From a bacterium (lineage in GTDB: Archaea; Nanobdellota; Nanobdellia; SCGC-AAA011-G17; GW2011-AR17), in NCBI GenBank assembly GCA_030697685.1, contig JAUYPF010000021.1:1-53118 (forward strand): a stretch of 53,118 bases of DNA, given 5' to 3'. The position numbers and the translations under genes were made by a program. A model generated the notes under the pieces. It did not search any database, was not told the DNA's origin, and saw only the letters and a list, made by a program, of their open reading frames with translations. Shown here in pieces: positions 1 to 53,118 of this stretch (positions are counted from its first letter, which is position 1; each line of letters begins with the position of its first letter).

Positions 1-1315
1 CTCCAGAAAAGCACGTACTCCCTCCTGCATCAGTAACAATAGCTTCTGCTCTCTCCATGGCAGGGACGCTATCAGGACTAGTCATTCGTGAAACAAGCAC
101 ATTTCCTTTCTGCACTCTCTTTAAATCAGCTACATCATGTACGATAATAACAATCCCTTTTCCAATGCCAGGAGATGCAGGAATACCAGAAACCAATAAC
201 TGTGCATCTCTCTCTTCAATCTCACCTTGAGCAAGACTTTCCGCTCTTTCTACATGTACATCTTCTTTTTTCTCTTCAGAAATTTTTTCTTTCTTCACAT
301 CTTTTTTATTTAATGTAGTAATAGGCCTTGTCTGTGTAATATACACTTTTCCTTTTTCAATTGCAAATTCAATATCTTGTGCTTTTTTATAATGTTCTTC
401 AAGTTTTACTGCATACTCAGCTAATTGTTTAATTTCTCTAGGATGAAGTGTTTCTTCTTCTTGCTTAGAAATAGGAACATCAACCTTAACCGTATTCATT
501 TTTTCAGTATCTCGAATATACATCCAAGTTTTTTTCGCAATAGTTTTCTTTTCAACAATAAACCCTTTTTTCTTCACATGATATTCATCAGGAGTAATTG
601 CTCCAGAAACAACAGCTTCTCCCAATCCATAAGAAGCTTCAATAAGAATTTCATCAGGATTTTGTGTCACAGGATTCACAGTAAACATGACCCCAGCAAC
701 CTCAGAATTCACCATTTTTTGAACCACAACAGCAATCAAAATTTTTTCATGCTGAAAATTATTCTTTACACGATAATAGATTGCTCGTGCAGTATACAAA
801 GATGCCCAACATGCTAAGATAGAAGCTAAAAGATGTTTGTTTCCTTTCACATTAAGATAACTAGCCATCTGCCCTGCAAAAGAAGCTTCAGCCATGTCTT
901 CAGCAGTAGCAGAGCTTCGCACAGCAACATACGCAGCATCTCGTCCTGGAAGAATCAAACTTTCTACACCGCTTCCACGCAAAGCAGGATCAACATTCAT
1001 ATGCTCATATGCCTCTAAGATTGCTTGTCGGATCTGCAAAGGTATAGGAGTAGCAAGAATCAAATGCTGTATTTCTTGTTCTGCTGCTTGAAGTGTATCA
1101 TTATTTTCCACATCTAATCCCCTTAGTATGGAAAATATTTTTGTATCAATACCAGTCACATGAATAAAATGTTGAAAAGAATAAGAAGTTATCACAAATC
1201 CACCAGGAACAGGCAACCCAAGATTATACATAATTCCTAAATTATTTCCTTTTCCACCAGAAAGAGGCAAAGAGTTTTCATCTAATTCAGAAAACCATGC
1301 AATATATTTTTGTAT
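1..1315 (-). CDS. ppsA: Phosphoenolpyruvate synthase (PEP-utilising), 5' part, cut by window edge
   Basis: The family makes PEP from pyruvate and ATP (AMP and phosphate released) for gluconeogenesis. About 438 residues are present. They show the N-terminal ATP-grasp-like domain (GGKGNNLG near residue 20, RSSATAEDMAEASFAGQ, then TQTRPIT) and the start of the phosphohistidine domain (ASPGIGKG). No ATG, GTG or TTG lies between the upstream in-frame stop at 1321-1319 and conserved sequence. The best start is ATA at 1315-1313, five bases after a strong GAGGTGAT Shine-Dalgarno sequence at 1328-1321; it gives MQKYIAWFSEL, matching family N-termini. A minus-strand TATA-like stretch lies near 1350. 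Oddity: where the family has GG(R/M)T(C/S)HAAI, this gene reads GGSTCFSG at the very edge, so the catalytic His is apparently Phe. The rest lies outside the window. Family call is firm; start and activity are less sure. Confidence 0.88.
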   Translation of the reverse strand, partial: MQKYIAWFSELDENSLPLSGGKGNNLGIMYNLGLPVPGGFVITSYSFQHFIHVTGIDTKIFSILRGLDVENNDTLQAAEQEIQHLILATPIPLQIRQAILEAYEHMNVDPALRGSGVESLILPGRDAAYVAVRSSATAEDMAEASFAGQMASYLNVKGNKHLLASILACWASLYTARAIYYRVKNNFQHEKILIAVVVQKMVNSEVAGVMFTVNPVTQNPDEILIEASYGLGEAVVSGAITPDEYHVKKKGFIVEKKTIAKKTWMYIRDTEKMNTVKVDVPISKQEEETLHPREIKQLAEYAVKLEEHYKKAQDIEFAIEKGKVYITQTRPITTLNKKDVKKEKISEEKKEDVHVERAESLAQGEIEERDAQLLVSGIPASPGIGKGIVIIVHDVADLKRVQKGNVLVSRMTSPDSVPAMERAEAIVTDAGGSTCFSG

Positions 1316-1328
1316 ACTCTATCACCTC
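1313..1328 (-). promoter_or_regulatory. Shine-Dalgarno plus ATA start of ppsA
   Basis: Reading on the minus strand, GAGGTGAT is followed by five bases and then ATA. The frame is closed by TAG just upstream, and the first in-frame ATG is about 25 codons inside conserved sequence. The ribosome-binding site therefore supports a non-canonical ATA initiator. ATT at 1303-1301 is the only other near-start candidate. Confidence 0.55.
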
Positions 1329-1363
1329 AACTATATATCAAGAAATGGACTTTATAAATCTTT

Positions 1364-1591
1364 TTACAAGGATTCTAGAATTCTTCTTTTCTTATCATCA
1401 ATCAAAGCACGAAAAGATCTACTATCACCTTCTTCTGCCCAACGATCAACCAATTCCCTTTCTAAAGAATTAAAGCATTGAACATCTAATGGATCTGGAT
1501 TCACAGAAACCTTTGTTCTATGATGACATTCTCCACAAAAATAATTCTCAGAAAGAATCCACAATGAGTAGGATAAGTCATATCCAAACAA
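1364..1591 (-). CDS. Small Cys-containing protein of unknown function
   Basis: A 75-residue ORF not recognised as a known family. It has a CGECHH motif (CxxC) near residue 19 and another Cys about 15 residues later, suggesting possible metal binding, followed by a charged helical C-terminus with DRWAEEGDSRSF and DDKKRRILESL. The only available start is TTG at 1591, because an in-frame TAG lies nine codons upstream. An AT-rich TTTTAAAG sequence sits about 20 bases before it. It lies directly upstream of ppsA on the same strand and is divergent from the small membrane protein pair. Codon content looks coding, but start and function are uncertain. Confidence 0.5.
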   Translation of the reverse strand: MFGYDLSYSLWILSENYFCGECHHRTKVSVNPDPLDVQCFNSLERELVDRWAEEGDSRSFRALIDDKKRRILESL

Positions 1592-1639
1592 ATCTAAAGA
1601 CTCTTTAAAAGATTTGTGCTAAACCCCTTTTGAGGAAAT

Positions 1640-1681
1640 TCCGAAAATCTTCCGGATTTTTCTAAGAAAGCTTTATTAAAA
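1640..1681 (+). promoter_or_regulatory. 42-bp palindrome-TATA element, copy 1
   Basis: Copy 1 of an element found four times in the window. It has a TCCGGAA-ATC-TTCCGGA-type inverted repeat (1640-1656, with one G-to-A change in the left arm), 14 bases containing a smaller inverted repeat (TTTCT A AGAAA), then CTTTATTAAAA (1671-1681). It ends 20 bp upstream of the first of two small membrane protein genes. The other copies are at 44629-44670, 45564-45605 and 47568-47609 (minus strand), all in front of toxin-antitoxin genes. Likely role: operator plus core promoter. Confidence 0.65.
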
Positions 1682-1701
1682 CACTTAGGATAGGAAAAAA
1701 G

Positions 1702-1872
1702 ATGAAGCAAAGAACAAAATATCTTTTGGCAGTCGCAGGCATCACAGGTTCAATTTTTGGTATAGGCATTGCAATTCCCGCATTTATGCAAAATTTATAC
1801 ACTCCAGCAATAATCGGAACAATACTATTATTTGCAGGATTAGTAACATTTGCAATCTCTTTTGGAGAATAA
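1702..1872 (+). CDS. Tiny two-span membrane protein, unknown
   Basis: A 56-residue ORF starting MKQRTKYLLAV, with two hydrophobic segments (about residues 8-28 and 36-53) separated by a short QNLYTP loop. It has no recognised family. ATG 1702 follows a purine-rich AGGATAGGAAAAAAG stretch that can serve as ribosome-binding site. It is the first gene behind palindrome element copy 1 and is followed after one base by the next membrane protein gene, so the two are probably cotranscribed. Since the same element otherwise precedes toxin-antitoxin operons, a toxin-like or stress-induced role is possible, but that is only inference from context. Confidence 0.6.
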   Translation: MKQRTKYLLAVAGITGSIFGIGIAIPAFMQNLYTPAIIGTILLFAGLVTFAISFGE

Positions 1873-1873
1873 A

Positions 1874-2140
1874 ATGGATGAAAAGACTCTAAGGAAAAAT
1901 ATTTTAGATTTACAGTATAGTAAAAATCTTCAATACTTTAACACAACCATTATCGCTCTTTTAACATTTTTTATAGGATTAGCCATTGCATATGTTTCTC
2001 AGGATATATCCTTTACATTAGACCAAATCCTAATATACCTCTTAATTACAGCAATAATAACCAGTACTTGTAGTATAGGTCTGATAAATTTCAATAATAA
2101 AATGAGATATATAGAAAAAGAAATAAGTGCTTTAGCTTAA
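1874..2140 (+). CDS. Small two-span membrane protein, unknown
   Basis: An 88-residue ORF, MDEKTLRKNILDLQ at the start. A polar N-terminal helix of about 22 residues precedes two hydrophobic spans (about 24-44 and 51-72) and a charged C-terminal tail (NKMRYIEKEISALA). ATG 1874 is preferred over an upstream TTG because it begins one base after the stop of the preceding membrane protein, consistent with coupling. It overlaps the convergent winged-helix-like gene by four bases at its 3' end. No family recognised. Operon partner of the 56-residue protein under palindrome element copy 1. Confidence 0.6.
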   Translation: MDEKTLRKNILDLQYSKNLQYFNTTIIALLTFFIGLAIAYVSQDISFTLDQILIYLLITAIITSTCSIGLINFNNKMRYIEKEISALA

Positions 2141-2346
2141 ACTCTTCTCAAAACACCCAACATTGGCTCAGAGATAAAATTTTCATCCATGAGCTGTTGT
2201 AAACAATCCTTTACAATCATTTCGCCTAAGCCCATCTCTCCTGCAATATAATACACTTTTTCAGAAAACACAGACCTACTTTCACTCGTTAATTTCTCAA
2301 TAATTCCTCTTATACTTGTTTTTGTATCCCTTGTCACCAACACCAC
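2137..2346 (-). CDS. Small winged-helix-like protein
   Basis: A 69-residue protein with a helical pattern (TSIRGIIEKLTSES, then YYIAGEMGLGEMIVKDCLQQLMDENFI) that resembles a compact winged-helix fold: helix, helix-turn-helix, then a short hairpin ending in LGVLRRV. It starts at GTG 2346 (GTG, GTG, TTG and GTG are all near the start), preceded by AAGGGGTGG as ribosome-binding site. A minus-strand TATA box (GATATATAAATAAAC) lies about 40-50 bases upstream. DNA binding would fit, but no specific family is recognised and the role is inferred from fold impression only. Confidence 0.5.
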   Translation of the reverse strand: MVLVTRDTKTSIRGIIEKLTSESRSVFSEKVYYIAGEMGLGEMIVKDCLQQLMDENFISEPMLGVLRRV

Positions 2347-2781
2347 CCCTTATTTTTTCTAATTCTTTCTCTTCAACAAAAGTTTATTTATATATCTTTA
2401 GAAAGGAAAATATATATTTCAAAATATAGTTTTCATTGAAAATAAATCTTTATAAATGGATTTTTTGCGAAGTGACAACTCCTAATGAAACTATACAGAA
2501 ATTTTACTTGCTTCTTTAGGCATACAACCCTTTTCTAAAGCGTGTAAAACAGTTTCCTCAAATACTTCTTATGGAAAAAAAACATAAAAAGTATACAAAC
2601 TCCAATAATACATCAATGAAAATAAGGACTAATAACTAGAAGTTCAAAATTTGAATAGGCAATATTTTATTTAAAAAATGCAGAATTACCTCTGTAGAAT
2701 CAGCAACAAGAAGAACAGATTTTCTACATACAATCATTTCTAAGCAGAAGTTATATAAAGAATCTTATTCTTTCTTTCAAC
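2347..2781. other. Intergenic region with divergent promoters, no gene seen
   Basis: 435 bp without a supported gene. The left end carries the minus-strand TATA box of the winged-helix-like gene (about 2383-2398). The right end carries TTATATAAAG (about 2749-2758), roughly 25-30 bases before the tldD ATG, so tldD mRNA would be leaderless. The middle is AT-rich; short open stretches on the minus strand (about 2490-2570 and 2645-2745) are interrupted by stops and have no supported start. Confidence 0.6.
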
Positions 2782-4194
2782 ATGGATGAAGGACTTGCAG
2801 AATTTTCAATACAACAAGCACAAAAGCTTGGTGCAAGTTATGTAGAAGCACGCCTTGAAGAAACAACTGCAAATGCTTTGGTCATGAAAAATGGAGCTAT
2901 AGAAGCCTCAAGCTTTGATCATTTTGAAGGAATAGGTATTCGTTTTCTTATCCACAAAAAATTAGGTTTTGTATCAACCAACGAACTCACAAAAAAAAGA
3001 ATTTCTGAAATCCTAGAAAAAGCAATCAAACTGGCAAAAGCAACAAGAACAATGGGAGAGAATATATCCCTTTCAAAAGAAAAAACAGAAAAAGCAAAAT
3101 ATGAAGTAAAGCAAAAGAAGAAACTTGTAGATATTGGCATTGAAGAAAAAATAAAACTCCTCCAAGAAGCAAACCAAGCAATAAACAGGACAAAAATAAA
3201 AGTTCCTTCTCGCTACGTCGTCTTATCCGACACAGACACAAGAGAATATTTTACAAACTCTGATGGCTCTAAAATTTTTGCACACGTCCCAAAGATGAAC
3301 TTCTACTATTTTCTCACAATAAGCGCAAACAACAAAACGACACAAAGATATTGGGTCTATGGTGCTTCTGGTGGTTGGGAGCAAGTACTCAAATGGAATA
3401 TTCCTAAGATTTTCACAAAAGAAGTAATAAGTATGAATAATATTCTAAAAAAAGGAATAAAAACTCCACAAGGAACAATGCCTATTGTTTGTGGTCCGCA
3501 AGTAACTGGAATCATGGTGCATGAAAGCTGTGGGCACCCTTATGAAGCAGATCGTATTCTAGGAAGAGAAGCTGCACAAGCAGGAGAATCTTATATTCAA
3601 AAAGGAATGAAAGGAAAAAAATTAGGATCTTCTATAGTAAGCATTGCAGATGATCCAACCATTCCAAATTCCTATGGATATTTTCTTTATGATAATGAAG
3701 GTGTAAAAGCACGAAGAAAAATTCTCATGAAGAATGGCAAAGTGAATGAATTTCTCCAAAATCGAGAAACTGCTTCAGCATTCAAAACAAAAAGTAATGG
3801 CTCTTCTCGTGCTGCAGACTTTGAAAAAGAACCTATCATTAGAATGTCAAACACTTTCATGCTTCCTGGTGACTACAAAGAAGAAGAGCTTTTTGAAGGA
3901 ATCAAGAAAGGAATCTACATGAAAAATTTCATGGAATGGAATATTGATGACAAACGTTTGAATCAAAAATATACTGGTGCAGAAGCATATCTCATTGAAA
4001 ATGGGGAAATATCTACTCCAATCATAAGCCCTATTTTAGAAGTATCCTCATTAAAAATGTATCCTGCTATTGATGCAATTGCAAAGAATGTAGAGCTCCA
4101 CGCAGGAGACTGTGGCAAGGGAGAGCCAATGGCTTCGATGCCTGTAACACTTGGTGGCCCATCAATAAGACTTCAAGGATTAAGGATAAAATGA
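2782..4194 (+). CDS. tldD: TldD metalloprotease subunit
   Basis: A 470-residue member of the TldD/PmbA (peptidase family U62) group, about the usual length. The zinc-binding HESCGH motif is at residues 247-252 (HExxxH type), followed by the conserved region with YEADRILGREAA; a C-terminal GGPSIRLQG resembles family ends. In bacteria TldD is the catalytic half of a TldD/TldE heterodimer that trims unfolded or modified peptides, such as microcin B17 precursor and CcdA antitoxin; the archaeal substrate is unknown. The ATG lies about 25-30 bases downstream of TTATATAAAG, suggesting leaderless translation. It overlaps tldE by four bases (ATGA), consistent with subunits of one complex. Confidence 0.92.
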   Translation: MDEGLAEFSIQQAQKLGASYVEARLEETTANALVMKNGAIEASSFDHFEGIGIRFLIHKKLGFVSTNELTKKRISEILEKAIKLAKATRTMGENISLSKEKTEKAKYEVKQKKKLVDIGIEEKIKLLQEANQAINRTKIKVPSRYVVLSDTDTREYFTNSDGSKIFAHVPKMNFYYFLTISANNKTTQRYWVYGASGGWEQVLKWNIPKIFTKEVISMNNILKKGIKTPQGTMPIVCGPQVTGIMVHESCGHPYEADRILGREAAQAGESYIQKGMKGKKLGSSIVSIADDPTIPNSYGYFLYDNEGVKARRKILMKNGKVNEFLQNRETASAFKTKSNGSSRAADFEKEPIIRMSNTFMLPGDYKEEELFEGIKKGIYMKNFMEWNIDDKRLNQKYTGAEAYLIENGEISTPIISPILEVSSLKMYPAIDAIAKNVELHAGDCGKGEPMASMPVTLGGPSIRLQGLRIK

Positions 4195-5519
4195 AACACG
4201 AAGAAATCGCACATTTTCTCTTAGAAGAGCTTCAAAGAAAAGGGGCTGATGATGTAGTACTCCAACTCAATACAGGAGAAAATACACTTATAAAATTTTC
4301 AAATAACAAAATCTCCACCACAAAAACATGGGAATCCACAAACCTTTCCATTTTTGTAACAAAAGATCAAAAACTTCTCAATACCTCACTAAAATCTTTT
4401 GATAAGGAACATGCAAAAAGATCTGCAGAAAATATTATAAAAATAATTACAAAAATGCAGGCAAATAAAGACTACAAAGGCATTGCACAAGGTCCTTTCA
4501 AATATAGAACAGAAAACGAACTCTATGATAAGAAAATAGAAGATATGAATGAAGAAATGATTGACCTAGTCAAGCAAGCAATTGATACCGCGCGAAAAAA
4601 AACAAAAAGAACTGCTGGTACTTTTGAGAAAACTGTAGGAGAAAGCTATCTTCTCACCTCAAATAATGTGGAAGCACGAGAAAAAGGCTCTGGTCTTTAT
4701 TTTTCCATTCGTACATTTATAGATAAAAACAGTTCTGGCTATGGTTCTTGTGTATCCCGTATAAAAAACAAATTAAAGATACTCCAAGCAACAGAGCACG
4801 CAACACAGATTGCAAAAGAAGCACACCGCCCTAAAAAAGCAATGTCTGGAAAATTTGATGTCATCTTTGCACCGCATGCAATGGCAGCAATCGTAGAGCG
4901 CCTTGCAGATAATGCATCTATTTTCTCTGTCGAATCTGGCTTATCATGCTTAAAAAATCAATTAGGAAAGAAAATTGCAAATGAACAAGTCTCTCTCTAT
5001 GATGATGCAACAATTGCAAATGGCTATGGCTCTACCATCTTTGATGCAGAAGGAACACCAACACAAAGAACTCCTATTATCGAAAAAGGAATCCTAAAGA
5101 ATTACCTTCATAATGCTTCCACAGCAAAAAGATACAAAACAAAATCAACAGGAAACGCAGGCCTCATTTCTCCAAGAATTTTCTCTGTATCTTTGAAAGA
5201 AGGAAAACAAAATAAAGAAGAACTTTTTTCTCAAATAAAAAAAGGGATTTACATTACAAATGTATGGTATACTCGTTTTCAAAACCATGAAACAGGAGAT
5301 TTTTCTACCATTCCAAGAGATGGAGCATTCTATATTGAAAATGGAAAAATAAAAACTGCATTGAAAGACATTCGCATCTCAGAAAATATGCTGAAGCTCA
5401 TAAAAAATATTTCTGTTTTAAGTAATGAATGTACACAAATTAAGAGCTGGGAAGTGGAAACACCTACTTTCGTTCCCTATGCCTTAGTAAAAGATGTGAA
5501 TATTACAAAGCCTAATTAA
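4191..5519 (+). CDS. tldE: TldE/PmbA, non-catalytic partner of TldD
   Basis: A 442-residue TldD/PmbA-family protein that lacks the HExxxH zinc motif: the equivalent stretch reads FAPHAMAAIVERLADN. This is the known difference between TldE (PmbA) and catalytic TldD. Family features include the N-terminal alternating beta/helix domain and C-terminal segments such as NGYGSTIFDAEGTPTQ, which parallels NSYGYFLYDNEGVKAR of the upstream TldD. The start overlaps the tldD stop by four bases, so expression is coupled. The product is expected to be cytosolic and to form the barrel-shaped heterodimeric protease with TldD. Its end overlaps the convergent Nudix-like gene by four bases. Confidence 0.9.
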   Translation: MKHEEIAHFLLEELQRKGADDVVLQLNTGENTLIKFSNNKISTTKTWESTNLSIFVTKDQKLLNTSLKSFDKEHAKRSAENIIKIITKMQANKDYKGIAQGPFKYRTENELYDKKIEDMNEEMIDLVKQAIDTARKKTKRTAGTFEKTVGESYLLTSNNVEAREKGSGLYFSIRTFIDKNSSGYGSCVSRIKNKLKILQATEHATQIAKEAHRPKKAMSGKFDVIFAPHAMAAIVERLADNASIFSVESGLSCLKNQLGKKIANEQVSLYDDATIANGYGSTIFDAEGTPTQRTPIIEKGILKNYLHNASTAKRYKTKSTGNAGLISPRIFSVSLKEGKQNKEELFSQIKKGIYITNVWYTRFQNHETGDFSTIPRDGAFYIENGKIKTALKDIRISENMLKLIKNISVLSNECTQIKSWEVETPTFVPYALVKDVNITKPN

Positions 5520-6436
5520 ACAGAAACATAAGTTGAATTTGGATGAAAACGAGATAAAACAGTTCTAGCAGTATAACCAAACTTATAATCCTTAATACTT
5601 CTTTTCTCTTTTATTCCTTTCCTAGAATTAATAACAAGACAATCACCTTCACCTTTTTCAAATACAGAAGCTGGAACAAAAACATGATCCCTTTGTAAAA
5701 ATTTTTCACCATCACATTCTGTATCATAAATTTCAAGTCGAGAAAGACTTAACTCAATAGGAATAATTCGAATAGCATCTAATGCAGAATTTGAAGGATC
5801 CCAAGAAACAATACAAGCAGAAGGAACAAAAGTATTTATTTGCAAACGATCCTGGTTAAAAAAATTAGTAAAATGTTCAGAAGAAGGAAGTGTTTTTATA
5901 TCTGAAAAATAAAGCCCTTCTTGCATTGTAAGTGTAACAGCATAATCAATCATTTCTTTATTAAAATCTGGAGGAAGAAGAAGTTTATTTTCTTGAATAA
6001 AGATACCCTCTTCAAAACCTTCGCGATAAGCAACTTTCAAAGGATCAAAAATTTCCTCTAAGCTTGAAGATCTTCCTGCAAAAAGAGATAAACGTGGAGT
6101 ATCAGTCCTAGAGATAAATAAATAACCAGTACTACCAGAATCTAAATCAGAAATTCTATATAAAATACCACCAGAAGAAAAAAGTAATGGAAAATTTGGA
6201 TGTGCCAATTGAAAAGAAGAACTTTTAGGATCAAGAAAACAAGAATAATGAGATTCAAGAACTGTTTTTGCAGCTTCACTAGATTGAACTTTACGTAAAT
6301 TCTCCAAAATGGCAAAATCAGTTATTATCTTTAAATTTTGAGGTATTGTAACAACATAGTCCCTTTTCCGAAAAATGGTATTATGCAATTTTATACAAGA
6401 AACATCACTAACTTGAGTCACATAAAGTTTTTCCAT
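5516..6436 (-). CDS. Nudix-fold protein with divergent Nudix box
   Basis: 306 residues from ATG 6436. A Nudix-box-like segment, FDPLKVAYREGFEEG, around residues 145-160 keeps the REx2EE core of the GX5EX7REUXEEXGU signature, preceded by LFAGRSSSLEE. Activity on a nucleoside diphosphate-linked compound is plausible given the sugar-nucleotide neighbours, but the substrate is unknown. The open frame extends 29 codons further upstream, but that stretch is low-complexity and overlaps the divergent glycosyltransferase promoter; a TTTTATATA box about 25-30 bases before ATG 6436 supports the shorter, leaderless start. It is divergent from the GT4 gene and convergent with tldE. Confidence 0.55.
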   Translation of the reverse strand: MEKLYVTQVSDVSCIKLHNTIFRKRDYVVTIPQNLKIITDFAILENLRKVQSSEAAKTVLESHYSCFLDPKSSSFQLAHPNFPLLFSSGGILYRISDLDSGSTGYLFISRTDTPRLSLFAGRSSSLEEIFDPLKVAYREGFEEGIFIQENKLLLPPDFNKEMIDYAVTLTMQEGLYFSDIKTLPSSEHFTNFFNQDRLQINTFVPSACIVSWDPSNSALDAIRIIPIELSLSRLEIYDTECDGEKFLQRDHVFVPASVFEKGEGDCLVINSRKGIKEKRSIKDYKFGYTARTVLSRFHPNSTYVSV

Positions 6437-6469
6437 AAAAAGAAAGAAAAATAAGGGTATATAAAACTT

Positions 6470-6492
6470 ATCCACAAACCTTTTAAAAGAAA
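6470..6492 (+). promoter_or_regulatory. Promoter 23-mer, copy 1 (glycosyltransferase operon)
   Basis: A 23-bp sequence identical to 10418-10440. It contains the TATA-like core CCTTTTAAAAG, with flank ATCCACAAA and tail AAA. In both places the ATG of the plus-strand gene lies exactly 31 bases after the first C of the core, implying leaderless initiation of both the glycosyltransferase and heptose operons. A related core (CCTTTAAAAAG, 8576-8586) precedes the kinase-like gene at 8608. Confidence 0.65.
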
Positions 6493-6509
6493 TAAAGAAA
6501 AAACCTTCT

Positions 6510-7682
6510 ATGAAAAAGCTCAAAATCGGCTATGTTCTTTCGTATTTCCATCCATTTAAAGATGGCACAGAAAATAACTGTTTATACTTAGCAACAGAAA
6601 TGGTCAAGTTAGGCCATGAAGTGCATGTATTTACTTCTGATAGAAGAGATGGTCAAATTATTAAAGAAAAAGAAGGAATGATTAATGGAATCCATATCCA
6701 CAGAAACAGAACCCTTCTGAGATATAAATATTACCTAGAATTAAATCCAGAAATTATCTGGTCTATCCTAAAATATAAAGATTTAGACATTCTTCACATC
6801 CACAGTTTTGGTTTTATGATGTATGACACTGCATTTATTCTTAAAAAAATTCTTGGAGACAAAACCAAAATTATGAACACTCCCCATGGGCCTTTCATGT
6901 CTCTTGACAGTTATCCTTGGTGGCAAAAAGCATTAAAAAATATCTTCACAACTTTAGAATGCCCAATAAACTGGATGTACGATGGCGTTATTCAAGTAAA
7001 CACAGAACAATGGAAATGGATCACTAAATCAGGAGTATCAAAAAAAAGAATCCATTTTGTTCCAGATGGTATTCCAGAAGATCGTTTCAGAAAAGTAAAC
7101 AATAAAGAGTACATAAAAAAACATAATCTCCAAAATAAATTTGTACTCTGTAATCTAGGGAGAGTTCTCAAATACAAGGGACAAGATGATATTGTCAAAG
7201 CACTTCCAGACATTGTAAAAAAATATCCTAATGTCATTTTTCTTTCTATGGGGAAAGATCATGGATTCCTTGAAGAATGCTTAAGACTTGCAAAGGAACT
7301 CAAAGTAGAAGACCATGTACGATTCTTAGGTATGGTTTCTGAAGAAGAAAAACTCCAAGGGCTCGATGCAACAGATATTTTTATCCTTTCAAGCGAATGG
7401 GAAGCATTTGGCATTGTTACCTTAGAAGCAATGGCTAGAAAAAAAGCAGTTATTTGTACTGATTGTGAAGGGAGTCTCTATTTAGTTAAACCAGAAAATG
7501 GGCTACTCTATCATTACGAAGACGTAAAAGGATTAAAGAGAGCTATATTTACACTTATAGAAAATACAAAACTAAGAAAAGGTATGGAAAAAGAAAATTA
7601 CAAGAAAGCTCTAGAGCTTACAAATGAATCTATTGCAAGAAACTATCTTGAACCATTATACTACAAAATTCAAAGAAAATGA
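6510..7682 (+). CDS. Glycosyltransferase family 4 (GT-B)
   Basis: A 390-residue protein with the GT4 plan. The N-terminal Rossmann domain starts KIGYVLSYFHPFKDGTENN (acceptor side), and the C-terminal donor domain has NLGRVLKYKGQDDIVKAL and the EX7E motif in EWEAFGIVTLEAMARKKAV. The family transfers sugars from nucleotide-sugars to lipid or glycan acceptors, usually at the cytosolic membrane face. It is first gene of a two-gene operon with a GT2 enzyme (four-base overlap) and is followed by sugar-nucleotide genes, pointing to surface glycan or glycolipid synthesis. The ATG is 31 bases after the CCTTTTAAAAG promoter core, so likely leaderless. Donor and acceptor cannot be read from sequence. 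Confidence 0.9.
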   Translation: MKKLKIGYVLSYFHPFKDGTENNCLYLATEMVKLGHEVHVFTSDRRDGQIIKEKEGMINGIHIHRNRTLLRYKYYLELNPEIIWSILKYKDLDILHIHSFGFMMYDTAFILKKILGDKTKIMNTPHGPFMSLDSYPWWQKALKNIFTTLECPINWMYDGVIQVNTEQWKWITKSGVSKKRIHFVPDGIPEDRFRKVNNKEYIKKHNLQNKFVLCNLGRVLKYKGQDDIVKALPDIVKKYPNVIFLSMGKDHGFLEECLRLAKELKVEDHVRFLGMVSEEEKLQGLDATDIFILSSEWEAFGIVTLEAMARKKAVICTDCEGSLYLVKPENGLLYHYEDVKGLKRAIFTLIENTKLRKGMEKENYKKALELTNESIARNYLEPLYYKIQRK

Positions 7683-8554
7683 TTTCAATAATTATAACAG
7701 CATTTAAAGAAGAAAAAACAATAGGGAAATGTATAGAAAGTATTCTTTCTCAGAATATAAAAGAAAAATATGAAATAATTATCGCATGTCCAGATGAAGA
7801 AACAAAAAAAATAGCTCTAAGTTACAAAGGAGTAAAGCATTTTCAAGATCCAGGAAAAGGAAAAAGTTTCGCGCTGAATCTTCTCTTCAAAACAGGAAAA
7901 GGAGATATTCTTATCTTTACAGATGGAGATGTGTATCTAGGGAAAAATGCAATCAATGAAATAATTGAAAAGTTCCAAGATCCAAAAGTAGGCTTCATAG
8001 GCGGGCGTGTAGTCTCTCAGAACGAAAAGACAACAATGCTAGGATACTGGAGTCATCTCCTTGCAGATATCGGTGCACACAGAACAAGATTAAAACGTTC
8101 TAACAGAGGAGAATTTTTTGAATGCTCAGGTTATCTTATGGCAATGCGTTCAGGAATAATAAAAGAAATTCCTTTAGATGTTGCAGAAGATTCCATCATG
8201 CCCTATTATTTTTTCAAACAAGGAAACAAGGTAGCATATGCAGAAAATGCCTGTGTCTATGTCAAAAACCCCACAGAGTTTAAAGACTGGTTAAAACAAA
8301 GAAAAAGAACTGCAAAAGCACACACAAAATTAAACCTATACGAACCAGATTTCCCCAAAATGAAATCTTTTAAAAATGAAATCATGGAAGGATTTATGTC
8401 TATCTGGAGCTATCCAAGAACACCAAAAGAACTTTTCTGGACACAAATGCTTTGCCTTGCACGACTATATATGTGGCTTTCACTCATGTATGAAGAAAAA
8501 GTCAAGAAGAAATATTACAATGATGGTTGGGATCGAGTGCAAAGTACAAAGTAA
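7679..8554 (+). CDS. Glycosyltransferase family 2 (GT-A)
   Basis: A 291-residue GT2 enzyme. The N-terminal SIIITAFKEEKTIGKCIESI and the metal-binding FTDGDVYL (DxD-type) around residues 80-88 define the GT-A fold. ECSGYLMAMR and VAEDSIMPYYF (acidic catalytic-base region) follow at about 155-190, then the RKRTAKAHTK segment near the C-terminus. The C-terminal part is moderately hydrophobic (LFWTQMLCLARLYMWLSLMYEE), suggesting membrane association. It overlaps the upstream GT4 gene by four bases, so the two transferases are probably made together and act on the same glycan. Sugar specificity is unknown. Confidence 0.9.
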   Translation: MISIIITAFKEEKTIGKCIESILSQNIKEKYEIIIACPDEETKKIALSYKGVKHFQDPGKGKSFALNLLFKTGKGDILIFTDGDVYLGKNAINEIIEKFQDPKVGFIGGRVVSQNEKTTMLGYWSHLLADIGAHRTRLKRSNRGEFFECSGYLMAMRSGIIKEIPLDVAEDSIMPYYFFKQGNKVAYAENACVYVKNPTEFKDWLKQRKRTAKAHTKLNLYEPDFPKMKSFKNEIMEGFMSIWSYPRTPKELFWTQMLCLARLYMWLSLMYEEKVKKKYYNDGWDRVQSTK

Positions 8555-8607
8555 AAAGCTAAATAGACTCCATAACCTTTAAAAAGACCTGCAAAAATAC
8601 ACCTCTC

Positions 8608-9750
8608 TTGAGTAAACCAAAAATGGCATATAACATAAATGAACTAAGAACAAAAGTCCAAAGAAATGAACAAGCAAGTACCTTCCTAAAAGGATGTAAT
8701 CTTGATGAAGCTAAATTAATAACTGCACAAACAATGCACGATGTATTCTACATTCCTGCAATAGAAGGAAGTTCTTCTGGAGCATATATAAAACTTGCAA
8801 AAAGTGGAAGAGACGAACCAGATAGAAAAGAAATGGAAATAGAAGCATCTTGGTATAATATTTTTAAAAATAATTTTCATCTTCCAGAAGCACCACGTGC
8901 AATAACTTTTAAATTAGGCGATGGAAATTTTGCTTTGGCTGTTGAAGAAGTCATTGGAAAAACATATGATACTATTTTTAGAAGATTAGGAGCTGAAAAA
9001 AGATTAGAAGAAAGTACAGAGCTAAAAGAAGTAATGGATCTTTCTGCACGAATCGCAGTGCTTGGAGCAGAATATCATCAAGAGAATCCAACTTCAAGCC
9101 AAGCATATTTTGGAGAATTTAATGAAGGAGAACATACATTTCTCAATGGGAAAACAGTAAAAATTCTACGAGCAAACGCTTTTACACAAGGCGATGCACT
9201 AGAAAAATTATTAGCCTCAACAAAAGAGAATCTAACAAATCCAAAAACCTGGCTTTTTTATAGAGATGCAACACCATTAAATTGGATTGAATATAACAAT
9301 AATCCAGTAGCTATTGACTTGGGAAGTACAAGCTATAGACCACCACAATTTGAAGCCATCGCATTATTTGAAACTCCCAATACAGGCTTTGAAACACTAA
9401 CTGAAGAACAAAGAGTAAAATTATTACTTAAATACAAAGCAAGACTTGAGGAACATGGAGCAAATGTAGGGAGTGATGAATATTTTTTAATGCAGTATGG
9501 CCTAGCAAGTATAGTCAAAAACAGCTCTGGTATTGCCTCCAGAACAGATCACATAAACAAAAATAGAGCAGATATTGATTCTGATGATACAGAAAAAGCA
9601 TCTCTAGCTACAAGTAGACTTTTCGGAAATATTGAAGGAAGAAACTTTCACAGAAAAAGAGCTTTAAGAGGATTAGAGCTATCAGAAAAATATTTTTCCA
9701 GTATGAAGTCAGAATATAATTTGGTTAAAGAAGCTCTAGAAACTTTTTAG
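8608..9750 (+). CDS. Kinase-fold (aminoglycoside phosphotransferase-like) protein
   Basis: A 380-residue protein with a recognisable kinase-like core. FYRDATPLNWIEYNNNPVAI near residues 213-232 has a catalytic-loop pattern (D followed by N) and then AIDLGS, in the place of the DFG/IDxE metal-binding motif of the phosphotransferase family. The N-terminal lobe includes AYIKLAKSG and FALAVEEVIGKTYD. A sugar or small-molecule kinase role would fit the sugar cluster, but the substrate is not evident. Best start is TTG 8608, 32 bases after the CCTTTAAAAAG core, matching the spacing of neighbouring leaderless genes; ATG 8623 is the alternative. The C-terminal 110 residues are helical and unassigned. 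Confidence 0.55.
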   Translation: MSKPKMAYNINELRTKVQRNEQASTFLKGCNLDEAKLITAQTMHDVFYIPAIEGSSSGAYIKLAKSGRDEPDRKEMEIEASWYNIFKNNFHLPEAPRAITFKLGDGNFALAVEEVIGKTYDTIFRRLGAEKRLEESTELKEVMDLSARIAVLGAEYHQENPTSSQAYFGEFNEGEHTFLNGKTVKILRANAFTQGDALEKLLASTKENLTNPKTWLFYRDATPLNWIEYNNNPVAIDLGSTSYRPPQFEAIALFETPNTGFETLTEEQRVKLLLKYKARLEEHGANVGSDEYFLMQYGLASIVKNSSGIASRTDHINKNRADIDSDDTEKASLATSRLFGNIEGRNFHRKRALRGLELSEKYFSSMKSEYNLVKEALETF

Positions 9751-9789
9751 TTTATTCTTCTTGTATAATTATTACTTAAGTCAAGAGTA

Positions 9790-10419
9790 CTAAGAACTAT
9801 TTTTAAGAAATGATAAACCTAAAGCTAAAGCAACAATACTCATTGCAAGATCCAAAGTTTGACCATTATAATCTGAAAAAAGAAGAATAGCTGCATTTTC
9901 AGAAGGAATCAAAACCAGTTCTGAATCAAATTTAGGCTTAGCAACTTTATAAGCATCAAGAGCGAGAAAAAAATAATGATCACCCCCAGCAATTTTGTCA
10001 GGGAAATCAACAACAGCATTTTTTCTCAAGAGAATCCACTTTTCAGCCTTATAACCTGCTTCCACATAAAGTGCTCTTTGAGCAGATTCCAAAGGGGTTT
10101 CATTTTCCTTAATAGTCAAAATAGGAGTAGTCAAAAAAGATTTAAATTGGCCATATTTTGGTTCTTTAATTAAAATAAAATTATTTTCCTTATCCTTTGC
10201 AAGAGCAACACTAAAGGATTTATCTCTTCTATCCCAAATCAATTGATCCCTTTCATCACCATGAGAAGTTTGAATCCTTCTTTTAAGAACAGAAAAAAAA
10301 GGATCACCGAGCAAAACTTCTTCAGAAATAATTCTTCCTATAGCTTTTTCCATAAAATCTATAAGTTCTCCAAAGTTAAAAAGATTACGTAACAAGTCTA
10401 CAAAATAGGGGTCTAACAT
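9790..10419 (-). CDS. Nudix-fold protein with degenerate catalytic box
   Basis: 209 residues from ATG 10419. The middle resembles ADP-ribose pyrophosphatase-type Nudix proteins: strands around WDRRDKSFSVALAKDKENNF and ILIKEPKYGQF, then TPLESAQRALYVEAGYKAEKW at the Nudix-box position. The catalytic REUxEE is changed to RALYVEAG, so metal-dependent hydrolysis is probably lost or altered. A hydrophobic C-terminus (LAMSIVALALGLSFL) could anchor or pack. The start is ambiguous: an ATG at 10353 (MEKAIGRIISEE) with a TATA-like CTTTTTAAC upstream is an alternative. It is divergent from the heptose operon across the promoter 23-mer, echoing the Nudix-like/glycosyltransferase arrangement at 6.4 kb. Confidence 0.5.
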   Translation of the reverse strand: MLDPYFVDLLRNLFNFGELIDFMEKAIGRIISEEVLLGDPFFSVLKRRIQTSHGDERDQLIWDRRDKSFSVALAKDKENNFILIKEPKYGQFKSFLTTPILTIKENETPLESAQRALYVEAGYKAEKWILLRKNAVVDFPDKIAGGDHYFFLALDAYKVAKPKFDSELVLIPSENAAILLFSDYNGQTLDLAMSIVALALGLSFLKNSS

Positions 10420-10440
10420 CCACAAACCTTTTAAAAGAAA
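10418..10440 (+). promoter_or_regulatory. Promoter 23-mer, copy 2 (heptose operon)
   Basis: Identical over 23 bp to 6470-6492. The core CCTTTTAAAAG starts 31 bases before the ATG of the first GHMP kinase, the same geometry as copy 1. It partly overlaps the start region of the divergent Nudix-fold gene. Confidence 0.65.
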
Positions 10441-10457
10441 ATTTCAAAAGTAACAAT

Positions 10458-11477
10458 ATGAAAATTACAGCAAGGGCGCCTATTAGAATTGAGTTTGGCG
10501 GAGGTGGAACAGATATTTCTTCTTTTGCCGATAGATATGGTGGTTGTGTTCTAAATGCTACAATAAATAAATATGCATATACAAGTTTAAAACCAAATCA
10601 TAACACAGATCTAAAAATCATAAAAACCGAAACAAATGAATCTCTTCTTTTTAAGGATACAAAAGATTTAGCATATAATGGAGATCTCGATTTAATTAAA
10701 GCAATCATAAAAAGAATGAAGATTAATTATGGCTGTGATATTTTCTTTCGTGCAGAAGTACCACCTGATTCAGGACTTGGAAATGGTGCAACTGCCGCAG
10801 TATCAATGATAGGAGCTTTTAACCATTTAAAGCATGAAAAAAAATTAGGTGATTATGAAATTGCAGAATTAGCGTATGAAGCAATGAAATATGAACTAGA
10901 TATTCAAGGAGGAAAACAAGCCTTTTTTTCTAGTGTTTTTGGAGGTTTTAATTTTATAGAATTTCTTGAAAATGGCTTTACAAGAGTAAACAAAGTAAAA
11001 ATAAAAAAACAAACAATTGCTGAATTAGAGAAGCACCTTCTTTTAGTATATCTCGGAAAAAGAGAGAAAGAAGAAAGCTCTCAAAATATTATTAGACAGC
11101 AAGAACAACATTATGAAAAAGTAGAAAACATAGCAACTCTTGAAAAATTAAAAGAAATTGCCTGGGAGATGAAAGAACGTCTTGAACATGGTGATCTTAA
11201 TGGTTTCGGAGAAGAGATGGAAAAAGCTTTCGAAACAAAAAAAATACTAAACCCTAATATCACAAACCAAAGAATAGAGGATATTTCAAAACTAGCAAAA
11301 GAAAATGGAGCTATTTCAACAAGAATACAAGGCTCTGGTGGAGGAGGTCATATGATTATACTTTGTGACACAAATAAAGAACACACCGTTTCAAAAGTAT
11401 TATTAGAAAAAGGAATAAATTCTATACCTTATACCTTTATTGATAGAGGCCTGGAAGTTTGGGAAGGGAATGATTAA
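10458..11477 (+). CDS. hddA: GHMP kinase, HddA-like (heptose 7-phosphate kinase)
   Basis: A 339-residue GHMP sugar kinase. Motif 1 is APIRIEFGGGGTDISSFADR at the N-terminus, typical of the D-glycero-D-manno-heptose 7-phosphate kinase group. The ATP-binding motif 2 is SGLGNGATAAVS near residue 110, and motif 3 is IQGSGGGGHMIILCD near residue 290. The expected reaction is phosphorylation at C1 of heptose 7-phosphate to the 1,7-bisphosphate. It directly precedes gmhA (stop and start overlap by one base) and the GmhB-HddC fusion, giving the full order of the GDP-heptose pathway. A second GHMP kinase lies two genes downstream, so which of the two uses heptose 7-phosphate cannot be decided by eye. 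Leaderless promoter as described for 10418. Confidence 0.8.
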   Translation: MKITARAPIRIEFGGGGTDISSFADRYGGCVLNATINKYAYTSLKPNHNTDLKIIKTETNESLLFKDTKDLAYNGDLDLIKAIIKRMKINYGCDIFFRAEVPPDSGLGNGATAAVSMIGAFNHLKHEKKLGDYEIAELAYEAMKYELDIQGGKQAFFSSVFGGFNFIEFLENGFTRVNKVKIKKQTIAELEKHLLLVYLGKREKEESSQNIIRQQEQHYEKVENIATLEKLKEIAWEMKERLEHGDLNGFGEEMEKAFETKKILNPNITNQRIEDISKLAKENGAISTRIQGSGGGGHMIILCDTNKEHTVSKVLLEKGINSIPYTFIDRGLEVWEGND

Positions 11478-12067
11478 TGGAAGAAAGAATTAAAAGAGAA
11501 CTAACAGAAGCCACCCTAGTAACACAAGCTTTAGTAAATAAACATATCCAAGATATTAAAACTATTACAGAACTAGTCATTCACGCATATCAAAATGGAG
11601 GAAGACTTATTATGTTTGGAAATGGAGGAAGTGCTGCCGATGCACAACACATCGTTGCAGAGCTTGTAAACTACTTATATATGCCAGGGAGGCCAATGCT
11701 AGATGCACTTGCACTCACAGTAAATACATCAGTTTTAACAGCAATAGGGAATGATGTAGGCTTTGAAAATATTTTTGCAAGACAAGTAGAATCTTTAGTA
11801 ACAGAAAAAGATGTTGTTATTGCAATTAGCACTTCAGGAAATTCCCCCAATATCCTAAAAGCGATTGAGGCAGCAAAAAAAGTAAAGGCCAAAGTAATTG
11901 GTTGGACAGGAAAAACTGGTGGAAAAATGGCTGCAATAGAAATGGATATTCTTGTCAAAATACCCACAACTGATGTCGCACGAATTCAAGAAGCACACAT
12001 GAAGATGGGGCATATTATGTGTAGCCTTGTAGAAAAAGAACTTTTTCAAGAGAAAAGATTCAAATAA
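11477..12067 (+). CDS. gmhA: Sedoheptulose 7-phosphate isomerase
   Basis: A 196-residue SIS-fold protein with the GmhA signatures. FGNGGSAADAQHIVAELVN (about residues 46-64) includes the His and Glu of the family active site, TSGNSPNILKAIE is the phosphosugar loop, and TTDVARIQEAHMKMGHIMCS near the C-terminus supplies the conserved Gln and His. It converts sedoheptulose 7-phosphate to D-glycero-D-manno-heptose 7-phosphate, the first committed step of ADP- or GDP-heptose synthesis. Length matches the family. It sits between the two GHMP kinase genes with almost no spacing, so it is cotranscribed. The neighbouring HddC-type nucleotidyltransferase points to the GDP branch. Confidence 0.93.
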   Translation: MEERIKRELTEATLVTQALVNKHIQDIKTITELVIHAYQNGGRLIMFGNGGSAADAQHIVAELVNYLYMPGRPMLDALALTVNTSVLTAIGNDVGFENIFARQVESLVTEKDVVIAISTSGNSPNILKAIEAAKKVKAKVIGWTGKTGGKMAAIEMDILVKIPTTDVARIQEAHMKMGHIMCSLVEKELFQEKRFK

Positions 12068-12068
12068 A

Positions 12069-13085
12069 ATGGAAAGCATCACAACAAGATGTCCTGCAAG
12101 AATTAGTTTTGGAAATGGTGGAGATACAGATTATTACATCAAAGAAATAGGCTGGGGATGTATTGTAAATGCAACACTAAGTAGTTTATATTTTGAATGC
12201 AAAATTAATGAGAAAGAGGAAAGAGCAATTATTTATAATGATCATTTAGAAAAATCTTCTGAAAAAACAATATTACAAAATTTAAAGTTAGAAGGTGACA
12301 AGTTAGACTTAATTAAAGCTACGATATCTTATCTTAATCCCTACTTTAAAAAATCTATTGAAATCAATACAAACATTCCTAAAGAATCTGGACTTGGTGG
12401 TTCTTCAACATTAAATGTAGCCTTAGCATTAGCACTCCTTAAAGATAAGGGAGAATTAACAAATCCAGAAGAACTTGCAAAAATAACATATTATATTGAA
12501 AGAAAAATTCTCCAAGTAGAAGGAGGCTATCAAGACCAATGGGCAGCAGCATATGGAAGAGGTTTAAACTTAATGATTTTTAAAAATAAAAGAGTAGAAG
12601 TTGTTCCTATAAAAATAACAAAAGAAACAATAAGAAAGCTCGAAGAGAACTCCATTTTGGTATATTTTTCTCGAAGGATAGATAGTGGAAAAGATATACA
12701 CAAAGACCAGGAAAAGAAAATAAAAGAAAATCCAGAAGAATTGAGAAGAATAATGATCGAAAAAAGAGATAATACTATGAGAATTAAAGAAGCACTCGAA
12801 AAAGGAGATTTAGAAGCATTTGCAGAATGTTTAAACAAAGACTGGGAATTGAAACAAAAACTCAGTGCAAAAATTTGTACACGAGATGAAATTTATAAGA
12901 CTGCAATAGAAAATGGTGCCTTAGGCGGAAGATTATGTGGCGCAGGAAGTGGTGGAGCATATTATTTTTATTGTAAGGAAGGAATGAAAGAAAGAGTTTT
13001 AGAATTATTAAAACCATTTATTAAAATGCAAATTCCTTTTAAAATCCAAAGAGCAGATGAATATGGGTCATGGTACCAAACATGA
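12069..13085 (+). CDS. Second GHMP kinase (sugar kinase)
   Basis: A 338-residue GHMP kinase. Motif 1 reads TRCPARISFGNGGDTDYYIK, motif 2 SGLGGSSTLNVALALAL near residue 105 (closer to the GLGSSS consensus than the upstream paralogue), and motif 3 LCGAGSGGAYYF near residue 295. It belongs to the same broad group as HddA. It may be the true heptose 7-phosphate kinase with the first copy acting on another sugar, or the two may act on different anomers or positions. It starts two bases after gmhA stops, and its TGA stop overlaps the ATG of the triple-fusion gene (ATGA), so translation is tightly coupled. Family firm, exact substrate unknown. Confidence 0.8.
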   Translation: MESITTRCPARISFGNGGDTDYYIKEIGWGCIVNATLSSLYFECKINEKEERAIIYNDHLEKSSEKTILQNLKLEGDKLDLIKATISYLNPYFKKSIEINTNIPKESGLGGSSTLNVALALALLKDKGELTNPEELAKITYYIERKILQVEGGYQDQWAAAYGRGLNLMIFKNKRVEVVPIKITKETIRKLEENSILVYFSRRIDSGKDIHKDQEKKIKENPEELRRIMIEKRDNTMRIKEALEKGDLEAFAECLNKDWELKQKLSAKICTRDEIYKTAIENGALGGRLCGAGSGGAYYFYCKEGMKERVLELLKPFIKMQIPFKIQRADEYGSWYQT

Positions 13086-15289
13086 AATACATTTTCCTAG
13101 ATAGGGATGGAGTAATAAATGAAGAAATTGGATTCTTACATAAAAAAGAACAACTAAAACTTCTCCAAAAATCCGCAGAAGCTATTAGAATGTTAAACGA
13201 AGAAGGCTACAAAGTAATTTTAATCACGAATCAACCTGCAGTTGCAAGAGGGCTATGTTCTGAAGAAACTGTAGAAGAAATACATAAAGAACTTCAATCA
13301 TTATTAAACAAAGAAAATGCCCACATAGACTCATTTTATTATTGTCCTCATCATCCTACAGAAGGAAAAGATCCTTTTTTTACAAAAGAATGCACATGTA
13401 GAAAACCCCAGCCAGGAATGATCATAAAAGCAAAAGAAGATCATAATATAGAAGACCTTTCTCATTCCTATATTATTGGCGATAGAATTTCTGATATAAA
13501 AGCAGGAAATCTTGCAGGATGTAAAACGATTCTCGTATCTACAGGATATGGATTAAAAGATACATGGAATGATGCAGTTCCAAATTATTATGCGAGAGAT
13601 CTCTATCATGCAGTAACAGATTTTGTGTTAAATGAAAACAAAAGGAAATTATTTATTGCTGCTGGAGGAAAAGGAACGCGACTGCAAGCTATTGCAAAAG
13701 ATATTCCTAAACCAATGGTTCCTATATGTGGAAAACCTGTTCTTCATCACTTAGTCGACTGGGCGAAAGAAAACAACATTTCAGAAATAATTATGTTAAG
13801 CCATCATTTCCCAGAAAAAATAACAGAATATTTTAAAGACGGAAAAGACTTTGGAATAAAAATTAATCATTCTATTGAGCCTTACCCTCTAGGAAGTGGA
13901 GGCCCATTAAAATATGCAGAAAAATATATGGACGGTTCATTTATCTATCTCTCTGGAGATCACCTTTGTACAGTAAACCTTGAAAAGATGATAAAATTTC
14001 ATAAAGACAAAAAAGCAAAAATAACTGTACTCGTTCATGAATCATCGCACCCAGAAGATTCGGATGTTCTCAAAATAGATGAGAATAAAAAAGTAATAAA
14101 ATTCATATCAAAAACTGAAGATCATACAAATGCAGGAAATCTCACCAACTCCGGTTTGTGTATCATAGAACCTGAAATTATGGAATTAATAAAAGAAGAA
14201 AAATTTGATCTTGAACCCTATCTTTATCCAAAAATTTTAGACTCACAATACAACTTCTTCGCATACGAAACAAACGAATTTATGGCAGATATGGGAACAC
14301 CAGAACGCTTAAAAAAGTGTGAAGATTTTCTCAAAAGTAAAATGGAAAGAGTTCTTGTCACAGGCGCCTGTGGAATGATGGGGCAACATCTGCTTCCTCT
14401 ACTGCAAAAAAAAGGAAATTACAATATTCTCGGAACCTATTTCAGACCAACAACAAATATTAAAGAACTTCCAAAAGACATCAAACTAAAAGAACTAGAT
14501 GTACGAGATTATAGAGCAGTACGAAGAGTTATAGAAGAATTCAAGCCAAATAAAATCCTTCATCTAGCTGCACAAAGTTATCCAACTGTTTCTATAGATG
14601 AGCCACAATATACTGTAGATACAAATATCAGAGGGACAATAAATCTTTTTGAAGCCGTTCGTGAATTAAAACTAGATCCAATTATTCTTGTAGCATGTTC
14701 CAGTGCAGAATATGGCTTTGTAGACGAAAAAGATGTTCCAGTAAAGGAAACACATCCCTTAAGACCATTACATCCTTATGGTGTCAGTAAAGTTGGTCAA
14801 GATCTTCTTTCGTATCAATATTTTAAAAATCATGGTATGAAAACATTACGTGCAAGAATATTTAATACCACAGGCCCAAAAAAAGTGAATGATGTATGTT
14901 CTGATTTTACAAAACAAGCAGTTATGATCGAAAAAGGGCTACAAGAAAACAAATTCTATGTAGGCAATTTAGAAGCGCGCAGAGCAATTACTGATGTCCG
15001 TGACATGATCGAGGCATTCCTTTTACTTATGGAAAAAGGCGAACATGGAGAAGTGTATAATATTTCTGGTGAAAAAGCATACCTCATTCGTGATATTCTT
15101 AATGAAATTGTAAAAAAAACAAACATAAATCCAGAAATAATAGTTGATCCTAAACTTCTTCGCCCAACAGATGAAAAAATAATTTTTGGAGATAATACAA
15201 GACTAAAATTACATACAGGCTGGGAACAAAAAATCTCAATAGATCAGACACTCCAAGATATGATTGAATACTGGAGAAAAGTTCTCTAA
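13082..15289 (+). CDS. Triple fusion: GmhB-type phosphatase, HddC-type nucleotidyltransferase, GDP-sugar dehydratase/epimerase
   Basis: 735 residues from ATG 13082, which overlaps the preceding stop as ATGA; a longer frame from 13070 is less likely. Residues 1-165 are a HAD-IIIA phosphatase (FLDRDGVINEE; CPHHP and CTCRKPQPGM, the Cys/His zinc loop typical of GmhB; IIGDRISDIKAG). Residues 190-415 are a nucleotidyltransferase (AAGGKGTRLQAIAKDIPKP at about 193, LSGDHL metal site). Residues 421-735 are a short-chain dehydrogenase/reductase-type sugar dehydratase (VTGACGMMGQH, catalytic YGVSK at 566-570). Predicted steps: dephosphorylate heptose 1,7-bisphosphate at C7, form GDP-heptose, then oxidise or dehydrate the nucleotide sugar toward a 6-deoxy-heptose. 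These are normally separate proteins. NDP identity and final product are inferred. Confidence 0.88.
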   Translation: MKYIFLDRDGVINEEIGFLHKKEQLKLLQKSAEAIRMLNEEGYKVILITNQPAVARGLCSEETVEEIHKELQSLLNKENAHIDSFYYCPHHPTEGKDPFFTKECTCRKPQPGMIIKAKEDHNIEDLSHSYIIGDRISDIKAGNLAGCKTILVSTGYGLKDTWNDAVPNYYARDLYHAVTDFVLNENKRKLFIAAGGKGTRLQAIAKDIPKPMVPICGKPVLHHLVDWAKENNISEIIMLSHHFPEKITEYFKDGKDFGIKINHSIEPYPLGSGGPLKYAEKYMDGSFIYLSGDHLCTVNLEKMIKFHKDKKAKITVLVHESSHPEDSDVLKIDENKKVIKFISKTEDHTNAGNLTNSGLCIIEPEIMELIKEEKFDLEPYLYPKILDSQYNFFAYETNEFMADMGTPERLKKCEDFLKSKMERVLVTGACGMMGQHLLPLLQKKGNYNILGTYFRPTTNIKELPKDIKLKELDVRDYRAVRRVIEEFKPNKILHLAAQSYPTVSIDEPQYTVDTNIRGTINLFEAVRELKLDPIILVACSSAEYGFVDEKDVPVKETHPLRPLHPYGVSKVGQDLLSYQYFKNHGMKTLRARIFNTTGPKKVNDVCSDFTKQAVMIEKGLQENKFYVGNLEARRAITDVRDMIEAFLLLMEKGEHGEVYNISGEKAYLIRDILNEIVKKTNINPEIIVDPKLLRPTDEKIIFGDNTRLKLHTGWEQKISIDQTLQDMIEYWRKVL

Positions 15290-15810
15290 GCTCTAAGAAG
15301 AGTTAAAAAAACTTCTAAAAAAACAGGCTCTTTTATAAGAACATTTTCAAAAGGATGTATACCTTGTTCTAGTGCTAAAGCAAGCATTTTTTCTTGGACT
15401 GAAATCTCAAATGGATCACCATTTTTTCCACGAATAGATATATCCAAATTTGGAAATCTCTCTTTGAGTATCCCTAATCTCTTTTGTGCTGTAAGAAATA
15501 AAGAAATGGCATATTTATCCCTTTCTTCCATGTCAATTGGTGAAAAATCTGTCCCTACTCTAGCACCATAAAATTCTTCATAAAAAAGTATTCTATTTGT
15601 AGTATTTCTAGAAAAAAAATTATTAGAATATCCATAAGTATCAATATTCCCCATTATATAACTTCTCCCTAAACTAATTTTATCCAATTCTGGATCCATA
15701 GTTGGTTTTACAGTTGGTATAATTTTTACATAAGAAACTCTTTCTTCATCAACAAAACGCATAAATTCTAATAAGGAATATGCTCTCAAAGGGAAATAAT
15801 CTTTAAACAT
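15286..15810 (-). CDS. Protein of unknown function (174 aa)
   Basis: No family recognised. The protein is soluble-looking and mixed alpha/beta: EERVSYVKIIPTVKP near residue 22, LGRSYIMGNIDTYGYSNN near 47, RNTTNRILFYEEFYG near 68, and a helical C-terminal half with ISVQEKMLALALEQGIHPFENV near 136. ATG 15810 lies about 24 bases after GCTTATAAATC on the minus strand, a good leaderless promoter arrangement. It overlaps the end of the heptose fusion gene by four bases in convergent orientation, like the Nudix-like gene next to tldE. It could modulate the neighbouring sugar pathway, but nothing in the sequence shows that. Confidence 0.65.
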   Translation of the reverse strand: MFKDYFPLRAYSLLEFMRFVDEERVSYVKIIPTVKPTMDPELDKISLGRSYIMGNIDTYGYSNNFFSRNTTNRILFYEEFYGARVGTDFSPIDMEERDKYAISLFLTAQKRLGILKERFPNLDISIRGKNGDPFEISVQEKMLALALEQGIHPFENVLIKEPVFLEVFLTLLRA

Positions 15811-15872
15811 AAAAATAAGAATTTAAGTTTGATTTATAAGCATTCCTATAGAAAAGTTTTCTAAACAAGAAG

Positions 15873-15892
15873 GTTTAAATATAAGTTTAAAC
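15873..15892 (+). promoter_or_regulatory. vapBC promoter/operator with GTTTAAA repeats
   Basis: GTTTAAAT followed by ATAAGTTTAAAC: two GTTTAAA units 12 bp apart, the second a palindrome (GTTTAAAC), lying 11-31 bp before the vapB ATG. It combines a TATA-like core with a repeat suited to autorepression by the antitoxin. Confidence 0.45.
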
Positions 15893-15903
15893 ATAAACAT
15901 AGT

Positions 15904-16173
15904 ATGGTTGTCAAAACAATAACAGTAACAGAAGAAGCCTATGAAAAAATCAAAGGGCTAAAAAGAGAGAAGGAAAGTTTTAGTCAACTCTTTATTCGTA
16001 TAGTTAATGGACAAAAAGTAAATATAAGAGACTTTCTTGGTGTTGTAAATCTCTCAGAAAAAGAAGCAAAGGAATGGGAAAAAGAAATGAAAAAAACAAG
16101 AGATGCCATAAGAGAAACATCAAGAAGAAGAATGAACAACATAGAAAAAAGAGTAAGGGAGATTGAGAAGTAA
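15904..16173 (+). CDS. vapB: VapB-type antitoxin
   Basis: An 89-residue archaeal VapB-family antitoxin. The N-terminal ribbon-helix-helix-like part (VVKTITVTEEAYEKIKGLKR, then SFSQLFIRIV) is followed by a highly charged helical tail (EKEAKEWEKEMKKTRDAIRE) that would wrap the toxin. It is directly followed by the PIN toxin, whose ATG overlaps its stop (TAATG). It would neutralise the toxin and repress the operon through the GTTTAAA repeats just upstream. There is no copy of the palindrome element found before the other modules. Confidence 0.82.
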   Translation: MVVKTITVTEEAYEKIKGLKREKESFSQLFIRIVNGQKVNIRDFLGVVNLSEKEAKEWEKEMKKTRDAIRETSRRRMNNIEKRVREIEK

Positions 16174-16547
16174 TGTATTGTTTAGATAGTTCTGCAATTA
16201 TTGAAATTCTAAAAAGCTCTGAAAAAGGGGAAAAAATTGCTCAGCTCATAAAAGATGAAGATCTTTGTTCTACAACCATCTGTGAAGTAGAAGTTCTAAT
16301 TGGAACAAAAGGAAGAATAGAAAGGTATGCACAAGAGCTTTTCAAAACAATATATATTTTTGAATTTACAAAAGAAGCTGCAAAAAAGAGTATAGAAACG
16401 GGAAAAGAACTACAGAAAGAGGGAAAAACACTCATTGGAGCGGATCTATTCATTACAGGAATATGTAAAGAACAAAATCTAACTCTAGTTACTTGTGATA
16501 AAGGATTCAAAGACCTAAAGAGCATAAAAGTTATCTGTATAGAATAG
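16173..16547 (+). CDS. vapC: VapC-type PIN-domain toxin
   Basis: A 124-residue PIN-domain ribonuclease, the usual VapC length. The acidic metal-binding residues are visible: D5 in YCLDSSAIIEIL, Glu in CEVEVLIG near residue 42, Asp in GADLFITG near 94, and Asp in VTCDKGFKDL near 112. Such toxins cleave RNA, often tRNA or rRNA, when free of antitoxin. Its start overlaps the vapB stop by one base. It lies between the sugar island and the Cys-rich membrane protein genes. Confidence 0.88.
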   Translation: MYCLDSSAIIEILKSSEKGEKIAQLIKDEDLCSTTICEVEVLIGTKGRIERYAQELFKTIYIFEFTKEAAKKSIETGKELQKEGKTLIGADLFITGICKEQNLTLVTCDKGFKDLKSIKVICIE

Positions 16548-16553
16548 TCATTC

Positions 16554-18983
16554 TCAATAATCCCGTAAATATTCTAAAGAACTTCGTTCAGGAGCTTTAT
16601 ATTTATCAGTTTCTGCAATAGAGCTATATCCTTTAATAAGAAAACTCCAAAATCTATTCCAAACATCTTTTTCTTTTTCTGGTGCTTGTTGTGCAGGTTT
16701 TTCCCCTTCTTCAGTAACTATTTCATCACAATCAGGGTCGTCACCACTGATATCTTCTGTACAAATACCTGACTTACAATTCCAACAATCACTATAAAGT
16801 GCAACACAATCATTTTTATCATCACATTCACTAACTAATTTCTTCTTTCCAAAAAAATTCCAAAGATTAGGAGTATCAGTATTCTCAGAATCATCGTCTT
16901 CTGCACAAGCACTACTACAATCTCCATCAGCACAATCTACAGCACCATCACAATCATTATCTATTTCATCATCACAAAGCTCTTCACTCGATTCAATTCC
17001 AGAACAATCACTATCATCACAATCTATATCCTTATCACCATCATCATCAGAACCATCACTACAATTTGTTTCTGTTGTAGGAACTACTTCATCTTCACTA
17101 ACACAAGCATCATTTTCACAAGTACAACTCACTGCTTCATACGTAACAAGAAAATCATCACAATAATATTCTCTCAAGGTATTTGAAGAATCTTTAGGTT
17201 GATTCATATTATCTGCATCAGTAACACAACTATCCTCATAATCGTAAGGAACATTTTTGTTTGTATAATAAGCTTGCCCTGTAGTTATACCAGGAAGGGT
17301 ATAATTTTTCCCACCATCAGTTTCATGACAAATCTCATCAGCATCTAAACAGAAAACAATCCCATCTTCATCTCCATCAATATGAGAATAATTTCCTTTT
17401 TCATTAGAATTATAAAAAGCATTGTCAAAGAAACCTACAGGGCATATTTCCACACAGCTTCCATCTTCATCACAGCTCTCTGTAACTTCACAATCAGCAT
17501 CAACAATGCATTCTATTCCCAGCTCCTCATCTCCCCAATCACTACATTCACCATCAGCAATATCAACATCTCCATCTCCATCATTATCAATACCATCTGC
17601 ACATGTAGGCAATACATCTGTGCAAACATCTTCTACTTCAGGAATAACACAATCACTTGCACAATCACTATCATCACAATCAGCATCACCATTCCCATCA
17701 TTATCAGCACCATCATCACAAGTAACTTCTGTGCCATATTCACAACCATCAATTTTATCACAATCACTATCAGCACAATCTACATAACCATCACTATCAT
17801 CATCAATGTCACCAGTACAATTTGTTTCTACTTCAATATCCTCTTCTTCACAAATACTCGTTGTTACATCACAAATATACCCATCATTACATTGCCCTTC
17901 TTCAGTACAAGAATTATAACAAATTTCATTTGCTATATCACAAGCATAAGCTCCCTCACAAACATATCCACTTCCACAAGAAACATCTCCAGCATCAACC
18001 ACACTAACACCACTACTAGCACAATCACTATCTGCAGAATAATACAAACTTCCACTACTCATAAGAGCAAGGCCTGTACACGTTTGGCTAGCATCAATAA
18101 TATCTGTATCTAAATTCTCACAACCATATAATTCTGTTGCACTATCACAAAGAGAATTGCATTCTAAAGGTTCTAATGTACAGTCCTCATAACTTGTAAA
18201 AGTCTCTGTATCAACAATATAACAACCACAAACATAATCTAATACTTTATCAGCATCAACATCACAACCACCAGTGCTATCAATACTTCCATCCTCATTA
18301 TTATCTAAACCATCACTACAAAGAATTTCTATAACAGAACTAATACCACTACCTGAAGAACCACTCGTATCAGTACTTCCAGAACTACTACTCCCTGAAG
18401 AATCATTAGAACTAGTAATACCACCAGAACTCTCAGCAGCCCCTTTCTTTACACAGACATTAAAAGAACACCCATAATTTGTACTAAATTCTTCTTCACA
18501 CTCTTCATCTGTTCCACAATAAAAATCAACACAATTTCCATTCTCACAAGTTTCCCCATATCCGCAATCAGAATAATAATCACACTCACCGCCAAAAACA
18601 ACAAGCTGTTCTTCATCTTCTAAAACAATTCCTTCTTCAATAAAATCTTCTTCAAGAACACAATCACCACTGCTGCAACTATACCCACGTCCACAATCTC
18701 TATCAGAAAGACAATCCACCTCTTTTTCCCCAGAAAAGAAGAATATCCCTGCAAGAAGCAAACCCAGTAAAATCAAAAGCCCCACCCAAAACAAAGGTTT
18801 TTTCAAAAAGTTTGAAGGATGTACTACTTTCATACATTTTGTAATCATTTCCTGAGAAACACCGCTTTTTGTAAGCGCTTCTTTTATTTTCGCATCAGAA
18901 TATCCCTTACTTTCATAATCTTTAATATAACCTAGAACTTTTTTTTCTTGATCACCTAAAGGAATACTCTTTTCAACAGCCAA
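16554..18983 (-). CDS. Membrane-anchored Cys/Asp-rich surface protein with cytosolic helical domain
   Basis: 809 residues. Residues 1-60 form a cytosolic helical domain (VLGYIKDYESKGYSDAKIKE, ALTKSGVSQEMITKCM) with a UBA-like pattern. One membrane span follows (FWVGLLILLGLLLAGIFFF, about 66-84), then a long extracellular part. The exterior has EGF-like short Cys motifs (DCGRGYSCSSGDC) and about six copies of a CxDGxDNDxDGxxDCxDxDC module whose spaced Asp residues resemble calcium-binding loops. The start is TTG 18983 with GGTGAT upstream. Two paralogues follow (19097-21409 and 22008-22418). Likely a surface or adhesion protein; a signalling role for the inner domain is only inference. The C-terminus (NLWNFFGKKK, then VWNRFWSFL) has no sorting signal I recognise. 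Confidence 0.7.
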   Translation of the reverse strand: MAVEKSIPLGDQEKKVLGYIKDYESKGYSDAKIKEALTKSGVSQEMITKCMKVVHPSNFLKKPLFWVGLLILLGLLLAGIFFFSGEKEVDCLSDRDCGRGYSCSSGDCVLEEDFIEEGIVLEDEEQLVVFGGECDYYSDCGYGETCENGNCVDFYCGTDEECEEEFSTNYGCSFNVCVKKGAAESSGGITSSNDSSGSSSSGSTDTSGSSGSGISSVIEILCSDGLDNNEDGSIDSTGGCDVDADKVLDYVCGCYIVDTETFTSYEDCTLEPLECNSLCDSATELYGCENLDTDIIDASQTCTGLALMSSGSLYYSADSDCASSGVSVVDAGDVSCGSGYVCEGAYACDIANEICYNSCTEEGQCNDGYICDVTTSICEEEDIEVETNCTGDIDDDSDGYVDCADSDCDKIDGCEYGTEVTCDDGADNDGNGDADCDDSDCASDCVIPEVEDVCTDVLPTCADGIDNDGDGDVDIADGECSDWGDEELGIECIVDADCEVTESCDEDGSCVEICPVGFFDNAFYNSNEKGNYSHIDGDEDGIVFCLDADEICHETDGGKNYTLPGITTGQAYYTNKNVPYDYEDSCVTDADNMNQPKDSSNTLREYYCDDFLVTYEAVSCTCENDACVSEDEVVPTTETNCSDGSDDDGDKDIDCDDSDCSGIESSEELCDDEIDNDCDGAVDCADGDCSSACAEDDDSENTDTPNLWNFFGKKKLVSECDDKNDCVALYSDCWNCKSGICTEDISGDDPDCDEIVTEEGEKPAQQAPEKEKDVWNRFWSFLIKGYSSIAETDKYKAPERSSLEYLRDY

Positions 18984-19096
18984 AATCTATCACCAACTTT
19001 TTAATCTAAAAGAGAATATGACTTTTAAAGCTTTCTATTTTCAAAATATTCTCTTTGCAACAAACTAAATTGTATTCTCCTTATGGAGAAAAGATA

Positions 19097-21409
19097 TTAT
19101 TTTCTTAAATAGCTTTGATCAAGAAATCTATCATCAACAGCTTCACTCACAAAAAAGAAATTCCAAATTTTTTCTAAAAGATTTTGTTCTCCTTCAGGTG
19201 CAAGAGATAATTTAATCAAAGATTTAACTTTAGCAGTAGAAGACGTAACTTTTAAAGTCTCAGAATCATCTTCTGCATCACTGCATTGAGTATCAGCAAA
19301 ATAATACACTCCCCCACCACCATTATTATTTTCACAAGCTGTCTTACAATATACTCCAGTCATACTATCCTTAGCTACATTTTGTTCTTCTAAAAAGACA
19401 CTACAACTATAATCAATAACTCCATCATTATCTGTATCACAAGCACCTAAGTAATCATATTTTCCATCCACATCATTATCCACAGCATCTGCACAAGCAG
19501 CAACTTCAGGCACAGAAGCAGCATCTCCACTAGAAGGCAAAACACATTCACCATTACTACAACTTGCAGTAGAGCCATATACAGTACTACAAGAAATAGT
19601 TTCATAACTCAAAGTATTATCTTCAGCACAAGAATACTCTATAAGATTATTAGAATCACAACTATCAGTTCCAGTTTCTGTTCCTTCACTACTCACAACA
19701 GTAACAGTTCCTTGACTAAGATTAGCATCTTCAGCAGAAGAATCAGAATCAGAACAACTCCCTACACAATCACTATCTCCTTCACAATCACTATCATCAC
19801 AATTTACATCACCATCCCCATCATTATCAATCTCATCACCACAATCTTCTTTAGTAACACATGCACCCCATTCACAAGTATAAGTATAGCCATAATCCGT
19901 TGCACAATTTATAAGAACGGACAAATAATCATTATCTCCTGTATCATCACAAGAATATTCACCCAAAGTATCTTTACTACAATCATCCTCAAATACAGTT
20001 TCAGTTCCACTAGAAGAAGTAAGAGTTAATGTTCCACGAACAAGATAAGGATCACCTTCCTCCGAATCAGTATCTGCACAAGTATATCCTCCCAGCTCTT
20101 CATCTCCCCAATCACCACATTCAGGATCAGCAATATCAATCAAATCATCTACATCATTATCAACACCATCTGCACACGTAGGCAGCACATCATTACAAGT
20201 ACTCTGTGTACCAACAGCAACACAAGCACTAGCACAATCACTATCCTTACAATCAATAAAGGTATCACCATCATCATCTTTACTATTACCACAATCTTCT
20301 ACAACACTAACAGCAACACATGCACCAGCACTGCAGCTATACCCAGAAGCACATTCTCCACCTAAAGAAGTGCAGACATTGTAACAATAAGAATTTCTTG
20401 CACAGGTATATGCACTACATTCACTCCCAGTAGACGTACAAACAGTACTTCCAGTTACAGAATAATTAGCAAAGGCAACAGAATGAGTAAGGACATAACT
20501 ATTGTCACTTTCTATACTTTCACTCACATTATTATAATAATCTACAGTCACATTCATACTTACATTTACAATACCTAAAGATTGCACAGTATAATACAAC
20601 CCTGTAGAATTTCCACTACAGCTATACAATCCAGATTCTCCCACATCAAAATCATAACCACTCAATTTCATATAATTCCTTCCCATTTCTGTTCCATTCT
20701 CAAAAGAAAGAATACATGCAACATTAAAGAAAGATGAAGAATTTGCATTTCCAATATTACTAATGTTATATTTATAATTCAAAGCAGTCATATTTACATC
20801 TCGTGTTGGACTAAAACTTAAAGAATCAAAAGAAACAGAATAAATTTTATAGTTAACCTCACCTTCACTTTTGCTTTCATTACTTTCTTCTACAACAACA
20901 CAAGCACCAGCATCACATTCGTAGTCATCAGCACAGCCACTTGTACTCGTACAGGAATCATAACAATTTCCACTTAAAGAACACGCAAAGCCATCATCAC
21001 AATCACTGTCTAAGTTGCATTCAGCTTCTTCTACAAAGGAAGTATCATCATCAGTAACAACAATTTCTTCTTCTAGAACACAATCTCCACTATCACAACT
21101 ATATCCTCGAGAACAATCACTGTCAGAAGAACATTCTACATCAGGAGAATCAGGAATAAACGTATAAGCAATGCCTAAAATAGCTAGAAGAAAAACAGCT
21201 CCTAAAATAATAAACAAAGTCTTTTTTGTTGCAATAGGATTTTTTATAGCCTGAACAGAAGAACTTCCAGAAGACGCTGCAGCTGCAAAAGCTTCAGAAA
21301 CCTGCTCTTGTTTCCACCCTTTTTGAAGAAGTACTTGCTCAATTTGATTTTGAGAATTTCCTTTTTTTAACGCACTCTGAATGAAACTTACAATCCGCTG
21401 ATCAGCCAA
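19097..21409 (-). CDS. Membrane-anchored Cys/Asp-rich surface protein, paralogue 2
   Basis: 770 residues with the same plan as the 16554-18983 product: a cytosolic helical domain (IVSFIQSALKKGNSQNQIEQ, VLLQKGWKQEQVSEAF), one membrane span (TLFIILGAVFLLAILGIAYTF, about 64-84), DCSRGYSCDSGDC, then an exterior with about four DNDGDG..DC.DSDC modules. Between residues about 180 and 300 it has an added beta-rich domain with many N-x-S/T sites (possible N-glycosylation), ending in NYSVTGSTVC. The start is TTG 21409, with AAGAGGTG about eight bases upstream, a strong ribosome-binding site. The C-terminus carries NLLEKIWNFFFVSEA, similar to the WNFF/WNRF end of the paralogue. Confidence 0.7.
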   Translation of the reverse strand: MADQRIVSFIQSALKKGNSQNQIEQVLLQKGWKQEQVSEAFAAAASSGSSSVQAIKNPIATKKTLFIILGAVFLLAILGIAYTFIPDSPDVECSSDSDCSRGYSCDSGDCVLEEEIVVTDDDTSFVEEAECNLDSDCDDGFACSLSGNCYDSCTSTSGCADDYECDAGACVVVEESNESKSEGEVNYKIYSVSFDSLSFSPTRDVNMTALNYKYNISNIGNANSSSFFNVACILSFENGTEMGRNYMKLSGYDFDVGESGLYSCSGNSTGLYYTVQSLGIVNVSMNVTVDYYNNVSESIESDNSYVLTHSVAFANYSVTGSTVCTSTGSECSAYTCARNSYCYNVCTSLGGECASGYSCSAGACVAVSVVEDCGNSKDDDGDTFIDCKDSDCASACVAVGTQSTCNDVLPTCADGVDNDVDDLIDIADPECGDWGDEELGGYTCADTDSEEGDPYLVRGTLTLTSSSGTETVFEDDCSKDTLGEYSCDDTGDNDYLSVLINCATDYGYTYTCEWGACVTKEDCGDEIDNDGDGDVNCDDSDCEGDSDCVGSCSDSDSSAEDANLSQGTVTVVSSEGTETGTDSCDSNNLIEYSCAEDNTLSYETISCSTVYGSTASCSNGECVLPSSGDAASVPEVAACADAVDNDVDGKYDYLGACDTDNDGVIDYSCSVFLEEQNVAKDSMTGVYCKTACENNNGGGGVYYFADTQCSDAEDDSETLKVTSSTAKVKSLIKLSLAPEGEQNLLEKIWNFFFVSEAVDDRFLDQSYLRK

Positions 21410-21504
21410 TGATATACACCTCTTATAGATAAAACAATACCTCTAACCTTTTTAAACATTTCTTTTTCTACTATTATTTGTAATTTTTCCATTTATAAAT
21501 TTTT

Positions 21505-21548
21505 TCTGCTTGGACAGGCGGACACGTTGGCACGGGGTGCGCGAGAAG
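21505..21548. other. GC-rich island of unknown nature upstream of tRNA-Gly
   Basis: About 44 bp of clearly GC-rich sequence (GGACAGGCGGACACG, then GGCACGGGGTGCGCGAG) in an AT-rich intergenic region. It includes a small GCAC-GGG-GTGC hairpin and is flanked by TATA-like ATTTATAAATT (about 21491) and GTTTATAAATAAC (21548-21560). In AT-rich archaea such islands often mark structured RNAs. I could not match it to a known RNA class. Confidence 0.3.
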
Positions 21549-21678
21549 TTTATAAATAACAATATCATTTAAAACTTATCAAAATCTAGGCAAATTCTAT
21601 CCCAAAAAGTTAATAAAGTCTTAAAATTTTTAAAAGGACTATGCGCTGGTAATTTAGGGGTAGAATATCTGCCTTCCA

Positions 21679-21961
21679 GAGGTTTAATGGAAAGAAAAGA
21701 TATACTCAAAAGATGGCGTGATAAAAAAAGAAAAGAAGCTGAAAAATTACTAGGAAACAAATGTTACTTCTGTAACAGAAATAAAAACTTAGTATATCAT
21801 GAGAAAAAAGGACGAAAACATAGCCACGATCAAACTGCAGTATTAGTCGTTAAAAATCCTCAAAGCTTCGTAAGATTATGCCACCCATGCCACAGAGCTG
21901 TCCATTGGTTAATGGAAAAATTTGAATGGCAATGGGAAAAAATTACCGAAAACCTGAAGTG
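21679..21961 (+). other. Archaeal bulge-helix-bulge tRNA intron encoding an HNH protein
   Basis: Splice sites are placed after the second base of each 3-nt bulge (CA^G and TG^A), the usual archaeal endonuclease cut. This gives 283 nt between tRNA positions 37 and 38. The ORF (276 nt with stop) fills it: GAGG at intron bases 1-4 serves as Shine-Dalgarno, ATG is at bases 9-11, and the TGA stop is the 3' bulge itself, with its last A in exon 2. Excision therefore removes the intact stop codon. Confidence 0.9.
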
Positions 21962-21962
21962 A
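21687..21962 (+). CDS. HNH-family nuclease-like protein encoded in the tRNA-Gly intron
   Basis: A 91-residue basic protein. Residues 1-22 are a Lys/Arg-rich helix (MERKDILKRWRDKKRKEAEK). They are followed by a zinc-knuckle HNH core: CYFC (25-28), LVYHEKKGRKHSHD with the first HNH His, and LCHPCHRAVHW with the second CxxC and the final His near residues 70-80. HNH nucleases nick or cut DNA, and small ones act as homing endonucleases. GAGG four bases upstream supports ATG 21687. The location strongly suggests a homing enzyme that would target an intronless tRNA-Gly allele. The intact stop exists only in unspliced precursor; in a circularised intron the frame would run about 14 codons further to a new TGA. 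Activity is untested. Confidence 0.85.
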   Translation: MERKDILKRWRDKKRKEAEKLLGNKCYFCNRNKNLVYHEKKGRKHSHDQTAVLVVKNPQSFVRLCHPCHRAVHWLMEKFEWQWEKITENLK

Positions 21963-22007
21963 GCAGATCACCTGGGTTCGAATCCCAGCCAGCGCATTTA
22001 TTTTCTT

Positions 22008-22418
22008 TTAAGGCTCTAAACATTTGTAACAAGCATAGCCACTGCCGCAATCATCAATAACTTGGCAATTCAAAAAAGCTTCATGGCTCACACAACGTCC
22101 TTGTGTGCAAGAATATCCAGAAGGACAAGCACTATCACTATCACATTCTCCAGAGCTTGGCGCATAATTCAAAAGCACTAATAAAACAATAAAAAGAAAG
22201 AGAAGTAATGCTGCAACAAGAAAAAATACCCATTTTCGCGAAATAAAAAAAGCTTCTTTTCTTCCAGGCAAAGTAAATCCTTTTTGAATAATAGGAAGTG
22301 GCACACCACTTTTTAAAAGTGCAGTGCAAATATCATCATCAGTATATCCCTTAGCTCTATAAACATCAATATACGCAATGACCTTTTTTTCTAAATCTGC
22401 AGCATCATTATTTTTCAT
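22008..22418 (-). CDS. Short paralogue of the Cys-rich membrane proteins
   Basis: 136 residues. The cytosolic helical domain (KKVIAYIDVYRAKGYTDDDI, CTALLKSGVPLPIIQKGF, residues 10-47) is clearly related to that of the 16554-18983 product (YIKDYESKGYSDAKIKEALTKSGV). A membrane span (VFFLVAALLLFLFIVLLVLL, about 63-82) and a short exterior with two Cys motifs (CDSDSACPSGYSCTQGRCV and CQVIDDCGSGYACYKC) follow. It ends right after the second motif, so it is either a minimal family member or a truncated one. It begins just downstream of tRNA-Gly in convergent orientation, within 12 bp of the tRNA 3' end. Confidence 0.68.
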   Translation of the reverse strand: MKNNDAADLEKKVIAYIDVYRAKGYTDDDICTALLKSGVPLPIIQKGFTLPGRKEAFFISRKWVFFLVAALLLFLFIVLLVLLNYAPSSGECDSDSACPSGYSCTQGRCVSHEAFLNCQVIDDCGSGYACYKCLEP

Positions 22419-22455
22419 ACTTTATCTAATATAAAAAAACTTTTTAAACTTTTGC

Positions 22456-23118
22456 TTAAGCTGCTACTGCTTCATAATTCATAAAAAGCGTTTTATTTCC
22501 TGTGCTTGCATCATTAGGAATATGTATTTCGATATAAATTTGAATAGTGTCATTAGTATCTGCATAATTTAAAATATCACAAACACCTACACTTGCATTT
22601 GCACTTGCTGTAGTAATATTCTCAAAATTTGTCGTTAGTCCAGAACAGGAATTACTTTCATTATTTAAAGATTGAACAAGCACAGCAGCACTACTACTAT
22701 TTGTACAATTCAACGCTGCTCCACAAAATAATTCTTCAGCATCTGTTAAATTCACAGAAGAAACAGTAACATTGACAGGCACAGTTCCGGAATTACTAAG
22801 AACATGCATATCTTCAGAATTTAAATACACAGTGCTATTAGCCCAGCAGCTTCTACTTGTATTTGAATTAATAATTCCATACCCTAAAGAACAGCTACTG
22901 CTATTATAATACCCGGAGCCAAAAGCTATACCAGCATCACTTAATCCTATTCCAGCACTTCCTGCTTGTGTAATACTGATAGTCCCTGTGGAAGTTACTT
23001 GCCCTGTACTTGCAATTTTTGGCAAAGAAAGCTGTTGAATAACATAGAGATTTATACCCACACTAAAAATACCTACAAAAAAAACAATAAGAATAAAATA
23101 TCCTACAACTCTCTTCAT
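22456..23118 (-). CDS. Exported surface protein of the FGSGYYN family, copy 3
   Basis: 220 residues from ATG 23118 (a TTG three codons upstream is less likely). An N-terminal membrane segment or signal anchor (VVGYFILIVFFVGIFSVGINL) is followed by TGQVTSTGTISITQAGSAGI, then IAFGSGYYNSSSC, paired Cys positions and many N-x-S/T sequons, ending KTLFMNYEAVAA. It is clearly paralogous to the products at 23158-23847 and 25606-26328. The family is unknown to me; the beta-rich, TVTQAG-to-FGSGYYN organisation suggests a small extracellular beta-sandwich. Last gene of the seven-gene surface operon. A minus-strand TATA-like GATTTTTATAG lies about 33 bases before the ATG, so it may also have its own promoter. 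Confidence 0.68.
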   Translation of the reverse strand: MKRVVGYFILIVFFVGIFSVGINLYVIQQLSLPKIASTGQVTSTGTISITQAGSAGIGLSDAGIAFGSGYYNSSSCSLGYGIINSNTSRSCWANSTVYLNSEDMHVLSNSGTVPVNVTVSSVNLTDAEELFCGAALNCTNSSSAAVLVQSLNNESNSCSGLTTNFENITTASANASVGVCDILNYADTNDTIQIYIEIHIPNDASTGNKTLFMNYEAVAA

Positions 23119-23157
23119 AAAAAACAAAGAGGAAAGAGACTATAAAAATCTTTTTAT

Positions 23158-23847
23158 TTAATAGGCAAGAGTCTCATAAGCAAGAGAAATAGTTTTTGCT
23201 CCTGAACTTGCATCTTTAGCAACGGAAGCATTCACAAAGACATTAATAGAATCACTGCTATCTTGAAAGTCTAATCTATCACAAATACCAATAGTCACAT
23301 TAGAATTAAAACTCACACCTTGTTCATATCCAGAACTCAATCCTGTACAAGAATTACTTTCATTATTATAAGAGAGATATTGTAATGCTGCAACATTAGT
23401 AAAAGGACAATTCCCTCCACACAACCAATCTTCTGCATGTTTGTCAGCAATAACGCTCACATTCACAAAAGCACTCCCATTATTTTGTAAAGTATGAAAA
23501 TCCCTTCCTGTGCCATCAAGAATAGCAGTGGTATTCACCCAGCAATAAGGTGCAGCCTGCCCATACACGCTCCCCACAGTCCCATCACCATAAGTCAAAT
23601 TAGAATCTAAAGTTGCAAAAGTATTTCCTGTACATGTAGCATTATAATACCCTGAGCCAAACGCAATCGCAGTATCAGTAATAAGCAACCCTGCTGCACC
23701 AGCCTGTGTAACTGTCGCCGTCCCAGTACCAGTGACCAAACCAGTATAAGGCAAAGAAAAAAGAGAAAGGTAGCTAAATAAAAATACAACTACAAAGAAA
23801 AAGAAAAGTAATACAATACGAGGATCAAAATCTTTTCTCTTTTTCAT
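23158..23847 (-). CDS. Exported surface protein of the FGSGYYN family, copy 2
   Basis: 229 residues from ATG 23847 (MKKRKDFDPRIVLL). The upstream frame continues 29 codons but overlaps the preceding gene, and a TTATATATA box lies about 35 bases before this ATG. A signal anchor (IVLLFFFFVVVFLFSYLSLF) precedes the shared core: TVTQAGAAGLLITDTAIAFG, then FGSGYYNATC, WVNTTAIL, DRLDFQDSSDS and a KTISLAYETLAY end. Cys residues are at paired positions and N-x-S/T sites are frequent. It shares nearly identical DNA blocks with 25606-26328, suggesting recent duplication or gene conversion. Function is unknown; probably outside the membrane. Confidence 0.7.
   Translation of the reverse strand: MKKRKDFDPRIVLLFFFFVVVFLFSYLSLFSLPYTGLVTGTGTATVTQAGAAGLLITDTAIAFGSGYYNATCTGNTFATLDSNLTYGDGTVGSVYGQAAPYCWVNTTAILDGTGRDFHTLQNNGSAFVNVSVIADKHAEDWLCGGNCPFTNVAALQYLSYNNESNSCTGLSSGYEQGVSFNSNVTIGICDRLDFQDSSDSINVFVNASVAKDASSGAKTISLAYETLAY
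23521..23628 (-). repeat. Near-identical DNA block shared with 25978-26085
   Basis: Two exact matches, 52 bp (23521-23572 with 25978-26029) and 47 bp (23582-23628 with 26039-26085), flank a 9-bp segment that differs completely. The surrounding paralogous coding sequence is much more diverged, so this block looks like gene conversion or a recent partial duplication. Confidence 0.75.
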
Positions 23848-23887
23848 AAGAAAATATGAAGAAGAAGAAATATATATAACTATTGCG

Positions 23888-24391
23888 TTAGAGATAATAA
23901 TCCAATTGTTCCTCAACCCAAAAAGAAAGAGCATCTAAAAAACTCCATTCCTTGACCAGAATAAGAATATATCCTTGATAATAATCATCAACTTCTACAT
24001 TTTTTGCAGTTGGAGAAAAAATAACTTTCAAAGATATTGTCTCAGAAGGTTCTAAATCAAAAATAAGATTATTTTCTTTTCTCTCACCTTTATATTCATA
24101 AGAAATAAAAGCTTGTATATTTCCATAACTCTGCACATCAATATGTACAGTTTCATTATAAGAATTAACAAAATCAATTTTTCTATAGCTATAAGGGGAA
24201 TTTATAGGTACAAGACCAAAATGAAGTTTGTCTGCATCAAGATTAAATCCCCCATCATTTTCTCCAGAAATAATCGCATCAGTCTCATAAATAATGACAT
24301 CCTCAATAAGAGAAAGTTCATATAAGAATACAAAAATACTCAAAAGAAAGAAGAAATAAAAAATATATAAAAATAATTTTTTAAAATGCAT
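23888..24391 (-). CDS. Exported beta-rich protein of unknown function
   Basis: 167 residues. The N-terminal signal anchor (KLFLYIFYFFFLLSIFVFLY) is followed by an extracytoplasmic domain with alternating strands (ADKLHFGLVPINSPYSYRKI, DFVNSYNETVHIDVQSYG, LEPSETISLKVIFSPTAKN), a pattern typical of immunoglobulin-like or ASPM/SPD-2-Hydin-type beta-sandwiches. ATG 24391 is preceded by GGTGAGGAT. It lies 9 bp downstream of the DUF916-like gene, in the same operon. It probably works with the neighbouring surface proteins, but no specific function is indicated. Confidence 0.6.
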   Translation of the reverse strand: MHFKKLFLYIFYFFFLLSIFVFLYELSLIEDVIIYETDAIISGENDGGFNLDADKLHFGLVPINSPYSYRKIDFVNSYNETVHIDVQSYGNIQAFISYEYKGERKENNLIFDLEPSETISLKVIFSPTAKNVEVDDYYQGYILILVKEWSFLDALSFWVEEQLDYYL

Positions 24392-24400
24392 ATCCTCACC

Positions 24401-25603
24401 TTATACTAATGTTCCTTGTCTCTTTCGATAAATAATATAGCCTATAACAAGAGCGAATAAAAGGACAAGAAGAACAATGATGATAAGATACATAAAAACA
24501 GAATTTTCCTCTTCAGGAGCAGAAAATTCATTTGTAGGAATAAGAGAAATAGGATACTCTTTTATAATTTCTTGCCCTTCAAGATCTACACGAACACGCA
24601 AAATATAAGCACCAATATCATACTGACTAAAATCAAAACCGCTTGAGATATCTTTTTTCTCTGCAGCAGGAAGTGTATAACTTCCAAAAGAAGAACTTTG
24701 AAGTACTTCACCATCAATACTTAAAAGATCCACATTAAGAGCAACATTCATATCCTCAACCCAATAACTCAATAAAGAAACGGTTATAGTATCAGAACCA
24801 CCCTCACTAAAATAATCCTTTCCTAAGCCTAAAATTTCTACATTTTTTTCTCCTATGATAAAAATTTTCTCAAAAGAATCTCTGCTTTCTCCATCATATT
24901 CAACATGAGTAAGAACACTATATTTTCCTGAAGGCAAATCACTTGTATCAATAATTGCAGAAACAGTTTGACTTTCACTTTGAAGAAACAATTGTAAAGG
25001 AACAAATGGATAAGAATAAGAATTCTCTCCTTGACGAAGAATAAATACTCCACTAACACTCTGTAAAACATTCTGGCCTAAATTTGTAAGTATTGAATGC
25101 AATTCAACCTCTTCACCAGGCTCTGCAACTGCAAAATCCTCCATTTCAATTTTAACATATTTCTCAGGATAAGCAGCCTGTGTTTCTAAAGGAATACGCA
25201 CAGCAACGGTAGCAGCAATAGTAGAACCGTCAGAACTCAAAGGAACTTGATAAAAACGAATAGTTGCAAATCGCACAGTGCCAAATTGTTCTAATTCTGG
25301 ATACTGAAGAACAAAATGTATAGTTTGACTGCTGCCGGCAGAAATAGGAACTTTATTATTTTCATAATCAACAGCACGGAAATATTCTGCATAATTAATT
25401 TTTCCTTCCCAACTTTCATAACTCATATCAATAATAATATCCTCAGCATTATCATTGATAATGGTGACATCAAACTCCTCACTTCCACCAGGAACATATT
25501 GAGAAAATTCTACCTTTGCAGGAGAAATAAGAAGAGCATGAGAAAATGGAATCAAAAAAACAGCAAAGAAGAATACTATAAAACAAAATGATGGTCTCTT
25601 CAT
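24401..25603 (-). CDS. Surface protein with signal peptide, Ig-like domains and C-terminal membrane anchor (DUF916-like)
   Basis: 400 residues. A signal peptide (FCFIVFFFAVFLIPFSHA, cleavage near residue 23) is followed by LLISPAKVEFSQYVPGGSEE, a start reminiscent of DUF916/WxL-interacting proteins of Gram-positive bacteria. Two to three Ig-like segments follow (AEPGEEVELHSILTNLGQ; LPSGKYSVLTHVEYDG; YDIGAYILRVRVDLEG). A C-terminal span (MYLIIIVLLVLLFALVIGYIIY) and short basic tail (RKRQGTLV) anchor it. It sits between FGSGYYN-family genes, which could be its binding partners, as DUF916 proteins pair with WxL proteins. That parallel is inference from architecture and order. Confidence 0.65.
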   Translation of the reverse strand: MKRPSFCFIVFFFAVFLIPFSHALLISPAKVEFSQYVPGGSEEFDVTIINDNAEDIIIDMSYESWEGKINYAEYFRAVDYENNKVPISAGSSQTIHFVLQYPELEQFGTVRFATIRFYQVPLSSDGSTIAATVAVRIPLETQAAYPEKYVKIEMEDFAVAEPGEEVELHSILTNLGQNVLQSVSGVFILRQGENSYSYPFVPLQLFLQSESQTVSAIIDTSDLPSGKYSVLTHVEYDGESRDSFEKIFIIGEKNVEILGLGKDYFSEGGSDTITVSLLSYWVEDMNVALNVDLLSIDGEVLQSSSFGSYTLPAAEKKDISSGFDFSQYDIGAYILRVRVDLEGQEIIKEYPISLIPTNEFSAPEEENSVFMYLIIIVLLVLLFALVIGYIIYRKRQGTLV

Positions 25604-25605
25604 AA

Positions 25606-26328
25606 TTATAATCCTAAAGCCTCATAAGTAATAGTTAAAGTTTTTGCTCCTGCAGTTGCATCTTTAGGTATGGAAACGTTTACAAAAATAATAATTGAAT
25701 CACTAGTATCAACATAATCAAGTCTATCACAAATACCTACAGTAATATTCAAACTATTTGTAGTCGAATTTTCATAACCAACAGTTAAATTTGAAGCAGC
25801 TGCACAAGATCCACTTTCACCATTATAAGAAAGAAGAGCTACTTTTGCAAAATCAGTAAAAGGGCAATTTCCACCACATAACCAATCTTCAGCATGTTTA
25901 TCTGCAATAGCACTCACATTGACCATAACCGATCCATTATTTTGTAAAGTATGATTATCTCTTCCTGTACCCCCAAGAATAGCAGTGGTATTCACCCAGC
26001 AATAAGGTGCAGCCTGCCCATACACGCTCGTACCAGAACCATCACCATAAGTCAAATTAGAATCTAAAGTTGCAAAAGTATTTCCAGTACATGTAGCATT
26101 ATAATACCCTGAACCAAATGCTATACCCACATCAGTAACAGTAATTCCAGCAGCCCCAGCCTGAGTAACTGTCGAAGTGCCAACACCAGTAACTTTTCCT
26201 GTATAATCAAAGGAAGGCAATGCAAGATTTCCTAGAAGCATATAATCTAAAAATAATACTCCCAGAGAAAAAACAAGCACTAAACTTAATAAAATAAATA
26301 AAGAAGAATTCTTTTTTCTACGCATCAT
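25606..26328 (-). CDS. Exported surface protein of the FGSGYYN family, copy 1
   Basis: 240 residues from ATG 26328 (ATG 26325 immediately follows). AAGGAGA just upstream is a good ribosome-binding site and makes an upstream ATG at 26352 unnecessary. It has a signal anchor (LFILLSLVLVFSLGVLFLDY), then the core TVTQAGAAGITVTDVGIAFG and FGSGYYNATC, WVNTTAILGG, HAEDWLCGGNCPF, CDRLDYVDTSDS and a KTLTITYEALGL end. Cys pairs and N-x-S/T sites are conserved with copy 2. The start overlaps the preceding gene's end, and the stop is two bases before the next gene, so it is inside the operon. Confidence 0.7.
   Translation of the reverse strand: MMRRKKNSSLFILLSLVLVFSLGVLFLDYMLLGNLALPSFDYTGKVTGVGTSTVTQAGAAGITVTDVGIAFGSGYYNATCTGNTFATLDSNLTYGDGSGTSVYGQAAPYCWVNTTAILGGTGRDNHTLQNNGSVMVNVSAIADKHAEDWLCGGNCPFTDFAKVALLSYNGESGSCAAASNLTVGYENSTTNSLNITVGICDRLDYVDTSDSIIIFVNVSIPKDATAGAKTLTITYEALGL
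25978..26085 (-). repeat. Near-identical DNA block shared with 23521-23628
   Basis: Partner of the block at 23521-23628: 52 bp and 47 bp exact matches separated by a 9-bp segment that differs. See that entry for interpretation. Confidence 0.75.
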
Positions 26329-26566
26329 TCTCTCCTTGAGATGCATCAACAATAGTCAAACTAACAGTCCCTACAGCCAAATCATCTAAAGAAGAACTTT
26401 CTTCAGATGCAGAAGAGCTAAATAAAGATTCTTCTTGGTTAGAAACATAAATTTGAAAAATAACACCAAGAATACTAAGCACCAGTAAAATAAGCAAAGC
26501 AACAAAAATTACTTTCACTAGATGAGCTTTCCTAACATCACTCTCTCTTTTACGAACCATTACCAT
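26318..26566 (-). CDS. Small single-span membrane protein
   Basis: 82 residues from ATG 26566 (MVMVRKRESD), chosen because a GGTATATAAATTTG box lies about 28 bases upstream; the frame is open 24 codons further but overlaps the previous gene. A basic N-terminus, one membrane span (LVKVIFVALLILLVLSILGVIF) and a short Ser/acidic exterior (SSSASEESSSLDDLAVGTVS) can be seen. The end DDLAVGTVSLTIVDASQG resembles strands of the neighbouring surface proteins. No family recognised. It overlaps the next FGSGYYN-family gene by 11 bases. Confidence 0.5.
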   Translation of the reverse strand: MVMVRKRESDVRKAHLVKVIFVALLILLVLSILGVIFQIYVSNQEESLFSSSASEESSSLDDLAVGTVSLTIVDASQGENDA

Positions 26567-26609
26567 CAAAAAAAAGCAATACAAATTTATATACCTTTCT
26601 ATAGTCATT

Positions 26610-27341
26610 CTAAAATATCTTTCTTGCCCACCAAACAAGAATAAAAAGAATTATAAAAAATAAAATCAATGCAATAATAACAAGCCAAGTGTGTAAAACA
26701 ATAGGGATTATGACAGGGGCACCAAAAAGAGCAAAAGAAATCTGTGCAATACGTTTAAAAGAAAATGTAACAGAAGAACTCCCAGCTTCTTGAAAAGTAA
26801 GAATATATTCATCTAAACCATCTTTCTCAAAATCTAAAAGAAGTTTTTCCCCTAAAGAAAGTGTATGTTGAGAACCTCCAGCAAGAAATGAATTGAAGGT
26901 AAAATCAACCATTTTTTCCTCAGCATCAAAAGAATCAATGACTAAAAAAGGAAGTGGAGTCCTATTATCCTGAAAACTTCCAAAATAAAGTGTATCACCA
27001 ACATGTAAATCAGAAAAAGATTCACCAAAAATATTTATTCCTCCTTCAACAAAGAAAGTATTTTCTCGTTCTCCAATATACTCTGGAGCAGCTTTTATAT
27101 CCTCTTCTTCATCAGTATCTTCTTTTTTTCCACCATCACTTGAACTGGCACTACTTCCAGAACTTCCTGTGCTCGCACCAGCACTAGTACTTGTTGTTGA
27201 AGAATTAGAAGAAACAATTCCAAAACTTACATTTGCTCCAACAAGCCCAGTAAAAGTTTCTTCATAAGAAAAAAGAACAAAGAGAGACGCACCTAATAAA
27301 ACAAACAACAAAGAAAAACACAAAATACTTTCTTGTCTCAT
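26610..27341 (-). CDS. Membrane protein with two terminal spans and extracellular domain
   Basis: 243 residues from ATG 27341 (a GTG directly precedes it). An N-terminal signal/anchor (ILCFSLLFVLLGASLFVLFS) is followed by TFTGLVGANVSFG, a low-complexity Ser/Gly/Thr linker (about residues 42-70), an acidic KKEDTDEEEDIK stretch and a beta-rich domain (DTLYFGSFQDNRTPLPFLVI). A C-terminal span (HTWLVIIALILFFIILFILVWW) ends in ARKIF. It is the first gene of the surface operon; GATTTATAAAATTC about 30 bases upstream is its TATA box. A structural surface role is likely; family unknown. Confidence 0.6.
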   Translation of the reverse strand: MRQESILCFSLLFVLLGASLFVLFSYEETFTGLVGANVSFGIVSSNSSTTSTSAGASTGSSGSSASSSDGGKKEDTDEEEDIKAAPEYIGERENTFFVEGGINIFGESFSDLHVGDTLYFGSFQDNRTPLPFLVIDSFDAEEKMVDFTFNSFLAGGSQHTLSLGEKLLLDFEKDGLDEYILTFQEAGSSSVTFSFKRIAQISFALFGAPVIIPIVLHTWLVIIALILFFIILFILVWWARKIF

Positions 27342-27373
27342 CACAAAATAAAAAGAGAAAGAATTTTATAAAT

Positions 27374-28504
27374 CTATCTTTCATACAAAGTTAAAGTTTC
27401 TTTTGCAATACTATCCCAAGTATAGTTTTTTACTTTATTTCTATTTGTACTCCCAATTTTCTGTGCAAGTGAGGAATTTTCAACAAGAAAAAGAACTTTC
27501 TCTTTCAATAAAATAATACCTCCATAAGGAACAAGATATCCATTTTTTCCATCTTCTATTTCATAGGGAACCCCATTACAAGGAGTCGCAACAATAGGCA
27601 GACCAGATGCCATCGCTTCAAATAAGCTTAAAGGTAAACCTTCTCTATAAGATGGAAGAACAAATACAGAAGCTGCTTGATACATTGCTGCAATCGTATC
27701 CTTTCCTTGAATAGAGCCATACACATGGATTTTTTTTTCTTTTCCTATCATATCTTTCACTTTTTGCATTTCTCCTTCATCAGGTCCAACAATAACAAAA
27801 TCAATATCTTTTCTTTCCTTTAGAATTTCCTGCGCCATCTGAACAAATACTTGAGGAGCTTTTGTTGGATGCAATCGCCCAAAAAACAAAACCATCTTCC
27901 CTGTAATTCCTAATTCCTGTTTAAAAGTATTTTTTTTCACTGGAAGAAAAAAGCTTGCATCCATTCCATTTCGAATGACTATAATTTTTTTTTCTGAAGT
28001 CCACTTCTTAAGGATAGGAATTTCCCAAGGAGTAATAGCAATTATTTTTGAACAAAGAAGGTAACTAAGTTTATTTCCAAAAAGTTCCATAATAAACAAA
28101 GGAATCTGCAAAGGAAAAGCCCTGAATTTATCTGTCCAAGGACAATGGGTCGTATGTACATGCTTTTTTCCTTTCAAAAAAGCAATCAATCCAGCAAAAA
28201 ACACATAATCTTTTTGGGAAACATGTGTATGTACAACATCATATTTCTGCCAAAGGAGATCCCAAAGATATCCTGGAAAGATATTCGTATTAATAGAAAG
28301 TTTTATCCAATATCGTGATCTATGTACATGTACACCATTGATCATTTCATACTTCTGCTTTATTCTTTGATGCTTATCAAAATCACTGCAAAACACATGC
28401 ACCTCATGCCCTTCTGTAACATATCGCTCTGCCAACTCCTGAATAACTTTTTCTACACCTCCAATCGTAGGAGCATAATAGGTTCCAATCATAGCAATGC
28501 GCAT
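27374..28504 (-). CDS. Glycosyltransferase family 4 (GT-B)
   Basis: A 376-residue GT4 enzyme: MRIAMIGTYYAPTIGGVEKV at the N-terminus (glycine-rich acceptor loop), LFFGRLHPTKAPQVFVQM at the donor-domain start near residue 205, IHVYGSIQGKD, and the EX7E motif in PSYREGLPLSLFEAMASGLP near residue 285. The usual role is sugar transfer from a nucleotide sugar to a membrane-linked or polymeric acceptor. It has the same family as the enzyme at 6510-7682 but different loops, so probably another linkage. It stands alone between the surface-protein operon and the S51 peptidase gene. Confidence 0.9.
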   Translation of the reverse strand: MRIAMIGTYYAPTIGGVEKVIQELAERYVTEGHEVHVFCSDFDKHQRIKQKYEMINGVHVHRSRYWIKLSINTNIFPGYLWDLLWQKYDVVHTHVSQKDYVFFAGLIAFLKGKKHVHTTHCPWTDKFRAFPLQIPLFIMELFGNKLSYLLCSKIIAITPWEIPILKKWTSEKKIIVIRNGMDASFFLPVKKNTFKQELGITGKMVLFFGRLHPTKAPQVFVQMAQEILKERKDIDFVIVGPDEGEMQKVKDMIGKEKKIHVYGSIQGKDTIAAMYQAASVFVLPSYREGLPLSLFEAMASGLPIVATPCNGVPYEIEDGKNGYLVPYGGIILLKEKVLFLVENSSLAQKIGSTNRNKVKNYTWDSIAKETLTLYER

Positions 28505-28552
28505 AAGAAAAGCTCTCTAAAAAGCCCTTATAAGACTTACGAATGAGAAAAT

Positions 28553-29182
28553 CTAATATTTTTTCCATGTACCTTCAGAAACAATTTTTATTTTTCCATC
28601 AATATATATCAATGCAGAAGCATCATCTAAAGCATAAAGATCACTATCTAACTTTTTTGAAGCTTTTTTAAGATACATATCCCTCATTTGAGGAAAATCA
28701 GGAGAATTAAGATGAGATCTCACATAAAAAGGAACATAACCTAAACCTTTAGGAATATTCTTTTTTTCATCACTATAAAGAAAAGTTGAGCTAGCAACAA
28801 GATTTTTGCCTGTAACAATACTTCCAGCACTAATTCCAACATAAATACGCGTTTTTAATAGTCTAGGCAATTCTTCTTGTAAACCAGAATATTTTATACA
28901 ATCCATAAGATAAGGAGTATTTCCTCCACCCATAACAAGAACAGTAGCTTTTTTCAATCGTGGTAACCAAATACTCTTTTTAAGAGCAGAAATATCAACA
29001 ATATCAACAGAGCCTAATTTTTCACATTCATTATAATTTTTAATAAGCCAATCTTTTTCACCAGACTGTACATTCGCAGCAGTAGGAATAAAAGCTATTT
29101 TTATTTTTCTTTGAACAAGTTTTTGTAATGCTAAAGCTAAAGAGGTATTTGTTATCCCGGCAGAAGTCAACATAAGTTTCAT
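28553..29182 (-). CDS. Peptidase S51 (dipeptidase E-like)
   Basis: A 209-residue member of peptidase family S51, close to the family's usual length. GGGNTPYLMDCI (about residues 85-96) is the conserved glycine-rich loop, the nucleophile Ser sits in YVGISAGSIVTGK near residue 117, and VRSHLNSPDFPQMRD near 160 carries the His region. Family members cleave Asp-X dipeptides or related beta/alpha-aspartyl substrates in the cytosol. The N-terminus MKLMLTSAGITNTSLAL is typical. ATG 29182 is preceded by ATTTATAATC on the minus strand at about leaderless spacing. Confidence 0.85.
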   Translation of the reverse strand: MKLMLTSAGITNTSLALALQKLVQRKIKIAFIPTAANVQSGEKDWLIKNYNECEKLGSVDIVDISALKKSIWLPRLKKATVLVMGGGNTPYLMDCIKYSGLQEELPRLLKTRIYVGISAGSIVTGKNLVASSTFLYSDEKKNIPKGLGYVPFYVRSHLNSPDFPQMRDMYLKKASKKLDSDLYALDDASALIYIDGKIKIVSEGTWKKY

Positions 29183-29230
29183 AAAAACTATAGATAGAGA
29201 AGAGATTATAAATATTTCTAAGGAGAATAA

Positions 29231-29252
29231 CTCTGATTTAAACCGAGATATC
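29231..29252 (-). repeat. Degenerate tRNA-Ser T-arm fragment (putative old attachment site)
   Basis: 22 bp matching 20 of 22 bases of 31407-31428, the T arm and part of the variable arm of tRNA-Ser(UGA), in the same orientation. It lies just beyond the 3' end of the ABC transporter gene, while the tRNA lies upstream of that gene. This is the geometry left by integration at a tRNA 3' region. The acceptor-stem part is not preserved and no integrase gene is seen. Confidence 0.4.
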
Positions 29253-29300
29253 TACTTCTATTATTCATACTGCTCTAGTAAACTGTATGCCATATCAATT

Positions 29301-31079
29301 TTATTTCCCAATATATCCATCTTTCTGTAAGCTCCAGAGCTTTCTGTATTCTCCCATTTGGTTTATGAGCTGAGAATGCTTTCCTGTCTGAACTATTTTT
29401 CCATTCTTAAGTACAATAATCTTATCAGCATGCATTATTGTTGATAATCTATGAGCTATGATTATGCTTGTTCTTCCTTGCATAAGTTTTTGCAAATCTT
29501 TTTGTATTTCATGTTCTGTCTCAGAATCAAGAGAAGATGTTGCTTCATCTAAAATTAGTATCTTTTTATTGGCAAGTATTGCTCTTGCTATGCTTACCCT
29601 TTGTTTTTCTCCACCAGAAAGTTTTACGCCTCTTTCACCAACAATAGTATTTTCTTTATAGGAGAATTTTTCAATTACTTTATCCATCTGTGCAAATCTC
29701 ATCGCACTCATTACTTCTGGCCTAGTTGCTATTGGATTAGAAAACAAGATATTATTGTAAATACTATCATCAAACAATACACACTCCTGCGGAACTATAG
29801 ACATCTCGTTTCTCAACGATTTATGTTGAACATCTCGAATATCTATTCCATCAATGGTTATACTCCCATTATCCACATCATAAAGTCTATAGAGGAGCTT
29901 GACAAGAGTAGTTTTCCCACTTCCGCTATGTCCAACTAAAGCAATTTTATTTCCAGAAGGAATATCCAAACTAAACTTATTGAATATCTTCCTCTTTCCA
30001 TAATTGAAAATTATATTATTAAATTTAATCTCCCCTATTTTTACTTCCATTTTTTTAGCATTTTTCTTGTCTATTATTGAACTTTGGATTTTTCCATAAT
30101 TAAATAAATCTTCAAAATCTGTAATTGAGCGAGAGAAGTTTTTTACTCCATGCACAAAACTAAACAATGGTCCAATTATGCTAATATAAGTAATATAAAC
30201 AAAAGTAAGCGTACCTAAACTAATCCCACCATTTATGAATTTCATCAAAGCAAAACCCATTAATATTAATGTTCCAGAACCTAAGATTAAAGTCTGTCCT
30301 GCGCTTATTTTTCTCCAAGAATTCCAGGCCATCAGCATTTTATTTTTCGTATCCCTACTTAATTTCTTGTACTTAGCTGAAATTAATCCTTCTTTCCCAA
30401 AATATTTTATTGAATCTACATTAGTAAAAATATCTGCAATGTTTCCTTTCTCAAAATCTTCTGCAGCATTAGCAGTTTTATTTAGCAAATCCATTTTTCT
30501 TTGTAAATATATGCTGTAGACTAAAAAAACTGAAAGTATTCCAAAAACTATTAATGCAGAAACTTTATCCAAAAACATCAAAGTTCCAATCAAAATAATA
30601 GCCTGGATTAATAATGGAGCAAAATCAAAAGTAATTACATCTGTCATTCTCTCCATTGCTCCTGCTGATCGGGTTAGCCGAGAAATAAGACTCCCTGTTT
30701 TATGACTTGTAAAGAATTTATGATCTAGAGAAAGTATATGATTGAAATATTTTTGTTTTAAATCAAAAATCATCTTAACCTCTAGTAAGTTCAAAAAATG
30801 TATTTTCATCCATTGGGTTATAACAGAAACCAATATAAGCCCAACAAAAACAAACCCTAAAACAAGCAGAATTTTAACAAAACTATCTAGCAATAGACTC
30901 CCAGCTAGGAATATCTCTGCTTTATCCATAACTACTTTTAGAACAAATTTATCTGCTATCTGCTTAACTTCATACAGCATTACAAAAAATAAAGTAGTAA
31001 AGAAAAGCAATTTATATTTTTTCAGAAAACTGAAATATTCTTTTAGAATATATTTTCTGTCTAATTGTTGTTCTTTCAT
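29301..31079 (-). CDS. ABC exporter, fused membrane and ATPase domains
   Basis: A 592-residue half-transporter of the ABCB/MsbA type. Residues 1-320 hold about six membrane segments (for example YKLLFFTTLFFVMLYEV, LVLGFVFVGLILVSVI, LLIQAIILIGTLMFL). The nucleotide-binding domain shows Walker A GHSGSGKTT near residue 385, Q-loop IVPQECVLFDDSIYNNIL, signature LSGGEKQRVSIARAIL, Walker B ILILDEATSSLD and H-loop IIIAHRLS. It would act as a homodimer exporting lipid, peptide or glycolipid substrates; its position among glycosyltransferases allows lipid-linked glycan export, but this is not shown. It is flanked by tRNA-Ser and a fragment of it, so it may have been acquired horizontally. Confidence 0.92.
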   Translation of the reverse strand: MKEQQLDRKYILKEYFSFLKKYKLLFFTTLFFVMLYEVKQIADKFVLKVVMDKAEIFLAGSLLLDSFVKILLVLGFVFVGLILVSVITQWMKIHFLNLLEVKMIFDLKQKYFNHILSLDHKFFTSHKTGSLISRLTRSAGAMERMTDVITFDFAPLLIQAIILIGTLMFLDKVSALIVFGILSVFLVYSIYLQRKMDLLNKTANAAEDFEKGNIADIFTNVDSIKYFGKEGLISAKYKKLSRDTKNKMLMAWNSWRKISAGQTLILGSGTLILMGFALMKFINGGISLGTLTFVYITYISIIGPLFSFVHGVKNFSRSITDFEDLFNYGKIQSSIIDKKNAKKMEVKIGEIKFNNIIFNYGKRKIFNKFSLDIPSGNKIALVGHSGSGKTTLVKLLYRLYDVDNGSITIDGIDIRDVQHKSLRNEMSIVPQECVLFDDSIYNNILFSNPIATRPEVMSAMRFAQMDKVIEKFSYKENTIVGERGVKLSGGEKQRVSIARAILANKKILILDEATSSLDSETEHEIQKDLQKLMQGRTSIIIAHRLSTIMHADKIIVLKNGKIVQTGKHSQLINQMGEYRKLWSLQKDGYIGK

Positions 31080-31230
31080 TTAAAGTTATTTCCCATAATA
31101 GAAATACATCTTTACACAGATTTAAAGCTTTCTTTTTAGGAGTGATAATTATTAAGCTAAAGTGAGTTACGTAGTGTATAAAAGACATTTTTAAAAAAAA
31201 GTTTTATTCTCTTTTGAGGTCTTTGTATCT

Positions 31231-31389
31231 CTAAATATATGGTAATCCATCAATATCCATTACAGTGACTTTTGCTTTTCTTTTTGGCCAGGACTTCTTC
31301 CTATTCTATTTTTTGAGATTTAGGCTTTGCCAAAATTTTTCATATATCTTGTTATTTTTGAGTTTAATTGAGTCTTCAAGCTCTTTCAT
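31231..31389 (-). pseudogene. Possible interrupted small ORF next to tRNA-Ser
   Basis: One frame from ATG 31389 reads MKELEDSIKLKNNKIYEK, FWQSLNLKK, then TAG (31308-31306), then continues in the same frame as NRKKSWPKRKAKVTVMDIDG, LPYI to TAG at 31231. Both halves look coding in composition. This may be a small gene broken by a nonsense mutation, or chance. It lies 10 bp beyond the 3' end of tRNA-Ser, in the 319-bp gap before the ABC transporter gene. The remainder of the gap is AT-rich and empty apart from a possible ABC promoter. Confidence 0.25.
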
Positions 31390-31398
31390 GCTAAGAAA

Positions 31399-31482
31399 CG
31401 CCGTGGCTCGGATTTGAACCGAGATATCCCGAAGGAAACAGGTTTTCAAGACCTGCGCGGTACCAGATTGCGCCACCACGGC
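31399..31482 (-). tRNA. tRNA-Ser(UGA)
   Basis: 84 nt on the minus strand without intron. Acceptor GCCGTGG pairs with CCACGGC, with discriminator G. The anticodon stem CAGGT/ACCTG closes loop CTTGAAA with anticodon TGA (31448-31446). The long class II variable arm (TTCCTTCGGGAT region) is diagnostic for Ser, and the T arm is CTCGG-TTCAAAT-CCGAG. CCA is not encoded. A fragment of its T and variable arms recurs at 29231-29252. Confidence 0.95.
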
Positions 31483-31514
31483 ATAAGAAAAAGAGAAAGA
31501 ATATCTTTAAAAAC

Positions 31515-31664
31515 TTATTCTTTGCTTTTAATCCTAAAATCTACTATTCCTTCACGAAAAAAATACCTTTTCCTACAAGAAACACAAAAAAGGCAAATAT
31601 TTTTCTTTTCCAAAGAAGAGTGACAAAGAGGACAGGCAAAAACCTCTAAAAGCTCTTTATTCAT
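31515..31664 (-). CDS. Trm112-like zinc-ribbon protein
   Basis: A 49-residue protein starting MNKELLEVFACPLCHSSLEK. The CPLC pair, a second CLFCVSC cluster and the end KRYFFREGIVDFRIK match the Trm112/YcaR pattern (xxLxCPxCxxxL, then LxCxxCxxxYPIRDGIPxL). Archaeal Trm112 proteins activate several methyltransferases by forming heterodimers. A class I methyltransferase gene lies 1.5 kb away on the same strand (33215-33799), though pairing is not shown. ATG 31664 is the only reasonable start. It lies just upstream of tRNA-Ser on the same strand. Confidence 0.7.
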   Translation of the reverse strand: MNKELLEVFACPLCHSSLEKKNICLFCVSCRKRYFFREGIVDFRIKSKE

Positions 31665-31742
31665 AAGAAGAGAAAACCACTAAGCAATAATAAACATTTT
31701 GGTGTATAAATCTTTAAAAAGAAGAGAAACTAAAAACAAAAC

Positions 31743-32408
31743 ATGGGATTTTCAGACTGGTTGGAAAGTACATTTTCTGCAGACAAATTTAATGCACAAA
31801 AGGGTTTAAAATACATAAGAAGAGAATACAAATCAGCACAAGCAGAATCAGGCTTTAATCAGATTTTTCTTGACCTTGCAGAAGAGGAAATGACAAAACA
31901 AAAAAGACTTCTTTCTCTTGAAGAAGTAGAAAGAGTCACACATCGTGCACGAATCCAAGCTCGTCACAGAACAAGAAATATAAATAAAGGATCAGCAAAT
32001 GAAGAGCCTTTTGTGGAAAAAAGTTATGCAGAAGAAAGTATGCCAAGAACCATGGGTACACTCTCAAGAGAAATCTACGATCGTCTGGATAAACAACTAC
32101 AAACAGTAAAAACAACTACAAACCCATTTCTTTCTGAAGGAGAACTGGCTACAGTAAGAAATTTAAAACTAAAAAATGCTGAAGAAAACATCCTCAAAAT
32201 TATCCAAGAACTTTCTACACAAACAAAAGCAAGAGGAATAAGTACAGAAATGGAACGTGCATACTCCTTAGAAATAACTCGTTGGACAAAATTTGCAAAA
32301 AAGACTAATGGAAGACTAGAAAAAAAAGTATCTTCTCTTGATTTCAAAGACTATGTCAATGATTTTGAAAGAAGCTTCCAATCAACCAGAAAAGAATCAA
32401 AAGTTTAA
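31743..32408 (+). CDS. Helical protein of unknown function, tandem paralogue 1
   Basis: A 221-residue, highly charged, mostly helical protein with no membrane segment or recognised domain. The N-terminus MGFSDWLESTFSADKFNAQK and the following helices match the next gene's product (MGFFDWLKKLFSKTEYDSKA), including the KxIRxEY/xFIKKNYQ and LAEEE/LAKED segments, so the two arose by tandem duplication. The Trp-containing amphipathic N-terminal helix could bind a membrane surface or partner. A TCTTTAAAAAG core about 35 bases before the ATG is the likely promoter. Coiled-coil-like heptads are visible in the second half. Confidence 0.65.
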   Translation: MGFSDWLESTFSADKFNAQKGLKYIRREYKSAQAESGFNQIFLDLAEEEMTKQKRLLSLEEVERVTHRARIQARHRTRNINKGSANEEPFVEKSYAEESMPRTMGTLSREIYDRLDKQLQTVKTTTNPFLSEGELATVRNLKLKNAEENILKIIQELSTQTKARGISTEMERAYSLEITRWTKFAKKTNGRLEKKVSSLDFKDYVNDFERSFQSTRKESKV

Positions 32409-32434
32409 TAAAGGAAATTATCTTAAAAAATATA

Positions 32435-33211
32435 ATGGGATTTTTTGATTGGTTAAAGAAACTATTTTCTAAAACAGAATATGACTCAAAAGCAGCACTG
32501 CAATTCATAAAAAAGAACTACCAAAAATATAAAATAATCGACCCTGAAGACAGAAAAGAATTTGAAGAAATGTTTCTCAGTTTAGCAAAAGAAGATATAC
32601 ACAGATTAAAGAAATACCTCAATGAAGCTGAAATAAATATTCTTGCACAAAGAATTCGTATTCGCCAATTCCAACAAAAAGAAAAAGAAGGAAAGAAAGT
32701 TATAGCCAAAAAAGGAGATGAAAAAGACCTCCAAAGATGGGGTCAATATAAAACCCAAATATTTACAAAGACAATAAGAGAAGTAATTCGTCCTAGTCTA
32801 TCCAATTTAACAAAAAATATAAAAGAAATAGAACATCTCGAAGCAAAATATGCAGATGCAATAGAAAGAAATATTGCGACAATTTTTGTAAATAGCCAAC
32901 GAGAGATTGGAGACATTGAAACAGAAATTAAAACAAACCTAGCAATGTTGGAAAAAGCCAGAAAAGATCTTTTTTCTCTTTATACAGACAAAGAAATTGA
33001 AGCAAAGCTTACAGAATTAATAAATCTCTGGAAAACAACTCTAGGTTTATTACAACAAGCAAGAGTAACACCAAAGAATAACGAAAAAGTAAAAATACTA
33101 GGAATAATAAATCAAAGCTTAAGAAAAGAATATACAAAGAAGATCAATAGTTTCTTAGAGACTGCAACAGCACAAACAGAAAGATTAGTCGGAAGTTTAG
33201 CCGCAAAGTAA
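32435..33211 (+). CDS. Helical protein of unknown function, tandem paralogue 2
   Basis: A 258-residue, mostly helical protein, paralogous to the upstream product over the first 80 residues and then diverging. The central part (IREVIRPSLSNLTKNIKEIE to NLAMLEKARKDLFSLYTDKE) has strong coiled-coil character. There is no catalytic motif and no membrane span. It starts 26 bp after the upstream stop, so cotranscribed. Being a duplicated cytosolic pair with matching amphipathic N-termini, they may form a hetero-oligomer; no function can be named. Confidence 0.65.
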   Translation: MGFFDWLKKLFSKTEYDSKAALQFIKKNYQKYKIIDPEDRKEFEEMFLSLAKEDIHRLKKYLNEAEINILAQRIRIRQFQQKEKEGKKVIAKKGDEKDLQRWGQYKTQIFTKTIREVIRPSLSNLTKNIKEIEHLEAKYADAIERNIATIFVNSQREIGDIETEIKTNLAMLEKARKDLFSLYTDKEIEAKLTELINLWKTTLGLLQQARVTPKNNEKVKILGIINQSLRKEYTKKINSFLETATAQTERLVGSLAAK

Positions 33212-33214
33212 TTT

Positions 33215-33799
33215 CTACAACAGAGATTTATACACTCGATATCCCCCTTTCTTACAAAGTGTTTCAACATTTCCATATATTTCCTGCATATACTTAGAAA
33301 AAGTCTCTCCCCCTTTATTATGTCGTGCAACAATTTGTATATTCCCCCCAATATTCAAGTGTTCTTTTGCATCCGCAATCATTTGCAAACAAAGTTTCTT
33401 TCCTGCGCTCTGTGGCGGATTAAAAAGAATCACATCAAATTTCTCGCCATGTAATTTTTCATAGGCATCACTAACAAAAACTTTAACGGTATCAATGCCT
33501 TTTGTATTCCTTTTTGCAAGTTCTACTGCCCGAGCATTCACATCCACAAGTACAACTTCTTTTTTTGTGAGTGTAGCTGCAATTTTGCCTATAATCCCAA
33601 TCCCACAACCAAGATCAAGAACTCTATCTTTTTCAGAAACATGCATATACTCTGCTAAAACAGCAGTCCCATAATCAATTTTATCTTTGGAAAATACTCC
33701 CGATCCTGTAAAAAAAGAAAATCTTTTCCCTCGAAGAACAGCTTCTATTTTTTTTAATTGTAAAGGACTTTCTTGTTTTGCAGAATAATAATGACTCAT
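33215..33799 (-). CDS. Class I SAM methyltransferase, RsmC/MTS-like
   Basis: A 194-residue methyltransferase. Motif I RVLDLGCGIGIIGKIA (about residues 56-71), motif II acidic EVVLVDVNARAVELAK, and the catalytic FNPPQSAGKK near residue 130 (NPPx motif used by N-methyltransferases on RNA or DNA bases). The N-terminal SHYYSAKQESPLQLKKIEAV and FFTGSGVFSKDKIDYGTAVL match the MTS-domain group that includes RsmC and related rRNA m2G enzymes. A base-methylating role on rRNA or tRNA is likely; the exact target is unknown. The start directly abuts the stop of the upstream membrane protein gene. Confidence 0.85.
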   Translation of the reverse strand: MSHYYSAKQESPLQLKKIEAVLRGKRFSFFTGSGVFSKDKIDYGTAVLAEYMHVSEKDRVLDLGCGIGIIGKIAATLTKKEVVLVDVNARAVELAKRNTKGIDTVKVFVSDAYEKLHGEKFDVILFNPPQSAGKKLCLQMIADAKEHLNIGGNIQIVARHNKGGETFSKYMQEIYGNVETLCKKGGYRVYKSLL

Positions 33800-34423
33800 T
33801 TACTTCATAATTCCTAACAATTGATACAAGAATCGATCAGTAGCACGGATAATTTCATTTTCATCAGTCCCCACAATAATAATACAATACTCTTCTGTAT
33901 AAACTTTCGTTTCAGAACCAAGTGTTAACCAAATGACAGTGCTTGCATCTGTCCCATCATAACAAGACTTGACAGGATAGCCTTGTGCATTCTCTTGAGT
34001 CATTGCACTATGCACAGGAATACCATACAAATAATCATTATCAATAGTCCTATCAATCTCTAAAGCTGCAATAGTTGTTTTTGAAGTGAGGCCTGCATTT
34101 GGATTAATTGTCACATAAATCTCCTCATCCCCATAAATTCTCGTATTTATTGCCCCCTCAACAGGGATATCACCTAAAGAAAGGGGATCATTTCGCAATA
34201 CAAGTGTATAAATAACATCATTGAGTACACCAATATTCACAGGAACATGGGTCTCTGTATCACTGACCTTAGTAACATTAAAAATACTATTACCATTGCT
34301 ATACTGGTAATTATCCTCAACAGCAGTATTTGGCTCACTAAAGAGAATATATATTCCTCCAACAAGTAAAATACTTATAAGGAAAATAATAAAATACTTA
34401 ACTCCATCATTTTTTTCAGACAT
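33800..34423 (-). CDS. Single-span exported protein with S-layer-like C-terminal segment
   Basis: 207 residues from ATG 34423 (MSEKNDGVKYFII), which overlaps the upstream gene's stop by 8 bp; a longer frame would begin with TTG. A membrane anchor (FIIFLISILLVGGIYILF) precedes an external domain with two Cys (SCYDGTD and EEYCIIIVG). The C-terminus CIIIVGTDENEIIRATDRFL resembles the S-layer protein's C-terminal MLVAGTSADDTRRASKAIAS arrangement (strand, G-T/S-D/E, then helix). It forms an operon with 34416-35000 and lies next to the S-layer gene, so a role at the cell surface is probable. Confidence 0.6.
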   Translation of the reverse strand: MSEKNDGVKYFIIFLISILLVGGIYILFSEPNTAVEDNYQYSNGNSIFNVTKVSDTETHVPVNIGVLNDVIYTLVLRNDPLSLGDIPVEGAINTRIYGDEEIYVTINPNAGLTSKTTIAALEIDRTIDNDYLYGIPVHSAMTQENAQGYPVKSCYDGTDASTVIWLTLGSETKVYTEEYCIIIVGTDENEIIRATDRFLYQLLGIMK

Positions 34424-35000
34424 ATTGATCAAGAATAAGTTTATCGGTGATACTTAATAAATTTTTCCCTTGTATAGTGAGGCAATTTCCTTCTAAAACA
34501 ACAGAACTTTCATTTGCTTCCCTAAAAAGAACAACACCAATAGTGCTTGTTACATCTGCACAGGTTTTAATAGGAAGTTCAGTACAAAACTCACCATCTT
34601 CATAACATGCTGCTACTATTGCCCCAGAATATGCAGCATTCTGTTGAAAATCATAAAGAGCACCAGAAACATCTTCTGCAGGATTAAAACTCAAATAAAG
34701 TTTTTGTATCCCAGACAAAAAGCTTAAAGAAACAGGAGTAAAAGAAATATCTACCAAATCTCCAGGATTACTGGAGAGAAGAATTTTTTGTTCATCTTCA
34801 GTATATGCCAACCATCCTTGTGTCGTTTGAACAAATTCCAAGCCCTTATATTCTACTTTTTCCTGCCCACTCGTATCAAGCCCAGAATAAAGAACACTAA
34901 AAACCATAATGGAAATAATAAATAAGCCCATAAGAATCGTAAGAAATTTCTTATTTTTAAAAAAGGAAACCTTCTTTTCTGCATAACGAACATCTTTCAT
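34416..35000 (-). CDS. Single-span exported protein next to the S-layer gene
   Basis: 194 residues. A basic N-terminus (KDVRYAEKKVSFFKNKKF), membrane anchor (LTILMGLFIISIMVFSVLY) and external domain with Cys pairs (ACYEDGEFCTELPIKTC, then NCLTIQGKNLLSITDKLILD). The last part parallels the end of its operon partner (Cys, strand, then a TDxxL helix), so the two seem to be distant paralogues. ATG 35000 has an AT-rich TTTTTAAATC promoter-like stretch upstream. No family recognised; a surface-layer accessory role is inferred from position only. Confidence 0.6.
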   Translation of the reverse strand: MKDVRYAEKKVSFFKNKKFLTILMGLFIISIMVFSVLYSGLDTSGQEKVEYKGLEFVQTTQGWLAYTEDEQKILLSSNPGDLVDISFTPVSLSFLSGIQKLYLSFNPAEDVSGALYDFQQNAAYSGAIVAACYEDGEFCTELPIKTCADVTSTIGVVLFREANESSVVLEGNCLTIQGKNLLSITDKLILDQYV

Positions 35001-35077
35001 AAATAGAAAGATTACCTTAAGATTTAAAAAGTTTTTCTAAAATAAGAACTTGCAAACAATAATTAAAAATAATCTAC

Positions 35078-35112
35078 ATAGAAAAGAAAAAAAAGAAAAA
35101 AAGAAAGGGCTA
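35078..35112 (-). terminator. T-rich terminator after the S-layer gene
   Basis: On the minus strand, right after the S-layer stop codon, the sequence is a long pyrimidine run with three blocks of T (CCCTTTCTTTTTTTC, then TTTTTTTTCTTTTC). Poly-T tracts are the standard archaeal termination signal, and a strong one is expected after a highly expressed S-layer gene. Confidence 0.7.
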
Positions 35113-35117
35113 TACCC

Positions 35118-37427
35118 TTATACTACTACTTCTTCTTCAGCAACAACTTCTTCAGCTGCGCTTACAGCACCAACATCGATATCTGTTAGGCTTGTTCCGC
35201 TAACCAAAGCTTCTGTTCCTGTGAATTCATAGTCTGCATAGCTTGCAATAGCTTTAGAAGCTCTTCTTGTATCATCTGCAGATGTTCCTGCAACAAGCAT
35301 AGCTACTTTATCACCATTGTCAACCATTTTAACTACTGCTTCACCTGCTTCGAAGCTCCAACCATCACAAGTATAGTCAAAAAGTTCTTCTACTAAAGCG
35401 TTTGCACATGGTCCTCCAACAAGGATCAAGTTGTAGTCTTCTACACTACCTACTTCAGAAGCTAACTTTGTTACTGGAGTAACAGCTACTGCTACATAAG
35501 AAACATCTCCACCTGCAACGGTAGAACTTGTTCCTTTAATAACAATGTTTGCTTTAACCTGATCTCCTGGTATGCTCAAACTTACTCTGTCAGATGCACC
35601 ATTAGACTTAGGGTTTTTGATAATAATACCATAAGCTGATCTATGGTCTTCATCTTTGGTACCAATACTCAATGCAGCAAGTCCCCAAGATAACTCTCGT
35701 GCTTCTTCAGTACTTCGTGTGTCTCCTAAGCTATCAATCTGCCCATTAGCTGCAGAAACTGTTCCCCAAATCATAGATACATTATCATATCCTGCCAGGA
35801 TATCAGAACTTGTATCTGGAGTGACTGCTAAAGACAAGTTTATAGTCACTGGAACCTCTCCCCCATTAGTTTGACCTGTTCTCAAAACAATATTGGTATC
35901 TTTTGTATTCCCATAGTTAAGACGCAAAATCTCTGTTCCAGATACATTTGCGTTTAGCTCTCCGAAAAACTTAATCTGAGAGTTAGAGGTGTCCTTATAG
36001 AATACTCCAATGTGACGTCCAGTACTACTACTTATATCAACTGCAGAACCATTCACAGTTCCATTGGTAGATGCTGGTACATACAACCAAATATCTTTCG
36101 CTTTTTGGGTACTTGATACATTTCCTACAATCCCTACAGTTCCACTTGTTGTATAACCTCTTAGCTCAATACCATCACTTGCTGAGGTATATATATGTAA
36201 TCCCGGTACAGAAGCGTTTCCGGATCCAAATGGTCGTGAAAGATCTGCTGAAGAGTCAAATTCAAATGTATATGTCGCATAATCATCATCTTCAACACTC
36301 AAACTATCAAAACAGATTTCTACATATTCATTTGGCAAAACAATACACTCACCAACAGCTTTTGCTTCATTGGAGATGGTATTATATACAAAATCGTTCT
36401 CGATAGAAAGGTTCATTGTTGTTCCGTTCTGTTCAAGACCTTCTAAGTTCCAAACCCAGTTTGGAGAATCTGTGTCTTCACCAATGTAAGCATCTCCATC
36501 TGTATAACTTTCAGAAGATTGTTTTCCAATGATCAAATTTGCAGAAGATTCTTCTCTTTCAGTTCGACTAAAAACACTATCAACAGTGATTTCTACACCA
36601 TTAACTGTACTTGTTGCAGCAGAAGAGATAATTTTACTTTCTCCATCAACATCAACAACTGCATTCGTACTAGATACATCTGTTAGGGTAATAGTTTTAA
36701 TTACACCTTCAACATCTACATCAACTGACTCACCTGCTCCAAGGTAATGTTCTTCTCCTACATAAGCAGTAAATTTGTTTCCCGCAGAGTCTATACTGGT
36801 TATCTTAAGATTATCTCCTAAGAAGTCTATACTCAAAGCGTCTGTAGAACTTGTTTTTCTCAAATTTATAGTCTCATCAAATTTATAGTAAAATTTGATT
36901 TGATCTCTTGCTTTTACTTCTAAATAGACATCAGAAACATAGTCATCATCAGAACTAGTCAAACTTGTTTCCACAACAGGATCAGTTCGATCTAATATCT
37001 CCAATTGTTCAGAGGTATCATAACTTGATCCCTGGAAAGTTATTTCCCCATCAAACAAATTTGATACATCATCATCTTGTAATTGAGTATCAAAGAATGT
37101 TGTGTTTGATAATCCCAAGTGAAGTGCAACTTGTTCAGTCTTTCCACCACTTACAGATACTTCAGTACTATCAGATTCGACTGCTACTTTGGATTCAAAC
37201 TGTAATCCAGAACTAATGTCAACCAATCCTAAAGTATCTGCTGCATCTGCTTCGTCTCCTACAACTAAAGCGTTTGTATCATCGTAGACACCATCTACAA
37301 CGAAAGGTTGTGGATAATCACTCAAATCAACAGCCATTGCACCTGTTAAAGTTGCTCCTACCATAGCAACACCGGTTCCAATCGCTGCAATTCTTTTCAT
37401 AGTTTTTCTAATAAATTTTTCTTGCAT
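35118..37427 (-). CDS. S-layer protein
   Basis: 769 residues. An Ala/Gly-rich signal peptide (KRIAAIGTGVAMVGATLTGA, cleavage after AMA near residue 32) leads into VDLSDYPQPFVVDGVYDDTN, typical of S-layer proteins of DPANN and related archaea. The long beta-rich middle is acidic with many N-x-S/T sites. The C-terminal domain has LVGGPCANALVEELF and MLVAGTSADDTRRASKAIAS, resembling paired cell-wall-binding-repeat-like units, and ends in an acidic Val/Glu tail. GGGAGGTG 14 bases before the ATG suggests a leadered, Shine-Dalgarno mRNA, unlike many neighbours, fitting high expression. Codons look less AT-biased than neighbouring genes (more GTC, GAC, AAG). Confidence 0.88.
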   Translation of the reverse strand: MQEKFIRKTMKRIAAIGTGVAMVGATLTGAMAVDLSDYPQPFVVDGVYDDTNALVVGDEADAADTLGLVDISSGLQFESKVAVESDSTEVSVSGGKTEQVALHLGLSNTTFFDTQLQDDDVSNLFDGEITFQGSSYDTSEQLEILDRTDPVVETSLTSSDDDYVSDVYLEVKARDQIKFYYKFDETINLRKTSSTDALSIDFLGDNLKITSIDSAGNKFTAYVGEEHYLGAGESVDVDVEGVIKTITLTDVSSTNAVVDVDGESKIISSAATSTVNGVEITVDSVFSRTEREESSANLIIGKQSSESYTDGDAYIGEDTDSPNWVWNLEGLEQNGTTMNLSIENDFVYNTISNEAKAVGECIVLPNEYVEICFDSLSVEDDDYATYTFEFDSSADLSRPFGSGNASVPGLHIYTSASDGIELRGYTTSGTVGIVGNVSSTQKAKDIWLYVPASTNGTVNGSAVDISSSTGRHIGVFYKDTSNSQIKFFGELNANVSGTEILRLNYGNTKDTNIVLRTGQTNGGEVPVTINLSLAVTPDTSSDILAGYDNVSMIWGTVSAANGQIDSLGDTRSTEEARELSWGLAALSIGTKDEDHRSAYGIIIKNPKSNGASDRVSLSIPGDQVKANIVIKGTSSTVAGGDVSYVAVAVTPVTKLASEVGSVEDYNLILVGGPCANALVEELFDYTCDGWSFEAGEAVVKMVDNGDKVAMLVAGTSADDTRRASKAIASYADYEFTGTEALVSGTSLTDIDVGAVSAAEEVVAEEEVVV

Positions 37428-37855
37428 TTTGGCACAACACCTCCCTGTGTGTGATTATATTTCTATGCACAAGATTTTTAACCTTGTACCTTTTGTCATC
37501 ACTGTTCTTATCAAAGTCACTGTTTTCTAATTCTAAGTAAACACTAAAACACGAATGAGCCTTTATAATCATTTATCTATCTGAGAATACACATTCCTGC
37601 TAAAAGTGAAGAATTCAGGGATATAAAGCCTTAAATTAGGGCTATAGAGCAGAGATCTAGACGCAAAAAATGTACTACTCTTCAGGTTACAAAGACAAAA
37701 AAGAGCTACAAACAAGGAATTTTGAGGAATAAAGCCAAAATCATAGAACTACAGATTAGTAACAATAAGCTAAAATTCTCTTTTGAGAATGATTCTTAGC
37801 CTAAATTCCTTCATAAAATATACTTACATGCCTTAATCATCCTATCTGTAAAATC
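37428..37855 (-). promoter_or_regulatory. S-layer promoter and leader region
   Basis: 428 bp between the pilin-like operon and the S-layer gene, both minus strand. Reading on the minus strand, GGTTAAAAATC about 55-65 bases before the ATG and GATTATAAAGG further up (about 37570) are TATA candidates, and the leader ends with GGGAGGTG. Near 37773-37796 a short TTCTC-TTTT-GAGAA inverted repeat may end the pilin operon. No gene is visible. Confidence 0.5.
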
Positions 37856-38284
37856 TCAAGAACGACAATAAACCAATCTGATATCTACACCGCCTATAGA
37901 ATAGTCCTCAGCAAAACTATTTCCTGCACATGTACTTGAAGAATACAATTCTTCACCAATAAAAAACATATACTCAGATTCTTCCCAGCCATTCAATGCT
38001 GCAATAACTGCAATTTCTCGCTTCACAGCACTACAAGCATCCTCCTCGCAAACAAATCCGCCACCTTCTGCACAGCTTTTAATTGCATCACCAAGAGACT
38101 CACCCTCACAAAGTGTATACTGTTTCATAACAGTGAGAAGATTAGAGACTTCTAAATTCTCCTCAGCTTCTGCAAGAAAATCACTCCCATCATCACTTGC
38201 AAAACGGAAGTAAAATATCAAAGAAAAGAAGAGGAGTAATATAATAACCATAAACCCAATAATTTCAGTTTGTCCTTTTTTCAT
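37856..38284 (-). CDS. Class III signal-peptide (pilin-like) protein
   Basis: 142 residues. MKKGQTEIIGFMVIILLLFF is a class III signal: basic residues, predicted prepilin-peptidase cut between Gly and Gln, then a hydrophobic stretch that forms the filament core. The exterior has about six Cys (QYTLCEGESLG, IKSCAEGGGFVCEEDACS, SSTCAGNS) and ends LVYCRS. It starts four bases inside the upstream gene's end (overlap 38281-38284). It is last gene of a four-gene operon whose members all carry such signals, suggesting minor pilins or a pseudopilus-like complex. No prepilin peptidase or assembly ATPase is in the window. Confidence 0.72.
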   Translation of the reverse strand: MKKGQTEIIGFMVIILLLFFSLIFYFRFASDDGSDFLAEAEENLEVSNLLTVMKQYTLCEGESLGDAIKSCAEGGGFVCEEDACSAVKREIAVIAALNGWEESEYMFFIGEELYSSSTCAGNSFAEDYSIGGVDIRLVYCRS

Positions 38285-38787
38285 TGTAAGACCTCAACAA
38301 CCAATCTTCCAAATCGATACTCATCAGTCAAAGGATAATACAAACTAACAGGTGTAGATATAAGAAGAGAAGAGCTATATTCTATTTCAGGATCATAATA
38401 AGGATAAAGAGCACAAGCAGGATACGTTCCTTGTACACACACTTCTTCCAGATCTTCTGGCTCTGGATACACTTGTGTAAAATAAACTTTCTGATCACAA
38501 TTTGAACTAAAAAAATCTCCATATTCTCTAGAAGCATCAAACACCAATAATTTTGTAGTATCAATACACTGCTCTCTCTTCCCATTCACACTGCATTGAA
38601 TTTCCGGCATGGAAGCAATAGAAGAAAGAAGAACCGTATTGGAAACCATACAAGCATTGTTCCCAGCTTCCTGGACACTTTGCAAAGAAAACTTAAAATA
38701 AAAGCCTAAAGCAACAATAAGAACAACCATAAACACCAGAGCAACCATCAAAGTCTCCATCATTTGGATATCCCCTTTTGTATTAAT
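38281..38787 (-). CDS. Class III signal-peptide (pilin-like) protein, probable ATT start
   Basis: 168 residues if started at ATT 38787, which overlaps the upstream stop (TATTAA). This gives M-NTKGDIQMMETLMVALVFM, restoring a basic residue and a Gly-Asp processing site before the hydrophobic core, as in its operon neighbours. The first ATG (38763) has AAGGGG eight bases upstream and is the conventional alternative, but it would drop the processing motif. The exterior has Cys residues (NNACMVSN, EIQCSVNGKREQCID) and strands near YPLTDEYRFGRLVVEVLQ. Probably a minor pilin-like subunit. Confidence 0.6.
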   Translation of the reverse strand: MNTKGDIQMMETLMVALVFMVVLIVALGFYFKFSLQSVQEAGNNACMVSNTVLLSSIASMPEIQCSVNGKREQCIDTTKLLVFDASREYGDFFSSNCDQKVYFTQVYPEPEDLEEVCVQGTYPACALYPYYDPEIEYSSSLLISTPVSLYYPLTDEYRFGRLVVEVLQ

Positions 38788-39784
38788 AGATCTCAGGACA
38801 CTCACCCCCAAGACCTTTATTTGCATTTTCAACCAATTCCATCTTTGCCAAAAAAGAAGCATATCGCATACCTTCCACATCTCCTGCAGCAGTCTTGAAA
38901 TTATTCAATGCAGTCTTTATGGAAGCATAATCACAATTAGGTAATCGTGTTGCAACAAGCTTTGTTTTATCATAATACACTCCAGTAACCCTAGCTAATT
39001 TTTCAAGCACATTTTGAAAATTATAATTATAACTATAAGCATCACCAGAAACAATAGCACCAATAAGCAAAGGGTACTGTATATATACTACTCCTTCCCC
39101 ATTTGGATACAAAACTTCTCCAGAAGAATAATCCTCCAAAGAAGAACTAACTTCTAGGATTTCATAAGAAGAAAAAACAGCAGCTATATCTTCTGCATAA
39201 TCCTCAGAAGAACTAAAGAAAACAAAACGCACTTTCTCATAAGAAGCAGTGAGCTCATAAAGTGTTTCTAAATCAGAAGCAATTTGAGTAGTAGAAACAA
39301 CTTCAACAGGAAAATTTTGTGGAAGAGAATTGTAAGAACTCTGCAATTCTTGAACCACATCTTCTGTACTTGCATCATATACTAATATATACATAGTAGT
39401 CCCATCTGCAATATAAAAGATATTTCCAATCCTATAAGGAATATCTAAAGATTTTGTCGCTAGAAGAATATCCTCACCTTCTACTTCGAATGGTGCAAAA
39501 ATAACATGATCTATTGTTTTTGACTGCCCTTCACTCATAAGCTTTCCTTCATACACTCGAAAGGAAGCGCCTTGAGAAAAGCTCAATGTCTTTTCTGCAG
39601 AATCTGAAGCAGAGAACGCAGCAAACTCATCATTCAAAGAACTGACAAGTTCTGCAGCAGAAACAGATCCAGCAAAATTCAGATATTGATAAGCAAATCC
39701 AACAAAAAACATAAAGACAATGCCGCCAATGATTAAAGCAAAGATATAATTAAAACTGGAAGACATTTGTGCTTTATTTTTCAT
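38783..39784 (-). CDS. Large class III signal-peptide protein
   Basis: 333 residues. MKNKAQMSSSFNYIFALIIG has the basic-Ala/Gln processing site and a hydrophobic core of about 22 residues (IFALIIGGIVFMFFVGFAYQY). The exterior is alpha/beta with a strand-helix alternation (RFVFFSSSEDYAEDIAAVFS near residue 190) and ends with a small Cys-containing part (LPNCDYASIKTAL, GGECPEIY). It is larger than a usual pilin, so it may be the specialised tip or platform subunit of the complex formed by this operon. Start overlaps the upstream gene by 11 bases. Confidence 0.65.
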   Translation of the reverse strand: MKNKAQMSSSFNYIFALIIGGIVFMFFVGFAYQYLNFAGSVSAAELVSSLNDEFAAFSASDSAEKTLSFSQGASFRVYEGKLMSEGQSKTIDHVIFAPFEVEGEDILLATKSLDIPYRIGNIFYIADGTTMYILVYDASTEDVVQELQSSYNSLPQNFPVEVVSTTQIASDLETLYELTASYEKVRFVFFSSSEDYAEDIAAVFSSYEILEVSSSLEDYSSGEVLYPNGEGVVYIQYPLLIGAIVSGDAYSYNYNFQNVLEKLARVTGVYYDKTKLVATRLPNCDYASIKTALNNFKTAAGDVEGMRYASFLAKMELVENANKGLGGECPEIY

Positions 39785-40274
39785 AATACGAAATTCCTAC
39801 ATAATCTTTTTGTGATTGAACAAGGAGACTATTTCCATTACTAATACAAAGAGGATTCCCTTCTTCTGTTTGAAATTTTTCTATAGTAAATCTATTTCGA
39901 TCGTATAATCCTTGAGGAAAGATATACAAATTATATTCTTCATCTAAAACTAATGCTAATTTTCCTTCTATATCTGAAGAACAAGCATCACCATCAAGCC
40001 TGCAAGAATCTCCTTGTGAAGCATCATAAAAACAAATTATTTCCACATCTTCAGGAACTTTCAAAGTATAGACTTTCGAAGAACCAATATCATAATTACC
40101 AAAAGTATCCAATGTTGCATCGAGATCTTCTACTTGACCCAAAAAATCAACATAATCCGCTTCTTCGGTCAAATCAAGAATAACTTTTGCTCCATACAGA
40201 AGAATAAATGCACCTACGATTAATGAAAAAACTAAAATTAATGGGAGTCCTAATATTTGTGCTCTTTTTTTCAT
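39774..40274 (-). CDS. Class III signal-peptide (pilin-like) protein, first gene of operon
   Basis: 166 residues. MKKRAQILGLPLILVFSLIV shows Lys-Arg-Ala-Gln at the processing site followed by a hydrophobic core to about residue 28. The exterior has four Cys (EIICFYDASQGDSC, DACSSDIEG, PLCISNGN) and a beta-rich C-terminus ending GISYYEK. ATG 40274 lies about 30 bases after GTTTATAAATTC, a good TATA for leaderless transcription of the whole four-gene operon. Part of the same presumed pilus or pseudopilus. Confidence 0.68.
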   Translation of the reverse strand: MKKRAQILGLPLILVFSLIVGAFILLYGAKVILDLTEEADYVDFLGQVEDLDATLDTFGNYDIGSSKVYTLKVPEDVEIICFYDASQGDSCRLDGDACSSDIEGKLALVLDEEYNLYIFPQGLYDRNRFTIEKFQTEEGNPLCISNGNSLLVQSQKDYVGISYYEK

Positions 40275-40382
40275 AAAAATATTCTAAAGAAAGAGAATTT
40301 ATAAACATTTGCTCGGAAAAATTCAATCCTTCAGCTTTTTCATAAACTCTTGAGAAATAATGGTCTTTTTTCATTTCCAAAT

Positions 40383-40496
40383 CTATAAATGCTCCCAAAC
40401 CTCATCAGCTTCACTATCCCAAAGCTCTTTCATTTTTTTTTGTTGAATCTTATGTAAAAATTCATCATACTGATTTCTTTTCTTAATTTTGTTCAT
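40383..40496 (-). CDS. Tiny antitoxin-like ORF (37 aa)
   Basis: MNKIKKRNQYDEFLHKIQQK followed by KMKELWDSEADEVWEHL. The LWDSEADEVWEHL end closely resembles the C-terminal toxin-binding tail of many AbrB/VapB-type antitoxins (LWDNEEDEVW pattern). No toxin gene adjoins it, so it may be an orphan or remnant antitoxin. Upstream minus-strand CTTTTTAATA and a repeated AATATTCTTT (two units ending at the ATG) could be its promoter. It is short, so coding status is moderate. Confidence 0.45.
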   Translation of the reverse strand: MNKIKKRNQYDEFLHKIQQKKMKELWDSEADEVWEHL

Positions 40497-40533
40497 AAAG
40501 AATATTAAAGAATATTCAAATATTAAAAAGTAT

Positions 40534-43500
40534 CTAAATCCACGTACTTAAATCAATATAATATTCTGCTTGATTATCATAAGCATCTTCACAGATAACA
40601 TAATATTGTGCAGCCTCGAGATTTGCTTCATGTTCTGTTTCTCCTTCTCCATTCATTGCAATACCTTCTCCATAGATAAAAGAATCAGAAGCATATTCAC
40701 ACGTAGCATCTTCATTCAAAGTTAGAAGAAGTTTTTTATAGACTGTATCCAAATACAAAGCTTCAATCTCTGGTCCATCCGTATCTATTTCAACAGTAAA
40801 GCTAGTACTATCTGTGGCTCTGTTTCCTGCAATATCCTGGCATGCAATATAATAACTATACTCTCCTTCACTAAGTGTAAGAGCCTGGCTATGTATACTA
40901 CTATTTGTATTAAAGAACTGTGCCATACTATAATAGTCTACATCTTCAATATTATATCCACATACAGCTTTTCCTAATTCTGCTCCACCCTCTGTTTCAA
41001 TCTCTAAACTAACATTCAAATCAAAGAGAGTTCCAGAAGGAAGAATACTTGTAATTTCTAAAGGAGATTCAGTTTGTTTTGTAATAAATTTAAAGCTATC
41101 TTCATTATCATTTCCTGCTTGATCCATACATTTGAAATAAAAACTATTAATTTTATCATTTGCAACACCAGTCAGTATTGTTGCACATTCGTACGTCCCA
41201 TAATATGCTGAACTTTGTTGAAATCCAGAATCAGCACAGGCCATAGTTGTACTCATAAATTCATAACTGCTATCATTGCTATTCCATTTACATTGTGCAG
41301 GTTCATTCGTGTAAATACTTAATGCAGTTTCACTTGCATTGTAAGGCATATATGCACCATTTGTAATGGAAGTATATTTTACTTCAGGCGGAGTAAGATC
41401 TGGAGTTGTATCAACAGTAAATCTAATAAAATAATCTCTTTCATTTGCATTGCCATTTGAATCAGTACATCGAATATAAATTGTATGTATGCCTTGAGTA
41501 AGAGCAACAACTTCTTCACTTGTCACTTCATCACCGAGAGAGAAAGTGAGTGCATGTTCATAAGTATAAATACCAGTACCAAAAGTATTTGCCATAGTAT
41601 CATATTCGACACCAACTTCGCTACTATAATGACAAAGTGCGGGCTCATCTGTTTCAATTGCAAAAGTCACAGGAGTAAAAGCAGGAATGAGTTCATTGAT
41701 TTCATATCCCTTATCTCCTTCTTCTTCAGTTTCAGTAATCGTAAGACTCTCCCTCAATGCTTCTTTTTGTGGAGTAATAAGAGGAGAATTCACATCATTC
41801 ACATACAATGAGACACATGTTTCATTGCTTGTTCCTTCATTCACAAGATCACAGCTTGCTCCAAGAGATCGGCATTTATATTCAGAGCAAGGCGCATATT
41901 GATCATTACATAATTCACAATTCCCTCCTCCAGTAGGAGGCTGCCATAAATTACAATCAGCAGTATAACTAACAGTAGTCTCATTATCATTTGCATACTC
42001 AACAACAAGATATACAGCAGTGATAACAGTGACCCAATTTGCTATTTTTGTCACAGCACCCTTTTCTAGCCCTCCAAACAAAGTTGTTGGCAAAGGTAAA
42101 GCTCCCTCAACAAAACATCCGCCGCTATCCAGAATTTTATCCATTGCTAAGCCTTGGCCTTTTTCAACAAGAGTATCTTCAACTGCAAACTGAGGAACTT
42201 CTGGTGCAGGAGAAGCTGATCGTGAAGGACAACAATATTTATCTCTAGTCTCCCAACAATAACCTTCCTTCGCATCTTTATCTGTTGCAGAAGCACAAGA
42301 ACAACTATAACCTTTTGTCCCATCACTTTCACCACAAGTATCTCTTTTTCTTTCTGATGCAGCCTTTTGTGCAGTTTCTTCATCTGGATAAAGAAAATGA
42401 GTAATCATTGTTACTGAGTTTGCATTCGTGTTCGTAGCAGTTACAGCTCCTGCAGTATCTGTTGTTTTTGAAGCAGTAGCTGCAGGACAACAATATTTAT
42501 CAACAGCTGCATAACAATACCCTTCTTTCACACCAGCATCTCCTGCTGCACAAGAACAACTATATCCTTTTGTTTCAGCACTATCACCACAAGTATCTAT
42601 ATTCTCATCAGATGCAGCTTTTGTTGCAGCTTCTTCAGTAGCATAATCAAAAGGAGACTTTGATTTTCCACTAGCACCTTTCGCTGCAGCAGCTTTCGCA
42701 CAGTCACTCCCACCCACAGCATTACTCACACCACCAACAATAACAGAAGCAATCGCAACATAAGTCACAGGATTTTTCCACACATTCGGATTATTCCACA
42801 AAATGGCATCACTTTCATCTATCTCATCAACATTCACAAGATAATCCCATGATCCAATATCTTTTGTTTCTAAGTCTTTAAAATCAAAAAAGTATTCCTC
42901 ATCAAACATACTGCTTCGGAATCCTTCAAAACCAGCTTCACCAGCATAGTTATAATATGCTCCACAATCCCCTTGTGCTTTACAAAAAGTATTTTGATTA
43001 ACCAGCCAATCTCTGCTCTTACATCCATCAGGGCTTTCTCCTGTAATTTGCCAACTATCTACAGGAGGCGTCTTCCCACCCAAAATTTTGTTCCAACCAC
43101 CAAGGCGATAACTCACCGTACACGTTGCTGAAGCAACACTACATTCTTCTGCACTTGCTACTTCTACTTCTGCAGATGAAGAAGAACTTTCTCCCCAGAA
43201 TTTTAACCCTGGGGGAACTTGTGGCAAGCAAACACCATAAGGAGTATCATCAGCAGAAGGAGATAAACTAAACTCTAAAGGAACATTTTCACTTTCCTTC
43301 CAAAAACAATCTCGAAGATCTTCATTCCCACAGCAATCATATCTTTCAGAGAGACTTTCAGGACTATTACAAGCACTACAATCATTTCTATTTTCTCGGC
43401 ATGCGGCTTCTACATACTCACCATCTCCAAGATTCAAGCCTTCTAAATTCCCAAGCACTTCATTTGTTAATACACCATTCATACAAAGTTGTTCTCGATA

Positions 43501-44550
43501 ATCAGTACAAGGCTCAACAATTTCTTCGCCATTAATACAAAGATGCCGATAATGTCGTGAGCCTACTGCATCTAAAGCTTGGCCTGGTCGAGAATCATAC
43601 ACACACCAAGATTCTCCATTTCTTCTTTCCTGCCCAGAAAGTGGACTCGCATCATTTTCATAAGTTTTTTCACAACTCAAATCAATACAAGTATAATCCC
43701 CATCATCCATAACATTACTTTCATCTGCTCCGCAAAGCATTCCTTGAGAATAATCACAATTTCCGCACGAAGTATCATATGCACCAGAAGCACTACAAGA
43801 ATCTTCATCTTCTAAAACATACCCATTATTATAAGATTCTCTTTCATCAGAGGTGTAAATATTTTCTCGATTCGCACAAGAATCATACCAATACACTTTT
43901 CCTTGATAACATCCAGTATATTGTTGCTTCGCACATTCTGTAGACAATAAATCATTAGAGCATAATAATCCTTCATGAAATCCATCCACAGTAAAATTTA
44001 CTCCTACTTCTGTAGAAGCAGCATTACAAGTCTCTCTTGTTTCAAACAAAGCACTCGTTCCAGAAACACAACATCCAAAATCTAAATTTTTCACAGAATT
44101 CAAACAGTTTGATTCTGTCTCAATCGTATCATCAAAAGCAACAGACGCTTCTTCATACGCAGAACCAACACTCTTACACTTTACTTCAGTCACAAAAAAT
44201 GCTTGATCTGCAATGACACAACAACCTTTGTTGCATTGATCAATCGCACATTCAGAAGAATCACTCCAGCTATAATCTTCCTCTGCTTCACAAGTCGCTC
44301 GTGGCGTATTTTTATGACAATTACCTTCATCAGAAGAATAACAACAACCAACTTGACAAAAAGAAGTTTGTTCACAAGAAGTATACGTACTTAAAGAACT
44401 TTCATCACAATTGCTCTCATCAGTATATTGACACCAATTCCCTTCATTATCTTTTTCACAACAAGCATTGACCCCAAGAACTGGAGCAATAAAGAAAAGA
44501 CTAGTAAGAAATACAATAAGTATACTAAATAAGACAAAACCTCTTTTCAT
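40534..44550 (-). CDS. Giant Cys-rich surface protein, paralogue A
   Basis: 1338 residues. Signal peptide (FVLFSILIVFLTSLFFIAPV, cleavage near LGVNA) followed by a Cys-rich N-terminal half (repeated CC pairs such as VGCCYSSDEGNC, KGCCVIADQ, FGCCVSG). Hydrophobic segments occur near residues 590-615 and 830-850. Between them are two tandem Cys modules (TCGDSAETKGYSCSC at about 646 and TCGESDGTKGYSCSC at about 733, each ending DKYCCP). From about 930 to the end, Ig-like repeats carry a CxWxxxD-type motif (EPAQCKWNSNDSSYE; DATCEYASDSFIYGEG). Paralogues are at 47610-51314 and 52327-53118. GGTGA before the ATG and an upstream TATTTATAAATC support the start. Likely an adhesin or surface scaffold; function unknown. 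Confidence 0.72.
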   Translation of the reverse strand: MKRGFVLFSILIVFLTSLFFIAPVLGVNACCEKDNEGNWCQYTDESNCDESSLSTYTSCEQTSFCQVGCCYSSDEGNCHKNTPRATCEAEEDYSWSDSSECAIDQCNKGCCVIADQAFFVTEVKCKSVGSAYEEASVAFDDTIETESNCLNSVKNLDFGCCVSGTSALFETRETCNAASTEVGVNFTVDGFHEGLLCSNDLLSTECAKQQYTGCYQGKVYWYDSCANRENIYTSDERESYNNGYVLEDEDSCSASGAYDTSCGNCDYSQGMLCGADESNVMDDGDYTCIDLSCEKTYENDASPLSGQERRNGESWCVYDSRPGQALDAVGSRHYRHLCINGEEIVEPCTDYREQLCMNGVLTNEVLGNLEGLNLGDGEYVEAACRENRNDCSACNSPESLSERYDCCGNEDLRDCFWKESENVPLEFSLSPSADDTPYGVCLPQVPPGLKFWGESSSSSAEVEVASAEECSVASATCTVSYRLGGWNKILGGKTPPVDSWQITGESPDGCKSRDWLVNQNTFCKAQGDCGAYYNYAGEAGFEGFRSSMFDEEYFFDFKDLETKDIGSWDYLVNVDEIDESDAILWNNPNVWKNPVTYVAIASVIVGGVSNAVGGSDCAKAAAAKGASGKSKSPFDYATEEAATKAASDENIDTCGDSAETKGYSCSCAAGDAGVKEGYCYAAVDKYCCPAATASKTTDTAGAVTATNTNANSVTMITHFLYPDEETAQKAASERKRDTCGESDGTKGYSCSCASATDKDAKEGYCWETRDKYCCPSRSASPAPEVPQFAVEDTLVEKGQGLAMDKILDSGGCFVEGALPLPTTLFGGLEKGAVTKIANWVTVITAVYLVVEYANDNETTVSYTADCNLWQPPTGGGNCELCNDQYAPCSEYKCRSLGASCDLVNEGTSNETCVSLYVNDVNSPLITPQKEALRESLTITETEEEGDKGYEINELIPAFTPVTFAIETDEPALCHYSSEVGVEYDTMANTFGTGIYTYEHALTFSLGDEVTSEEVVALTQGIHTIYIRCTDSNGNANERDYFIRFTVDTTPDLTPPEVKYTSITNGAYMPYNASETALSIYTNEPAQCKWNSNDSSYEFMSTTMACADSGFQQSSAYYGTYECATILTGVANDKINSFYFKCMDQAGNDNEDSFKFITKQTESPLEITSILPSGTLFDLNVSLEIETEGGAELGKAVCGYNIEDVDYYSMAQFFNTNSSIHSQALTLSEGEYSYYIACQDIAGNRATDSTSFTVEIDTDGPEIEALYLDTVYKKLLLTLNEDATCEYASDSFIYGEGIAMNGEGETEHEANLEAAQYYVICEDAYDNQAEYYIDLSTWI
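42220..42660 (-). repeat. Tandem duplicated Cys module inside paralogue A
   Basis: Two copies of a roughly 50-residue module with matched Cys spacing: first copy about 42640-42480 (EEAATKAASDENIDTCGD, GYSCSC, EGYC, DKYCCP), second about 42390-42225 (EETAQKAASERKRDTCGE, GYSCSC, EGYC, DKYCCP). They are separated by a Thr/Asn-rich linker. The module is absent from paralogue B, so the duplication is specific to this gene. Confidence 0.7.
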
Positions 44551-44628
44551 ATGTTCACCAAATTCTTAAAGAAGTTTAAGGACTTGAGATTTATAAATAT
44601 ATTGGAATTCTTATACGAGAGATCCACT

Positions 44629-44670
44629 TCCGGAAATCTTCCGGATTTTTCTTAGAAGTCTTTATTAAAA
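44629..44670 (+). promoter_or_regulatory. 42-bp palindrome-TATA element, copy 2
   Basis: A perfect TCCGGAAATCTTCCGGA inverted repeat (44629-44645), 14 bp with TTCT-T-AGAA, then CTTTATTAAAA (44660-44670). It lies 68 bp before vapB; a second core (ACTTTAAATAG, about 44703) is closer to the ATG. The upstream gene runs in the opposite direction, so a pure terminator role does not fit here. Confidence 0.7.
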
Positions 44671-44737
44671 AGAATGTCCTTAGACTAATAAAACAAAAAG
44701 AAAACTTTAAATAGAATAAAGTTATACTCATTGTTAT

Positions 44738-44944
44738 ATGGAAACATTAACAAAAACAAGAAAAGTAGGAGGATCCCTCGTGGTAACTATCCCTAGAGAA
44801 ATAGTAGAACTAGAAGACTTACAAGAAAACCAACTAGTGAAAATCGAAGTACATAAAGCCAAAAAGAGCGGTTTTGGTATTTCAAAAGGTAAAGGAATTA
44901 GATTTACAAAAGAGGATAAGTTTAGAGGGCAACTAGAAAAATGA
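44738..44944 (+). CDS. vapB: AbrB/VapB-type antitoxin
   Basis: A 68-residue antitoxin with the SpoVT/AbrB swapped-hairpin domain: TKTRKVGGSLVVTIPREIVE, then LQENQLVKIEVHK. The basic C-terminus (FGISKGKGIRFTKEDKFRGQ) contacts the toxin. It binds operator DNA and neutralises the PIN toxin whose ATG overlaps its stop by four bases. The promoter region holds palindrome element copy 2 and, just before the ATG, ACTTTAAATAG with two GTTATA half-sites, similar to the GTTATACA operator of the vapB at 47504. Confidence 0.85.
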   Translation: METLTKTRKVGGSLVVTIPREIVELEDLQENQLVKIEVHKAKKSGFGISKGKGIRFTKEDKFRGQLEK

Positions 44945-45330
44945 CAAAATATGTAATTGATGCATATGCATGGATTGAATACTTTAATGCAACGAAGCTA
45001 GGAGAAAAAGTAAAGGAGATTATAGAAGATAAAAATAATGAAATATATACAAATCCAATTACTCTCTCTGAACTAGCGAGTTCTTTTGAAAGGAATAATG
45101 CCTCCTTTAATGAAGAAAAGGCCATTCTTTTCTCTCTATCAACCATTTTTCAATTGGAGACTAGCTTTTTTGAAGAAGCTGGAAAACTCCATGCCCAGTT
45201 AAAAAGAGTAAGAAAACACATGAGTATGGCAGATGTATTTGTATATTATACGGCAAAAAAAATAACTGCAAAAGTAGTTACTGGTGATGAAGACTTTCGT
45301 GGTTTAAAAGAAGTAATAATGCTCAAGTAA
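44941..45330 (+). CDS. vapC: VapC-type PIN-domain toxin
   Basis: A 129-residue PIN ribonuclease. The acidic quartet is visible: D7 in KYVIDAYAWIEYF, Glu in ITLSELASSFE near residue 40, Asp in SMADVFVYYTAKK near 100, and Asp in VTGDEDFRGLKEV near 117. It is the toxic RNase half of the module and would be held inactive by the overlapping AbrB-type antitoxin. The third reading frame of this operon, the broken DUF2283-like gene, begins at its stop codon (TAATG). Confidence 0.9.
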   Translation: MTKYVIDAYAWIEYFNATKLGEKVKEIIEDKNNEIYTNPITLSELASSFERNNASFNEEKAILFSLSTIFQLETSFFEEAGKLHAQLKRVRKHMSMADVFVYYTAKKITAKVVTGDEDFRGLKEVIMLK

Positions 45331-45545
45331 TGAAAAACAAAATCAAAATATGATATGATAAAGAAGGGGATTATTTAGAGATTACTATAAAGAAATCAAA
45401 AGCAACCTACTTTAATGAAACCAAAAAAGATTTTGCAGAAATTAAAGATACGAAAACAGAAGAAACCATAGGCTATGCTATATTCAATTTTACAAAAAAG
45501 AAAAATAAAGAAATTAATCTTCCTATATCGATAAAGGCAAACTAA
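45330..45545 (+). pseudogene. DUF2283-like gene interrupted by in-frame TGA
   Basis: From ATG 45330 (overlapping the vapC stop) the frame reads MKNKIKI, TGA (45351-45353), YDKEGDYLEITIKKSKATYF, NETKKDFAEIKDTKTEETIG, YAIFNFTKKKNKEINLPISI, KAN, stop. DUF2283 proteins typically begin (M)KI-W/K-YDKEGDxLYI, so the TGA probably replaces TGG (Trp). TGA is a normal stop in surrounding genes, which argues for a pseudogene rather than recoding; a sequencing error is possible. These small proteins often accompany toxin-antitoxin genes. If read through it would give a 71-residue protein. Confidence 0.7.
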
Positions 45546-45563
45546 CGAGAATGTAGGCTCTAT

Positions 45564-45605
45564 TCCGGAAATCTTCCGGATTTTCTTGAGAAGTTTTTAT
45601 TAAAA
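45564..45605 (+). promoter_or_regulatory. 42-bp palindrome-TATA element, copy 3
   Basis: A perfect TCCGGAAATCTTCCGGA inverted repeat (45564-45580), 14 bp with TCTTGAGA, then TTTTATTAAAA (45595-45605). It lies 36 bp before the hicB ATG and would place the transcript start about 15 bases upstream of it. Confidence 0.7.
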
Positions 45606-45641
45606 GGAATATCCTAAATTAAAATCACAAAGGTTTAATAC

Positions 45642-45941
45642 ATGGAAGAACTTCAATATTATATGGAAAAAAAGTATCTTTTGGATATTGTAATTACAAA
45701 AGAAAAACTAAGTACAAAAAAAGCAATATTTGTTGCACACTGTACAAGTTTAGGTATAACAAGCCAAGGAGAAAACATTAAAGAAGCGAGAAAAAACATT
45801 AAAGAAGCAATTGAATTATATCTTGAAGAAGAACCTAAAAGGTTAGAAGATCTTACAACCAATGAAGCACCTTTGTTTTCAGTATTCGAGGTGAAAAAAG
45901 GTGCCAAAACTTCCCATCCTATCCGGTCAAGAAATAATTAA
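45642..45941 (+). CDS. hicB: HicB-type antitoxin
   Basis: A 99-residue HicB-family protein with the degraded RNase H-like fold: YLLDIVITKEKLSTKKAIFV, AHCTSLGITSQGENIKEARK, NIKEAIELYLEEEPKRLEDL, the classical HicB order (strand, xxCxxLGxxSxGxTxxEAxxNIxEAI). It is followed in overlapping frame by hicA (41-base overlap), and the antitoxin-first order is common in archaea. Transcription is probably controlled through palindrome element copy 3, whose TTTTATTAAAA core lies about 40 bp upstream. Confidence 0.88.
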   Translation: MEELQYYMEKKYLLDIVITKEKLSTKKAIFVAHCTSLGITSQGENIKEARKNIKEAIELYLEEEPKRLEDLTTNEAPLFSVFEVKKGAKTSHPIRSRNN

Positions 45942-46119
45942 AATTCTACAAAGAAAAGGATTTATACATGTAAGAACAAAAGGAAGTCATGCCATTCTTG
46001 TAAAAGAAACGGAAAAAGATAAAATAACAATACCAGTCCCACTACACAAAGAACTCGCTAAAGGAACTTTATTAAGTATACTCAAACAAGCCGGAATGAC
46101 TAAAGAAGAATTATATTAA
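45901..46119 (+). CDS. hicA: HicA-type mRNA interferase toxin
   Basis: A 72-residue HicA with the compact dsRNA-binding-like fold. LSGQEIIKILQRKGFIHVRT is the N-terminal helix and strand, the catalytic His is H30 in TKGSHAILVK, and the tail VPLHKELAKGTLLSILKQAG is diagnostic. It is a ribosome-independent mRNA interferase inhibited by HicB. The start is GTG 45901, preceded by AAAAAGG within hicB. Its stop overlaps the convergent class III protein gene by four bases. Confidence 0.9.
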   Translation: MPKLPILSGQEIIKILQRKGFIHVRTKGSHAILVKETEKDKITIPVPLHKELAKGTLLSILKQAGMTKEELY

Positions 46120-46877
46120 ACATTACTTTTACCTTGTATCGCAAACTGAAACACAAACGTATCTTCTCGCAGTTTCACTTGATACAACACATCTGGATAA
46201 GGTTTGTATTTGTAAATAGTATAACGACTTAATTTTGATAACATATAAATAAGTTGCTCAAAATCACCAACAACTGCATGATCATTCACAATATCTTGAG
46301 AAACTTCATAGAGTTCTCCTAAAGGAACATCTAAACTTTCAGAAAACTCATCCTCAGAAATGACATTATCCCCATCATCAATACTTACAGGATAATAAAG
46401 GAGTAAATCAACAGAATCTCTTTGAATATCCACACTAAGTTCCCAATCTTCTGCAGCTTCAATATCATCACTAGCATCATACACATTAATACAAGTTCCT
46501 AAAGCATCATCAATAACATCAGTGAGTTCTTCTTCCATATGAGAAACAGTCAATAATCTATTCGTACAAAAAAGCCCAACTTGATTCCAGCAAAGATAAC
46601 TCACTTGTGTATCATTATATAATCTATAAGTATCCGAAGCAGGTGCAAGATATCCGCCTTGTGCAGCAATTTGTGTAACATATTGCCCACCAATTTCTAC
46701 CATGCACTCCCTAACATGCTGATCAACTGCAGCCATTTGAGAAGCAGAACTCCCCCCAGAAAGTAAAGGAGGAATAATATTTTGCTGAACACCAATAAAA
46801 TAAAGAATGACTAAAACAACAAGCACAATACCTAATATAATAAACAAAGTTGCCTGCCCTCTTTTTTCCATATTCAT
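46116..46877 (-). CDS. Class III signal-peptide membrane protein
   Basis: 253 residues. MNMEKRGQATLFIILGIVLV has Lys-Arg-Gly-Gln at the processing point and a hydrophobic core to about residue 29, like the proteins at 37.9-40.3 kb. The domain starting DQHVRECMVEIGGQYVTQIA, with AAQGGYLAPASDTYRLYNDT, is widespread in DPANN genomes beside surface genes. Three Cys are seen (RECMVEI, SYLCWNQVGLFC, LGTCINV). Function unknown; probably a minor pilin or a surface-associated protein working with the giant Cys-rich proteins on either side. Confidence 0.65.
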   Translation of the reverse strand: MNMEKRGQATLFIILGIVLVVLVILYFIGVQQNIIPPLLSGGSSASQMAAVDQHVRECMVEIGGQYVTQIAAQGGYLAPASDTYRLYNDTQVSYLCWNQVGLFCTNRLLTVSHMEEELTDVIDDALGTCINVYDASDDIEAAEDWELSVDIQRDSVDLLLYYPVSIDDGDNVISEDEFSESLDVPLGELYEVSQDIVNDHAVVGDFEQLIYMLSKLSRYTIYKYKPYPDVLYQVKLREDTFVFQFAIQGKSNV

Positions 46878-46909
46878 TGTATCATGCTCTCAAATTTATA
46901 AATGTTTCT

Positions 46910-47284
46910 CTAAGATCGAGGAACAAATTCAACATTTTCAAAAGAAGCAAACTCTTTATCTCCTGTAAGAAAAGGTATCCCAAATTTTTTAGCCATGACA
47001 TACCCAATACAATCAGCCATGGAAAGCTTCCTCTTCACATGAAGCAACTTAAATTGTGCTGCATACACAAGAACATCTTTATTAAAGTCTAAAGCATAAG
47101 GATAGCATTTATCTAATAACTCTAATGCTAATTCTTCCCGTCCTTCACGTAAAAGGTTATAATATAATTCAAAAAGATTAAGCTTACTAGTAACAAAAGG
47201 ACTTTGTGTGTAGACGAAATACTTTGGATTCTTTTCAATAATTTCAAAAAAAGCAAAGGTATCAAAAAAATAAAGTTTAGTCAT
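46910..47284 (-). CDS. vapC: VapC-type PIN-domain toxin
   Basis: A 124-residue PIN ribonuclease. Acidic residues: Asp in KLYFFDTFAFFEII (residue 8), Glu in LNLFELYYNLLREG near 39, Asp in LSMADCIGYVMAKK near 91, and Asp in LTGDKEFASFENVEF near 109. It is closely similar in plan to the toxin at 44941-45330. The start overlaps the antitoxin gene by eight bases. Second AbrB/PIN module in this region, on the opposite strand. Confidence 0.9.
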   Translation of the reverse strand: MTKLYFFDTFAFFEIIEKNPKYFVYTQSPFVTSKLNLFELYYNLLREGREELALELLDKCYPYALDFNKDVLVYAAQFKLLHVKRKLSMADCIGYVMAKKFGIPFLTGDKEFASFENVEFVPRS

Positions 47285-47504
47285 AAAGCTCAGCTCGTGA
47301 ACGATCTTTTATTTTTTGACTAGAAGTCTTTATCTTCCCATGAGCAATGCCAAAAATCTCTTCAAGGACTTTTTGACTATCTTTAATAATTAAAACAGTT
47401 ACTTTTTCATTCTCCCGAATATGGGAACCTTCTACAATATTTTTAGGGATAACTAAGCCTAAAGAGTTACCCCATCGTTTAGTAATAGTTTGATAGCTCA
47501 TCAT
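47277..47504 (-). CDS. vapB: AbrB/VapB-type antitoxin
   Basis: A 75-residue antitoxin. The N-terminal AbrB hairpin domain (TITKRWGNSLGLVIPKNIVE) is followed by RENEKVTVLIIKD and a toxin-binding tail (EEIFGIAHGKIKTSSQKIKD). Two adjacent ATGs (47504 and 47501) follow AGGAG; the second has better spacing. The promoter region contains a perfect GTTATACA-T-TGTATAAC palindrome immediately upstream, a core ATTTAAGTT, and palindrome element copy 4 further up. Autoregulation through the GTTATACA palindrome is likely. Confidence 0.87.
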   Translation of the reverse strand: MMSYQTITKRWGNSLGLVIPKNIVEGSHIRENEKVTVLIIKDSQKVLEEIFGIAHGKIKTSSQKIKDRSRAELYD

Positions 47505-47512
47505 TTTCTCCT

Positions 47513-47529
47513 GTTATACATTGTATAAC
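47513..47529. promoter_or_regulatory. Perfect operator palindrome of vapB (47504)
   Basis: GTTATACATTGTATAAC: 8-bp arms around one central base, 8 bp upstream of the vapB start and just downstream of its CTATTTAAGTT core on the minus strand. This is the position of an autorepressor operator covering the transcription start. GTTATAC also occurs before the vapB at 44738. Confidence 0.65.
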
Positions 47530-47567
47530 TAACTTAAATAGTTTATTATTACAGAGTAAAGAATGAG

Positions 47568-47609
47568 TTTTAATAAAGCTTTAGCAGAAAAATCCGGAAG
47601 ATTTCCGGT
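47568..47609 (-). promoter_or_regulatory. 42-bp palindrome-TATA element, copy 4
   Basis: On the minus strand: ACCGGAAATCTTCCGGA (one change in the outermost base), 14 bp, then CTTTATTAAAA. It begins directly after the stop codon of paralogue B and lies 63 bp before the vapB start. Spacing between palindrome and TATA-like core is identical in all four copies. Confidence 0.7.
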
Positions 47610-50600
47610 TCATACGCGCACAGTCCAACTGCCTTGATTACCAAATGTATCTTCACATTTCAAATGATATTCCTTAATGTCTGTAAGACCAAAGGATCCA
47701 GAACTGCTTGTAGTAGAAATGCTTGTTCCACTCCCATAATCAAAATCCTCAAAATAATATTCACAACTTGCTTCTTCATCTAAAGTATAATATACAGTAC
47801 TTTCTTGTTTATAGATGGACAACAATTCTGGCGCATCAATATCTACTTCAACACTAAACGAGATTTCTGTACTATTATAATTTCCAGCAATATCATGACA
47901 GGAAATATCATAATTATAATCTCCTGCATTCAGACCTTCTAATGTTTGTTGATGATAAGAACTATTCGTATTAAAGAACGGGATCTTATCATAACTGCAA
48001 ATAGCTTTTCCACTTTCTGCTCCACCAGAAGTTTGCACAGCCAATGTAGTATAATCAGTATACAAAATTCCAGAAGGAGAAACAGAATCAATATTCAATG
48101 GTGCAGTTGCTAAAAGAGTGAAAGGATAATTTTCCGTATTGTAATTGCCTACTGCATCTTGGCATGCAAAGTAATAATAATTAGTTTCTTGAGTTACATT
48201 TAACACTGTTACACATTCATTACTAAAGTAGGAGCTTGCACTCGAAGGTATACCAGCACAAGCAAAATAGCTTTCCATTAAATCATATTCTTGATCTACA
48301 GTTGACCATTTACAATTTGCAGGTTCATCAACATACACACTCAATAAAGTATCATTCACACCTGCAGGAACATAAGCACCATTTCTAACATTCGTTGCTT
48401 CAATGCTTGGAGGAGTAATATCTTCACCATCAGTTGTTTCTATTTGTATTTGGAAAAAAGCTTCATGAACATTTCCATCTTCTCGTGCTCTATCCCAGCA
48501 GCGCACATAGAAAGTAAATTTTTCATTAGGTGTAAGTATCCACGTTTGATTATGTGTATAATCAATATAACTATCAGGAAAAAATTGAGACATAGTAAAA
48601 TAATCTGTTGGAGGTTCTCCACCTTGTTGAATCTTACATTGTGAAGGCTCATCTGTTTCAATACCAAAAGTGACAAATTGATAAGGATCAACTTTTGTAT
48701 TAAAGTTCAAATACGTATCAGAAGCAAAAGCATAATCATCAACATTTTTAGAGATATATCCTTCAGTATCAACAAGTCCTTCAGTAGTGCTATCAGAAAC
48801 ATCAACCATATATTTTTTAATCACAGGATGATTCATATCATCTGCTTCAAAACCAACACACTTCGTTCGTGTTGTTCCTTGATTCTCAGAAAGATATTCA
48901 CAACCAGCACCCAAAGAATTGCATTTATATTCTGTACATTCCCAACCTGTAAGAATATTTCCATCTCCATCATCCAAAGCTAATCCCCCTAAAGAAACAG
49001 GAGTATCACATAGTTCACAATCTTCAGTTCCAGCAGGTGGCTGCCATGCTTGACAATTAGAAGAGATAGTAACAGTTGTAGATTCTCCCCCCCCAGTAAT
49101 AGTATAGGTAAGAACAAGAATAATTACAATAATAGCAGCAACAATCCATCCTGCACCAGGAACAGCAGCAGCACCAGTAGCAGTAGCAGTAGCAGCAGTA
49201 GCAGCAGCAGTAGCAGTAGCAGCAGCTTCAGTAGCAGCAATAGCAGTAGCAGCAGTAGCAGCAGCAGCAGCAGTAGCAGCAGCAGCACCAGTACCAACAG
49301 CAGCAGCAGCAGCAGCAGCAGCAGTAGCAGCAACAGCAGTAGCAGCAGCAGCAGTAGCAGTAGCAGTAGCAGCAGCAACAACAGCAGTAGCAGCAGCAGC
49401 AGTAGCAACAGTTATACCAGAAGAGATTATAGCATAAGCAATAATAGCACCAACACCAGCTGCAACATAACCTACAATAGCTAAGGTATTATCTTTTGAA
49501 TACTCAATACCTGAAAAAGAAGCTAAACTTTTTGAAAACCCAATTAATCCCCCATAAACTCCATAATTGCCACCGTTAGCATCATCAAAAATAGTTTTAA
49601 TTTCATCCCTTAATTGAGAATAAAAAAAACAGCCAATCGGAAAACCATCCGATCTATATTTACACTTATCAATACAATCTTCATTATCACCACTCTGAGA
49701 GAATTCATTCTTACATCCTTCATCCATACCAACATACGCTGAAGTTGTAGTTATACCTTCAACATCCTGCCCAAAGTATCCTTTCATCGTACTCACATTA
49801 TCTTGAGAACGAGTAATATAGAATCCATCATCTACATACTTCCCAACAATATTAAATTTTGCACCACAATCCCCTCGAGAAGAACACCAACTAGAGGCCT
49901 GATCAGCAAACTCAGGAGTTAAACACTGACAATTAGAAATACATTTCCAATCAGCAGTATGCGAACTCTTAGCATAAGTTACAGGACATTCTAAATTTGC
50001 CACAGCACAAGTACTAGCAAGTTCACTACTTTCAGAAGAAAGATCTGCACCCTTAGGAACAGTTGTGACATTTGCATTCACAAGATTCTGATACACCCCA
50101 TTATCCATACACCCAGAACCAGCTTGAGAAAATTGATCATCATATTCATTTCCACCAGTTGGAGTTTCAGACCATCCAGTAATTTCTACAACATCAGGAC
50201 TTAAGGGGTTTATTTCTACAGCCACTAAAGGATCCATAATAGTATATTCAAAATAATTAGTATAAGGATATTGTATACAAACTTTTTCTCGAAAATCTTC
50301 ACAAGGCTCTATAATTTCTTCTCCAAAATAACAAAAAGCTCGATAATGCTGGGATCCAGGCCTATCAAACCATCCCCCAGCAGGACTTTCATAGAGACAC
50401 CATGATTCTCCATTATCTCTTTCTTCTCCAATCCTTTCATCATGAGTATTTCGTGCTATCCAATCTCCCTTTAAATTAATATTATATTTTCCATTAAAAG
50501 TACTTTCACAACCAGTACTCTTACAGCTTATATCTCCACTCGAATCAGTCCCACACCAAGTACCATCAGCATAATCACAATCTCCTTCTCCTCCTTCACC

Positions 50601-51314
50601 ACCTACAATTCCTTCTTGATTCCCACAACTATCAAACCAATACACATCTTCATCAACACATGCTTTAGTATCTTCCTTAATACATCCACAATTTCCAGAA
50701 AGTTCAGAACAATATGTCTCTTCATAAAAACCAGTTCCTTCAGTTAAATCAATATCAGGATCATCACACATCGCATACGTATCATACGTACAACCATCAC
50801 CAGAAACACAACATCCTTTATCAGCAGCTTTACAAATATCTGTACAACTAGATTCAGAATCAACAGCTCTCCAATCAAGAACAATATCTTCAAGATCTTT
50901 AATAAGTATTTCACAATATGCTTCTGTTGTATATGCACACTGCGATTCTGCAATCACACAACAATTTTTTTCACAGGCAGTGACTTCACATGCACTTCCT
51001 TCTTGCCAAGAATACCCTTCAATATTATTACATGTCGCTTGCGCAACACCTTTAGAACACTTTCCCACATCAGAAATACAGCATCCAGCTTTACAAAATT
51101 CAGTCTGTTCACAAGAAGTCGTTGCTTGTAAAGTTCCTTCAGCACAATTACTTTCTGCAGTATACACACAATTTTCTCCTGAGATACTTTCTTTACAACA
51201 AACATTTTGTTCTTCTTCCGCAGAAACAAAAGAAAGATCAGAACTCATAAAACTTATACTAACTGTAAGAAATATCATAAGCACAGCTTTCAGACTAAGA
51301 CTAACACCTCTCAT
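47610..51314 (-). CDS. Giant Cys-rich surface protein, paralogue B
   Basis: 1234 residues. Signal peptide (SLKAVLMIFLTVSISFMSSD) followed by the Cys-rich N-terminal half parallel to paralogue A (CCKESISGENC, KAGCCISDVGKC, KNCCVIAESQC; DRPGSQHYRAFCYFGEEIIE matches AVGSRHYRHLCINGEEIVE of A). A hydrophobic and very Ala/Thr-rich segment (about residues 610-750) carries an 83-residue GCT/ACT-coded tract and ends in a strong span (AGWIVAAIIVIILVLTYTIT). The C-terminal third has Ig-like repeats (DEPANCKWSTVDQEYDLMES; CEYYFEDFDYGSGTS). Its stop abuts palindrome element copy 4. Role presumably at the surface; unknown. Confidence 0.72.
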   Translation of the reverse strand: MRGVSLSLKAVLMIFLTVSISFMSSDLSFVSAEEEQNVCCKESISGENCVYTAESNCAEGTLQATTSCEQTEFCKAGCCISDVGKCSKGVAQATCNNIEGYSWQEGSACEVTACEKNCCVIAESQCAYTTEAYCEILIKDLEDIVLDWRAVDSESSCTDICKAADKGCCVSGDGCTYDTYAMCDDPDIDLTEGTGFYEETYCSELSGNCGCIKEDTKACVDEDVYWFDSCGNQEGIVGGEGGEGDCDYADGTWCGTDSSGDISCKSTGCESTFNGKYNINLKGDWIARNTHDERIGEERDNGESWCLYESPAGGWFDRPGSQHYRAFCYFGEEIIEPCEDFREKVCIQYPYTNYFEYTIMDPLVAVEINPLSPDVVEITGWSETPTGGNEYDDQFSQAGSGCMDNGVYQNLVNANVTTVPKGADLSSESSELASTCAVANLECPVTYAKSSHTADWKCISNCQCLTPEFADQASSWCSSRGDCGAKFNIVGKYVDDGFYITRSQDNVSTMKGYFGQDVEGITTTSAYVGMDEGCKNEFSQSGDNEDCIDKCKYRSDGFPIGCFFYSQLRDEIKTIFDDANGGNYGVYGGLIGFSKSLASFSGIEYSKDNTLAIVGYVAAGVGAIIAYAIISSGITVATAAAATAVVAAATATATAAAATAVAATAAAAAAAAVGTGAAAATAAAAATAATAIAATEAAATATAAATAATATATGAAAVPGAGWIVAAIIVIILVLTYTITGGGESTTVTISSNCQAWQPPAGTEDCELCDTPVSLGGLALDDGDGNILTGWECTEYKCNSLGAGCEYLSENQGTTRTKCVGFEADDMNHPVIKKYMVDVSDSTTEGLVDTEGYISKNVDDYAFASDTYLNFNTKVDPYQFVTFGIETDEPSQCKIQQGGEPPTDYFTMSQFFPDSYIDYTHNQTWILTPNEKFTFYVRCWDRAREDGNVHEAFFQIQIETTDGEDITPPSIEATNVRNGAYVPAGVNDTLLSVYVDEPANCKWSTVDQEYDLMESYFACAGIPSSASSYFSNECVTVLNVTQETNYYYFACQDAVGNYNTENYPFTLLATAPLNIDSVSPSGILYTDYTTLAVQTSGGAESGKAICSYDKIPFFNTNSSYHQQTLEGLNAGDYNYDISCHDIAGNYNSTEISFSVEVDIDAPELLSIYKQESTVYYTLDEEASCEYYFEDFDYGSGTSISTTSSSGSFGLTDIKEYHLKCEDTFGNQGSWTVRV
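49162..49409 (-). repeat. GCT/ACT triplet repeat encoding an Ala/Thr tract
   Basis: About 248 bp built almost wholly of GCT and ACT codons (plus-strand AGC/AGT triplets), encoding roughly 83 residues of Ala with regularly placed Thr and a few Val, Gly and Ile. It is the most GC-rich long stretch in the window and lies between two hydrophobic segments. Imperfect arrangement (GCT runs mixed with ACT) suggests slippage-driven growth kept in frame by selection. Confidence 0.85.
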
Positions 51315-51401
51315 ATTTATTCATATTAAATAAAGAAGTTTAAATATCTTTCTTATTAGAAAAGGGAACATTTATAAACAAGTGTAGTTTATTATAAACA
51401 C
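51315..51401. promoter_or_regulatory. Bidirectional promoter between paralogue B and the HEPN-MNT module
   Basis: Plus strand: TTTATAAACA (51371-51380) about 27 bases before ATG 51402 makes the MNT gene leaderless. TTATAAACA is repeated at 51392-51400, 20 bp away (two helical turns) and directly before the ATG, a likely repressor site. Minus strand: GATATTTAAACTTC serves paralogue B. Confidence 0.55.
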
Positions 51402-51926
51402 ATGTTTCAGGAATTAAACACATTAAAAAACTTCCTAGAATGTCCTTTAAAGGATTTAGGAGTAAGGGAATATGCGAGAGCAACAAAAATAAGCCCTGCA
51501 ACTGCAAGTAGGATTTTAAAAGAATTAGGGAAAAAAGGGATATTAAAAGAAAAAAAAGAACGAACATTTATACTATATAAAGCAAATGTAGAAAATGAGC
51601 TGTACAAAGACATAAAAGTATTTTATAATATCAGAAAAATAAAAGATTCAGGTCTTTTAGAAAGTTTAAATCAATTTTATTTAAAGCCAACTATAATCTT
51701 TTTTGGATCTGCTTCAAAAGGTGAGGATATAGAAGGGAGTGACTTTGATTTAGTTATTATATCTGAAAAAACAAAAGAATTCCCTGAAGAAAAAATATTT
51801 GAAAAGAAAATAAATAGAAAAATTCAATTATTTAGAGTAAAAAATATTAAAGACCTTAAAAATGAACACCTTATAAATAATGTTTTAAATGGAATAAAAA
51901 TCCAAGGAGAAGTACAATGGATTTAG
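51402..51926 (+). CDS. MNT-type nucleotidyltransferase antitoxin fused to a winged helix
   Basis: 174 residues. Residues 1-75 are a winged helix-turn-helix (VREYARATKISPATASRILK, ELGKKGILKEKKERTFILYK), and residues 90-174 a minimal nucleotidyltransferase with FFGSASKGEDIEGSDFDLVI (GSxxxGxxxxSDxD motif, residues about 100-118). In HEPN-MNT modules the MNT protein inactivates the HEPN toxin, in known cases by AMPylating a Tyr near its active site. The fused winged helix could autoregulate through the TTATAAACA repeats upstream. It overlaps the HEPN gene by ten bases. Confidence 0.85.
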   Translation: MFQELNTLKNFLECPLKDLGVREYARATKISPATASRILKELGKKGILKEKKERTFILYKANVENELYKDIKVFYNIRKIKDSGLLESLNQFYLKPTIIFFGSASKGEDIEGSDFDLVIISEKTKEFPEEKIFEKKINRKIQLFRVKNIKDLKNEHLINNVLNGIKIQGEVQWI

Positions 51927-52330
51927 GTGAATGCTACAATAAAGGGCTAATCCGTAAAACCTCTATCGATAAAGAATTAATCAAATCTTTAATAAAAATG
52001 TCAGAATCAAAAATAATCGCAATAAATACTGCAAAGATAGACGAAATAACAATCTCTGCATATATTTCTATGGCTTATGATGCATTAAGAGAAATTTTAG
52101 AAGCAATTTGTATAGGAAAAGGATACAAAGTAACATCACATCAGTGCATTGGAGAACTTCTAAGAACAATTACCCTTAATTTTGAATATTCTGAATTTGA
52201 TAGAATGAGATATATTAGAAATGGAATTAATTATTATGGTAAAGAAATAGAACTAGAGCAAGGAAAAGAACTTCTTCAAAAGATTTTAGTTTTAAGAATA
52301 AAAATTAAAGAAAGAGAACTCCAATTTTAA
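51917..52330 (+). CDS. HEPN-domain toxin with altered active-site motif
   Basis: A 137-residue, all-helical HEPN protein: helix ISAYISMAYDALREILEAIC, helix HQCIGELLRTITLNF and the motif region FDRMRYIRNGINYYGKEIEL near residue 100. Active HEPN RNases have RX4-6H; here the Arg is present but the His position reads Asn or Tyr (RNGINYY), a variant seen in many MNT-paired HEPN proteins. The adjacent Tyr residues are candidates for AMPylation by the MNT partner. Toxicity is uncertain because of the missing His. Its stop overlaps the convergent paralogue C gene by four bases. Confidence 0.8.
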   Translation: MDLGECYNKGLIRKTSIDKELIKSLIKMSESKIIAINTAKIDEITISAYISMAYDALREILEAICIGKGYKVTSHQCIGELLRTITLNFEYSEFDRMRYIRNGINYYGKEIELEQGKELLQKILVLRIKIKERELQF

Positions 52331-53118
52331 AGAAAATATCGAAAGTCAACAGTAAAAGGTAACATTTCATTTCCATACGCATCAATACAAACAATCACAT
52401 ACTGTGAAGAAAGATCACTAATACTCAAACTATGATCAGTAGAAGCAGTCCCTGAAAGATCTTTTCCTACACCATAAGAGAAATCCTCATCATCCCATTG
52501 ACAATTAGAAGCTTCATTCGTAATCACATACAACGTGCTTCCAAGATAATACACACTTTCAATCTCTGCAGCACTTTCATCTTTATCTATAGTAAAAGTA
52601 ATTTCACTCACAGCAGTATTTCCTATACTGTCTACACAAGAGACATCATAAACATAATTTCCTTTTTCTAAATTAACTTGAGACTGTTCATGATAACTTC
52701 CACCAGTAAGAAACATTTTTTGTAAAGTACCACCACTTTTTGCATACTGGCAAACAGAACTTCCTTTACTATCTACACCACCATCAGTATTCACCATAAG
52801 GTAAATATCATTATAATAAAGAGTTCCTGAAGGAGAAGTTTGTGTAATTTCCAAAGCTTCACTCTTGCTCACATACCATTGTTTTGTTTCTGTTTGAGTA
52901 TTCCCATAACTATCTTGGCATAAGAAATACACTGTTGTCGTTCCATCCTGAAGAGGAATAATAAAGTCACAAGGGAAATATCCATAATATTCATCTCCAC
53001 TAGATCCAACACAAACTCCAGTATTTGTCATAGTCTCAAAAGTATCTGTGGATACAGAAGAATATTTACAAGTAGATTCTCTATCAATATACAAAGTTAC
53101 TGCTTCACTACTTTTCGT
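52327..53118 (-). CDS. Giant Cys-rich surface protein, paralogue C (3' part only)
   Basis: The C-terminal 263 residues of a third family member; the frame is open to the window edge, so the 5' part lies outside. It shows the same Ig-like repeat series as paralogues A and B: LYIDRESTCKYSSVSTDTFE, EITQTSPSGTLYYNDIYLMV (matching ITSILPSGTLFDLNVSLEI of A and DSVSPSGILYTDYTTLAV of B), VYDVSCVDSIGNTAVSEITF and ASNCQWDDEDFSYGVGKDLS. Each repeat carries paired Cys and an aromatic near the second Cys. It ends FTVDFRYFL. Confidence 0.75.
   Translation of the reverse strand, partial: TKSSEAVTLYIDRESTCKYSSVSTDTFETMTNTGVCVGSSGDEYYGYFPCDFIIPLQDGTTTVYFLCQDSYGNTQTETKQWYVSKSEALEITQTSPSGTLYYNDIYLMVNTDGGVDSKGSSVCQYAKSGGTLQKMFLTGGSYHEQSQVNLEKGNYVYDVSCVDSIGNTAVSEITFTIDKDESAAEIESVYYLGSTLYVITNEASNCQWDDEDFSYGVGKDLSGTASTDHSLSISDLSSQYVIVCIDAYGNEMLPFTVDFRYFL

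Follow-up and report, generated by a model that had tools for sequence, protein, structure and literature searches.

In archaeal rRNA and group I introns, reported homing endonucleases are of the LAGLIDADG type (PMC4496867, PMC6125680), and the transmission of archaeal introns is poorly understood (PMC4496867). According to a 2014 review, archaeal tRNA introns are short, under 100 nt (PMC4033280). A nuclease borne on a tRNA intron is I-SspI, which, in the account of Bonocora and Shub (2001) as cited in PMC3984707, is the endonuclease of a cyanobacterial tRNA-fMet group I intron and is specific for the anticodon region. Circularisation of excised introns is known for archaeal tRNAs (PMC12558985).

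In this work, we have analysed a stretch of 53,118 nt (the window), contig C2 in the genome (1.07 Mb, 92% complete) of a tiny uncultured archaeon; Ca. Pacearchaeota records belong to the same class. Its tRNA-Gly(UCC) gene is interrupted by a bulge-helix-bulge (BHB) intron that is filled by an HNH-type ORF, probably that of a homing endonuclease. In the open-access full-text literature that we searched, there is no report of archaeal tRNAs whose BHB intron contains an HNH gene, or of an HNH family bound to tRNA genes, and the novelty is provisional.

Results

A tRNA-Gly(UCC) gene split by a BHB intron

Positions 21643-21996 of the window constitute a complete tRNA-Gly(UCC) gene split after position 37 by 283 nt (Table 1). 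The 5' exon (21643-21678) reads GCGCTGG TA ATTT..GAAT A TCTGC CTTCCA, and the 3' exon (21962-21996) reads A GCAGA TCAC CTGGGTTCGAATCCCAG CCAGCGC A. A preliminary description of the locus, made from the sequence alone, had claimed a 283-nt BHB intron here and had proposed a tRNA search with BHB prediction as the check. When introns are allowed, ARAGORN calls tRNA-Gly(tcc) with a 283-nt intron at the canonical position 37/38 and the tRNA otherwise complete, while the split gene is called neither by the default mode of ARAGORN nor by Rfam. The intron ends form a textbook hBHBh' fold with strict 3-4-3 geometry, in which all 10 pairs are Watson-Crick (6 bp in the outer helix). That is, the intron-aware search and the strict fold agree, and the claimed intron is right to the base. 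Four central and at least six outer pairs at the same register were obtained in 5e-6 of 200,000 mononucleotide shuffles of the intron. The minimum free energy fold of the whole pre-tRNA does not contain the BHB (-93.5 kcal/mol, vs -87.0 kcal/mol with the BHB enforced), a criterion that is not decisive for long inserts.

Table 1 Positions of the tRNA exons, the intron, the elements of its splicing fold and the ORF in the window.
Feature	Position	Strand	Remarks
tRNA-Gly(UCC) 5' exon, positions 1-37	21643..21678	+	anticodon TCC at 21675-21677; sequence reading, ARAGORN with introns
BHB central helix, 5' strand CTTC	21673..21676	+	tRNA positions 32-35
BHB 5' bulge, C36 A37^G1	21677..21679	+	predicted cut after 21678
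BHB intron, 283 nt	21679..21961	+	tRNA position 37/38; sequence, ARAGORN with introns, shuffles
BHB outer helix, 5' strand AGGTTT	21680..21685	+	overlaps the SD-like GAGGT (21679-21683)
HNH-type ORF, 91 aa, ATG to TGA	21687..21962	+	Zn-type Cys pairs C26/C29 and C65/C68; H38, H69, H73; Glu39 where the family has its second His
BHB outer helix, 3' strand AAACCT	21950..21955	+	codes part of the C-terminus (ENLK)
BHB central helix, 3' strand GAAG	21956..21959	+	
BHB 3' bulge, TG^A38	21960..21962	+	is the ORF stop codon TGA
tRNA-Gly(UCC) 3' exon, position 38 to discriminator A73	21962..21996	+	sequence reading, ARAGORN with introns

Genes for the splicing endonuclease EndA (PF01974, E=1.5e-27) and the ligase RtcB (PF01139, E=5.6e-146) are present in the genome. 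The RtcB gene (G000:C17:3145-5949; L360, L361) is a 1008-aa open frame interrupted by ~480 in-frame residues, and the insert is probably an intein. A second, intact tRNA-Gly(UCC), whose presence together with an unspliced locus here had been named as grounds for refutation, was not found by a joined-exon search of the 92%-complete genome. A group I intron was rejected for the window: it has no RF00028 match, while the group I cores that Rfam finds in the archaeal tRNA introns L131 and L145 score 77-79 bits.

An ORF that shares its ends with the splicing fold

The ORF starts with ATG at intron base 9 and takes up all of the BHB's terminal loop; its start region and its last codons thus also serve as splicing structure. 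Its stop codon consists of the last two intron bases and A38 of the tRNA, which agrees base by base with what had been described. Since the A of the stop lies in the exon, the excised linear intron has no stop codon: read from the ATG, it holds 91 codons and a leftover TG. If the intron is circularised, the frame continues as WRFNGKKRYTQKMA and then stops, with 14 extra residues; this run-on had been predicted too.

The first five intron bases, GAGGT, are complementary to the 3' tail of the 16S rRNA, GGATCACCTCCT, and the ATG follows GAGG after a short spacing of 4 nt. Of the 31 long ORFs in the window, 9 have an SD-like motif in front of them against a background of 10%, which is a moderate enrichment. 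The idea that GAGG belongs both to the splicing fold and to a ribosome-binding site is thus borne out for the dual position and the 16S complementarity, and its use by ribosomes is plausible from these sequence features. The SD-like bases, the start region and the stop are all part of splice elements that pair or are cut, so that on a single molecule splicing should be in competition with the passage of ribosomes. By this overlap, tRNA maturation and nuclease expression would be mutually exclusive, as had been proposed; a possible alternative is translation from the circular intron.

The same frame stays open in about 4e-4 of 100,000 intron shuffles. The G+C at the three codon positions is 0.42/0.30/0.30, without the low third position found in a 770-aa host gene.

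The protein is HNH-like but divergent

The ORF matches PHROG HNH family 8048 with E=6e-5, and its hhalign result against the tRNA-HNH profile is 92.8%. The Pfam HNH and NCBIfam models gave no match to the ORF, and the Pfam Endonuclease_7 match is weak (E=0.03). The AlphaFold2 model has a mean pLDDT of 90 and contains strand, strand and helix in the expected order. In Foldseek searches of viral models it matches HNH endonucleases (prob 1.00, TM 0.65-0.66, best E 1.2e-3), and against PDB only weak HNH-like matches (Cap5, SciA) appear; a sequence search of PDB with the ORF protein gave no match. By the AlphaFold model and the viral matches, the predicted structure has the bba-metal fold. The HNH type given in the preliminary description, which the absence of any HNH profile match was to refute, is supported by the PHROG match and the confident HNH-like predicted fold.

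In the alignment with the family, both CxxC pairs, H38, H69 and H73 match. The dyad is incomplete, reading H38-E39, while the second residue is His in 219 of the 223 family-like pattern hits from the fetched loci. This Glu after the conserved His is a departure of the active site that the preliminary description does not contain. In colicin-type HNH sites the second His is the general base, and with E39 in its place nuclease activity is uncertain. Overall, the sequence and the model describe the product as an HNH-like but divergent, putative nuclease. Single-protein scans of IMG/VR, GTDB contigs and phages gave no relative of the ORF. Several weak protein matches (L010-L015, L046, L047) were discarded as deacetylase-like genes, genes of other kinds, or reading frames that contain stops.

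The same site in relatives

Intronless tRNA-Gly(UCC) alleles, which had been suggested as something to look for in related genomes, exist within the same genus in G005 and G003, and in G002 this position is occupied by a BHB intron of 21 nt with the same ending, CTGAAGTG. Besides this intron at 37/38, the G002 gene (L025, G002:C21:38365-38474) contains a second, non-canonical intron of ~18 nt, which lies in the D arm. One upstream gene is common to the window, G002 and G005, which indicates that the sites in the two relatives are the orthologous locus. The window ORF has no match at E<=0.001 in other genomes of the order. On these sequence comparisons, the distribution is the pattern expected of a mobile or recently gained intron. 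The 21-nt intron of G002 could be the ancestral site that received the ORF, or a remnant.

HNH ORFs in other BHB tRNA introns

Across 281 genomes of the class, the family search located about 100 HNH sites, which were fetched and scanned for tRNAs. In L128 (Ca. Pacearchaeota, JAGVWO010000015.1, the same contig as L173), a tRNA-Gln(CUG) intron is filled by an HNH ORF. Its 12-bp outer helix holds an SD-like GGAG, the ATG follows 3 nt on, and the stop TGA is made of tRNA positions 41-43; ARAGORN calls this tRNA Pyl(cta), and the anticodon CUG comes from a manual reading of the loop. A tRNA-Gln(CUG) with this layout is also present in L174 (Aenigmatarchaeota, JACPJV010000014.1); there the ORF stop falls in the outer helix, and the T loop carries an additional intron. 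In a manual reading, the 3-4-3 geometry is kept by both BHBs, and each central helix includes a single U-C mismatch.

The proteins of L128 and L174 share 56% identity; by codon position, the identity is 0.67/0.77/0.48. As they vary most at third positions, such intron-borne ORFs are under protein-level constraint; dN/dS between intron ORFs is saturated. A search for homologous ORFs in other tRNA introns had been proposed as a check, and these two cases share the layout of the window. The statement that an HNH in a tRNA intron is unusual stands for BHB introns, where there are two further cases, but not for group I tRNA introns and tRNA-adjacent HNH genes, which are common.

A family of HNH genes bound to tRNA genes

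We have examined the 80 closest GTDB relatives, which were picked by protein similarity alone with a query alignment that had tRNA-linked seeds; most of the matches are non-seeds. A tRNA starts no more than 400 nt after the HNH stop in 65 of them, on the same strand in 61 (39 Gln-CUG and 13 Gly-UCC), and tRNA genes number 2.0 per kb in this interval, compared with 0.14 elsewhere in the loci. The HNH gene lies within a tRNA intron in 5 of the 80. Among the fetched loci in the order of L128, 26 of 27 are tRNA-linked. The tree gives one origin each for the Gly-upstream group (99/97), the Trp-upstream group (96/84) and the group-I-intron group, mostly tRNA-Asn (99/97). The clades are each tied to one tRNA, and their hosts span archaea, bacteria and phages.

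In DPANN archaea, Pacearchaeota among them, the genes of one clade of ~110-aa HNH proteins immediately precede tRNA-Gly(UCC) (L168-L171, L179-L212, L333-L354). HNH genes directly upstream of tRNA-Gln(CUG) occur in many haloarchaea (L190-L252) and some bacteria (L175, L178, L185). In six loci (L088, L340, L355, L356, L357, L358) the TAG stop is formed by nucleotides 8-10 of the downstream tRNA, which is tRNA-Trp where clearly typed, giving a 10-nt overlap. On a viral contig (IMG/VR 3300031227_000040, L272), an HNH gene ends inside tRNA-Gln(CUG), with TAG in the D-loop region. HNH-bearing introns of ~500 nt are found in archaeal tRNA genes typed as Asn by ARAGORN (L131, G338:C62; L145, G397:C18; L337; L344), and long tRNA introns with related HNH genes also occur in Omnitrophota and in an actinomycete (L231, L239, L245, L250). 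At L058 and L095 the adjoining tRNAs look incidental.

Membership of the window ORF in the Gly-, Gln- or Trp-upstream groups or the group I group was rejected: the family HMMs do not recover it significantly, and its branch length is 9.4. Its protein is, judging by sequence comparison, a distant relative of the tRNA-bound HNH family, and in the window an HNH gene may have entered a BHB intron independently.

Discussion

The best explanation of the locus, which we consider probable, is that a mobile BHB intron of tRNA-Gly(UCC) harbours the gene of an HNH-type homing endonuclease. EndA would cut and RtcB would join, so that the intron leaves the RNA, and the HNH product would be translated, now or recently, from unspliced or circular RNA. 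The protein would then cut an intronless tRNA-Gly(UCC) gene near the anticodon loop, and repair would copy the intron into the cut allele. The inserted intron would split the target, hide the site and thereby protect the host gene. This explanation is drawn from the exact overlap of BHB and ORF, the HNH profile, fold and Cys/His ligands, the EndA and RtcB genes and the lack of a second tRNA-Gly(UCC) in the 92%-complete genome, together with the intronless and short-intron orthologues, the absence of a homologous ORF from the other genomes of the order, the L128 and L174 layout with its variation at third codon positions and the wider family tied to tRNAs. Glu39, the codon-position G+C, the distant kinship to the tRNA-bound family and the lack of a close homologue speak against it.

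Because of the missing dyad residue, the main rival is a decaying copy: the intron would have come by HNH homing, lost part of the dyad and be heading towards a short BHB intron like the 21 nt of G002. We regard this as rather unlikely, yet it accounts for Glu39 where nearly all pattern matches have His, for the very long branch of the protein and for the short intron at the same site, and intron classes with a homing endonuclease gene, with a remnant and with a mini-hairpin are known for archaeal rRNA (PMC4496867). Against decay speak the 91 codons without stop or frameshift, the retention of both Cys pairs and of the C-terminal His residues, and the confident fold.

The altered dyad would also suit an HNH-like protein that is not a nuclease, e.g., an RNA-binding splicing helper or a DNA-binding repressor of the tRNA gene; some homing endonucleases are known to act as maturases, and the total overlap with the splice fold would fit splicing feedback. 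However, relatives with a short intron or none manage without the protein, and the His-His dyad is kept in the tRNA-bound relatives, which makes such a role improbable. It is more improbable still that the ORF is a chance open frame or an untranslated spacer in an ordinary long intron. The missing Pfam HNH match and close homologue could be read in that way, but the low frequency of open frames among the shuffles, the PHROG match in that very frame, the viral HNH fold match and the same layout in two other archaea all point the other way.

If the homing endonuclease reading is right, a tRNA intron with an HNH-type nuclease gene of its own offers a concrete mechanism of mobility, and very small tRNA introns are then predicted to be, in some cases, what homing introns have left behind. 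As the ORF, the splice fold and the tRNA overlap completely, the locus would form a testable switch that yields either the mature tRNA or the protein. The comparison has also revealed a large, apparently undescribed HNH family with clades that track single tRNA genes. As a tentative generalisation, it is possible that BHB tRNA introns carry HNH homing endonucleases in DPANN archaea and that the splice fold acts as a translation switch, with SD-like bases in the outer helix and a stop from tRNA bases, so that a transcript becomes either tRNA or nuclease (or its longer circle form), all this being part of a broad, apparently undescribed world of HNH genes each tied to one tRNA.

Comparison with known systems

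F-CphI and the DHHRN (endonuclease VII-type) group have a related bba-metal fold (PMC6083498), but F-CphI is free-standing beside a phage psbA intron, and the DHDH motif is absent from the window ORF. The tRNA-linked HNH genes (L168-L171, L088, L131, L145 and the haloarchaeal tRNA-Gln group) are likewise small and tied to one tRNA each, and some of their stops share tRNA bases; unlike the window ORF, most of them precede the tRNA or reside in group I introns, and the window protein is only their distant kin. I-SspI, as far as the citing source describes it, is alike in being a nuclease borne on a tRNA intron with the anticodon region as its target, which for the window is a prediction; its intron is a group I ribozyme, whereas the window has a BHB intron, spliced by proteins, with an HNH-like ORF. 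Moreover, I-SspI comes from a nuclease family other than HNH. The archaeal LAGLIDADG rRNA BHB introns of the I-DmoI type share with the window a nested nuclease ORF, splicing by EndA (predicted here) and the gene of a conserved structural RNA as target (likewise predicted here). They differ in that the host in the window is a tRNA rather than an rRNA, the protein is HNH-like rather than LAGLIDADG, and the ORF has 91 codons, no spare sequence and a stop completed by an exon base.
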